Positions 1 to 41,723 of a stretch of 41,723 bases of DNA are shown in pieces. Position 1 is the first letter of the stretch. Each line of letters begins with the position of its first letter. The position numbers and the translations under genes are program-made. The DNA is from an uncultured Bacteroidales bacterium (GTDB taxonomy: Bacteria > Bacteroidota > Bacteroidia > Bacteroidales > Muribaculaceae): NCBI GenBank assembly GCA_947072905.1, contig CAMTKF010000021.1, forward strand, positions 1 to 41,723, read 5' to 3'. A model generated the notes under the pieces. The model saw only the letters and a program-made list of their open reading frames with translations. It had not been told where the DNA came from and did no database searches.

Positions 1-490
<490 letters not shown>

Positions 491-580
491 TAATAATTAT
501 TTTATGTAAGAGAGTACACAAAAAACATCAAAATTCAGTAGCTCAAAGACAGCCTACTCACAATCAAAATCACATCAATC

Positions 581-3500
581 ATGAAAGAAAAACTAATTAA
601 AATCCGGAGCAGATGGCTCATAGCCATCCTTCTGGCTTTGATAGCCGCTCCATCTGTTTTCGCAGTGGACTATAGCGAAAACGGCATAAACTATGCCTTG
701 AACGAGGCCGACAAGACCGCCGAGGTAACAGGCGGAACAGCAGTCGACCTCATAATTCCCGAAAAAGTTACCTACGAGGGTAATGATTATGTTGTCAAAT
801 CCATAAAGGCTGAAGCTTTTCAAGGAAGATACGACTGTAAAAGTCTTGTTTTGCCAAATTCGTTGACAACTATTGGGAATAATGCATTCTCTGAATGTAA
901 AGGTTTGACAGGTTCGTTGACTCTACCCAATTCGTTGACAACTATTGGGGAATATGCATTCCTTGAATGTAAAGGATTTACAGGTACGTTAATCCTACCT
1001 GAGTCATTAACTTCTATTGAAGATGGTGTATTCGCTAACTGTTCAGGCTTTAGCGGCTCGTTGACTATTCCCAATTCGGTAACTTCTATTGGAAATTCAG
1101 CATTCTTTAACTGTTATGGCTTTACCGGTTCGTTGACTATTCCTGAATCAGTAACTATTATTGGCTCTGCTGCATTCCGTGCATGTGTCAAATTTAGTAA
1201 TATTAATTGTTATGCTACTGTTCCTCCGACTGTTTTAGATGTTGACGCTTTTGATGACTATAGCATCCCTCTGAGAGTTCCTTCAGAGTCTTTAGAAGCT
1301 TATAAGACTGCCGAGGTTTGGAAAAATTTCCAAACAATTAATACTACTCTTGTTACAAAGATAGACTATAGCGAAAATGGCATAAACTATGTCTTGAACG
1401 AGGCTGACAAGACCGCCGAGGTAACAGGCGGAACTGCAGTCGATCTCATAATCCCCGAAAAAGTTACCTACGAAGGTAACGATTATGTTGTCACATCCAT
1501 AGGAGCGAAAGCTTTTAAAGGAAGAGAAGATTGCAAAAGCCTTGTTTTGCCGGCTTCATTGACAACTATTGGGGAACGTGCATTCTCTAACTGTATAGGA
1601 CTCACCGGTTCCTTGGATATACCTGATTCAGTAACTTATATTGGAGATTATGCATTCTTTTGCTGTGCTGGTTTTAACGGCTCGTTGACTCTATCCAGTT
1701 CTTTAACTACTATTGGAGAATGGGCATTCGCTTACTGCTATGGCTTTACCGGCTCATTGATAATGCCGGATTCGGTAACATCTATTGGTGACAGCACATT
1801 CCAAAGCTGTACTGGATTTACAGGTTCGTTGACTCTGTCTAATTCATTGACTTCTATTGGAAATTGTGCATTTTATTCCTGTTCAGGGTTTACGGGTTCC
1901 TTGACGATCCCTAATTCAGTAACTTCTATTGGAGAAAGTGCATTTGATAATTGTAAGTGTTTTATTGGATCGCTGAATATTTCAGAATCAGCGACTTATA
2001 TCGGGTCTAATGCATTCAATCAATGCTCCGGATTTTATAATATCAATTGTTATGCAACTGTTCCCCCAACTGTTGCCGATAAAAACGCTTTTAGTAATTA
2101 TAGCATTCCTTTGAGCGTTCCTTCAGAGTCTTTAGAAGCTTATAAGGCAGCTGATGTTTGGAAAAATTTCCAAACAATTGATACAACCTTTGTTTCAGTG
2201 AAAGGCTATAGCGAAAACGGCATAAACTATGTCTTGAATGCAGAAGACAAGACAGCCGAGGTGACAGGCGGAACTGCAATCGACATCATCATTCCTGAAA
2301 AAGTTACTTTTGAGGGTAATGATTACATAGTCAGGTCTATAGGTAAGAAAGCATTTATGAATAGATATGATTGTAAAAGTTTGGTTTTGCCAATTTCATT
2401 GACAGCTATCAAAAATGCAGCGTTTTATGAATGTTTCAACCTAACAGGCACATTAACCATCCCCGAATCAGTGACTCTTATAGATGATTATGCATTCACA
2501 AATTGTAGTGGCCTGACAGGCTCATTGATTATACCGGATTCAGTGACTTATATTGGATACGGCGCATTCTATAGATGTACAGGTTTTACCGGTCCGTTGA
2601 ATTTGCCAAATTCGTTGACTGCTATTGGAGATTATGCATTTTGTGAATGTCAAGGTTTCGATTCGTTGACTCTGTCTGATTCTTTGACTACTATTGGAAA
2701 TTATGCATTCTACTACTGTTTAAGCTTTACCGGTCCGTTGAATTTGCCAAATTCATTGACTGCTATTGGGAATAATGCATTCAATACCTGTATAGGCTTT
2801 ACCGGTCAGTTGACTCTGCCCAATTTATTGACTGATATTGGAGATTATGCATTCTATGGCTGCCAAGGCTTCGATTCATTGGTTCTGTCTGATTCGTTGG
2901 TTACTATCGGAGATGGTGCATTCTGGGGCTGTCGCTTCACCGGTTCGTTGATTATTCCCGAATCAGTTATTTCAATTGGAAGTAGTGCATTCAGATTCTG
3001 TAACTACTACACCGGCTCGTTGACTCTGTCCAATTCGTTAACTTCTATTGGAAGTTATGCATTTGGAAACTGTTCAGGTTTCACCGGCACGTTATCCATC
3101 CCCAATTCAGTGACTTCAATTGAACATGGTGCATTCAATGGTTGTTCCGGTTTCGATAAAGTTAATTGTTATGCGAGTGTTCCGCCAACTGTTGCCGATA
3201 CCACCGCTTTCAGCAATTATAATATTCCTCTGAATGTTCCTTTGGAGTCTTTGGACGATTATAAGACTGCAGAAGTTTGGAAGGAATTCAGCACCATCAA
3301 GCCTATTGGTGGGGTGTTGGTTGAGAGTGTAACTCTTGACTGTGATAAGGCTGATGTCAAGGTTGGTGAGAGCATTCAGTTGCTTGCTACCGTACTTCCT
3401 GAGGATGCCGATGACAAGAGCGTGGTATGGACTTCGAGCAATGAAGCCGTTGCCACCGTGGATGCCAACGGTATGGTTACGGGTGTTGCGGAAGGTAATG

Positions 3501-3820
3501 CCACCGTTACAGCAACTGCTCCTAACGGAGTCTGCGCATCATGCGAGATTACCGTTATCCCTGCAATGGGTATCGCAGATCAGAAACTCTTGAACTGGAT
3601 AACTCCCAAAGCGGGCGGCGTAAGCATCAACATAGATGCCACCTCTGATACCCGCGTTGATATAGCCAACATGGCGGGTATGGTTGTGGAAAGCTTCGTG
3701 GTACCTGCGGGCACCTTTGTCAGCACAGACTACGACGCTGAAAGCCTTGCTCCGGGATTCTATGTGGTAAGTGCCACCTCGGCCGAAATCCGCATCACAA
3801 AGAGAATTGTAATCAGATAA
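581..3820 (+). CDS. BspA-type leucine-rich-repeat surface protein with Ig-like and probable type IX secretion C-terminal domains
   Basis: The protein has 1079 residues. Residues 1-28 form a signal peptide ending SVFA. The body consists of three tandem modules starting near residues 30, 262 and 542. Each opens with YSENGINYxLN and a short beta domain, runs into LRR_5 (BspA/TpLRR) repeats with the recurring pattern LxIPxSVTSIGxxAFxxC, and ends with CYAxVPPTV...VPxESLxxYK. A bacterial Ig-like group 2 domain follows at about 913-991 (VWTSSNEAVATVD). The last 80 residues or so, ending ITKRIVIR, resemble a type IX secretion sorting domain. The family is known for cell-surface adhesion and binding functions; the ligand here is unknown. 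Modules 1-3 are near-identical at their starts, which suggests recent internal duplication. No clear TAnnTTTG promoter is visible upstream. Confidence 0.85.
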   Translation: MKEKLIKIRSRWLIAILLALIAAPSVFAVDYSENGINYALNEADKTAEVTGGTAVDLIIPEKVTYEGNDYVVKSIKAEAFQGRYDCKSLVLPNSLTTIGNNAFSECKGLTGSLTLPNSLTTIGEYAFLECKGFTGTLILPESLTSIEDGVFANCSGFSGSLTIPNSVTSIGNSAFFNCYGFTGSLTIPESVTIIGSAAFRACVKFSNINCYATVPPTVLDVDAFDDYSIPLRVPSESLEAYKTAEVWKNFQTINTTLVTKIDYSENGINYVLNEADKTAEVTGGTAVDLIIPEKVTYEGNDYVVTSIGAKAFKGREDCKSLVLPASLTTIGERAFSNCIGLTGSLDIPDSVTYIGDYAFFCCAGFNGSLTLSSSLTTIGEWAFAYCYGFTGSLIMPDSVTSIGDSTFQSCTGFTGSLTLSNSLTSIGNCAFYSCSGFTGSLTIPNSVTSIGESAFDNCKCFIGSLNISESATYIGSNAFNQCSGFYNINCYATVPPTVADKNAFSNYSIPLSVPSESLEAYKAADVWKNFQTIDTTFVSVKGYSENGINYVLNAEDKTAEVTGGTAIDIIIPEKVTFEGNDYIVRSIGKKAFMNRYDCKSLVLPISLTAIKNAAFYECFNLTGTLTIPESVTLIDDYAFTNCSGLTGSLIIPDSVTYIGYGAFYRCTGFTGPLNLPNSLTAIGDYAFCECQGFDSLTLSDSLTTIGNYAFYYCLSFTGPLNLPNSLTAIGNNAFNTCIGFTGQLTLPNLLTDIGDYAFYGCQGFDSLVLSDSLVTIGDGAFWGCRFTGSLIIPESVISIGSSAFRFCNYYTGSLTLSNSLTSIGSYAFGNCSGFTGTLSIPNSVTSIEHGAFNGCSGFDKVNCYASVPPTVADTTAFSNYNIPLNVPLESLDDYKTAEVWKEFSTIKPIGGVLVESVTLDCDKADVKVGESIQLLATVLPEDADDKSVVWTSSNEAVATVDANGMVTGVAEGNATVTATAPNGVCASCEITVIPAMGIADQKLLNWITPKAGGVSINIDATSDTRVDIANMAGMVVESFVVPAGTFVSTDYDAESLAPGFYVVSATSAEIRITKRIVIR

Positions 3821-3827
3821 TAACAGG

Positions 3828-3857
3828 CAGGCTGCGCCGATTGGTGCAGCCTGTTTA
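3828..3857 (+). terminator. Terminator hairpin of the LRR surface gene
   Basis: CAGGCTGC (3828-3835) pairs with GCAGCCTG (3846-3853) and the stem is followed by TTT. It starts 7 bases after the stop codon. Confidence 0.65.
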
Positions 3858-3862
3858 GGCAT

Positions 3863-3919
3863 AAAAAAGTGCGGAAAAAGTGCGGAAATTCAAAAACCGC
3901 ACTTTTTCCGCACTTTTTT
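3863..3919. terminator. Perfect 23-bp inverted repeat, probably a bidirectional terminator
   Basis: Bases 3863-3885 and 3897-3919 are exact reverse complements. Each arm holds two copies of GTGCGG separated by AAAAA, and the outer ends are A6 and T6, so on either strand the stem ends in a T-run. It follows the LRR gene terminator and faces the distant 3' end of truA. Confidence 0.7.
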
Positions 3920-3990
3920 ATTTGCATTTGAGGGTGTCGGTGTAGTATCTTTATATATTTTTACCACAATCTGTATGGTTGCGTTCCAAG

Positions 3991-4562
3991 AATATGGCAT
4001 CCGCAGGAGGCCTGTGAGCTAGTAGCCGTGTATGTACGACCGTAGGGAGGACATGCACGGTAGGCAGCCCACATAAGATAGTGGCATCCGGAGGAAGCCG
4101 TCTATGAAGCATAGGGATATAACCTGCCTGTATAATCGGCTTTCTGCGAATGCCTTTTTGTTGTGGGCTCGCTTACCGGGCATGCCCTCGCTTCGGTTAC
4201 ACCTACGCTCGTGCATACCGCGGCTACGAGTTTTCAGACATCCTCAGCCGGATGTCATATTCCCGATACCATATAGAGGCTTATGCGCTGTTTGCCCGGT
4301 GGCCTATACCGCATCCTGTCGGATGCCATCTGTGGGTGCGGACTTGCCCGGCATGCCCTTCGCTGCGCTCGTGCATACCGGGTTACGGTGTGGCAGGCTT
4401 CCTTGGCGGAAGCCAACTTCTTGGAACGTATGTCTATATAATCGGCTTTCTGCGAATGCCTTTTGCTTGGTTGATATGCCTACCGTGCATGCTCTCGCTA
4501 CGCTCGTGCATACACGGCTACGAGCTTTCAGACATCCTCAGCCGGATGTCATATTCCTGATA
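3991..4562. repeat. Dispersed palindromic repeat, cluster A (four cores)
   Basis: This roughly 570-base stretch has no credible gene. It holds four copies of a core of the type GCATGCCCTCGCT...CGTGCATACCGG, at about 4024-4070 (reverse), 4170-4230, 4345-4395 and 4475-4525 (forward). Between them lie short hairpins such as GACATCC..GGATGTC (near 4240 and 4540), GCATCC..GGATGC (near 4315), and GGCTTCC..GGAAGCC (near 4410). The module AATCGGCTTTCTGCGAATGC occurs twice (near 4134 and 4441). It lies between the convergent 3' ends of the LRR gene and truA. Confidence 0.85.
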
Positions 4563-4624
4563 ACGTGTGTGTACCTTGTCGGTATACGTTTTTCAGCGCA
4601 ATCCGCCGGATTATGCTCCCAAAA

Positions 4625-5362
4625 TCAGTAGGGGTATTTTACTTCCCACAGGAAGAGTGGGGTGCCGGGCATGGAGGTGCCGGCTGCGCAACGGTCTTTG
4701 GCTTCCAATATCCTGCGCAGGTCTTCGATCTTGGTTTTATGGCGGCCTATATCGACCAATGTGCCTACTACGGCCCGTACCATATTGCGCAGAAATCGGT
4801 CGGCCGAAATCTCGAAGTACCACCTTTCGTCGTCGATGCGTTTCCAAGCGGCTGTGCGCAAGTCGCATATATTGGTTTTGACGTCGGTGTGAAGTTTTGA
4901 AAAGGAGGTAAAGTCGCGGCGGCCTATCAGTGTAAGCGCGGCCTCATTCATGGCGTCGAAGTCGAGCGAGGCAGGAGCTTGCCACGACAGATCGCCTAAA
5001 AACGGATTTTTGGCGGTATGTGCGAAGTAGCGATAAGTGCGTTCTGTAGCATCGAAGCGGGCATGCGCGTCGGCTGCCACAGGGCGAATTGAGCGTATGG
5101 CAATATTGCGTCCGCACAGCGAATTGAGCGAGCGCAAGAAGCGGTCGCCGGTATCAAAGCCGTCGGGAAGGTCGATGTGGGCAATCATCTGACGGGCGTT
5201 CACACCGGCATCGGTACGTCCTGCGCCTGTGACGGCTATGGGGCGACCTGTGAGCTTGCACAGCGCATCCTCTATTGTAGATTGTACGGTGACCACTCCC
5301 GGCTGTACCTGCCAGCCGTGGAATGGCGCTCCGCAATATGAGAGGTCGATGAAGTAACGCAT
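4625..5362 (-). CDS. truA: tRNA pseudouridine(38-40) synthase TruA
   Basis: The protein has 245 residues, usual for TruA. It converts uridines 38-40 in the anticodon arm of many tRNAs to pseudouridine. The start MRYFIDLSYCGAPFHGWQ and the catalytic motif GRTDAGVNA (Asp51) are clear, as is RTYRYF further on. A longer open frame extends upstream to 5788, but it runs inside speA. The true start is the ATG at 5360-5362, which shares one base with the speA stop codon (TGATG), so translation is probably coupled to speA. The C-terminal motif normally reading AGPTAPxxGL is here AGTSMPGTPL. No strong terminator follows; a small AATCC..GGATT hairpin lies at 4600-4612. Confidence 0.95.
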   Translation of the reverse strand: MRYFIDLSYCGAPFHGWQVQPGVVTVQSTIEDALCKLTGRPIAVTGAGRTDAGVNARQMIAHIDLPDGFDTGDRFLRSLNSLCGRNIAIRSIRPVAADAHARFDATERTYRYFAHTAKNPFLGDLSWQAPASLDFDAMNEAALTLIGRRDFTSFSKLHTDVKTNICDLRTAAWKRIDDERWYFEISADRFLRNMVRAVVGTLVDIGRHKTKIEDLRRILEAKDRCAAGTSMPGTPLFLWEVKYPY

Positions 5363-7266
5363 CAGTCGCGTTCGAGATAGGTGTAACCGAACAGTCCGGC
5401 CCTGTATGTCGAAACAAAGTCGCGGCCTTCTTCGGGGGTGATGGTGCCGGCCTTCATTGAAGCTGTAACCCAGGCTTCGACGTTGCGCACGAGTTTCTTG
5501 GGATTGAACTGTACGTATTCGAGCACCTCGTCGACGCTTTCGCCCTCGATTATCTGGTCTATTTCGTAATGATCCTTGTAAACGCTGATATGCACGGCGT
5601 TGGTGTCGCCGAACAGATTGTGCATGTCGCCCAGGATTTCCTGATATGCGCCCACAAGGAACACTCCCAGATAGTAGGGCTCGCCGGGCTTGAGGGTATG
5701 CACGGGCAGTGCGCCGCGCGAGCCGTGCGAGGTGATGAAGTTGGCTATCTTGCCGTCGGAGTCGCAGGTCATGTCCTGTATGGTGCATGTGCGGTTGGGA
5801 CGTTCGTCAAGGCGCGACAGCGGGATGATGGGGAACATCTGGTCGATGGCCCAGGCATCGGGCAGCGATTGGAAGAGCGAGAAATTGCAGAAGTATTTGT
5901 CGGGAATCATCTTGGCAATCTTGCGCAATTCCTCGGGAACGTGCTTCATTGAGTCGGCTATCTCGCCCACTTCGCGGGCAATGCTCCAGAAGAGTTTTTC
6001 TATCTGAGCACGGGTAGTGAGGTCGAGCATTCCCAATGAGAACATGTCGAGGGCTTCCTCGCGTATCTGCAGGGCGTCGTGCCAGCTTTCAAAGAGGTTG
6101 GCGCTGTCGAGCTTGTCCCAGATGGCATAAAGCTCGCGGGCCAGTTCGTGGGCATCGTCCTCTATCTGCGCGTCGTCTTTCCATCGGGGCAGTGATGCGG
6201 TTTCGAGTACTTCGAGAATCAACACCGAGTGGTGTGCGGTGAGCGAGCGACCGCTCTCGGTGATTACATTGGGCTGCTTGAGGTCGTTTTTGGTGCAAGC
6301 CTCCACAATGGCCGAGACGGTGTCGTTGGCATACTCCTGTATGGAGTAGTTCATTGAACTTTCGGATGACGAGGTGCGTGTGCCGTCGTAGTCAACGCCC
6401 AGGCCGCCGCCTATGTCCATGAAATCAATGTCGAATCCCATTTTCGACAGCTGCACGTAGAACTGTGTGGCCTCGCGCAGGGCGTTCTTTATCACACGTA
6501 TTTTTGTAATCTGGCTGCCGATGTGGAAATGTATCAGTTTGAGGCAATCGGCTATGTTGCGTTTGTGCAAGATGGCCAGGGCTTCGAGCAGTTCTGATGA
6601 ATTCAGACCGAATTTTGAAGAATCGCCGCCGCTCTCAACCCATTTGCCGGCGCCGGTAGACGAGAGCTTGATACGTATGCCTATGTTGGGACGTACGTTC
6701 AGGCGCTTGGCTATGTCGGCTATGAGTTTCAGCTCGTTGAGTTTCTCAACTACGAGGAAAATCTGACGACCCATTTTCTGAGCCAATAGGGCCAGCTCCA
6801 CATAGTTGGCATCCTTATAGCCGTTGCAGATTATAAGGGCGTTCTCGGCTATGTTTGTGGCGAGCACCGCATGCAGTTCGGGCTTTGAGCCGGCTTCGAG
6901 GCCGATGTTGAATTTTTTGCCGTAGGTGACGATTTCTTCAACCACGGGACGCATCTGATTCACCTTTATGGGGTAAATCATATAGTTGCGGGCCTTGTAG
7001 TCGTATGTTTCGGCCGCCCGGCTGAAACAATTGGAAATCTTCTCGATACGGTTGTCGAGGATGTCGGGGAAGCGTAGCAGCACCGGTGCCGAAATGTCCT
7101 TCACCTTCAGCTCGTCCATTATCTCGCGCAGGTCAAGCGAAGCGTAACCCGCACGCGGGGTCACACAAACATGTCCTTTCTCGTTGATCGAGAAATAATT
7201 ACGGCCCCAGCCGTTGATATTGTACAGTTCGGCGCTGTCTTCAACTCGCCATCTTCTCATGGGCAT
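5362..7266 (-). CDS. speA: Biosynthetic arginine decarboxylase SpeA
   Basis: The protein has 634 residues, the usual length for the biosynthetic, alanine-racemase-fold arginine decarboxylases. It makes agmatine from arginine for polyamine synthesis using pyridoxal phosphate. The PLP lysine is Lys101 in YPIKVNQ. The barrel motifs NIGLEAGSKPEL, HFHIGSQI, DIGGGLGVDYDGT and ITESGRSLTAHH follow in order. The cysteine loop of the second active-site half is visible as TCDSDGKI. Two starts are possible, MPM at 7266 and the ATG at 7260. It forms a two-gene unit with truA. Confidence 0.95.
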   Translation of the reverse strand: MPMRRWRVEDSAELYNINGWGRNYFSINEKGHVCVTPRAGYASLDLREIMDELKVKDISAPVLLRFPDILDNRIEKISNCFSRAAETYDYKARNYMIYPIKVNQMRPVVEEIVTYGKKFNIGLEAGSKPELHAVLATNIAENALIICNGYKDANYVELALLAQKMGRQIFLVVEKLNELKLIADIAKRLNVRPNIGIRIKLSSTGAGKWVESGGDSSKFGLNSSELLEALAILHKRNIADCLKLIHFHIGSQITKIRVIKNALREATQFYVQLSKMGFDIDFMDIGGGLGVDYDGTRTSSSESSMNYSIQEYANDTVSAIVEACTKNDLKQPNVITESGRSLTAHHSVLILEVLETASLPRWKDDAQIEDDAHELARELYAIWDKLDSANLFESWHDALQIREEALDMFSLGMLDLTTRAQIEKLFWSIAREVGEIADSMKHVPEELRKIAKMIPDKYFCNFSLFQSLPDAWAIDQMFPIIPLSRLDERPNRTCTIQDMTCDSDGKIANFITSHGSRGALPVHTLKPGEPYYLGVFLVGAYQEILGDMHNLFGDTNAVHISVYKDHYEIDQIIEGESVDEVLEYVQFNPKKLVRNVEAWVTASMKAGTITPEEGRDFVSTYRAGLFGYTYLERD

Positions 7267-7294
7267 TTAATTTAGAATTGTTCAAAATGAACGA

Positions 7295-7325
7295 CAAAGT
7301 TACGCCAAAATATTATATTTTCATA
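7295..7325 (-). promoter_or_regulatory. Probable speA-truA promoter
   Basis: Read on the minus strand, TAACTTTG (7302-7295) fits the Bacteroidetes -7 element TAnnTTTG. A 3-of-4 match to the -33 TTTG lies 19 bases upstream (7322-7325). It is 29 bases or more from the speA start. Confidence 0.55.
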
Positions 7326-7427
7326 ACAATTAATGTATGTTAACCAAAATTCGGAATTAAAGGAATAATACCGCTATAATTGAACGAATAAAAATTGCCG
7401 GAGAAGCCGAGTATCCAAAAAAATTAG

Positions 7428-7435
7428 TAACTTTG
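7428..7435 (+). promoter_or_regulatory. -7 element upstream of the nDsbD-dsbD-mazG-topB operon
   Basis: TAACTTTG matches TAnnTTTG and lies 35 bases before the start codon at 7471. I see no good -33 TTTG at the right distance, so the call rests on one box. Confidence 0.5.
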
Positions 7436-7470
7436 TAGAAATTTACAAATTTAGAGAGTTATCACATAAG

Positions 7471-7920
7471 ATGAAACGTATTTTCCTATTCCTTTGCGTG
7501 GCTCTTTTTGCCGCAGTGGCTGTTATGGCCCAGAATCCTATACGCTGGCGTATGACCGTGAAAATGACATCAGAAACCGAGGGTGTCATCACTCTGCGTG
7601 CTCTTGTCGACGAGGGTTGGCATCTCTACGGCACACAGCTGCCAGAGGATGGACCCAAGCCTACTAAGATTTCGTTCACTGATTCTCAAAATATAAGCCT
7701 TGTAGGGAAACTCACACCCTCGGTGGCTCCCAAAACAGTAAACGACCCCATGTTTGAGATGAAACTCAACTGGTGGGATGCCAATGTGAATTTCACCCAG
7801 CGTTTCAAACTCAATAAGCGCGAAGGTGCCAAGGTGGTGGCTAATGTAAGCTATATGGCATGCAATGACCAGAACTGCCAACCGCCCAAGAATCAGACTT
7901 TAACCTACGTTTTTAAATAA
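7471..7920 (+). CDS. Stand-alone DsbD N-terminal-domain protein (periplasmic)
   Basis: The protein has 149 residues with a signal peptide (cleavage after VMAQ region, about residue 21) and one domain homologous to the N-terminal, periplasmic domain of DsbD. The redox pair Cys131/Cys136 is in SYMACNDQNCQPP, the position of the disulfide-exchanging pair in nDsbD. The sequence ends right after this domain, with no membrane part. It lies 9 bases before full-length dsbD, whose own N-terminal domain resembles it closely (EGWHLYG and EGWHIYG, ACNDQNC and ACTDKSC). This suggests tandem domain duplication. It may pass electrons from DsbD to a periplasmic client, or be an extra DsbD substrate; this is inference. 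Confidence 0.85.
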   Translation: MKRIFLFLCVALFAAVAVMAQNPIRWRMTVKMTSETEGVITLRALVDEGWHLYGTQLPEDGPKPTKISFTDSQNISLVGKLTPSVAPKTVNDPMFEMKLNWWDANVNFTQRFKLNKREGAKVVANVSYMACNDQNCQPPKNQTLTYVFK

Positions 7921-7929
7921 GCTTGCGAT

Positions 7930-9921
7930 ATGCGACATATTAAAAGTGCTGCCGCAGTACTGCTGCTGGCCTTGCTTGGCTGTGTAAATGTGTTTGCACA
8001 GCGTCCGGTACATGTGCATTGGACCAATACTGTAGAATCTGTAAACGATACTGAAGGCATTATACGCTGGTCGGCCGACATAGACGAAGGCTGGCACATC
8101 TACGGCATGACCATGCCCGACCTTGGACCGGATGCCATAGGCCCCCAACTCACAGTTTTTACAATTGAGCCTGCGAGCGGCCTTCAGCTAATAGGCGAGG
8201 TTGAGCCCTCGGTACCTGCCACAGATAAGTTTGACGAAACTCTCAAACTTAAACTTCCCATGTGGGAGGGCAAGGTTGAATTCAGCCAGCGATTTAAACT
8301 GACCGACGGTGCCAAGGGTGCATACATACGCGGCACTGTAGAGTATATGGCTTGTACCGATAAGTCGTGCACACCGCCCACCCGCGAGAGTTTCGATCTG
8401 AGCTTCGGTACTCCGCAGGCCGAAGCCGCCGTGACCGTAGATAAGGTAGACAGCGTGGTGAACAGCGCTGCCGAGGCTGTGGTGGTTGAAGAATCTGACC
8501 TTTGGAGCCCTGTGGATGTTGAAGCTTCGCAGTCGGCTGCATCGCCCACATCGCAGTCGCCATGGTGGGCAATTTTAGGCTTGGGATTCCTTGGCGGATT
8601 GGTGGCATTGCTCACCCCCTGCGTATGGCCCATGATACCCATGACCATGAGCTTCTTCTTGAAGAAAGGCAAGTCGCGCCGCCGTGCCATTATCGACGCC
8701 ATCTCGTATGGTCTCAGCATCATAGTGATTTATCTGGCTCTCGGATTGGCCATAACAGCACTGTTCGGTGCCTCGAAGCTCAATGATATTGCCACAAGCG
8801 CGGTATTCAATGTGCTCTTCTTTGTACTCCTCGTGATATTTGCAATCTCGTTTTTCGGCGCATTCGACATCAAGTTGCCCTCGCGCTGGAGCAACGCCAT
8901 AGATAACAAGGCCGAGAATACAACAGGCTTCTTGAGCATATTCTTCATGGCCTTCACACTGGTGCTGGTATCGTTCTCGTGCACCGGTCCCATCATCGGA
9001 ACACTGCTCGTAGAGGCAGCCTCGCAGGCAAGCATGGTAGGCCCGGCTCTGGGTATGGGCGGTTTTGCCCTTGGCCTGGCGCTGCCCTTCGGCCTGTTTG
9101 CGTTCTTCCCCTCGTTGCTTAAGGAAATGCCTCGCTCCGGCTCATGGCTCAACACCGTGAAAGTGGTTCTCGGATTCATAGAGCTGATACTGTCGCTGAA
9201 GTTCCTGTCGGTTGCCGATCTGGCATACGGCTGGCGCATACTCGACCGCGAGGTGTTCATAGCCCTGTGGGTGGTGCTGTTCATCCTGTTAGGTATATAT
9301 CTGCTCGGCAAGATACGCTTCAGCCACGATTCGCCAAGCGAGCATGTAGGAGTATTCCGCTTCTTCCTCGCAGTGGCATCACTGTCGTTTGCCGTGTACC
9401 TGTTGCCGGGTCTGTGGGGTGCGCCGCTCAAGAGCATCAGCGCCTTCGCTCCGCCGTTGACCACTCAGGACTTCAACCTCTACGGAGGCACCTTCAAGGA
9501 ATTCCACGACTACGACGAGGGCATGGCATACGCCAAGCAGCATAATATGCCCGTGATAGTAGACTTCTCGGGATATGCCTGTGTGAACTGCCGCAAGATG
9601 GAGGGCGCCGTGTTTGATACACAAGATGTGCGCACAGTACTCGAGCGCGACTATGTGCTTATCAAACTCATGGTGGATGACAAGCAGAAGCTCTCGCAGC
9701 CCTTCACCGTAGAGGAATACGGCGGCACTACCAAGATTGAGACCGTAGGCGACAAGTGGAGCTATCTGCAGCGCCATAAGTTCGGTATCAACTCGCAGCC
9801 CTACTACGTATTGCTCGACGACAACGGCAAGCCCCTGGCTCCGGCCCGCGCTTACGATGAAAATGTAAAGGAATTTGTGCAATGGCTCGACGCCGGTGTC
9901 ACTGAATTCAAAAACAAATAA
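7930..9921 (+). CDS. dsbD: Thiol:disulfide interchange protein DsbD
   Basis: The protein has 663 residues. It carries reducing power from cytoplasmic thioredoxin across the inner membrane to periplasmic thiol proteins. In order: a signal peptide (1-24); an N-terminal domain with Cys142/Cys147; a membrane domain of about eight helices (220-470) with the redox cysteines Cys231 (LLTPCVWP) and Cys351 (VSFSCTGP); and a C-terminal thioredoxin-like domain with Cys551-x-x-Cys554 (YACVNCRKME). All six electron-relay cysteines are present. The linker at about 170-215 is rich in Ala, Val and Ser. Spacing to its neighbours is 9 and 12 bases, so it is the second gene of an operon. Confidence 0.95.
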   Translation: MRHIKSAAAVLLLALLGCVNVFAQRPVHVHWTNTVESVNDTEGIIRWSADIDEGWHIYGMTMPDLGPDAIGPQLTVFTIEPASGLQLIGEVEPSVPATDKFDETLKLKLPMWEGKVEFSQRFKLTDGAKGAYIRGTVEYMACTDKSCTPPTRESFDLSFGTPQAEAAVTVDKVDSVVNSAAEAVVVEESDLWSPVDVEASQSAASPTSQSPWWAILGLGFLGGLVALLTPCVWPMIPMTMSFFLKKGKSRRRAIIDAISYGLSIIVIYLALGLAITALFGASKLNDIATSAVFNVLFFVLLVIFAISFFGAFDIKLPSRWSNAIDNKAENTTGFLSIFFMAFTLVLVSFSCTGPIIGTLLVEAASQASMVGPALGMGGFALGLALPFGLFAFFPSLLKEMPRSGSWLNTVKVVLGFIELILSLKFLSVADLAYGWRILDREVFIALWVVLFILLGIYLLGKIRFSHDSPSEHVGVFRFFLAVASLSFAVYLLPGLWGAPLKSISAFAPPLTTQDFNLYGGTFKEFHDYDEGMAYAKQHNMPVIVDFSGYACVNCRKMEGAVFDTQDVRTVLERDYVLIKLMVDDKQKLSQPFTVEEYGGTTKIETVGDKWSYLQRHKFGINSQPYYVLLDDNGKPLAPARAYDENVKEFVQWLDAGVTEFKNK

Positions 9922-9933
9922 AACGCCCTCTAA

Positions 9934-10716
9934 ATGTCCCATACACGTCAAGAACGTCTTGAAGCATTCGGCCGGATAGTTGACACGCTTGAAATATTGC
10001 GTGTCAAGTGTCCGTGGGATGCAAAGCAAACCAACGAATCACTACGCCCCAATTCGATAGAAGAGGTATATGAGCTGTGTCAGGCTCTTGCCGACGATCA
10101 TCCTGCCGAGATACGCAAGGAACTCGGCGATGTGCTGCTGCACATACTGTTCTATGCCAAGATTGCCGACGAAAAGGGTCAGTTTGACATAGCCGACGTA
10201 TGTGATGCGCTTAACGAGAAACTGATTTTCCGCCATCCGCATGTGTTTGGCAACGTCGAGGCCGACAGCGCCGACAAGGTGATACAGAACTGGGAAGACA
10301 TAAAGCTGAAGGAACGCGGTGGCAACAAGACCGTGCTGGCCGGTGTACCCAAGGCACTACCTGCCCTTATCAAGGCATTCCGCGTGCAGGAGAAGGCCGC
10401 CAATGTGGGCTTTGACTGGGAAGAACCCGCACAGGTGTGGAACAAGGTAAAGGAGGAAATTGGCGAGGTGAGCGAGGCTATAGCAAGCGGAAACCATGAT
10501 GAGATCGAAGCTGAGATGGGCGATTTGCTCTTCAGCGTGATCAATGCCGCGCGGTTGTATAAGGTTAATCCCGAAAATGCGCTCGAACGCACCAACCGCA
10601 AGTTTATCGACCGTTTCAATTTCATAGAAGAAAAGGCCAAGGAGGCCGGACGCTCGCTGCGCGACCTTACCCTTGGCGAAATGGAGGAACTCTGGCAACA
10701 GGCCAAACATCAGTAA
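9934..10716 (+). CDS. mazG: Nucleoside triphosphate pyrophosphohydrolase MazG
   Basis: The protein has 260 residues, the usual length of two-domain MazG. It hydrolyses nucleoside triphosphates to monophosphate and pyrophosphate, cleaning the nucleotide pool and affecting stringent-response signalling. The N-terminal domain shows CPWDAKQTNESL and the metal-binding EE..E / ELGD helices (EIRKELGDVLLH). The conserved RHPHVFG follows. The second domain repeats the helices as KEEIGEVSEA and EAEMGDLLFS. It is cytoplasmic. It starts 12 bases after dsbD and ends 11 bases before topB. Confidence 0.95.
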   Translation: MSHTRQERLEAFGRIVDTLEILRVKCPWDAKQTNESLRPNSIEEVYELCQALADDHPAEIRKELGDVLLHILFYAKIADEKGQFDIADVCDALNEKLIFRHPHVFGNVEADSADKVIQNWEDIKLKERGGNKTVLAGVPKALPALIKAFRVQEKAANVGFDWEEPAQVWNKVKEEIGEVSEAIASGNHDEIEAEMGDLLFSVINAARLYKVNPENALERTNRKFIDRFNFIEEKAKEAGRSLRDLTLGEMEELWQQAKHQ

Positions 10717-10727
10717 TGTGATTTAAA

Positions 10728-12794
10728 GTGATTGTCTGTATAACCGAAAAACCTTCGGTAGCTGCTGATATTGCCCGTATCATAGGTGCCGATCACAAAC
10801 TTAACGGATTCTTTGAGGGTTCAGGTTACCAAGTGACCTGGACCTACGGCCATTTGTGCACACTCAAAGAACCGGCCGACTACACCGAGCTGTGGAAACG
10901 CTGGAGCCTGGGCGCACTGCCCATGCTGCCGCCACGCTTCGGCATAAAGCTCATTGATGACGAAGGCATCAAACGCCAGTTTCATGTGATTGAAACCCTG
11001 GTGGCCAATGCCGACGAGATCATAAACTGCGGTGATGCCGGGCAAGAGGGTGAACTGATACAGCGCTGGGTGATGCAGAAGGCTGCCGTGAAGTGTCCGG
11101 TGAAGCGCCTGTGGATATCGTCGCTTACCGACCAGTCGATACGCGATGGCTTCGCCGCGCTCGAACCTCAGGCCAAATACGACAATCTGTACTATGCCGG
11201 TCTGTCGCGCGCCATAGGCGACTGGATTCTCGGAATGAATGCCACACGCCTGTATTCGCTCAAGTATTCCGAGCCGGGCAAGGTGCTGTCGGTAGGACGC
11301 GTGCAGACCCCCACATTGGCTATGATAGTGAAGCGCCACTTCGAGATAGCCGATTTCAAGCCCAAGGACTATTGGGAACTCAACACCATATACAAGGATG
11401 TGCAGTTTGCCGCTTCAAAGAAATTTGACAGCGAGGAAACCGTTTCTGAGCTGGCACAACGCATATCCTCACTGCCCTTCACTGTAACCGACGTAGTTGA
11501 GAAGCAGGGCAGGGAAGCTCCGCCACGCCTGTTCGACCTCACCTCGCTGCAGGTGGAGTGCAACCGCCGCTGGGGTTGGAGCGCCGACGAGTCGCTGAGG
11601 CTCATACAGAGTCTGTATGAGAAGAAGGTAACTACATATCCGCGCGTAGATACCACATTCCTGCCCGACGACGTATATCCAAAGGTGCCCGACATACTGC
11701 GTCGCATGACACCCTATGCGCCGCAGACAGCACCGGTGCTCGCCGCCAAGATACCTAAAAGCAAGAAGGTTTTTGATAATTCAAAGGTGACAGACCACCA
11801 TGCAATCATACCTACAGGCGAGCTGCCCTCGCGCCTTGTGGGTGATGAGCGCAAGCTCTACCACATGATTGCCCTGAGGTTTATAGCGGCATTCTATCCC
11901 GACTGCCGTTTTCTGCAAACCACAGTCACCGGCCGCGTTGACGACATTGATTTCAAAGCCACGGGCAAGGTGATAACCGATGCCGGATGGCGCGTACTGT
12001 ATGATAAGACAGCCGAGGAAACATCCGAAGCCAACGAGCAGGCCGAAAAAGACGATGCCATATTGCCGCCCCTTGTCAAGGGCGAGTCGGGTCCGCATAC
12101 CCCCAAGATAGTGAAGAAAACCACTCAGCCGCCCAAATACTACACCGAGGGTACACTGCTCCGCGCCATGGAAACAGCAGGCAAGACTGTGGACGACGAT
12201 GCCCTGCGCGATGCCCTTAAAGAAAACGGCATAGGACGCCCGTCTACCCGAGCCTCGATTATCGAGACTCTGTTCCGCAGGCGTTATATCGAAAGAAAGC
12301 GCAAGAGCATAATGGCCACTCAGGCTGGTATCGACCTCATAAACACTATTAACGATGAATTGCTCAAAAGCGCGTCGCTGACAGGTATATGGGAGAACAA
12401 GCTGCGCAGAATCTCGCGCGGCGATTATTCACCGGCCGACTTCATCAACGAGCTCAAGGAGATGATAGGCAAGATAGTTTACGAAGTGCTGTCAGACAAC
12501 TCGGCAAGGCGTATACATGTGACTGACTCTGCGGCCGGGAAAGCCGAGAAGAGTGACAAGGCGGAGAAGGCTGCTCCCAAAAAGCGCGCTCCACGCAAAA
12601 AGAAGGCCGCTGAAGCCATCACAAGCCTTGAACAGATAGTTTGCCCGTCGTGCGGTAAAGGTCACATTCTGAAGGGGCGTACAGCATACGGATGCTCAAA
12701 TTTTGCTTCGGGCTGCGCTTTCCGTTTGCCCTTTGAGCAATATCCGGCCACGCTGTCGCCCTCAGAACTGGCTGCAAACATCAAGGCTAAGTAA
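10728..12794 (+). CDS. topB: DNA topoisomerase III (type IA)
   Basis: The protein has 688 residues. It relaxes and decatenates DNA through a 5'-phosphotyrosine intermediate. The start is a GTG at 10728, giving MIVCITEKPSVA with the Toprim glutamate Glu7. The Toprim acidic motif reads D103-A-G105-Q-E107, so the usual second Asp is Gly. The active-site Tyr304 is in TTYPRVDTTFL. A conserved GIGRPSTRASIIE is at about 505. A Lys/Ala-rich linker (600-635) leads to a C-terminal zinc ribbon CPSCGKGH...YGCSNFASGC. It is the last gene of the operon. Confidence 0.95.
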   Translation: MIVCITEKPSVAADIARIIGADHKLNGFFEGSGYQVTWTYGHLCTLKEPADYTELWKRWSLGALPMLPPRFGIKLIDDEGIKRQFHVIETLVANADEIINCGDAGQEGELIQRWVMQKAAVKCPVKRLWISSLTDQSIRDGFAALEPQAKYDNLYYAGLSRAIGDWILGMNATRLYSLKYSEPGKVLSVGRVQTPTLAMIVKRHFEIADFKPKDYWELNTIYKDVQFAASKKFDSEETVSELAQRISSLPFTVTDVVEKQGREAPPRLFDLTSLQVECNRRWGWSADESLRLIQSLYEKKVTTYPRVDTTFLPDDVYPKVPDILRRMTPYAPQTAPVLAAKIPKSKKVFDNSKVTDHHAIIPTGELPSRLVGDERKLYHMIALRFIAAFYPDCRFLQTTVTGRVDDIDFKATGKVITDAGWRVLYDKTAEETSEANEQAEKDDAILPPLVKGESGPHTPKIVKKTTQPPKYYTEGTLLRAMETAGKTVDDDALRDALKENGIGRPSTRASIIETLFRRRYIERKRKSIMATQAGIDLINTINDELLKSASLTGIWENKLRRISRGDYSPADFINELKEMIGKIVYEVLSDNSARRIHVTDSAAGKAEKSDKAEKAAPKKRAPRKKKAAEAITSLEQIVCPSCGKGHILKGRTAYGCSNFASGCAFRLPFEQYPATLSPSELAANIKAK

Positions 12795-12909
12795 ACATAA
12801 TCAGAGCAATGGCTGCTGCATATAGCAGGTGGTTGATTGTTAAAATAGGTATATAAAGCAAAAATACTGTAAAATTTGGTTACAAAACAATTAAATCTGA
12901 AAGCAAGTA

Positions 12910-12941
12910 CTTGGTAATAAGTATAAAATACATTAACTTTG
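12910..12941 (+). promoter_or_regulatory. Promoter of a candidate noncoding RNA
   Basis: CTTG (12910-12913, 3 of 4 to TTTG) and TAACTTTG (12934-12941) are separated by 20 bases, fitting the Bacteroidetes -33/-7 pattern. No open frame starts downstream before the terminator at 13170-13206. Confidence 0.65.
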
Positions 12942-12946
12942 CAAAA

Positions 12947-13206
12947 GATTTAATGAATCACCTGTTGACTTAGACTTAGACCGATTATTTACGCATTCTA
13001 CTCGATTTTTATAAGACTCTAAGCTAAGGCATGCGACCCAGCTCCTCGCGATGAAGACCACTGTGTGCAGCAAAGGTGTTGTGATAAGTAAGTATGATAT
13101 AATCTCTGCACTATTAGTAAAGCTCTAAAGTAGCTGAATTAGAATCACAAATTGCCTTATGGCTAAGAGTCCTCGACCATTGCTGAAATGGATGAGGATT
13201 TTTTTT
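12947..13206 (+). ncRNA. Candidate structured noncoding RNA, about 260 nt
   Basis: A promoter-like sequence and a strong terminator bracket about 260 bases without a coding frame. A long-range stem is visible: GACTCT (13015-13020) with AGAGTC (13166-13171), AGC (13022-13024) with GCT (13162-13164), and TAAGGCA (13025-13031) with TGCCTTA (13153-13159). Inside, TTGTGAT (13079-13085) pairs with ATCACAA (13144-13150), and a small GCGA/TCGC hairpin lies at 13034-13050. The rod-like shape resembles 6S RNA, which Bacteroidales have, but I cannot confirm identity. It shows no tRNA-like end, so it is not tmRNA, and no RNase P core motif. The region 12795-12909 before it holds nothing I recognise. Confidence 0.5.
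13170..13206 (+). terminator. Terminator of the candidate noncoding RNA
   Basis: TCCTC (13170-13174) pairs with GAGGA (13194-13198), and CCAT with ATGG inside, followed by eight T. Confidence 0.75.
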
Positions 13207-13240
13207 GCCGCTTGTCACCCACTGCCACAAGATTATGAGA

Positions 13241-14190
13241 ATATGACATCCGGCAGGATGTATGCAAATACCGTAACCGTGTATGCACGACCGTAGGGAG
13301 GGCATGCACGGAAAGGTGGACACAAGATATTGGCATCCGCCAAGGATGCAGCACAGGAGTCCGGGGACAATAAGACGGCTCAGCGGATGTCGCTGTGGCC
13401 TATGCCGCATCCTGTCGGATGCCATCTGTGTATGCGTGCTTACCCGGCATGCCCTCCCTATGGTCGTGCATACCGGGTTACGGTGTGGCAGGCTTCCTTG
13501 ACGGAAGCCATATTCTTGATAACAAGGATGTTTGGCATGATATAACTACACCGAATCTGACGCGATGTATCTTCCGCTATCGGAATATGACATCCGGCAG
13601 GATGTCTGTGAATTAGTAGCCGGGTATGCACGCGCGTAGGTGTAACCGAAGCGCAGGGCATGCCCGGTAAGCGTATTAAAAAGCAAAGGCATTCGCAGAA
13701 AGCCGATTATACATGCGACCCACATATATAGACGGCTTTTTACGAATGCCTTTGGTTTGGGTGCGACCGTCCGGGCATGCCCTCCCTACGGTCGTGCATA
13801 CCCGGCTACTAGCTTTCAGGCTTCCTTCGGATGCCATCTTACAGATAACCCCGGGGGCGGATGATGCTGTGTGCGCAATTGCCTATGCTGCATCCTGTCG
13901 GATGCCATCTATGTATGCGTACTACCCGGCATGCTCTGCGCTACGGCTACGCCTGCGCGTGCATAGACATCCTTGGAGGATGTCATATTCTTGGGAGCGC
14001 AATCGGAGCGGATTGTGATACAGCACTTATATCTACAAGATGCACTGCGGACTAACATCAATGTTATCGGGAATATGACATCCGGCAGGATGTCTGCAAA
14101 TACCGTAACCGTGTATGCACGACCGCAGGGAGGGCATGCACGGCAGGCCGTCCAAAGAGTATAGGCATCCGGAGGATGCAGCATAAGAAT
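13241..14190. repeat. Dispersed palindromic repeat, cluster B (six cores)
   Basis: This stretch of about 950 bases has no credible gene. It holds six cores of the GCATGCCCTCCCT..GGTCGTGCATACCGGG type, in mixed orientation: about 13262-13312 (reverse), 13440-13490 (forward), 13615-13672 (reverse), 13765-13812 (forward), 13920-13965 (forward) and 14100-14148 (reverse). Small hairpins accompany them: GACATCC..GGATGT (13244, 13588, 14078), GGCTTCC..GGAAGCC (near 13490), GCATCC..GGATGC (near 13410 and 13890). The TTCGCAGAAAGCCGATT module of cluster A recurs in reverse near 13690 and, diverged, near 13730. It lies between convergent topB (with the ncRNA) and tsf. Confidence 0.85.
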
Positions 14191-14269
14191 CATAGTATAT
14201 ATAAGGTGAATCAGCGGCTTATATTCCGGGAGAGCGTTAGGTGGTTAGGATTGTGCTCTATGGTATACA

Positions 14270-14301
14270 AAACAGGCCGAGTCGGTTGACTCGGCCTGTT
14301 T
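14270..14301 (-). terminator. Terminator of the rplM-rpsI-rpsB-tsf operon
   Basis: A perfect 14-bp inverted repeat (14270-14283 and 14288-14301) with core AGGCCGAGTC and a 4-nt loop starts 20 bases after the tsf stop. The minus strand reads TTTT after the stem. Confidence 0.8.
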
Positions 14302-14320
14302 GGCGTATTTGGTGTGGAGA

Positions 14321-15313
14321 TTAGTCGGCGTTGAGGTTTACGCGCTTGAAATCTACAGCTACGAGGCCCTTCTGGGTCTGTTCGAGGAACTGACCTACGG
14401 TGAGCTTGCTGTCCTGAACGTATTCCTGTTCCATGAGGCAGCTTTCCTTGAAGAACTTGTTCAGACGGCCGTTGGCGATGTTCTGAATCATAGCTTCGGG
14501 GAGGTTAGCGGCCTTGGCTTCGGCTGTTTCTTTCATGATCTGGCGAGCTTTGGCAGCGTCGTCAGCGGTGATCCAACCCTTGGTGATGTTAGATTCGATG
14601 TGGTCTTCAGAGTCGAAGTGGTTGGGGTTGAGGCCGGCCTTCTTGAGGGCAGCTTCAACAGCCTTCTTAACCTGTTCCTGCTTGGTTTTTTCAACAGCTA
14701 CGGCGATTTCCTGGTCGATAGTTGCCTGGGGAACGTCGTTGCGGCTGCAAGCCACGGGGTTCATTGAAGCGATCTGCATGCAGACTTCGCGACCTACCTG
14801 AGCGTCAACGCCGGGGAGGTTGAAACCAACGATAGCAGCGAGCTTGTTGTTGAAGTGGTTGTAAGCGGCGGTAGAAGGAGCTTCTACAACTTCGTAAGCG
14901 CCGATTTCGGTCTTTTCGCCGGTTTTGCCTGATTCTTCAGTTACGAGATCGGCAACGGTGCGACCGTCAACGGTGAGGGCCTTGAGTTCGTCGGCGTTTT
15001 TGCAGCGGTTAGCTACAGCGAGGTCGAGGAGGGTCTTGGCGAGGTTAACGAAGCCTTCGTTCTTAGCCACGAAGTCGGTTTCGCAGTTGAGAGCGAGGAT
15101 AGCGGCAAAGTTGCCGTCGTTCTTCGACATAACGCAGCCTTCGGCGGCGTTACGGTCTTCGCGCTTAGCGGCAACGGCCTGACCCTTCTTGCGGAGGATT
15201 TCAACGGCCTTTTCGATGTCGCCGTCAGTTTCGGCGAGAGCCTTTTTGCAGTCCATCAGGCCGGCCGATGTGAGGTGGCGCAGCTTGGTGATTTCTGCCA
15301 TTGTTACTGCCAT
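14321..15313 (-). CDS. tsf: Elongation factor Ts
   Basis: The protein has 330 residues. EF-Ts exchanges GDP for GTP on EF-Tu. The N-terminal UBA-like domain reads ITKLRHLTSAGLMDCKKAL, followed by the conserved ILALNCETDFVAKN of the core. It is longer than the E. coli protein (about 283), as expected for Bacteroidetes. Starts at 15313 (MAVTMAEIT) or 15301 (MAEIT) are both possible; the latter fits the family. It is the last gene of the ribosomal operon, 120 bases after rpsB, with a long hairpin in between. Confidence 0.97.
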   Translation of the reverse strand: MAVTMAEITKLRHLTSAGLMDCKKALAETDGDIEKAVEILRKKGQAVAAKREDRNAAEGCVMSKNDGNFAAILALNCETDFVAKNEGFVNLAKTLLDLAVANRCKNADELKALTVDGRTVADLVTEESGKTGEKTEIGAYEVVEAPSTAAYNHFNNKLAAIVGFNLPGVDAQVGREVCMQIASMNPVACSRNDVPQATIDQEIAVAVEKTKQEQVKKAVEAALKKAGLNPNHFDSEDHIESNITKGWITADDAAKARQIMKETAEAKAANLPEAMIQNIANGRLNKFFKESCLMEQEYVQDSKLTVGQFLEQTQKGLVAVDFKRVNLNAD

Positions 15314-15357
15314 AATATTATGTAGTATTAGGAGATTAGTTATTCGTTTAATTTATT

Positions 15358-15403
15358 TTAGACATAAAGCACTCTGATAACAGGCAGGGTACTTTATGTC
15401 TAA
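15358..15403 (-). promoter_or_regulatory. Long hairpin between rpsB and tsf
   Basis: TTAGACATAAAG (15358-15369) and CTTTATGTCTAA (15392-15403) are perfect reverse complements. Inside, ACTCTG and CAGGGT add six pairs with one wobble, after a one-base bulge. No T-run follows on the minus strand, so a processing site or an expression-balancing element is more likely than a full terminator. Confidence 0.6.
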
Positions 15404-15433
15404 GATATTTGATTTGTTGCGAACAATCAGCGA

Positions 15434-16252
15434 TTATTCAGCGGCTTCGGCAGCGGGAGCTTCAGCTTCGGCGGGAGCGTCGTTCTTGCGTACGCGACGA
15501 CGTTCGCGACGGGGAGCGGGAGCGGCTTCGCCTTCGCCGGCTGCTTCGGTGTCAACCTTTTCAGCCTTGCGTTCTTCGAGGCCTTCCTTCATGGCTTCGG
15601 TGAGGGCGCCCACGATGAGTTCGATGCTCTTTGAAGCGTCGTCGTTTGCGGGGATAACGAAGTCGATGTTGGTGGGGTCTGAGTTGGTGTCAACCATAGC
15701 GAAAACGGGGATACCGAGGCGGTTGGCTTCAGCAACGGCGATGCGTTCTTTCAGTACGTCAACTACGAAGAGAGCCGAGGGAAGACGGTTGAGGTCGGCG
15801 ATAGAGCCGAGGGTCTTTTCGAGCTTTGCGCGCTGACGGGTGATCTGAAGGCGTTCACGCTTTGAGAGGTTGTCGAAAGTACCATCCTTGGTCATCTTGT
15901 CGATAGAAGTCATCTTCTTGACAGCCTTGCGGATGGTGGGGAAGTTGGTGAGCATACCGCCGGGCCAGCGTTCGATAACGTAGGGCATGTTTACGCCCTG
16001 GGCGAGGTCGGCGATAACTTGTTTGGCCTGTTTTTTGGTTGCTACGAAGAGCACCTTCTTGCCTTGCTTGGCGATGTTCTTCAGAGCGGCTGCAGCTTCT
16101 TCTATTTTAGCTGCGGTCTTATAGAGATCGATGATGTGGATACCGTTGCGCTCCATGAAGATGTAAGGAGCCATTGCAGGATTCCATTTGCGTTTGAGGT
16201 GGCCGAAGTGGCATCCTGCTTCGATAAGTTGGTCAAATGTTGGATTTGCCAT
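15434..16252 (-). CDS. rpsB: 30S ribosomal protein S2
   Basis: The protein has 272 residues. The start MANPTFDQLIEAGCHFGH and the conserved RKWNPAMAPYIF, RWPGGMLTN and VDTNSDPTNIDFVIPAND leave no doubt. It binds the small subunit late in assembly and is needed with S1. A charged tail of about 45 residues (rich in Ala, Glu and Arg, with RRERRRVRK) extends beyond the E. coli form. It lies 163 bases after rpsI, with a folded leader between. Confidence 0.97.
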   Translation of the reverse strand: MANPTFDQLIEAGCHFGHLKRKWNPAMAPYIFMERNGIHIIDLYKTAAKIEEAAAALKNIAKQGKKVLFVATKKQAKQVIADLAQGVNMPYVIERWPGGMLTNFPTIRKAVKKMTSIDKMTKDGTFDNLSKRERLQITRQRAKLEKTLGSIADLNRLPSALFVVDVLKERIAVAEANRLGIPVFAMVDTNSDPTNIDFVIPANDDASKSIELIVGALTEAMKEGLEERKAEKVDTEAAGEGEAAPAPRRERRRVRKNDAPAEAEAPAAEAAE

Positions 16253-16343
16253 GATTTTTTTGTTGGGTTTACGTTCTTTTGTTTCAACCGCAGGGTAGGG
16301 AACGTGTCCATCCCGGCGATTTAGATACTAAACTCTGATTAGT

Positions 16344-16401
16344 CCGGAGTCTGTCTCCGGCGAGCTGATACAAGGGAAGTAGAGTTGACTCCCTAAGCTC
16401 G
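16344..16401 (-). promoter_or_regulatory. Folded leader region upstream of rpsB
   Basis: Three nested or adjacent stems lie in the rpsI-rpsB gap: CCGGAG/CTCCGG (16344-16349, 16355-16360); CGAGCT/AGCTCG (16361-16366, 16396-16401), which encloses AGGG..AGT/ACTCCCT. No TAnnTTTG box is seen in the gap, so rpsB is probably on the rplM transcript. It is a candidate binding site for autoregulation by S2; that role is inferred. Confidence 0.5.
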
Positions 16402-16415
16402 AAGTAAGCAGCGTA

Positions 16416-16802
16416 TTAACGCTTGCTGAACTGGAAGCGCTTGCGTGCCTTGGGCTGACCGGGCTTTTTGCGTTCCACGGCGCGGGGGTCGCGGGTCATG
16501 AAGCCGTGCTTGCGCAACAGAGCCTTGTCGTCGGGGTTAACCTTGACGAGAGCGCGGGCGATAGCGAGGCGCAGAGCTTCGGCCTGGCCTTTGTAGCCGC
16601 CGCCGTCGAGGTTTACGTTCACGTCGTACTTTTCAGTAACGTCGAGAAGGCTCAGGGGCTGTTTAACGATGAATTGAAGAATCGAAGAGGGGAAATACAC
16701 TTCGAGGGGGCGGTGGTTGATGGTGATGACGCCGTTACCTTCTTTGAGGATTACGCGGGCCACTGCGGCCTTACGACGGCCTACTGCATTAACGTTTTCC
16801 AT
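16416..16802 (-). CDS. rpsI: 30S ribosomal protein S9
   Basis: The protein has 128 residues, normal for S9. It shows GRRKAAVARV at the start, GGGYKGQAEALRLAIARAL in the middle, and the basic tail RKKPGQPKARKRFQFSKR, whose last residues reach the P-site tRNA. It starts 8 bases after the rplM stop, the usual pairing. Confidence 0.97.
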   Translation of the reverse strand: MENVNAVGRRKAAVARVILKEGNGVITINHRPLEVYFPSSILQFIVKQPLSLLDVTEKYDVNVNLDGGGYKGQAEALRLAIARALVKVNPDDKALLRKHGFMTRDPRAVERKKPGQPKARKRFQFSKR

Positions 16803-16810
16803 TCTTGCGA

Positions 16811-17290
16811 TTATTTCATTTTGTTAATATCAATGACTTTGGGTTCCTGAGCCTGGTGGGGGTGTTCAGGGCCATTGTATACGTGTACGTTCTCGATAAG
16901 GCGACGGCCAAGACGGTTCTTGGGGAGCATGCCTTTGAGTACACGCATGTACAGGGGATGGATGCCGGGCTTGAGGTGCTTGTTGTACGACTTCTTCATC
17001 AGCACTTCGGGGGTGAGCTCGCGCTGACCGCCGGGGTAGCCGGTGTAGTTGAGGTAGATGCGGTCGGTCATCTTCTTGCCGGTGAGAACCACTTTGTCGG
17101 CGTTGATAATAATCACATTGTCGCCACACTCGGTGTAGGGCGAGTAGGTAGGCTTGTGCTTTCCGCGCAGGATTTTAGCGACTTTCGAGCAAAGGCGGCC
17201 GAGTACCTGGTCGGTAGCGTCGATTACCACCCATTCGCGCTCGATCGACTGTGCGTTGGGGGAAAGGGTCTTGTAACTTAAAGTATCCAC
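16811..17290 (-). CDS. rplM: 50S ribosomal protein L13
   Basis: The protein has 159 residues, slightly longer than E. coli L13 because of an N-terminal extension (MDTLSYKTLSPNAQSIERE). Core motifs WVVIDATDQVLGRL, GDNVIIINADKVVLTG and VLKGMLPKNRLGR are clear. It is the first gene of the ribosomal operon and has a hairpin-bearing leader. Confidence 0.97.
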   Translation of the reverse strand: MDTLSYKTLSPNAQSIEREWVVIDATDQVLGRLCSKVAKILRGKHKPTYSPYTECGDNVIIINADKVVLTGKKMTDRIYLNYTGYPGGQRELTPEVLMKKSYNKHLKPGIHPLYMRVLKGMLPKNRLGRRLIENVHVYNGPEHPHQAQEPKVIDINKMK

Positions 17291-17321
17291 TTTGTTGTTT
17301 TTAAGATTGATTAGTTAATAA

Positions 17322-17357
17322 TTTTGGCCGCACACTTATCCCGATGCTCGGCCAAAA
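17322..17357 (-). promoter_or_regulatory. Hairpin in the rplM leader
   Basis: TTTTGGCCG (17322-17330) pairs perfectly with CGGCCAAAA (17349-17357). It lies about 32 bases before the rplM start, in a leader of roughly 110 bases. An L13-binding autoregulatory leader is possible; that role is inferred. Confidence 0.45.
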
Positions 17358-17406
17358 GCACCGCGACTGTGGCTGCCTGTTATGTTATTTGGACATAATC
17401 GGACTG

Positions 17407-17438
17407 CAAAGTTACGGATTTTCCACCAAATAAGCAAC
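17407..17438 (-). promoter_or_regulatory. Promoter of the rplM operon
   Basis: On the minus strand, GTTG (17438-17435, 3 of 4) and TAACTTTG (17414-17407) are 20 bases apart, matching the Bacteroidetes promoter pattern. Confidence 0.65.
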
Positions 17439-17464
17439 TTTTAGACAAAAATATAGCCTAAAAT

Positions 17465-17495
17465 TTTGTTATGAACTATAAAAAGCGTAACTTTG
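17465..17495 (+). promoter_or_regulatory. Promoter of tRNA-Leu
   Basis: TTTG (17465-17468) and TAACTTTG (17488-17495) are 19 bases apart, an exact consensus match, 25 bases before the tRNA. Confidence 0.85.
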
Positions 17496-17520
17496 CACCG
17501 CAAAACCCAAATCCTTGCAT

Positions 17521-17602
17521 GCGCGTGTGGCGTAATTGGTAGCCGCGTTAGACTTAGGATCTAATGTCCTCGGACGTAAGGGTTCGAGTCCCTTCATGCG
17601 CA
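17521..17602 (+). tRNA. tRNA-Leu (anticodon TAG)
   Basis: The acceptor GCGCGTG (17521-17527) pairs with CATGCGC (17595-17601) with one G-U pair, and A17602 is the discriminator base. The anticodon stem TTAGA/TCTAA encloses the loop CTTAGGA with anticodon TAG. The long variable arm (TGTCCTCGGACG) marks a class II tRNA, and GGTTCGAGTCC is the T arm. CCA is not encoded. It reads leucine CUN codons. Confidence 0.95.
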
Positions 17603-17609
17603 CGAGTTG

Positions 17610-17647
17610 TCCCGCAATGCCTTCAGTAAGGTTTGCGGGATATGTTT
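17610..17647 (+). terminator. Terminator after tRNA-Leu
   Basis: TCCCGCAA (17610-17617) pairs with TTGCGGGA (17633-17640), followed by a T-rich tract. Confidence 0.75.
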
Positions 17648-17662
17648 TTATTAAGCTGCGGA

Positions 17663-17695
17663 TTTGGAACTTAATATGATTTTTTAGTAAATTTG
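17663..17695 (+). promoter_or_regulatory. Promoter of efp
   Basis: TTTG (17663-17666) and TAAATTTG (17688-17695) are 21 bases apart, an exact consensus match, 29 bases before the start codon. Confidence 0.85.
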
Positions 17696-17724
17696 CAAAA
17701 AATTTTTCATCATACCAATCAAAT

Positions 17725-18291
17725 ATGATTAACGCTCAGGACATCAAAAACGGCACCTGCATCCGCATGGATGGCCGTCTCTATTTCTGCATAGAGTTCC
17801 TCCATGTAAAACCCGGCAAGGGCAACACATTCATGCGCACCAAGCTCAAGGATGTGGTTGACGGCCGTGTGCTCGAACGCCGCTTCAACATCGGCGAAAA
17901 ACTCGAAGACGTACGTGTTGAACGCCGTCCCTTCCAGTATCTCTACACCGACGGTGACGACGATATCTTCATGAACAACGAAACCTTCGAACAGATTCCC
18001 ATCAACAAGAATCTCGTTACAGGCGCCGCTTACATGAAAGAAGGCGACACCGTAGAAGTAGTTACCGACGCTTCTACCGAAACTGTCCTCTACGCCGAAA
18101 TGCCCATCAAGACAGTCCTCAAGGTTACCTACACCGAACCCGGTATCAAGGGCGATACAGCCACCAACACCCTTAAACCCGCCACCGTTGAGACCGGCGC
18201 CGAAGTGCGCGTGCCCCTCTTCGTCAACGAAGGCGAGTCTATCGAAGTCGATACCCGCGACGGTTCATACCTCTGCCGCGTAAAGGCCTGA
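17725..18291 (+). CDS. efp: Translation elongation factor P
   Basis: The protein has 188 residues, the normal length. EF-P relieves ribosome stalling at runs of proline. The N-terminal KOW-like domain carries the loop VKPGKGNTF with Lys32, the position that is modified by EpmA-type enzymes in some bacteria; no modifying enzyme is seen nearby. The two OB-fold domains follow, including [18 protein letters not shown] and the C-terminal [12 protein letters not shown]. It is a single-gene unit between its own promoter and terminator. Confidence 0.97.
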
Positions 18292-18312
18292 TAGCCTGAT
18301 AAGAATTATCGT

Positions 18313-18350
18313 AAGAGAACCGGCCCCGTGCATGGTTCTCTTTCGTTTTT
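18313..18350 (+). terminator. Terminator of efp
   Basis: AAGAGAACC (18313-18321) pairs with GGTTCTCTT (18334-18342), followed by TTCGTTTTT. Confidence 0.8.
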
Positions 18351-18392
18351 GTGCTGATTTACGCACTTTTTACAAAGATTTTACACCTACAT

Positions 18393-18424
18393 TTTGGCGG
18401 ATTCACAAAAAAGTCGTAAATTTG
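18393..18424 (+). promoter_or_regulatory. Promoter of rpmE2
   Basis: TTTG (18393-18396) and TAAATTTG (18417-18424) are 20 bases apart, an exact consensus match. A leader of about 65 bases follows. Confidence 0.85.
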
Positions 18425-18495
18425 CAGGCCATTACTATAAGACGCCTTACCAGCGTCGAAATATTTTGAAACTTAAGTTATAACGTTATAATAAA

Positions 18496-18750
18496 ATGAA
18501 AAAAGACATCCATCCTACCAACTATCGCGAAGTTGTGTTCAAAGACATGTCGAATGAAGTTACTTTCATTACCCGCTCAACTATCGCTACCCGCGAAACC
18601 ATCACCCTCGATGGCAAGGAATATCCTCTGGTGAAGCTCGAAATCACCAACGCTTCTCACCCCTTCTTCACCGGTAAGCAGAAGCTCGTCGATACCGCAG
18701 GACGTGTTGATAAGTTCATGAGCCGTTACGGCAACCGCGGCAAAAAGTAA
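18496..18750 (+). CDS. rpmE2: 50S ribosomal protein L31, type B (zinc-free)
   Basis: The protein has 84 residues. It begins [17 protein letters not shown] and contains [23 protein letters not shown], both typical of L31. There are no cysteines at all, so it belongs to the type B form that does not bind zinc. It is monocistronic. Confidence 0.96.
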
Positions 18751-18769
18751 TTTCAAAACTTTTTCCGTT

Positions 18770-18821
18770 AAAAAGCAACCGTGGCGCCAACCTACTCAGG
18801 TTCGCGCCACGGTTGCTTTTT
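18770..18821. terminator. Bidirectional terminator between rpmE2 and the LRR lipoprotein gene
   Basis: An 18-bp perfect stem, AAAAAGCAACCGTGGCGC (18770-18787) and its complement (18804-18821). The A-run and T-run at the ends make it usable from both strands, and the two flanking genes converge on it. A closely related palindrome lies at 19997-20036. Confidence 0.85.
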
Positions 18822-18835
18822 ATAATACTTTATTA

Positions 18836-19774
18836 TTATTTGGGCTGTACCATAGCCCAATCATCGCATCTGTAATTCCAGAAGCCATAACCTTCTCGCA
18901 TTTTATGCATTCGATCTCCGTACGCGCACCATTTTCTTGTATAGAATACTTCTTCGGGTATTTCGCCGCTGAAGCAGTTACCATTCAGATATGGCAAACG
19001 ATCGTCCAACTCGTATGGATTATTGGTGAAAAAGCTCCAGTCAATGCTTGAGTAGTAATTGTTCTCTAAATTAATACCAATACCTTTATCACGCAATTCT
19101 CGAGTTTCATCCAACGGAACTTTGCCGCTAAGGCAATTACCGTAAAGGCTTATTCCACGTAAAGATCTAAACTCTGAAAAAACTTCAAAATTTATATCAA
19201 CAATGTTAGAATTACGTATATCTATATCCTTTAAATGAATGGCGCCCATTGATATTTCATCTGTAATTCTATCATTCTCAAAAGAACAAGAATCCACATA
19301 AAAATAATAGGGACTGCTTTTAAAAATACTTGCAGGAATACGTATTTTCGTGTTTTTAGAACCTATAATTTTGATTTGTTTTAACTGGTCCAAATTTCCA
19401 ATTTCTTCAGGCAAAACTATTTCTTCGATATCCTCGCTGATAGGAAAGTAGGATAATTCAATTATGAGTTTAGTGATTCGAAATTCGCCTTTATCCTCGT
19501 CATAGTATCGACCCCATTCACCACCGGCGATACGCCATAGTTCGGGCAAACGGAGCGCTTTTTTGTCGAAACCCGGCCAATTGTCACAACCCATAGCCTT
19601 GTATACATTGACTATGATAAGACTGTCTTCCTTATTCGTAGGAACTTTTCTTGGAAGAGGTGTTTCACCAAAGTCATAGTTTTCACTGCATGATGCAAAC
19701 GACATGCCGATGATGGCAATGATAATGCCGATTATAACTTTCAGTTTCATAAGATTTTTAGTTTTCATAGTCAT
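18836..19774 (-). CDS. Leucine-rich-repeat lipoprotein
   Basis: The protein has up to 312 residues. A hydrophobic stretch (VIIGIIIAIIGMSFASC) ends in a lipobox with Cys29, so the mature protein is probably lipid-anchored. It then shows a short region like plant-type LRR N-terminal caps (MGCDNWPGFD), and repeats with the patterns LRGISLYGNCLSGKVP and YLNGNCFSGEIPEEV. Such repeats are of the LxGxIP plant-like type, unlike the BspA-type repeats of the protein at 581-3820. Starts at 19774, 19768 or 19750 are possible. It is more AT-rich than its neighbours and sits alone between two near-identical palindromes. Function is unknown; binding of a host or surface ligand is a guess from the domain type. 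Confidence 0.75.
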   Translation of the reverse strand: MTMKTKNLMKLKVIIGIIIAIIGMSFASCSENYDFGETPLPRKVPTNKEDSLIIVNVYKAMGCDNWPGFDKKALRLPELWRIAGGEWGRYYDEDKGEFRITKLIIELSYFPISEDIEEIVLPEEIGNLDQLKQIKIIGSKNTKIRIPASIFKSSPYYFYVDSCSFENDRITDEISMGAIHLKDIDIRNSNIVDINFEVFSEFRSLRGISLYGNCLSGKVPLDETRELRDKGIGINLENNYYSSIDWSFFTNNPYELDDRLPYLNGNCFSGEIPEEVFYTRKWCAYGDRMHKMREGYGFWNYRCDDWAMVQPK

Positions 19775-19835
19775 AATGATTTTTGGTTTTTAAGTTGATT
19801 AACAAGTTGATTTAAAAGAGCTCTTTTGGTTGCTA

Positions 19836-19866
19836 CAAATATATTTATAATTATCTAAAATGCAAG
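19836..19866 (-). promoter_or_regulatory. Probable promoter of the LRR lipoprotein gene
   Basis: On the minus strand, CTTG (19866-19863, 3 of 4) and TATATTTG (19843-19836) are 19 bases apart. The rest of 19775-19996 is AT-rich and holds no gene I can see. Confidence 0.6.
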
Positions 19867-19996
19867 TATATTTTAGTTATTGTATTATTAATATATGTTT
19901 ATATAGTTTTATTTATGACCTTTATCTCCAATATTAAGGGAATATTAGCGATAAAGGGTGTAAAAACTACTCTATTATGTACACTTTATATAAACA

Positions 19997-20036
19997 GCAA
20001 CCGTGGCGCGAACCTGAGCAGGTTTGCGCCACGGTG
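19997..20036 (-). terminator. Palindrome after cstA, near-copy of the one at 18770-18821
   Basis: CCGTGGCGCGAACCT (20001-20015) pairs with AGGTTTGCGCCACGG (20020-20034), 15 pairs with one wobble. It shares GCAACCGTGGCGC and GCGCCACGGT with the palindrome at 18770-18821. It follows the cstA stop by 26 bases and has a weak T-run on the minus strand. Confidence 0.65.
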
Positions 20037-20061
20037 GATTTTATGAAAAAGGAAAGTCTTA

Positions 20062-21468
20062 TTATTCTACTTTCTTTCTGAGGGCGAGGGCTGAGATGCA
20101 GGCGGTGATTGCCGCTGCGGCTGTGTATGACACCCAGCCGGTGCCAAGGCCTATGAATTGGCCTGAGATAAATACGTAGGATATGATTATGTAGGTCATG
20201 CAGATGGCGGGAATGAGGGCAACATAGAGGTTTTTGCCGCGGCTTTTAAGCCAAATAACTATAGCCCACAGGGTGACGGCGGCCAGGGCCTGGTTGCTCC
20301 ATGCGAAGTAGCGCCATACGATGTCGAAGTTGACCAGTGTGATGGTGTAGCCTATTATGAAGATGGGTATGCAGATGGCAAAACGCTTGTAGAGCGGCTT
20401 CTGGTCGATGTTGAACATATCGGCTATCACCAGACGGGCCGAGCGGAATGCAGTGTCGCCCGATGTGATGGGAGCTGCCACAACGCCCAGTATGGCCAGA
20501 ATGGCGCCCACCTTGCCCAGAGTGGTGCGCGAGATGATGTCGACCACCCATGCAGGGTTGTTGCCGTGCTGCGCCAGCGAGGCGTTGAGCTGATCTACGC
20601 CGCCAAAGAATGCCATGGCTATGGCTGCCCATATCAGGGCTATGATGCTTTCTGAAATCATGGAGCCGTAGAACACCGAGCGGCATTGCTTCTCGTTGCC
20701 TACGCAGCGCGCCATCAGCGGCGACTGTGTGGCGTGGAATCCTGATATGGCTCCGCAGGCTATGGTGATGAACAGGGTGGGGATGATGGGCACGGCATCA
20801 GGGTGGGGCTGATAGTTGTGGAAGTTGAGTTCGGGCACGGGATAGCCTTCAAAGAGCACCACGGCCAGCAGGCCCAGGGCCATGATGATGAGGTCGGCTC
20901 CGAATATGGGATAGCATTTGCCTATCACCTTGTCGATGGGCAGGATGGTGGCCACTATGTAGTAGGCGAGTATGATCCACACCCATACCGAGAGGTCGAT
21001 GCCGCTGACCAGGCTGGTGAGCAGCTGTGCGGGGCTGAGCACAAACACCGCGCCCACCAGTATGAGCAGTGCCACCGAGAACCACCTCACGGCCGCCTTC
21101 ATACCCGGGCCCAGATACAGACCGAGCATCTCGGGGAGCGAGCGTCCGTCGTCGCGCACAATCATCATGCCTGAAAGGAAATCGTGCATGGCTCCGAAGA
21201 ATATGCCGCCGAGGCATATCCACAGAAATGCCACCGGGCCGAAGCATGCGCCGAGTATGGCGCCGAATATAGGCCCCGTGCCGGCTATGTTGAGCAGTTG
21301 TATGAGGAAAACCCTCCACCGGGGCAGTTCGAGGTAGTCGACACCGTCGGCCAGACGCTTGCACGGCGTGGGGCTGGAGGGATCTGTATCGGCAAGGCGT
21401 TCAAGATACTTGCCATAGGTGAAGTAGGCCGTGATGAGGGCGGCAAGGCAAAGCAGGAATGTTATCAT
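20062..21468 (-). CDS. cstA: Carbon starvation protein A family transporter
   Basis: The protein has about 468 residues from MITFLLCLAALI, within the short CstA forms of Bacteroidetes. It is an inner-membrane protein with many helices. The family signature NIAGTGPIFGAILGACFGP followed by GAMHDFLSGMMIVRDDG is clear, as is SGFHATQSPLMARC. CstA proteins import peptides or pyruvate. An in-frame ATG at 21489 would add seven residues but lies inside the hairpin at 21486-21526, so 21468 is preferred. It lies downstream of a pyruvate carboxyltransferase gene, which fits a link to pyruvate metabolism, although a hairpin separates them. Confidence 0.9.
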   Translation of the reverse strand: MITFLLCLAALITAYFTYGKYLERLADTDPSSPTPCKRLADGVDYLELPRWRVFLIQLLNIAGTGPIFGAILGACFGPVAFLWICLGGIFFGAMHDFLSGMMIVRDDGRSLPEMLGLYLGPGMKAAVRWFSVALLILVGAVFVLSPAQLLTSLVSGIDLSVWVWIILAYYIVATILPIDKVIGKCYPIFGADLIIMALGLLAVVLFEGYPVPELNFHNYQPHPDAVPIIPTLFITIACGAISGFHATQSPLMARCVGNEKQCRSVFYGSMISESIIALIWAAIAMAFFGGVDQLNASLAQHGNNPAWVVDIISRTTLGKVGAILAILGVVAAPITSGDTAFRSARLVIADMFNIDQKPLYKRFAICIPIFIIGYTITLVNFDIVWRYFAWSNQALAAVTLWAIVIWLKSRGKNLYVALIPAICMTYIIISYVFISGQFIGLGTGWVSYTAAAAITACISALALRKKVE

Positions 21469-21485
21469 GGTTATATCAAGGTAAA

Positions 21486-21526
21486 ACATCGACCGCCGGC
21501 CCGGGTGTGCGGGCTGCGGTCGATGT
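21486..21526 (-). terminator. Hairpin between the carboxyltransferase gene and cstA
   Basis: ACATCGACCGC (21486-21496) pairs perfectly with GCGGTCGATGT (21516-21526), and the minus strand continues TTTTACC. It would end transcription from the upstream gene or attenuate cstA. Confidence 0.7.
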
Positions 21527-21595
21527 GTTTTTATTAGTTAAGCTGAAAAATCAGTAATCCGCTGAAAAATCAGCTTTTGGAAACAGTATCTTGGA

Positions 21596-23467
21596 TTATT
21601 CGAATTCGATAAGAACTTCGTCGGTAGATACCACCTGGTCGGGAGCTACGAAAATGCGCTTGATAACACCTTCCATATCAGATTCGATGTCATTTTCCAT
21701 CTTCATTGCCTCGTAAACCAGCAGTTTCTGACCGCGCTTAACGGCCTGACCGGGCTTAACGTCGATTTCAACCACACGGCCGCCCATGGGAGCTTTGAGA
21801 GTGGGACCGGTGATGGCTTCGGTAGCGGCTTCCTCTTTCACCTCGGCCTTGGCAGCTGCGGGAGCTTCGGTAGCAGCCTTGGCGGCGATTTCTTCCTGAC
21901 GGCGACGTTTGAGGAATGTATTGGCCACGGTGGGGAGCAGGGCAAGCAGCAGCTCTTCCTCGCCGTTTGATGCCAGCTTAACGCCAAGTTCTTCTACAAC
22001 AGGATTGGCGGGAGCCTTGTAAGTGCTTACGTCGTAGGGACGTTCTACGGGATCCTTGGTGATCTTGCGGCGGAATTCGGGGTCGATGGCTACGGGAGTG
22101 TGGCCGTATTCACCCTTGACGAGCGAGATAAACTGGTTGGAGCAGTTGGTATAGTCGGGCTGACCCTTGCGGCGGTCCATAACCACATTAACGGCCTGGG
22201 CACCTACAATCTGCGATGTGGGGGTAACGAGGGGTACCAAACCGGCGTCGCGGCGCACCATGGGTATGAGCGACATGGCTTCGTTGAGACAGTCCTCGGC
22301 GTGGAGGGCGCGCAGGTTGGCCACCATGTTTGAGTACATACCGCCGGGCACTTCGGCGTTCTTTACGATTTCGTTGGGCTTGGGGAAGCCGAAGTATTCC
22401 TCAACCTTGTGGCAGGCATCGAGCAGGGTTTCTTCGTCGCCGGCCTTTGCGGCAGCTATGGCGCGGTCTACCTGAGCGTCGACATCGGCGGGGAGCTTGT
22501 CGGTGAGGGGGTTGAACGGACGCTGCATGTGGTCCTTGTTGAGGTCGAATGCGGCGAGCACCTTGCGGGCGTCGAGCAGACGGTCGCGTATTTCGCCCAC
22601 GGCTTCCATGTTGGCTTCGATTTCCACACCCATCTTCTGAGCGAATACGTAAACCAATTCGATGGCAGGAGCAGCCGAGCCGCCGCCAAACCACCAGATG
22701 TTGGTGTCGAGGATATCCACGCCGTTGAGGATAGCCATTATAGAAGACGCAAGGCCGTAGCCGGGGGTGCAGTGGGTATGGAAGTCAACGGGAACCTTGA
22801 CGTTGGCTTTGAGCTTTGAGATGATTGAAGCGGCACGCGAGGGAGTAACCAGGCCGGCCATATCCTTCAGGGTGATGATCTTGGCGCCGAGACGCTCCAT
22901 TTCCTTAGCCTTTTCAACGAAGTATTCGTCGGTGAAGATGAGTTCGGGTTCTTCCTGCTTTTTGCCGAAGAGGCGTGCGAAGAAACCGGGCTTGGGAGCT
23001 TCGGGAGCCTTGGGGTCTACAGTGTAGCACACGGCACCGTCGGCAATGCCGCCCAGTTCGTTAATCATCTTGATAGACTCTTTCACATTGTCGATATCGT
23101 TGAGGGCGTCAAAGATACGCATCACATTGAGTCCGTTTTTGATGGCTTCTTCGTAGAATCCGCGCAGCACGTAGTCGGGATAGGGAACATAGCCAAAGAG
23201 GTTACGTCCGCGCGAGAGTGCTGAGAGCAAAGACTTGCCTTTCATGGCCTTCGACACCGAGCGCAGACGATCCCAGGGAGATTCGTCGAGGTAGCGCATT
23301 ACAGAGTCGGGTACTGCTCCGCCCCAGACTTCCATGATGTAGAAGCCGGCATTCTCGTAGTAGGGGAGAAGTTTGTCGATTTCAGCTTGTGGCAGACGGG
23401 TGGCGAACAATGACTGTTGGCCGTCGCGAAGTGTAAGGTCGCGGATTTTCAATTTTCTGGTTGCCAT
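21596..23467 (-). CDS. Pyruvate/oxaloacetate carboxyltransferase with biotin carrier domain (PycB/OadA type)
   Basis: The protein has 623 residues. The N-terminal carboxyltransferase TIM barrel shows RDLTLRDGQQSLFATR, MRIFDALNDIDN, ITLKDMAGL and the metal-binding FHTHCTPGYG. A conserved pyruvate carboxylase-type domain follows, then an Ala/Glu-rich hinge (530-555), then a biotinyl domain with Lys589 in VYEAMKMEND. It moves a carboxyl group between biotin and pyruvate or oxaloacetate. No oadB, oadG or biotin carboxylase gene is nearby, so whether it is a sodium-pump decarboxylase subunit or PycB cannot be decided. It is a single-gene unit. Confidence 0.92.
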   Translation of the reverse strand: MATRKLKIRDLTLRDGQQSLFATRLPQAEIDKLLPYYENAGFYIMEVWGGAVPDSVMRYLDESPWDRLRSVSKAMKGKSLLSALSRGRNLFGYVPYPDYVLRGFYEEAIKNGLNVMRIFDALNDIDNVKESIKMINELGGIADGAVCYTVDPKAPEAPKPGFFARLFGKKQEEPELIFTDEYFVEKAKEMERLGAKIITLKDMAGLVTPSRAASIISKLKANVKVPVDFHTHCTPGYGLASSIMAILNGVDILDTNIWWFGGGSAAPAIELVYVFAQKMGVEIEANMEAVGEIRDRLLDARKVLAAFDLNKDHMQRPFNPLTDKLPADVDAQVDRAIAAAKAGDEETLLDACHKVEEYFGFPKPNEIVKNAEVPGGMYSNMVANLRALHAEDCLNEAMSLIPMVRRDAGLVPLVTPTSQIVGAQAVNVVMDRRKGQPDYTNCSNQFISLVKGEYGHTPVAIDPEFRRKITKDPVERPYDVSTYKAPANPVVEELGVKLASNGEEELLLALLPTVANTFLKRRRQEEIAAKAATEAPAAAKAEVKEEAATEAITGPTLKAPMGGRVVEIDVKPGQAVKRGQKLLVYEAMKMENDIESDMEGVIKRIFVAPDQVVSTDEVLIEFE

Positions 23468-23522
23468 ATATAAAGTATTTAGGGGTAGTTTTTTTAATTC
23501 CGTTGTGGCATTTGAGAATATG

Positions 23523-23554
23523 CAAATTTAGGTCATATATTTTTATAAAAGAAA
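23523..23554 (-). promoter_or_regulatory. Promoter of the carboxyltransferase gene
   Basis: On the minus strand, TTTC (23554-23551, 3 of 4) and TAAATTTG (23530-23523) are 20 bases apart, about 55 bases before the start codon. Confidence 0.65.
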
Positions 23555-23628
23555 TTTTTCATCAATTATTTTTAAATATTTTTTCAAATTGGTGTGAAAG
23601 GCGTTGAGGCTCATGATATTTTTTTTCG

Positions 23629-23636
23629 TAACTTTG
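23629..23636 (+). promoter_or_regulatory. -7 element of the DUF3256-xseAB-thyA-folA operon
   Basis: TAACTTTG matches the consensus. A GTTG at 23603-23606 is 22 bases away, slightly far for a -33 box. The leader to 23695 is about 55 bases. Confidence 0.55.
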
Positions 23637-23694
23637 CCAAACTTAACCACCCTGCGGCGGTGAACAAATCACAGCCGCCGGCAATTATAACTTT

Positions 23695-24330
23695 ATGAAA
23701 AACGATATATTCAGATATATAGCCCTTGTGTGTGCCGCACTCAGCTTTGCGGTACAGGGGCAAGCGCGTACAGCGGCAGATTTCTTCAAGTCGGCCCCCG
23801 AGGGGCGTATCGCACTGTTGCCGGCAGCTGCCCGTCTCGACATGATAGACTACTTTGACTTCGGCAGCGACCACGATTCTAAAAACGCGCTCAACGGCCT
23901 GGCACGGCTCACCCGCATGGCCGATACGGAAATGGCTTTTGTAGTGGATAACGACATAGATATGCAGCTGGTGGTGCTCCCTGTCAAGAACGACACCATG
24001 CTGGCCGTTGTGACCACCATACACAGCCCTGTGGCCGACAGCAGCATAGAGTTTTTTGACAGCTCATGGAACAGGCTCAGGCGCGCCCCCTTTGTGATGC
24101 CGGCCTACAAGGACTGGCTCACCGCCGAGGGCAAGCGCGACCCTACGCCGGTAGAGATGTATCTGCCCTTCCTGTCAGTCAAGGCTTCATTCGATGCCGA
24201 CGCTCGGCAGCTTACTCTTGAAAACATGGCCGGGGAATACCTCGACGAGCAGGATTATAAGAAGGTGAAAGACTTGATTATTCCTCAAAAGAAATATGAT
24301 GTGTCGGCAGGCCGCTTTGTGTTGAAATGA
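23695..24330 (+). CDS. DUF3256 family periplasmic protein
   Basis: The protein has 211 residues with a signal peptide (MKNDIFRYIALVCAAL.., cleavage near residue 24). I recognise it as the DUF3256 type found upstream of xseA in Bacteroidales; function unknown. The mature part shows TAADFFKSAPEGRIALLP and FDSSWNRL and has no cysteine pair or catalytic motif. It overlaps xseA by four bases (ATGA), so it is translated with the exonuclease and thymidylate genes although it is exported. Confidence 0.75.
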   Translation: MKNDIFRYIALVCAALSFAVQGQARTAADFFKSAPEGRIALLPAAARLDMIDYFDFGSDHDSKNALNGLARLTRMADTEMAFVVDNDIDMQLVVLPVKNDTMLAVVTTIHSPVADSSIEFFDSSWNRLRRAPFVMPAYKDWLTAEGKRDPTPVEMYLPFLSVKASFDADARQLTLENMAGEYLDEQDYKKVKDLIIPQKKYDVSAGRFVLK

Positions 24331-25592
24331 TGGAACCGCAGGCAATAAGTTTACTTGAACTCAACAGGCGCGTATCATCAGTACTCGCCTCTGCTACCGA
24401 TATTAATAATGTATGGGTTGTGGCCGAGACGAGCGATCTGCGCTGCTCGGGTCCGCATTGCTACCTTGAACTTATCGACAAGAATCCCGATACGGGCAGT
24501 CCCGTGGCACGCGCCCGCGCCACTATATGGGGTGCCCGATATGTGTATATCAACAATGTATTCCTCCGGGCCACAGGCTCGCCCCTGAGCTCGGGCATAA
24601 AGGTGATGGTGAAGGCCTCGGTAAGCTTTCATCCCGTATACGGCCTGTCGCTCAATATAACGGATGTCAACCCCGAGTACACCCTGGGCGATCTGCTGCG
24701 CCGGCGCCGCGAGATGATAGCCCGCCTTACTGCCGAGGGTATCATAGACATGAACCGCAGCATAGCATGGCCCGCGGTAGCCTCAAACATAGCGGTGATT
24801 TCGGCGGCCGGAGCGGCCGGCTACGGCGACTTTATCAATCAGCTGTACACCAACCGCTATTGCCTGCGCTTCACCACTCGCCTGTTTCCGGCGGTGCTTC
24901 AGGGCGAGAATACCGCGCCGAGCATCATAAGCGCACTGCAGCAGGTGATAGACTGCGGCGAGAGCTTTGACTGCGTGGTGATAATAAGGGGCGGCGGTGC
25001 CACCGGCGACCTCGCTTCGTTTGACAACTACGAGCTGGCCGCAAACATAGCCATGTTCCCGCTGCCGGTGATTATAGGTATAGGTCACGAGCGCGATGTG
25101 ACCTTGCTCGACTACGTGGCCAATATGCGCGTGAAGACCCCCACGGCCGCCGCCGAGTGGCTTATAGCCCATGGCGCCAAGGCCCTGGAACGGCTTGGCA
25201 CCATAGGCAATAATATCCTCGAAGCCGTGTCGGCACGTCTTAACAGAGAGCATCGCCGGCTGTCGACCGTCACAGGTCAGCTGCCGCTGCTGGCACAGGG
25301 TGTCATAACCCGCAATGCCATGCTGGTGGGTCCCAAGACCGAGCAGCAGATGATATACGATATAGGCCTGCGGCTAAAGCACCGCGCCGAGCGACTGGAT
25401 GCGCTGCAGCAGATGATAGAGGACCTGTCGCCCGAAGCCACCCTGCGACGCGGATTCTCTATAACCCGCGTTGACGGCCATGCCATCACACATCCCGGGC
25501 AGGCAGCCCCCGGAAGCACCATCATCACCACCCTCGCACAGGGCGAGCTTATCTCAATTATCCCCGAAAAAACAGGAAAACAATCACAATAA
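24327..25592 (+). CDS. xseA: Exodeoxyribonuclease VII large subunit
   Basis: The protein has 421 residues. With XseB it degrades single-stranded DNA to oligonucleotides. The N-terminal OB-fold (VWVVAETSDLRCSGPHCYLEL) is followed by the catalytic domain with AVISAAGAAGYGDF, DCVVIIRGGGATGDL and IGIGHERDVTLLDYVA. A helical C-terminal region and the motif RRGFSITRVDG close it. The start MMEPQ overlaps the previous gene, and the stop shares a base with xseB (TAATG). Confidence 0.95.
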   Translation: MMEPQAISLLELNRRVSSVLASATDINNVWVVAETSDLRCSGPHCYLELIDKNPDTGSPVARARATIWGARYVYINNVFLRATGSPLSSGIKVMVKASVSFHPVYGLSLNITDVNPEYTLGDLLRRRREMIARLTAEGIIDMNRSIAWPAVASNIAVISAAGAAGYGDFINQLYTNRYCLRFTTRLFPAVLQGENTAPSIISALQQVIDCGESFDCVVIIRGGGATGDLASFDNYELAANIAMFPLPVIIGIGHERDVTLLDYVANMRVKTPTAAAEWLIAHGAKALERLGTIGNNILEAVSARLNREHRRLSTVTGQLPLLAQGVITRNAMLVGPKTEQQMIYDIGLRLKHRAERLDALQQMIEDLSPEATLRRGFSITRVDGHAITHPGQAAPGSTIITTLAQGELISIIPEKTGKQSQ

Positions 25593-25792
25593 TGGAAGCA
25601 TCTTATAACGAATCTCTCGCCGAACTCGAAAAGATTCTGGGTGAACTGCGCTCAGACACATGCGACGTCGACACTCTGGCCCAACGCACCCGCAGGGCTG
25701 TTGAGCTGCTGAAGATATGCCGGCAGCGACTCACCACCACCGAGGAAGAATTACGCGCCATACTCTCAACCCTACAATCCACAGAACAATGA
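25592..25792 (+). CDS. xseB: Exodeoxyribonuclease VII small subunit
   Basis: The protein has 66 residues and reads [19 protein letters not shown] with a second amphipathic helix ([13 protein letters not shown]), typical of XseB, which binds the long helices of XseA. It starts on the last base of xseA and overlaps thyA by four bases. Confidence 0.93.
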
Positions 25793-26583
25793 AACAATAT
25801 ATAGACCTGCTGAAGCACATACTCGACGACGGTATAGACAAGGCCGACCGTACCGGCACAGGCACACGCTCAACATTCGGCTACCAGATGAAATTTGACC
25901 TTGCCGAGGGATTCCCCCTGGTTACCACCAAGAAATTGCATCTCAAGTCGATAATCTACGAGTTGCTGTGGTTCTTGATGGGCGACACCAATGTGAAGTA
26001 CCTGCAGGAAAACGGAGTGAGGATATGGAACGAATGGGCCGATGCCGACGGCAAGCTCGGCCCGGTATACGGTGCGCAATGGCGCTCATGGCCCGACTAC
26101 GACGGCGGCTTCATCGACCAGATCTCAAATGCCATATACGACATAAAGCATAATCCCGACTCGCGCCGCATTATAGTGAGCGCGTGGAATGTGGCCGACC
26201 TGCCCAAGATGGCTCTCGCCCCGTGCCACTGCCTGTTTCAGTTCTACGTGGCCGACGGCCGCCTCAGCTGCCAATTGTATCAGCGCAGTGCCGACTGCTT
26301 CTTGGGCGTACCGTTCAATATAGCGTCATACGCATTGCTCACCATGATGATGGCTCAGGTGACGGGCCTCAAACCCGGCTACTTCGTGCATACCTTGGGC
26401 GACGCGCATCTGTATCAGAATCATCTCGAACAGGCACGCCTGCAGATTACCCGCGAGCCCCGCAAATTGCCCCGTATGATACTCAACCCCGACGTAAAAG
26501 ACATATTCGACTTCAAGTACGAGGACTTCGTGCTCGAAGGCTATGACCCGCATCCACACATAAAAGCCGAAGTAAGCGTATGA
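25789..26583 (+). CDS. thyA: Thymidylate synthase
   Basis: The protein has 264 residues, the same length as E. coli ThyA. It methylates dUMP with methylenetetrahydrofolate. The catalytic Cys146 is in [11 protein letters not shown], and [19 protein letters not shown] is the nucleotide-binding stretch. The start is the ATG overlapping the xseB stop; a longer frame from 25717 runs inside xseB and is not used. It overlaps folA by four bases, a logical coupling because ThyA makes the dihydrofolate that FolA reduces. Confidence 0.97.
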
Positions 26584-27071
26584 AACTCAACCTTATAGTG
26601 GCCGTGGCCGATGACCTTGCCATAGGGCGCGACGGCAATCAGCCCTTTTTTGTCTCCGACGATTTGCGCCGCTTCAAGTCGCTCACCATGGGTCATCCCA
26701 TAATCATGGGGCGCAAGACATTCGAGGCCCTGCCCAAAGGCGCGCTGCCCGGCCGCCGCAACATTGTGGTGACACGCAGTCACAGCTTCAACGCGCCCGA
26801 TACCGAAGTGGCCACCTCGGTAGAACGCGCCATAGAGATGGCCGCAGACGCCGACGAGGCCTTTGTGATAGGCGGAGCCAGCATATACCGCCAGGCTTTG
26901 CCCTACGTAGACAAACTATATGTTACAAGGATTTTTGCACGCGCCGAGGGCGCCGATACCTTTTTCCCGGCCATAGACGAAAGCTGGACCATAGCCGGCG
27001 AAGGTTCGGTGGTAAAAGACACTAAGTCAGGGCTTTGCTACCAATTCGTAGAGTACTGCCGCCATAGCTGA
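26580..27071 (+). CDS. folA: Dihydrofolate reductase
   Basis: The protein has 163 residues. It reduces dihydrofolate to tetrahydrofolate with NADPH. Visible motifs are [39 protein letters not shown] and [14 protein letters not shown]. The usual acidic residue of the active site is in [11 protein letters not shown]. It is the last gene of the operon. Confidence 0.96.
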
Positions 27072-27088
27072 TTCAGCACTTTTAACCC

Positions 27089-27146
27089 AAAAACAGCCCC
27101 GTGATAAATGCTTGATTGGTCAAGCCGTTTATCACGGGGCTGTTTT
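27089..27146 (+). terminator. Terminator of the folA operon
   Basis: AAAACAGCCCCGTGATAAA (27090-27108) pairs perfectly with its complement at 27128-27146, a 19-bp stem ending in TTTT. Confidence 0.85.
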
Positions 27147-27256
27147 GTCAAAGTCAACAATTTTTAGAGTAGCCTTGTTATATAAATGTCAACTGACGAG
27201 AACCCGCTCTCATCAAACCTTGACAGTACATAATATAACATAAAACTAAAATTGAA

Positions 27257-28393
27257 ATGAAAAAGACTTTACTTCTGCTTGCTGCCACCGCTGCTGTATT
27301 TGGTGCCCAAGCGCAAGAACCTTTGCAACAGACTAATTTTGGATCAAACTGGTCGTTAGGACTTGATGGAGGTGTTGTTACTCCCATGTCGCACAGCGCA
27401 TTCTTCGGTTCGATGCGTCCCGTAGTGGGTATGCACCTGCATAAACAGATTTCACCCGTCTTCGGACTTGGTGTAGAGGGGCAGTTTGGAATCAACACAT
27501 CAAGTTGGAAAAACAGGGTTCACAGCTCTACCGCTTTCGATAATTCATACGTCGGAGCATACGGTACAGTAAACCTCTTTAACCTCTTCGGCGGTTACAA
27601 GTGTGGCGGACGTCCGTTTGACATTGATGTAGTAGCCGGTGCCGGCTGGGGTCATGATTATGTAAACTCAGGCAATGGCAAGGACTGGAACTACTTCGCA
27701 ACCAAGGTTGGTATGAACTTCAACTTCAACGTAAGCAACCACGTAACCCTGGCCCTCAAACCTGCCATCACATGGGATATGAGCGATGCCGGCATCGACC
27801 AGACCTCGGCCGGATACAGCCGCAACAAAGCAGTATTCTCGGTACAGGCCGGTGTGACATATAAGTTCGGCGACGGCTTCCAGTGCGTACAGCCCTACGA
27901 TCAGGCCGAAGTTGATGCCCTCAACGCACGTATCAACGCCCTGCGCGCCGAGGCCAACGAGTCGCAGGCACAGGCCGATGCAAACGCTGCCAAGATTGCA
28001 GAACTGCAGGCTGCCCTCACCGCCGCTCAGAACCGTCCCGCACAGGTAATCAAGGAAACCAGCACCAACCTCGAGAGCGTACGCTTCGTATTCTTCAAGA
28101 TCGGTTCTTCGGTTATCACCGCCGACCAGATGCCTAACGTAGTGATGATTGCCGACTACATGAAGAAGAATCCCAAGTCTAAAGTAGTCATCAAGGGTTA
28201 TGCCTCACAGGACGGTAACCTCGACTTCAACATCAAGCTCGCCCAGAAACGTGCCGAATCTGTAAAGAACGCACTTGTGAAGAAGTACGGCATCTCAGCC
28301 GACCGCATCCAGGCCGAAGGTCAAGGTATCGGACACATGTTCAAGGAAGAATCTTGGAACCGCGTATCAATCTGCACACTCGACGATAAGTAA
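27257..28393 (+). CDS. OmpA family outer membrane protein
   Basis: The protein has 378 residues. A signal peptide (cleavage after AQAQ, about residue 21) precedes an eight-strand-like beta-barrel domain (22-212). A heptad-rich, Ala/Gln/Glu-rich segment (about 215-265, ARINALRAEANESQ) is probably a coiled-coil linker. The C-terminal OmpA/MotB domain (about 275-378) shows VRFVFFKIGSSVI, YASQDGNLDFNIKLAQKRAE and an ending WNRVSICTLDDK. It anchors the outer membrane to peptidoglycan. I find no consensus promoter box in 27147-27256. Confidence 0.92.
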   Translation: MKKTLLLLAATAAVFGAQAQEPLQQTNFGSNWSLGLDGGVVTPMSHSAFFGSMRPVVGMHLHKQISPVFGLGVEGQFGINTSSWKNRVHSSTAFDNSYVGAYGTVNLFNLFGGYKCGGRPFDIDVVAGAGWGHDYVNSGNGKDWNYFATKVGMNFNFNVSNHVTLALKPAITWDMSDAGIDQTSAGYSRNKAVFSVQAGVTYKFGDGFQCVQPYDQAEVDALNARINALRAEANESQAQADANAAKIAELQAALTAAQNRPAQVIKETSTNLESVRFVFFKIGSSVITADQMPNVVMIADYMKKNPKSKVVIKGYASQDGNLDFNIKLAQKRAESVKNALVKKYGISADRIQAEGQGIGHMFKEESWNRVSICTLDDK

Positions 28394-28414
28394 TACACCA
28401 TAACACTCAACCCT

Positions 28415-28447
28415 AAAAAAAGCGTCCCGCCCCGGGGCGCTTTTTTT
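28415..28447 (+). terminator. Terminator of the OmpA-type gene
   Basis: AAAAAAAGCG (28415-28424) pairs with CGCTTTTTTT (28438-28447), extended by GC pairs inside (CCCG/CGGG). Confidence 0.85.
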
Positions 28448-28518
28448 GGTTGATAGAGTATAGTAAAGTGTGAATATCATTATGAAAACCTGCTCATCAA
28501 CAAAAATCGAATTTCTGC

Positions 28519-28735
28519 AACCATAGTGTCATCCGCAGGATACAGCATAGGTGGCTGTGGTTATAACCACACCATCATATTACCAATACTTTATGATACA
28601 TCTGTTCCCGTCAATATGGCTTCCGCAAGGAAGCCTGCCACACCGTAACCCGGCATGCACGACCGTAGGGAGGGCATGCCGGGCAGGTAATACGCCAAAG
28701 GTTGGCATCCGCCAGGATGCGGTATATGAGTCCGG
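28519..28735. repeat. Dispersed palindromic repeat, cluster C (one core)
   Basis: One core in reverse orientation: CCCGGCATGC (28649-28658) and GCATGCCGGG (28674-28683) form a perfect 10-bp stem with a 15-base loop. It is flanked by GGCTTCC/GGAAGCC (28618-28624, 28629-28635) and GCATCC/GGATGC (28705-28710, 28715-28720). It lies between the OmpA-type gene and the promoter of the peptide cluster. Confidence 0.85.
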
Positions 28736-28785
28736 ACACATATATACCGAAAACTTTGCATAAAACACAAAAAAATTCACAAATA

Positions 28786-28817
28786 TTTGTAGATTAAAAA
28801 AATAATGTATAAATTTG
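28786..28817 (+). promoter_or_regulatory. Promoter of the CXXX peptide / Tat operon
   Basis: TTTG (28786-28789) and TAAATTTG (28810-28817) are 20 bases apart, an exact match to the Bacteroidetes consensus. The first downstream gene begins at 29202, giving a leader of about 380 bases. Confidence 0.75.
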
Positions 28818-28823
28818 CCGAAG

Positions 28824-29201
28824 TTAACGCTTACCGAAGCCGACCAAGGGATAAGGGAGCGGGACACATTTACAGGCTTGCCGGAGGGCAGCCAATACAT
28901 AATTAAAAAGCGTTTATCTACGCTTATTCTTGACCCATAGGAATCTCGCAAATTCTCTAATCATAGTCAAGAATGTAGCAACGGTAGATGTCTTTCGGGT
29001 ATGATACTCTATCGGAGGTTGCTTTGTGCGATCTCTGTTCAACATATCATACAGCGTGAGGCTTCGGCGTTGCTCTTTCTACTATGATGGGCAATGCGAG
29101 AGCCTCTATGGGTGGATTGAGCAACTGATACAGGCTTTCACGCTTTTTTTATATACCAATCAGTCCAATCCGGAAAGCCTATAGGACATGATGGTGAAAT
29201 C
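28824..29201 (+). promoter_or_regulatory. Long leader with several hairpins upstream of the peptide gene
   Basis: The roughly 380 bases hold no convincing gene. A 40-codon open stretch at 28815-28939 lacks a usable start. Inverted repeats are ATTCTTGAC/GTCAAGAAT (28926-28934, 28966-28974), AGCAAC/GTTGCT (28977-28982, 29018-29023), and a two-part stem GAGGCT/AGCCTC (29058-29063, 29101-29106) enclosing GCGTTGC/GCAATGC (29067-29073, 29091-29097). A T-run lies at about 29143-29149. It could be a regulatory leader or a separate small RNA; I recognise no known riboswitch class. Confidence 0.4.
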
Positions 29202-29483
29202 ATGAAACTAAACAAGAATGAAGAACTCCAATCTCGACGCGAGTTCTTTAAAAGAGCAGCCAAAGGCGCTCTTCCCATTCTGGGTGCAATTGCATTGGCA
29301 AATATGCCTATTATAGCCAATGCCGGTGAATCTGCAATGGGCTGTAGCAAGGGGTGTTATACCGGTTGCAGCAATACATGTAAAGGCGGCTGCAGCTATG
29401 GCTGCGGCTCAACATGTAGCGGAAAGTGTATTGGTTCTTGCAATGCGACGTGTATGAACTCGTGTTACAAGGGTGCAAAATAA
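29202..29483 (+). CDS. CXXX-repeat peptide precursor with twin-arginine signal
   Basis: The product has 93 residues. Residues 11-17 (SRREFFK) match the Tat motif S-R-R-x-F-L-K almost exactly. A hydrophobic region (AALPILG-like, 22-38) and the signal-peptidase site ANA/GES at 39-44 follow. The predicted mature part has cysteines at 48, 52, 56, 60, 64, 68, 72, 76, 80, 84 and 88, so 11 cysteines exactly every fourth residue, with Gly, Ser, Thr, Asn and Lys between. This is the CXXX-repeat type of radical SAM target. It is probably modified in the cytoplasm and exported by Tat, with the signal acting as leader. The start ATG is the only sensible one. Mature structure and activity are unknown. Confidence 0.88.
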   Translation: MKLNKNEELQSRREFFKRAAKGALPILGAIALANMPIIANAGESAMGCSKGCYTGCSNTCKGGCSYGCGSTCSGKCIGSCNATCMNSCYKGAK

Positions 29484-29508
29484 TCTATTTAGTATCCACA
29501 TCGTTTCA

Positions 29509-29545
29509 AAATATTGGAGTATATGATATCTATGCTCCAATATTT
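29509..29545 (+). promoter_or_regulatory. Hairpin between precursor and maturase genes
   Basis: AAATATTGGAG (29509-29519) pairs perfectly with CTCCAATATTT (29535-29545), 15-base loop, no strong T-run. It lies in the only large gap (138 bases) of the operon. It may protect or partly end the precursor message so that more peptide than enzyme is made. Confidence 0.6.
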
Positions 29546-29621
29546 AGCCTATTGTTATTAAAAGATTATATTTACACAGTTATCCAATATAACAATCCAA
29601 CAACAGTAACTCATCTTACAA

Positions 29622-30842
29622 ATGGAAGAATATAAAGAAATCGCGCGTAGTTGGGAAGAAAATGTAGCGAGGAACATAACATTCATCGTTACAAAAGATT
29701 GTCAACTTGCATGTAAATATTGTTATCTTGTAGGAAAGAACGAGACCGAAAGAATGCCGTGGCCTATTGCAAAAAAGGCAATTGACTATATCTTAAAGCA
29801 TGAATCAGAATATTCCGAGAAGTCTGTAATATGGGACTTTATCGGAGGCGAACCATTTTTAGAGATTGATCTTATTGACAGAATATGCGACTATTTGAAA
29901 ACCGAGATGTTTAGACTTAATCATCATTGGTTTAATTCATATAGATTTAGCTTTTCAACCAATGGAATTAATTATGATTCCGAAAAGGTTCAAAAGTTTA
30001 TTGCAAAAAACAAAAATCATCTATCAATTGGAATAACTATTGATGGAACGAAAGCAAAACACGATTTAAATCGAATATGGAAGGGTATAACGCCTGAAAA
30101 AGGTAGTTATGAAGAAGTTGTTAAAAACATTCCATTATGGCTTGAACAGTTCCCTTTTTCTGGTACAAAAGTAACGATCAGTTCAGAAGACATCAAATAT
30201 ATAACAGAAAGTGTTAAACACCTATATGAGTTAGGAATCCATGAAGTAAACATCAATGTGGTATATGAGGATGTTTGGAAAACAGGAGATGATGAGCTAT
30301 TCGAAAATCAGCTAATAGAATTGGCTGATTGGATAATAGACAATGAATATTACAAAGAATATTCATGTTCATTCTTTAGCGAAAAGATTGGTAAGCCGTT
30401 AGATTCTGTTTTAGATAACGGCAATTGGTGTGGTGCCGGAAAAATGCTTGCTATAGATGCCCATGGCAATTTCTATCCTTGTACTCGCTTTGCGTCCTAT
30501 TCTTTACGATCAAAAAAGCCAATAATTATTGGTAACGTTTATGATGGTATTGATAAAAACAAGCTTCGTCCATTTCTTACTTTGGATCGTACGACACAAA
30601 GTCCACGTAAATGCATAGATTGTGAAGTTGCAAGTGGTTGCGCTTGGTGTCAAGGCGAGAACTATGATGCAGCTGATACAGATACGATATACCAGCGCTC
30701 AACCGCAATCTGCAAAATGCATAAAGCTCGTGTTCGTGCCAATAATTATTATTGGAACAAGTTATTCAATAAGTTAGAACAAGAGGGACTTCGCGAGCAG
30801 TACGAGAAAAACAAAAAATCAAACCACATAGAACCTTGTTAA
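29622..30842 (+). CDS. Radical SAM/SPASM peptide maturase, CXXX-repeat target type
   Basis: The protein has 406 residues. The radical SAM cluster is Cys27-x3-Cys31-x2-Cys34 (CQLACKYC), followed by the GGEPF motif (FIGGEPFLEI) that binds S-adenosylmethionine and by SIGITIDGT. A C-terminal SPASM domain holds seven cysteines: 270, 287, 331, 334, 340, 343 and 364. These would bind two auxiliary iron-sulfur clusters. Enzymes with this layout make thioether or carbon links in peptides. Its position next to a cysteine-repeat peptide points to that substrate. No peptide-recognition (RRE) domain is obvious. The next gene starts two bases after the stop, if its ATG is used. Confidence 0.9.
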   Translation: MEEYKEIARSWEENVARNITFIVTKDCQLACKYCYLVGKNETERMPWPIAKKAIDYILKHESEYSEKSVIWDFIGGEPFLEIDLIDRICDYLKTEMFRLNHHWFNSYRFSFSTNGINYDSEKVQKFIAKNKNHLSIGITIDGTKAKHDLNRIWKGITPEKGSYEEVVKNIPLWLEQFPFSGTKVTISSEDIKYITESVKHLYELGIHEVNINVVYEDVWKTGDDELFENQLIELADWIIDNEYYKEYSCSFFSEKIGKPLDSVLDNGNWCGAGKMLAIDAHGNFYPCTRFASYSLRSKKPIIIGNVYDGIDKNKLRPFLTLDRTTQSPRKCIDCEVASGCAWCQGENYDAADTDTIYQRSTAICKMHKARVRANNYYWNKLFNKLEQEGLREQYEKNKKSNHIEPC

Positions 30843-30844
30843 CC

Positions 30845-31807
30845 ATGTTGAAATATCTTATTGTTCAACTTGATGATACTTCGGTTTCCTTTTGTCATTA
30901 CAACAATGATAAAACAGAGCCGTGTCTGATAGACTTGGATGTTCTTAAAAAAGTTCTCTTTTGGTCGATGAAAGAGAACCTTATCGTGCAGTTCCTATAT
31001 CCTGACTATCAATTGCCAACCGATTACACGACAGTAATTTCCGGCATAGATCATGCAGATATCGTTTCTTCAACCTGCGAAGACGAAGAGCTGCTTAAAG
31101 AATCTGAGGTAGTCATTTTTGACACATGGGCTGCTATTAACTATTTCCCATTCTCCCAGAATCAAGCTTATGTAATCCGGACTTCATTTGCTGATCTATT
31201 CTCTAATGGAGCGTTCCTTAACACTATCCTCCCTAAAGTTTCAAGACTCAATGTCGTGATAACTGACATGCAGAGTTTTAATTCTGAGGTAGAAAAACAA
31301 TATTCACTATTCTTGGACAATTTTAATGAAAAAATTTACCAAGAATATAAGAATAATCACAGCGTGCAAGTCAACATCTTGACCGATAGAATGATGTTGG
31401 ATTCGATGAATAATTGCAACGCCGGTGTAGAAAGCATTACTCTTGCTCCCAATGGGAAATTCTACGTTTGCCCGGGATTCTACACAGACAATCTTGCTGA
31501 GATTGGAGATGTTGAAACTGGATTAGACATAAAGAATCCTCAGTTGTATAAATTGGATTATGCTCCAATTTGCAAAATTTGCGATGCGTGGCATTGCAAA
31601 CGATGTGTTTGGCTAAACAAGAAAACAACGATGGAAGTTAATACCCCAAGCAGGGAACAATGTGTCATTTCTCATATTGAGCGTAATGCGTCACGAAAGT
31701 TACTTTCCCAAATTCGTAAAATAGGGACATTCCGGCTCGATAATGAAATTCCGGCCATTGATTATCTTGATCCTTTTGAAAATATCATTAATAAACAATA
31801 TATATGA
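30845..31807 (+). CDS. CXXX-repeat peptide maturase partner with SPASM-like C-terminus
   Basis: The protein has about 320 residues from the ATG at 30845; a TTG at 30836 would add three. It has no CxxxCxxC near its N-terminus, so it is not itself an active radical SAM enzyme. The C-terminal part looks like a SPASM domain: Cys191 (NNCNAGVESITLAPNGKFYVC), Cys209, then Cys243, 246, 251 and 254 (CKICDAWHCKRC). This agrees with the family named CXXX repeat peptide maturase, which co-occurs with the radical SAM enzyme. A role as substrate-binding or electron-transfer partner is inferred. It overlaps the next gene by four bases. Confidence 0.8.
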   Translation: MLKYLIVQLDDTSVSFCHYNNDKTEPCLIDLDVLKKVLFWSMKENLIVQFLYPDYQLPTDYTTVISGIDHADIVSSTCEDEELLKESEVVIFDTWAAINYFPFSQNQAYVIRTSFADLFSNGAFLNTILPKVSRLNVVITDMQSFNSEVEKQYSLFLDNFNEKIYQEYKNNHSVQVNILTDRMMLDSMNNCNAGVESITLAPNGKFYVCPGFYTDNLAEIGDVETGLDIKNPQLYKLDYAPICKICDAWHCKRCVWLNKKTTMEVNTPSREQCVISHIERNASRKLLSQIRKIGTFRLDNEIPAIDYLDPFENIINKQYI

Positions 31808-32238
31808 TAAGATACCTTGCGACACTTGTTTTGGTTATTATATCACTAAGTGCTTATAGCCAAGCTCCTACAGGGATGTACGGTGAATACAAATATTCAT
31901 ATACAATAGAATCCAATGGAGACATAATCGAGCGCACTACGTTCCCTCGTATTCGACCAGTAGTTTTTACTGCAAACTTTGGATTTGTCCAATCTACAGC
32001 AAAATATAATTATATGGGGATTGGAGGGGAATGGTTTCCATCTACAGACTTCGCTTGGGCTGGTTTTCAAAATGGATGGTATGTTTATACTTATCGCTTG
32101 GGTACACAATATGGATATTTCTTAATTTCAAAAGATTATAACACTGTACGAATTCAAGAGTCATTTTTTAACGGAATGACCGATGTATATACCCGTTGTG
32201 ATCCAAATGAAGAAATGAACAACGCTCCAACTTATTAA
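31804..32238 (+). CDS. Secreted small protein of unknown function in the CXXX cluster
   Basis: The product has 144 residues. Residues 1-20 are a Sec-type signal peptide (MIRYLATLVLVIISLSAYSQ). The mature part is rich in Tyr, Phe, Trp and Gly (YGEYKYSYTI, NGWYVYTYRLGTQYGYF), suggesting a small beta-sheet domain. I recognise no family. It overlaps the preceding gene (ATGA), and the next starts five bases later, so it is part of the operon. It has one cysteine, near the end. It could bind or protect the exported peptide in the periplasm; that is speculation. Confidence 0.75.
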   Translation: MIRYLATLVLVIISLSAYSQAPTGMYGEYKYSYTIESNGDIIERTTFPRIRPVVFTANFGFVQSTAKYNYMGIGGEWFPSTDFAWAGFQNGWYVYTYRLGTQYGYFLISKDYNTVRIQESFFNGMTDVYTRCDPNEEMNNAPTY

Positions 32239-32243
32239 TAACT

Positions 32244-32516
32244 ATGAATAAAATAATCGGAACTGTAACAGAACAGGAGCGAGATGAGATTCAGGCTCTT
32301 TTCGAAAGAATAAATGGCCTGAACGAACTCGCCAAAATACTTACTGCTGATAATAACGAGTTGTACGAACGTCTCGTTAAAGATCTGTCAGAAACTACTG
32401 CCAAATTCCAAAACTGGTGGAATACAATGTCAAGCAAGTACAGCTGGGAAAGTGCTGAAGATGGAAATTGGGAAATCAATTTCGAAACTTGCGAAATCTA
32501 TTTAGTTACACCGTAA
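32244..32516 (+). CDS. CXXX-repeat peptide modification system accessory protein
   Basis: The product has 90 residues, cytoplasmic, with a helical N-terminal two thirds ([20 protein letters not shown], then [18 protein letters not shown]) and a Trp-rich end ([20 protein letters not shown]). It resembles the small CXXX-repeat peptide modification system protein known from similar clusters, whose function is not known. A precursor-binding role would make sense because the maturase has no visible recognition domain. Its stop shares one base with the tatA start (TAATG). Confidence 0.75.
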
Positions 32517-32761
32517 TGATACCGTGCATGATTGGCGCTACTGAGATAATTCTCATAAGCGCAGTGATCCTACTTATTTTTGGAGGTAAAAAACTCCCCG
32601 AACTCATGAAAGGCATGGGCAAAGGCGTAAAAAGCTTTAAAGAAGGGATGAATGAACCAACAGAAGAGGAAATGAACCGTAGGGTCGAGGAAGAAATACA
32701 AAGACGTGTTGATAAACAACTGAACAATCAGCCGGAACAAAATAGAAGTGATAATGAGTGA
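32516..32761 (+). CDS. tatA: Twin-arginine translocase subunit TatA
   Basis: The product has 81 residues. The start [15 protein letters not shown] leads into a single membrane helix ([14 protein letters not shown]). The amphipathic helix with the signature [20 protein letters not shown] follows, and then a charged tail ([15 protein letters not shown]). A longer frame from 32468 overlaps the upstream gene; the ATG at 32516 is the likely start. It overlaps tatC by eight bases. There is no TatB-like second protein, the usual state in Bacteroidetes. Confidence 0.93.
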
Positions 32762-33548
32762 GCCGGCTGAAAATAGCGGACTTTTATCGTTTGGAGAGCA
32801 TCTTGATGTTTTGCGCAAGATGCTCTTCAGAATGCTGATGGTCGTTCTTGCCATCAGTTGTGTCATATTTTGTTTCAAATCAGAAACGTTCTCTATAATC
32901 CTGGCTCCCCATAAGTCAAATTTCGTAACATTCAGTCTTATAGAGAATTTATTAAATTCAAATGGGATAGACTTCCATTTTACAGAATATAATATTCCTC
33001 TGATAAATACCGAACTCTCTTCTCAATTCATGACACATATCACAATGTCATGTATATTAGCCCTTTTGCTTGCATCTCCTTACATATTATTTGAACTATT
33101 CCGCTTCATAGCACCTGCATTGTACGAAAATGAAAAGAAATATTCTTATGTGGTAGCAGGTATCATATATGTGTTATTCTTCATGGGGCTGTTGATGAGT
33201 TATTTCGTGCTTTTTCCCATCTCATTCCAATTTCTTGCCACTTATCAGGTTGATGAAGAAATTGTGAATACAATCACACTCGATTCGTACATTACTACTT
33301 TTACAACTTTGGCTTTTATGATGGGGGTTGTATTTCAGTTGCCTGTAATAACATTCGTTTTGGGTAAGATGGGATTTATTGATGCAGAAATGCTAAGACG
33401 ATACCGACCCTACGCGCTTATAATAATCATGATCACAGCCGCTGTGATAACACCTCCCGACATTTTCACCCTCGTATTAGTCACAATTCCGATTTATGGG
33501 CTGTACGAACTGAGTATATTGGTTCTTAAAAAATGGGCAAAAAGCTAA
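32754..33548 (+). CDS. tatC: Twin-arginine translocase subunit TatC
   Basis: The product has 264 residues with six predicted membrane helices. The N-terminal motif [14 protein letters not shown] matches the F-x-x-H-L-x-E-L-R element that reads the twin-arginine signal, with V in place of the usual second [13 protein letters not shown] and [13 protein letters not shown] are conserved regions. A GTG at 32748 would add two residues; the ATG at 32754 is preferred. It ends the operon. TatC recognises signals like that of the peptide at 29202. Confidence 0.93.
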
Positions 33549-33589
33549 TCACTCTCATTTTTTTGCGATAATGCCCGGCCAGTGAGTAA

Positions 33590-33900
33590 CCACGGTTACC
33601 TATGCTGCATCCTGCGGATGCCACTATTGGGGGCGTGCCTGTCCGGGCATGCCCTCGCTGCGCTCGTGCATACCGGGTTACGGTGTGACAGACATCCTCA
33701 GCGGATGTCATATTTTTGGATGCCGATGTGTCCGGACTTATATGCCGCATCCTTGTCGGATGCCAACTGCCTGCCCGGCATGCCCTCCCTACGGTCGTGC
33801 ATACCGGGTTACGGTGTGACAGACATCCTCAGCGGATGTCATATTCTTGGATGCCGATATATCCGGACTCTTATGCCACAGGATGCAGCATAGGCTGCTG
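33590..33900. repeat. Dispersed palindromic repeat, cluster D (two cores in direct repeat)
   Basis: Two forward copies, 33646-33738 and 33777-33869, are about 93 bases each with a period of 131 and differ at few positions. Each has the core GCATGCCCTC..CGTGCATACCGGG, then GACATCC/GGATGTC, then TTGGATGCCGAT. GCATCC/GGATGC hairpins precede each copy (33608, 33748). It lies between the convergent tatC and tricorn-type peptidase genes. Confidence 0.88.
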
Positions 33901-33933
33901 AGCTTACCGTCTCTGTCTGCTGACTTATTACAT

Positions 33934-33970
33934 AAAAAGCTGTGCCAATGGATTTTGGCACAGCTTTTTT
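33934..33970 (-). terminator. Terminator at the end of the tsaD-nfnAB-peptidase operon
   Basis: AAAAAGCTGTGCCAA (33934-33948) pairs perfectly with TTGGCACAGCTTTTT (33955-33969). It has A and T runs at both ends, so it can also stop transcription from the plus strand. Confidence 0.85.
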
Positions 33971-33997
33971 CGCTATAGGTGAATAATCAGTGGTAGA

Positions 33998-36900
33998 TTA
34001 TTTCTTCTTGCTGTCGATGTCTTTGAGAAGGGTCTTGACTGCGGTTTCGAGCTGGGTGTCGATGCCGCGCACGAGGTCTTCGGGTGCGTTGGCTACTTTG
34101 ACGTCGGGTTCAAGCTGCTGGTTTTCGAGGAATGAGCCGTCGGGCAGGCGATAGCCGATTACGGGTATACCGAATACCATAGAGGGGTCTACCATACGCA
34201 CCCAGTTGACAGATGTCATGGTGCCGGGAACGGGCATACCTACGAGTTTGCCGATTCCCTTGCGCTTGTACACCCAGGGGGTGCCGTGGGCGTTTGAGTA
34301 GCAGGCTTCGCTCATGAGCATGATCGAGGGCTTGTTCCAGCGGCGCGAGGGCATGTCGCAGGTTTCGTCGCCGCGGATTTCCTGTGTGAAGTATTTTTCG
34401 CCTGAGAACAGCACTTCGATGTCTTCGTGCAGGCGTCCGCCGCCGTTCCAGCGTATGTCGATCACCACGCCTTCGCGGTCGTTGTACTTGCCCAGGAGGT
34501 CGCTGTAGACCTTGCGGAACGAGTCGTCGTCCATCGAGGAGATGTGCACGTAGCCCAGTCGGCCGCCCGAAAGGCTGTCGACCTGTGCGGCACGCTGTTT
34601 CACCCAGCGGTCGTAGAGCAGGGCGTTGAGGGCGCCGGTGCTGATGGGCTTGATTACTTCTTCGAAGCTCGACTTGGTGGCGGGGTCGTAGATTTCTACA
34701 AGGGTGCGCTTGCCGGCGAGGTCGGTGAGCAGCAGGGCCACATCGCTCTCGGGTGTGATTTCAACGCCGTTGATTTTCTTTACAATCATGCCGGGGGCGA
34801 GCTTCGACTTGGCGGTGGCAAAGGGGCTCTTGGCTACTACTTCGCTCACCTTAAGGCCGTTGCCTGTGTAGTTGAGGTCGTAGAGCAGACCCAGCGATGC
34901 GGTGCGGTCGTCCTGGCGCGAGGCTGAGCCGCTGTAGCGGCCTCCGGTGTGGCTCACGTTGAGTTCGCCGAGGATTTCGCTGAGCATTTCGGCGAAGTCG
35001 TAGTTGTTGTTGATATGGGGCAGGAAGCGGCGGTAGGTCTTGGTCATCATGGGCCAGTCTACGCCGTGCATATCTTTCACGTAGAAGCGTTCGGCTTCTT
35101 CGCGGCTCATGTAGTCGAACATGTATTGGCGTTCGGCATCGTAGTCTATGGGCATTACGGCCGAGTAGGCTATGTTGGTGAGTTTGCCGCTCTTGGGGTC
35201 AAGCTTTTTCATTGATGAGCTGCCCAGCAAGAAGATGTTTTTGCCGTCGGGAGTGGTTTCAAAACCGGGAGCGCCGGCGATTTTGGTGACAAGGCTGTGT
35301 TCGTCCTCGCGGGGAACGAATTTCCACATCTGCACACCGCCCTCGGGGCTTTCTGAGGTGTAGAACAGGGTCTCGCCGTCGTTGGTGAGGATGGCGTCAG
35401 ACAGATAGGTTGACTGCGGAGTCACACGCACGATGCGGTCGGTGATTCCGTCGAGCTGCACGTCTATATCCTTTTTGTCGGATTTTTCTTTCTTGTCGGC
35501 GCTGTCTTTTTTGTCTTTCTTGTCCTTTTTATCCTCTTTCTTATCGTCCTTTTTATCAGCGAGTTTATTCTCGATTTCAAGGTCTTCTTTCGAGAGGTTC
35601 CACTTGTCGTATGCTTCCTGATTCATGAAGCAGAGCATCACGTCCATCTGCGAGCCCCACGATGCGTGGTTGCGCATGCCGTAGCGTTCGCTCATGAAGA
35701 GCAGTGCGTTGCCGTCCATCACCCAGCGCGGTGCTGCATCGAAGTAGCCCGAGTTGGTGAGGTTGGTTATCGCGCCGTTTTCAAGGTTTATCAGGGCGAT
35801 GTCGGTGTATGGGTCGCGCTTGCGGTCGATGATTTCGAGGGCAATCCAGCGCGAGTCGGGGCTCCAGGTGTAACTGAATCCGCCGTCGCGGTGGCGATAG
35901 GTAGAGCCGTCGGTGAGTTTGGTTACCTTGCCGCTCTTGAGGTCTTTGACAGCCAGGATGTTGCGGTCGAGCACAAATGCCAGCTTCTCGCCGTCGGGGC
36001 TTACCTGACCCTTGAAGCGTTCGTGCTTGTCCTTGTCAAATACACGTTCTTCTTTGATAGAGGTTGCATGGGCAAAGTCGCCTTCTTCGGGGCGGCCCAT
36101 TGTGGCCTTGTAGATGTTGTACTTGCCATCGCGCTCTGAGGTGTAGTAGAGGCTCTTGGAGTCCTTGCCCCACGATATGTGGCGTTCGGCCTCGGGAGTG
36201 GAGGTGATCTGCTTGGTGGTGCGGTAGTCAACCGAGGTTACAAACACATTTCCGCGCCATACGAAGGCTATGCTGTTGCCGTCGGGGCTGGCGGCAGCTT
36301 CGGTGGCACCGGTCACGCTGAGTTTGTCGGTCAGGGGGGTGGCGTCTTCCACCACGTCAACAGTCAGCTTGCGGGGAGCGGCACCGGGAGCCATGGTGTA
36401 GATATTGCCGTCGTAGGTGAAGGCCAGATTGCCGGCATTATCCCTTGAGAGGAAGCGTACCGGATGTATCTTGAAGTCTGTTATGGCCTTGGCCTGCTTG
36501 GGATTGGAGATTGAAGATTCAAACACATTCACGGTCTTGCCGTCGCGTTCGCTCAGGAAGTAGAATTTCTCGCCGTCTATATCCACGGGGTTGGTATCTT
36601 CGCCGCCGCGGTTGGTGAGGTTTATGTGCTTGCCGTTGGCGTCTTTAAGCCAAATGTCGCGGGTTACCGACGAGGTGTGGTGCTTGCGGAATTCATCTTC
36701 AAAGCCCTTTACGTCCTGATAGAGGTACGACTTGCCGTCGGGCATGAATGAGATGAAGCGGGCAGGGGTACCGAGTACCTGAGTAGACGCACCGCCGCTC
36801 ACGGGCACTGAATATACCTGGGTGAGACGGCCCGAGGGGAATGCCGCACTGCCGGCCGGAGCCTGGATGGCGGCCGAGAACAGCACCGCTTTGCCGTCGG

Positions 36901-37249
36901 GGGTGAATGATTCGGGAATTTCGTTGGCCGAGTTGAATGTCAGACGCACGGGTGTACCGCCTTGTGCATCAACTACATAAATATCGAAGTTGCCGTTGCG
37001 GTTGCCGGCAAAGGCCAGCTTCTTGCTGTCGGGGCTCCATACGGGCACCTGCTCGTAGGCATCTTCGGTGGTGGTGATTCGGGTGGCGCTGCCGCCGGTT
37101 GCGGGCACGGTGAATATGTCGCCCTTGTATTCAAAAGCGATTTTGGTGCCGTCGGGTGATATTTTCACATCCCGCAGCCACTCTGCTGTCACCGCCGAAG
37201 CGGCCACGGGCAGTGCGGCCAGCATTAACATTGTTAATTTTTTATTCAT
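33998..37249 (-). CDS. Tricorn-like S41 peptidase with beta-propeller and PDZ domains (periplasmic)
   Basis: The protein has 1083 residues with a signal peptide (MLAALPVAASA). The N-terminal half is made of PD40/WD40-like propeller repeats (VKISPDGTKIAF, PVWSPDSKKLAFAG, ASPDGNSIAFVW). A Lys/Asp-rich linker (about 559-597) follows, and then more propeller-like repeats. A PDZ domain is at about 800-880. The C-terminal tail-specific protease domain shows GYVHISSMDD, VVIDIRWNGGG and the nucleophile serine in SEACYSNAHG. Such enzymes trim peptides outside the cytoplasm. It begins 12 bases after nfnB. Confidence 0.9.
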   Translation of the reverse strand: MNKKLTMLMLAALPVAASAVTAEWLRDVKISPDGTKIAFEYKGDIFTVPATGGSATRITTTEDAYEQVPVWSPDSKKLAFAGNRNGNFDIYVVDAQGGTPVRLTFNSANEIPESFTPDGKAVLFSAAIQAPAGSAAFPSGRLTQVYSVPVSGGASTQVLGTPARFISFMPDGKSYLYQDVKGFEDEFRKHHTSSVTRDIWLKDANGKHINLTNRGGEDTNPVDIDGEKFYFLSERDGKTVNVFESSISNPKQAKAITDFKIHPVRFLSRDNAGNLAFTYDGNIYTMAPGAAPRKLTVDVVEDATPLTDKLSVTGATEAAASPDGNSIAFVWRGNVFVTSVDYRTTKQITSTPEAERHISWGKDSKSLYYTSERDGKYNIYKATMGRPEEGDFAHATSIKEERVFDKDKHERFKGQVSPDGEKLAFVLDRNILAVKDLKSGKVTKLTDGSTYRHRDGGFSYTWSPDSRWIALEIIDRKRDPYTDIALINLENGAITNLTNSGYFDAAPRWVMDGNALLFMSERYGMRNHASWGSQMDVMLCFMNQEAYDKWNLSKEDLEIENKLADKKDDKKEDKKDKKDKKDSADKKEKSDKKDIDVQLDGITDRIVRVTPQSTYLSDAILTNDGETLFYTSESPEGGVQMWKFVPREDEHSLVTKIAGAPGFETTPDGKNIFLLGSSSMKKLDPKSGKLTNIAYSAVMPIDYDAERQYMFDYMSREEAERFYVKDMHGVDWPMMTKTYRRFLPHINNNYDFAEMLSEILGELNVSHTGGRYSGSASRQDDRTASLGLLYDLNYTGNGLKVSEVVAKSPFATAKSKLAPGMIVKKINGVEITPESDVALLLTDLAGKRTLVEIYDPATKSSFEEVIKPISTGALNALLYDRWVKQRAAQVDSLSGGRLGYVHISSMDDDSFRKVYSDLLGKYNDREGVVIDIRWNGGGRLHEDIEVLFSGEKYFTQEIRGDETCDMPSRRWNKPSIMLMSEACYSNAHGTPWVYKRKGIGKLVGMPVPGTMTSVNWVRMVDPSMVFGIPVIGYRLPDGSFLENQQLEPDVKVANAPEDLVRGIDTQLETAVKTLLKDIDSKKK

Positions 37250-37261
37250 AATTGCTCTTTA

Positions 37262-38749
37262 TTATTCACTAATAGATTGCAGGTATTGGTCCATAGATGC
37301 TGCGGCATGGCGTCCGTCGCCCATGGCGAGGATTACTGTAGCGCCGCCGCGCACGATGTCGCCGCCGGCAAAGATTGTAGGAATCGATGCGTGCAGCTGC
37401 TCGTCAACGGCTATGGTGCCGCGCTTGGTCACTTCAAGACCGTTGAAGCTGTTGGGAATCAAAGGATTGGGAGATACGCCCACGCTCACTATAACCACGT
37501 CTACGGGTATCTCGTCGATGGCGCCCTCGATGGGCACGGGGCTGCGGCGGCCGCTGGCATCGGGTTCGCCAAGTTCCATACGCTGCACGCGCATGGCCCT
37601 GACGTGGCCTTTTTCGTCGGCCAGATATTCCACAGGATTTGAGAGGGTCATGAATTCAACGCCCTCCTCCTTGGCATGCAGCACTTCCTCGCGGCGGGCG
37701 GGCATTTCCTCTTCGCTGCGGCGGTAAACCAGCATTGCCTTCTTGGCACCCATACGCAGGGCTGTACGCACCGAGTCCATGGCTGTATTGCCGCCGCCTA
37801 TCACGGCCACGTTGGCGCCGCGGGGCACCGGGGTAGCAAAGCCCGGGGTACCGGCGTGCATCAGGTTGATGCGGGTGAGGTACTCGTTGGACGACAGTAT
37901 GTTGATGAAGTTTTCGCCCGGAATGCCCATGAAGCGGGGCAGACCGGCGCCACTGGCCACGAATATGGCCTTGTAGCCCTCATTCATCAGGTCGTCATAG
38001 CTCAGGGTCTTGCCCACGATGGTGTCGGCGACGAATTTCACGCCCAGATCGCGCAGCGAGTCGAGTTCGGCATCCACCACCGAGTTGGGCAGGCGGAATT
38101 CGGGAATACCGTATTTGAGCACACCTCCTATTTCGTGAAGTGCCTCATACACAGTCACATCGTAGCCTCTCTTGGCCATATCGCCGGCAAACGACAGCGA
38201 GCAGGGGCCCGAGCCGGCCACAGCCACCTTGATACCCTTGGGGGCAAGGCGTTCGGGAGCGGGACGCTCGGCCAGTTCGCGCTCGGTATCGGCGGCAAAG
38301 CGTTCCAGCCAGCCTATGGCCACCGGCTCTTTCTTCATCTTGTTATAGATACATTTCGATTCGCACTGGCGTTCCTGGGGGCAAACGCGGCCACACACGG
38401 CGGGCAGTGCGCTGGTGTTGCGCAGCACGGCGGCGGCCATGGCCATATCGCCGCGCTGTATATTTTTGATAAATCCGGGAATGTCGATGTTTACGGGGCA
38501 GCCGGTCACGCACTGGGGGTCGGGGCAGTCGAGGCAGCGCGAGGCCTCCACGTGAGCCTGGTCGGCGCTAAGTCCCTGGTTTACTTCTTCATTGCAGTGT
38601 ATGCGGTATTCCGGGTCGAGCATAGCCATTTTTGCACGTGGTATGGCTGTGCGTTCTTTAGCCGGCATTGCGTCGCGAAGTTCCTGACGCCACTCGGCGT
38701 CGCGAGGTGATATTGATGACATTGCTGTATGATCTCTAAGGTTACACAT
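37262..38749 (-). CDS. nfnB: NADH-dependent ferredoxin:NADP+ oxidoreductase subunit B (NfnB; GltD-like)
   Basis: The protein has up to 495 residues. The N-terminal region binds two [4Fe-4S] clusters through CLDCPDPQCVTGCPVNIDIP and CGRVCPQERQCESKC. The FAD site VAGSGPCSLSFAG and the NADP-binding VAVIGGGNTAMD follow. With NfnA it makes a bifurcating transhydrogenase linking NADH, NADPH and ferredoxin. It could also act as a glutamate synthase small subunit, but pairing with NfnA argues for Nfn. The ATG at 38749 shares one base with the nfnA stop, supporting this start; MSSISP at 38722 is the alternative. Confidence 0.88.
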   Translation of the reverse strand: MCNLRDHTAMSSISPRDAEWRQELRDAMPAKERTAIPRAKMAMLDPEYRIHCNEEVNQGLSADQAHVEASRCLDCPDPQCVTGCPVNIDIPGFIKNIQRGDMAMAAAVLRNTSALPAVCGRVCPQERQCESKCIYNKMKKEPVAIGWLERFAADTERELAERPAPERLAPKGIKVAVAGSGPCSLSFAGDMAKRGYDVTVYEALHEIGGVLKYGIPEFRLPNSVVDAELDSLRDLGVKFVADTIVGKTLSYDDLMNEGYKAIFVASGAGLPRFMGIPGENFINILSSNEYLTRINLMHAGTPGFATPVPRGANVAVIGGGNTAMDSVRTALRMGAKKAMLVYRRSEEEMPARREEVLHAKEEGVEFMTLSNPVEYLADEKGHVRAMRVQRMELGEPDASGRRSPVPIEGAIDEIPVDVVIVSVGVSPNPLIPNSFNGLEVTKRGTIAVDEQLHASIPTIFAGGDIVRGGATVILAMGDGRHAAASMDQYLQSISE

Positions 38750-39531
38750 TAATTATATGCACGCAGACGCATGAGCATCTCGTCGAAGTCTACCTGATGG
38801 GCATCGAATTCGGGGCCGTCAACACATACGAACCTCACCTTGCCGCCCACGGTTATGCGGCAGGCGCCACACATGCCCGTGCCGTCAACCATTATGGTAT
38901 TGAGCGAGCACTGGGTGGGCACGTTGTACTTCTTGGTGAGCAGGGCCACGAATTTCATCATTATGGCCGGGCCAATGGTCACCACCTCGCCCACGGGTTC
39001 GCGCATCAGCACCTGTTCAACGCCGTTGGTCACCAAACCCTTCTGGCCATACGAGCCGTCGTCGGTCATGATGATAACCTCGTCGGAGTATTCGGCTACT
39101 TGCTTTTCGAGAATAATCAGATCCTTGGTACGTGCGGCCAGCACCGAAATCACCTTATTGCCGGCCTCCTTCATGGCGCGGATGATGGGCAGCAGGGGAG
39201 CCACACCTACACCGCCGCCGCAGCACACCACTGTGCCTACATTGGCTATCTTGGTAGCCTGACCCAGCGGGCCCACTACATCGTGCAGATATTCGCCCGG
39301 TTCCAGGCTGCAGATTTTTTTGGTTGACTCACCTATGGCCTGGATAACCAGAGTGATAGAACCGCGCTCGATGTTTGAATCGGCTATGGTGAGGGGTATG
39401 CGCTCGCCTTTTTCATCGGGAATCACTATTACGAAGTGTCCCGGACGGCGTGAGCGGGCAATCAGTGGCGCCTCAACCTCAAGGCGCACTACGTTTGCCG
39501 AAAAATGCTCTTTTTCAAGGATTTTATTCAT
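38749..39531 (-). CDS. nfnA: NADH-dependent ferredoxin:NADP+ oxidoreductase subunit A (NfnA; SudB-like)
   Basis: The protein has 260 residues. It shows the FAD-binding barrel (RRPGHFVIVIPDEKGERIPL), an NAD site (GTVVCCGGGVGVAPLLPI) and a C-terminal [2Fe-2S] ligand set (CSLNTIMVDGTGMCGACRI with FVCVDGPEFDAHQVDF). It overlaps pncC by eight bases upstream and nfnB by one base downstream, so the two Nfn subunits are translated together. Confidence 0.9.
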   Translation of the reverse strand: MNKILEKEHFSANVVRLEVEAPLIARSRRPGHFVIVIPDEKGERIPLTIADSNIERGSITLVIQAIGESTKKICSLEPGEYLHDVVGPLGQATKIANVGTVVCCGGGVGVAPLLPIIRAMKEAGNKVISVLAARTKDLIILEKQVAEYSDEVIIMTDDGSYGQKGLVTNGVEQVLMREPVGEVVTIGPAIMMKFVALLTKKYNVPTQCSLNTIMVDGTGMCGACRITVGGKVRFVCVDGPEFDAHQVDFDEMLMRLRAYN

Positions 39532-40030
39532 GATATGTGGTATGATTAGTTATCAATTTTATAAGGCTGTTTATGGCATGAAGGCTGGCAAGGCTTATTA
39601 TCTCGCTGCGGCTGCCGCTGAAGTGGCACAGCTCGCTGCACACCCTGCCGTCGATGGCCCAGGCCATCCACACCGTGCCCACGGGCTTCTGAGCCGACCC
39701 TCCGCCGGGGCCGGCTATGCCGCTGGTGGCCATGGCGCAGCGGGCGCCGGTGGCGAGGCATGCTCCGGCAGCCATCTGTTCTACTACCGGGCGGCTCACA
39801 GCGCCGTGGCGCTCGAGGTCGTCGGTGCTCACGCCCAACAGGCGTGCCTTCACCTCGTTTGAATAGCTTACGACCCCTCCGAGCATGGCCTCTGACGCAC
39901 CGGCCACCTCGGTTATCAAGTGGGCGATGTTTCCTCCGGTGCAGCTCTCGGCGGTGGCTACCGTAAGGTGGCGTTTTACCAGCTCCTGCAGCAGCAGGGC
40001 GGCGGGGTTGGCGGGTGATGTGATATTCAT
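39524..40030 (-). CDS. pncC: Nicotinamide-nucleotide amidase (CinA C-terminal domain type)
   Basis: The protein has 168 residues, a single CinA C-terminal domain. It deamidates nicotinamide mononucleotide in pyridine nucleotide salvage. Motifs: VATAESCTGGNIAHLIT, GGVVSYSNEVKARLLGV, MATSGIAGPGGG and KPVGTVWMAW. The N-terminal MoCF-like domain of full CinA is absent, as in PncC. Its overlap with nfnA puts NAD salvage and NAD(P)H redox balance on one transcript. Confidence 0.93.
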   Translation of the reverse strand: MNITSPANPAALLLQELVKRHLTVATAESCTGGNIAHLITEVAGASEAMLGGVVSYSNEVKARLLGVSTDDLERHGAVSRPVVEQMAAGACLATGARCAMATSGIAGPGGGSAQKPVGTVWMAWAIDGRVCSELCHFSGSRSEIISLASLHAINSLIKLITNHTTYHE

Positions 40031-40055
40031 TGGCTGTGATTGGTCAAGGCTCTTG

Positions 40056-41069
40056 TCAGACGTTCACTCGCGCGTATGGCACCTCGTCGTACGGGCAGAA
40101 CTGCTTGTCGAGATATTTGAAGTATCCGGCAATTGCCACCATTGCGGCATTGTCGGTGGTGAAAGCCCTTTCGGGGATGAAGGCTGTGAGGCCGCGCTCG
40201 GCACAGAATTCAGCCACAGCGGCGCGCACGCCCGAATTGGCCGACACACCGCCGCCTATGGCCACGGTCTTCACTCCGGTCTGCTCAACGGCCTTGGCCA
40301 GTTTGTCGAGCAATATGTCTATGATGGTCTTCTGCAACGAAGCCGCCAGGTCGGCCTTGTTTTTCTCTATGAAGTCGGGGTCGGTCTTCAGTGCATCGCG
40401 CAGCGTGTACAGAAACGAGGTCTTCAGTCCGCTGAAGCTGTAGTTTAGCCCGGGGATGTGCGGTTTGGCAAATTTGAATGCCTGCGCGTTGCCCTCGGCA
40501 GCCAGACGGTCGATGTGGGGGCCGCCGGGGTAGGGCAGTCCCATGGTCTTGGCGCACTTGTCAAATGCTTCGCCGGCGGCATCGTCAATGGTGCGGCCCA
40601 GAATCTCCATGTCGTTGTAGTTGCGCACGAGAATTATCTGGCTGTTGCCGCCCGAGATGAGCAGGCACAGGAACGGATATTCAGGCACCTTGTCGTCGGG
40701 CTGACGCCTTACAAAGTGGCTCAGCACATGCCCGTGCAGATGGTTCACATCCACCATGGGTATGCGCAGCCCCAGCGACAGGCCTTTGGCAAAACTGGTG
40801 CCTACCAGCAGTGAGCCCAACAGGCCCGGGCCGCGGGTGAAAGCAACGGCGGTTAGGTCGCGGCGGTCTATGCCGGCACGGCGCAGAGCGGCGTCAACCA
40901 CCGGTACTATGTTCTGTTGATGGGCGCGCGATGCCAGCTCGGGCACCACGCCGCCATACTCTTCGTGTACTTTTTGCGAGGCTATGACGTTGCTCAGCAA
41001 TATGCCGTCGCGCACGACGGCTGCCGAGGTATCGTCACAGCTCGACTCTATTCCCAGAATTGTAATCAT
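40056..41069 (-). CDS. tsaD: tRNA N6-adenosine threonylcarbamoyltransferase TsaD
   Basis: The protein has 337 residues. It transfers the threonylcarbamoyl group to A37 of tRNAs that read ANN codons. It begins MITILGIESSCDDTSAAVV. The metal-binding His110 and His114 are in NHLHGH. GGNSQIILV, DDAAGEAFDK and AIGGGVSANSGVR are the remaining ASKHA-type motifs. It starts six bases after the stop of the upstream outer-membrane gene and lies 25 bases before pncC. Confidence 0.97.
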   Translation of the reverse strand: MITILGIESSCDDTSAAVVRDGILLSNVIASQKVHEEYGGVVPELASRAHQQNIVPVVDAALRRAGIDRRDLTAVAFTRGPGLLGSLLVGTSFAKGLSLGLRIPMVDVNHLHGHVLSHFVRRQPDDKVPEYPFLCLLISGGNSQIILVRNYNDMEILGRTIDDAAGEAFDKCAKTMGLPYPGGPHIDRLAAEGNAQAFKFAKPHIPGLNYSFSGLKTSFLYTLRDALKTDPDFIEKNKADLAASLQKTIIDILLDKLAKAVEQTGVKTVAIGGGVSANSGVRAAVAEFCAERGLTAFIPERAFTTDNAAMVAIAGYFKYLDKQFCPYDEVPYARVNV

Positions 41070-41075
41070 TAATCT

Positions 41076-41579
41076 TTAGAATATATAGCTGATGCCGGCG
41101 GTGATATATGCCGCCGAATACGACTTCACCAGGGTGTACTTGGCCTCAAGGCTCAATTTCAGCGACTCCGAGCAGCGCAGGTCAAATCCGGCACCGAGGT
41201 TCACGCCCAGACGGTTTACGTGGGTCGACACGTCGGCATTGTCTATTTCCGACTTGTGATGTCCGGTCCACGAGTTGAAGCTGAGGCCGGCCAGCGGATA
41301 CAGCAGCACATTGTCGCCCTGCGACAGGCTGAACGGGTAGTGCAGGTTGAGGTCTATGAGCAGCGCATCGCGGTCGTGGTGACGGAACGCGCATCCTATT
41401 TCGGGTGCGATACGCAGGTGCGAGTTCAGGTTATACTGGAAAGCAAAGCTTCCCACGGCCGATGAGTTCTCCGATACATAACCCAACTTAACGCCGAGGC
41501 TCTTTTCGCCCTTCACCAGCTGGGCCGATGCGCACATCGAGCCAAGCAGAATGAACAAGGCAAGCAAAATTTTCTTCAT
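41076..41579 (-). CDS. Small outer-membrane beta-barrel protein
   Basis: The protein has 167 residues. A signal peptide (MKKILLALFILLGSMCASAQ) precedes alternating hydrophobic and polar strands (SLGVKLGYVSENSS, VGSFAFQYNLN, LRIAPEIGCAF) that end in an aromatic residue (GISYIF), as in eight-strand outer-membrane barrels of the OmpX/OmpW kind. The role is unknown. It is the first gene of the long operon that continues through tsaD. Confidence 0.8.
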   Translation of the reverse strand: MKKILLALFILLGSMCASAQLVKGEKSLGVKLGYVSENSSAVGSFAFQYNLNSHLRIAPEIGCAFRHHDRDALLIDLNLHYPFSLSQGDNVLLYPLAGLSFNSWTGHHKSEIDNADVSTHVNRLGVNLGAGFDLRCSESLKLSLEAKYTLVKSYSAAYITAGISYIF

Positions 41580-41605
41580 TTCAGTTCAGTTCTTGTTATT
41601 TTTGG

Positions 41606-41637
41606 CAAATTTACAAATATTAGTTGATATATACAAT
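41606..41637 (-). promoter_or_regulatory. Promoter of the beta-barrel-tsaD-pncC-nfnAB-peptidase operon
   Basis: On the minus strand, ATTG (41637-41634, 3 of 4) and TAAATTTG (41613-41606) are 20 bases apart, 27 bases before the start codon. The rest, 41638-41723, is AT-rich and holds no gene I can support. Confidence 0.65.
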
Positions 41638-41723
41638 AATTATTTAAACCCGTTGGTTGAATTAAAATTCTAAATATTTACAAATGAAAAAGTTGCACAA
41701 TTTGCAGATTATTAGTAAATTAG

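Follow-up and report, generated by a model that had tools for sequence, protein, structure and literature searches.

The window analysed here, a 41,723-nucleotide stretch of DNA from an uncultured Bacteroidales bacterium of the Muribaculaceae, carries an operon of a known RiPP family that very probably shows a new variant of transport, a peptide maturation complex being combined with a dedicated minimal Tat translocon. As the preliminary description had proposed, seven open reading frames lie on the forward strand between positions 29202 and 33548. They encode a precursor peptide (29202-29483, 93 aa), a radical SAM/SPASM maturase (29622-30842, 406 aa) and a pseudo-radical-SAM/SPASM partner (30845-31807, 320 aa), followed by a secreted 144-aa protein (31804-32238), an accessory maturation protein (32244-32516, 90 aa), TatA (32516-32761, 81 aa) and TatC (32754-33548, 264 aa). 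All seven have an ATG start and a stop codon. Overlaps indeed dominate downstream of the maturase: three of the five junctions overlap, by 4, 1 and 8 nt, and the remaining two are gaps of 2 and 5 nt. The identity of the CXXX-repeat maturation genes was also borne out, with the precursor (TIGR04117, 56.3 bits, cut-off 50), the maturase (TIGR04115, 627.2 bits, cut-off 350), the partner (TIGR04119, 233.6 bits, cut-off 150) and the accessory protein (TIGR04116, 102.8 bits, cut-off 50) all above the curated cut-offs. In these four components the operon resembles the NCBIfam CXXX-repeat radical SAM system; it differs in its repeat, which scores only 12.4 bits against the repeat model TIGR04114 (cut-off 20), and in its Tat genes, Tat being absent from the family names. 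TatA matches TIGR01411 (tatAE, 67.3 bits, cut-off 53.9) and PF02416 (57.2 bits), and TatC matches TIGR00945 (162.2 bits, cut-off 132.7) and PF00902 (204.8 bits). Within the window's family, 36 of 297 genomes exceed the maturase cut-off.

The CxxxCxxC motif of the maturase (C27, C31, C34) and its seven SPASM cysteines are invariant in ten aligned sequences. Its nearest solved sequence, and the sole match at E up to 1e-5, is 5WGG (E 2.7e-22); 5WGG and 5WHY are presumably both CteB. The maturase also matches the PapB family NF047865 with an E-value of 6e-58, but the score of 196.6 bits falls under the cut-off of 340, so that it was not classed as PapB, though it may work in a similar way. The partner, previously described as SPASM-only, turned out to have a whole radical-SAM-like fold that lacks the catalytic cysteines (no CxxxCxxC) and keeps the seven SPASM ones, C191, C209, C243, C246, C251, C254 and C273, which are invariant in 46 aligned sequences. 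Its structure model (pLDDT 92.4) has 5WHY as best fold match, with a TM score of 0.68. The ranthipeptide maturases 5WGG/5WHY and PapB resemble the window's maturase in sequence, and 5WHY its partner in fold; by comparison, the window adds the partner protein and a Tat signal, and its product is a predicted one. Gene fusions link the components in relatives, joining partner and accessory protein in L181, and maturase and accessory protein in L274; fusions of maturase and partner also occur. The accessory protein, whose sequence finds solved structures only at E 0.29 or worse, occurs in two IMG/VR clusters devoid of tat genes (L274, L275). Because of its presence there and its fusions with maturase or partner, it was read as a part of the maturation machinery, and its interpretation as a Tat-leader chaperone was rejected. 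The appeal of the chaperone idea lay in the position of the gene ahead of tatA and in three ABC-type genomes in which no accessory protein was found. The secreted 144-aa protein has no NCBIfam or Pfam family over cut-off, and blastp gave a single relative, of 30% identity, in L055; judging from these comparisons, its gene is a variable slot and not a constant part of the operon.

The precursor, read directly, consists of a Tat-type signal and a Cys-X3 repeat core. The previously noted twin-arginine signal is evident as SRREFFKR, followed by an uncharged stretch with ANA at its end, so that the window displays the S/T-R-R-x-F-L/F-K motif, the uncharged stretch and the cleavage site of Tat substrates. 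The general Tat profiles (TIGR01409, Pfam) made no call on this signal, and the Tat assignment therefore rests on the motif and on its conservation. To assess the latter, 180 Cys-repeat ORFs were picked by pattern in related loci and 11 were removed by hand as chance matches, leaving 169 precursor-like ORFs. The Tat motif is found in 158 of these (one match, L090 -1648, is doubtful), and its strict form in 153/169, versus 7/2599 background ORFs; an uncharged run of at least 13 residues is present in 147 of the 158. A profile over 160 ORFs gives S 76%, R 100%, R 100%, x, F 96%, F 92%, K 81%, and leader residues L (85%) and P (91%) at +12 and +13. The 11 ORFs without a match comprise two chance-like ones (L112 -5859, L140 4046), two cut by contig ends (L083, L122), two with RR in another frame (L082, L092), one variant (L112 -860), one forming the tail of a longer protein (L142) and three of the ABC type (L182-L184). 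Precursor-like proteins devoid of RR, namely that of L142 and the variant in L112, stand beside RR clusters, which counts against the Tat reading.

A different exporter is found in relatives outside the Bacteroidales clade. The distant Bacteroidota clusters L182-L184 have neither RR nor tatAC, carry an ABC exporter gene after the maturases and retain KTLPG in their leaders. The Anaerococcus plasmid cluster has no tatAC by its maturase, and ABC exporters occur in all four of these cellular outgroup clusters. No tatA or tatC match was found in 80 IMG/VR loci, nor any Tat signal in the examined precursors of L182-L184, the Anaerococcus plasmid and the IMG/VR loci. Absence of tatAC and, in the precursors examined, of Tat signals sets the Anaerococcus and phage-contig CXXX relatives apart from the window. 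These data bear on the proposal that the operon tatAC serves other cell proteins and that the peptide carries a Sec signal holding RR by chance. The silence of the general Tat profiles speaks for it; however, the retention of the strict motif in 153/169 precursor-like ORFs, the RR-free, Sec-like start of the co-operonic 144-aa protein, and the pairing of an ABC exporter with the absence of both RR and tatAC in three clusters make it highly improbable.

The Tat link of the CXXX peptide cluster was then examined across 104 distinct related loci, retained after 18 of 122 were omitted as repeats of the same maturase; L185-L187, whose maturase is under the TIGR04115 cut-off, were mapped but excluded from the count, and the contig profile scan kept the best 80 of 458 records. 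Of the 104 loci, 74 have a tatC gene downstream and in the same orientation, 17 lack it despite sufficient room, 5 distant ones lack it and 8 are cut off. An RR precursor was found in 96/104 loci. Together with the frequency of RR among precursor-like ORFs, the presence of tatC in 74 loci supports the link. The outcome that would have told against the link, homologous clusters mostly devoid of tatAC or with Sec-type or no signals, is not seen in Bacteroidales, where tatC follows in 74 of the 91 clusters with enough sequence, but is seen in the clusters outside this clade described above. Among the Bacteroidales clusters, an RR precursor was found in 70/74 with tatC and in 16/17 without, the misses being due to contig edges or, in three cases, to no precursor being found. 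As to whether twin-arginine signals are commoner beside tat genes, operon tatC accompanies 127 precursor-like ORFs, 122 of which carry RR, against 36 of 42 ORFs in its absence; both frequencies are high, as RR is retained in the Bacteroidales clusters that have no tatAC. Kinship is not taken into account in the Fisher tests, which depend on a small number of RR-less clusters. On the maturase tree, the state of tatAC switches 16 times, with at least 5 of the switches forced, so that tatAC is not obligatory.

On the TatC tree, the operon proteins form a group of their own, with 77 rows (74 from operons and three others; SH-aLRT 90) and a core of 75 rows (95). The three extra TatCs are tied to the system, one being identical to an operon TatC and two adjoining the accessory gene, whereas the other TatC of the window genome falls in a separate group of 26. 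The conserved R and P and the equivalent of E103 are kept in 74/74 operon TatCs. The E15-equivalent position (for both residues we assume E. coli TatC numbering) is not kept, being Val in 65/74; in 62, Glu occupies the preceding position. This alteration suggests, at the level of sequence, a specialised or altered recognition. It also weighs against a rather unlikely alternative, that the peptides are substrates of the cell's general Tat system and the operon tatAC is non-specific, only raising dosage or supplying Tat where it is lacking. Such a role would agree with the 36/42 RR precursor-like ORFs where operon tatAC is missing, with a TatC elsewhere in 17 of the 18 such genomes in which an RR precursor was seen, and with the fact that 12 of the 32 genomes carrying operon tatC yielded a single TatC, located at the operon's place in at least 9 of these 12 among the matches listed. 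On the other hand, 20 of the 32 genomes keep an additional TatC beside the operon copy, and the operon TatCs group together with their systematic difference at the E15 position. A TatC outside the operon in 20/32 genomes compares with a TatC in 210/260 system-negative genomes (Fisher p 0.023, ignoring kinship); this comparison and the genomes with a single TatC also speak for the proposed role of the operon tatAC. The value of 17/18 is not clearly above this background (81%), and TatC elsewhere was accordingly not used as proof of need. Two of the 13 named genomes searched that are devoid of operon tatAC, G691 and G701, show no TatC, and the precursor of G691 is cut by a contig end.

As for expression of the operon, the promoter described previously is matched by a predicted site, TTTG-N20-TAAATTTG, at 28786-28817 on the forward strand, which we take to be the Bacteroidales-type consensus. 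Between this site and the precursor, a structured leader RNA (28905-29152, forward strand), absent from the preliminary description, shows strong covariation and ends in a closing stem and a terminator-like U-run. Its alignment of 27 copies contains 49 pairs, with 94.8% of cells paired, double changes in 30 pairs and a covariation of 0.475 versus 0.220 in shuffled controls; no match was found in Rfam. A candidate competing, antiterminator-like helix on the same strand pairs 29132-29139 with 29173-29180 (83.3% of cells paired; covariation 0.454 versus 0.316 shuffled and at most 0.284 in slid controls). Of the 297 family genomes, 272 give a match to a sequence-only model of the leader RNA built from these loci, six candidates having been scored in most of the genomes, and the RNA also precedes other operons. 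It is therefore not CXXX-specific, and its interpretation as a CXXX-specific riboswitch was rejected. A long inverted repeat brackets the whole operon, its upstream arm (28523-28758), a dispersed intergenic repeat, pairing with downstream arms (33587-33829) over 60, 41, 45 and 85 nt with 93%, 88%, 78% and 76% complementarity, respectively. A 28-nt piece of this repeat has six matches in the window with up to 3 mismatches and none in shuffles.

The operon would yield a peptide that is made on the ribosome and modified after translation, with labour divided among the operon proteins. The radical SAM/SPASM enzyme, the pseudo-radical-SAM partner and the accessory protein would act in the cytoplasm, as one complex, on the repeated Cys-X-X-X core, most likely introducing thioether crosslinks such as those of the similar ranthipeptide maturases. 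One N-terminal stretch would double as the leader for this complex, through the conserved L-P motif, and as the twin-arginine signal, and the compact modified peptide would cross the inner membrane through the minimal TatAC that the operon itself supplies. In the window, whose precursor has no lipobox cysteine, cleavage by signal peptidase I behind ANA would then release the peptide. This putative release, already suggested in the preliminary description, fits the window's signal but not the approximately 30% of related RR precursors (47/158) that carry a lipobox by pattern. Since the lipobox mostly precedes acidic residues (at least two among the next seven in 36/47), these relatives suggest lipid-anchored products, probably displayed at the surface.

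With respect to a presumed function, the system might build a metal-cluster or metal-binding scaffold instead of a signalling or antibacterial peptide, with Tat as the export route since metal loading would take place in the cytoplasm. Cofactor-carrying proteins are the usual Tat cargo, and the core has Cys at every fourth residue with frequent Gly, Ser and Thr in between. No metal-handling family was found, however, among the seven gene products (NCBIfam, Pfam), and the nearest characterised kin form thioether bonds (title of 5WHY), so that a metal scaffold seems unlikely. It would not conflict with the export route proposed above.

Tat-exported cofactor enzymes also have co-operonic maturation proteins, and the proposed pathway is like theirs in cytoplasmic maturation followed by folded export; their cargo is a large enzyme, whereas here it is a small peptide, predicted to be modified, with tatAC in its own operon. 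MNIO-modified RiPPs, including bufferins, carry Sec signals, and their export before modification must somehow be prevented (PMC12452194). Like the window, they have a RiPP precursor whose export signal can be cleaved off, but they use Sec and MNIO enzymes, and the text mentions neither Tat nor twin-arginine (PMC12452194). DAG-RiPPs, RiPP-lipoprotein hybrids occurring also in Bacteroidota, are similar in their lipobox-type precursors; here, in contrast, the relatives' lipobox follows RR, and the text of that source contains neither twin-arginine, Tat nor radical (PMC12636315). In agreement with the preliminary description, no Tat-exported RiPP of this type, nor any CXXX peptide exported by Tat proteins of the same operon, was found described among the open-access papers listed, subscription papers being mostly outside this coverage.

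A broader reading, which we put forward tentatively as a real possibility, is that this RiPP pathway took on, a single time, a private TatAC lineage admitting the peptide only when it is correctly modified, the maturase leader being the Tat signal, and that many of the products are Tat-exported surface lipoproteins with radical-SAM-crosslinked Cys-rich domains in gut Bacteroidales. Tat quality control would then answer how signal-bearing RiPPs avoid premature export. The known exit routes of RiPPs are ABC exporters and, recently, Sec; if true, export of a RiPP by a Tat translocon of its own would add a new route to these. The operon would furthermore offer a natural, compact system for asking whether Tat checks post-translational modification, and a peptide class, common in gut Bacteroidales, with products that may be located at the cell surface.

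The seven genes named in the preliminary description are all present as ORFs on the + strand, from 29202 to 33548 of the window. For four of them, assignment to the CXXX-repeat maturation families is borne out by profile search, where the precursor (29202-29483, TIGR04117), maturase (29622-30842, TIGR04115), partner (30845-31807, TIGR04119) and accessory protein (32244-32516, TIGR04116) exceed the curated NCBIfam cut-offs; NCBIfam and Pfam profiles identify the final two genes as tatA and tatC (32754-33548). The CxxxCxxC triad of the maturase (C27, C31, C34) and its seven SPASM cysteines (C270, C287, C331, C334, C340, C343, C364) are invariant in ten aligned sequences. The partner retains seven SPASM cysteines across 46 aligned sequences and lacks the triad. 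Its predicted model (mean pLDDT 92.4) matches 5WHY (TM 0.68, E 5e-11), a thioether-forming enzyme. The partner is thus a protein of radical-SAM-like fold in which the site for the catalytic cluster has been lost. Since all three protein pairs occur as fusions, namely partner-accessory (distant locus L181), maturase-accessory (IMG/VR locus L274) and maturase-partner (Anaerococcus), the comparison supports a single complex for maturation. Locus L040 (G233) has, immediately upstream of its normal maturase, a second and divergent one (7753-8919, minus strand) with 48% identity to that of the window.

A maturase over the cut-off was found in 36 of the 297 genomes of the window's family. Loci were taken from these genomes, from a single fragment (G248) and from named relatives (the best 80 of 458), and a phylum search (6/395 genomes over the cut-off, the window's own counted) added five more; the resulting 122 mapped loci were reduced to 104 by merging identical maturase ends, and the window itself is not included. 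When tatC is counted as linked if downstream, on the same strand and within 8 kb, it accompanies the maturase in 74 of the 104 loci; it is missing despite room in 17, eight are cut by contig ends and the five distant loci (L180-L184) lack it. A stricter rule, requiring a stand-alone accessory gene followed by 1300 nt or more of sequence, gives 69/86. The proposed pairing of tatAC with CXXX-type maturases recurs in many relatives. On the maturase tree, presence and absence of tatC involve 16 state changes, at least five of them forced by well-supported branches; tatAC has therefore been repeatedly lost or gained.

Precursor signals were compared in 169 Cys-repeat ORFs near maturases, retained from 180 after removal of 11 by hand as chance occurrences. 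The motif RR.[FGAVML][LITMVF] precedes the repeat in 158 of them and the stricter [STNDKGHQ]RR.F[FLIVM] in 153, versus 95/2599 and 7/2599, respectively, in background mechanical ORFs of at least 100 aa. The signal profile reads S-R-R-x-F-F-K, then L-P at +12/+13. Counted by locus, a precursor with a twin-arginine (RR) signal was found in 70/74 loci with tatC (three with no precursor found, one cut) and in 16/17 loci without tatC despite room (one cut). RR precursors also occur in 8/8 contig-cut loci and in 2/5 distant loci, and precursor-bearing clusters hold one to six precursors. The signal ends in an AxA-like manner in 92 of the 158 RR precursors, the kind of end seen in the window. Another 47 end in a lipobox, and in 36 of those at least two of the next seven residues are acidic. 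Surface export of Bacteroidota lipoproteins is marked by acidic residues that follow the lipidated cysteine. Neither pattern was detected in 19/158, though a lipobox is visible by eye in some of these (for instance, L078, L108, L123 and L131). General Tat profiles made no call on the window signal. In L142 (Xylanibacter rarus), an RR-less ORF at about 7538 (plus strand), next to an RR precursor, ends in Cys-X3 repeats and appears to be the end part of some larger protein.

Two TatCs are encoded in the genome of the window. A tree of 121 sequences (74 from operons, 47 others) places the operon TatCs in one group of 77 (SH-aLRT 90) with a core of 75 (SH-aLRT 95), and this genome's other TatC in a separate group of 26. 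The operon group includes three non-operon members: L230, identical to operon TatC L094, and L209 (G010) and L232 (G698), in each of which an accessory gene stands together with tatA and tatC. No maturase was found in the visible stretch around these two units; an RR Cys-repeat precursor adjoins that of L232. The equivalent of E. coli TatC E103 is kept in 74/74 operon TatCs. The E. coli E15 position is Val in 65/74, with Glu one place earlier in 62/74, and is mixed in other TatCs (Glu in 19/47); this pattern may reflect changed signal recognition. TatC is present in 37/37 system genomes of the family set. Among genomes with operon tatC, only one TatC was found in 12/32, located at the operon's place in at least 9 of the 12 among the matches listed; by comparison, 50/260 system-negative genomes show none. 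TatC outside the operon was found in 20/32 of these genomes, versus TatC in 210/260 system-negative genomes (Fisher p 0.023, a value that ignores kinship and comes from partly incomplete genomes). Where an RR precursor occurs without cluster tatAC, TatC lies elsewhere in the genome in 17/18 cases, not clearly above the background of 210/260. Genome searches found no TatC in G691 (precursor cut) and G701, both without cluster tatAC.

Between a promoter-like site (28786-28817) and the precursor lies a structured RNA leader, about 250 nt long and ending in a U-run (28905-29152). In 27 aligned copies drawn from the mapped loci, its fold comprises 49 pairs, with 94.8% of cells paired and 30 pairs showing compensating changes; covariation is 0.475 versus 0.220 in shuffled alignments, and slid controls do not exceed 0.145. 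A candidate helix that would compete with this fold, formed with the region just ahead of the start codon, covaries as well (0.454 versus 0.316 shuffled). The other copies lie upstream of a maturase on its strand in 25/26 cases, L039 being the exception. The leader has no Rfam match, is multi-copy and is not private to the CXXX system: its sequence model has matches in 272/297 genomes of the family, usually with all six of the candidates scored. At least 13 of 30 retrieved copies are followed, after about 35-80 nt, by the start of an ORF, CXXX operons among these, and 4/10 proteins scanned from leader-headed operons are of the BspA leucine-rich-repeat type. The whole operon is flanked by a dispersed GC-rich repeat in long, mutually inverted copies (28523-28758 and 33587-33829), and pieces of this repeat also occur at 13283-14142; the flanking copies could be the borders of a cassette or permit inversion.

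Full-text searches of an open-access library turned up, among the matches listed, no paper naming these CXXX families or a Tat-exported RiPP. In the excerpts considered, PMC12452194 describes Sec signals as rare among RiPPs and holds that a mechanism must exist to avoid export before modification, PMC12636315 deals with lipidated RiPPs, and the Bacteroidales RiPP survey PMC10352776 gives no match for CXXX or Tat. Gene content, precursor signals, the operon TatC group, the fusions and the exchange of exporter in distant clusters are observed directly. For the modification, carriage by TatAC, cleavage, location and function of the peptide, we infer the following scheme: a three-part radical SAM complex would make a modified Cys-repeat peptide, the operon's own minimal Tat system would export it, and signal peptidase I could then free it, or it could be anchored as a lipoprotein.

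The exporter is swapped in three distant clusters of the phylum (L182-L184), in which precursors lack RR, tatAC is absent and an ABC exporter directly follows the maturases. Their leaders retain R/K-K-T-L-P-G, corresponding to the L-P motif seen in Tat leaders; on the simplest reading, the L-P element addresses the maturase and RR addresses Tat. Among loci with a readable precursor, tatC is present/absent in 70/18 with RR and 0/3 without (Fisher p 0.011, cases few and related). The IMG/VR viral contigs L274-L353 carry CXXX-type maturases, many adjoining long Cys-repeat proteins without evident signal, a gene context in which radical SAM enzymes may modify proteins of phages or prophages. In the best 80 of 144 IMG/VR loci, maturases show 34-48% identity, searches with tatA and tatC models gave no match and the Cys-repeat proteins read carry no Tat signal. 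The fusion on Anaerococcus prevotii plasmid pAPRE01 is accompanied by a short signal-less Cys peptide and an ABC transporter gene. Because of these RR-less, tat-less ABC clusters, the Anaerococcus plasmid and the IMG/VR loci, Tat appears to be a lineage-specific innovation, added to a system that is older.
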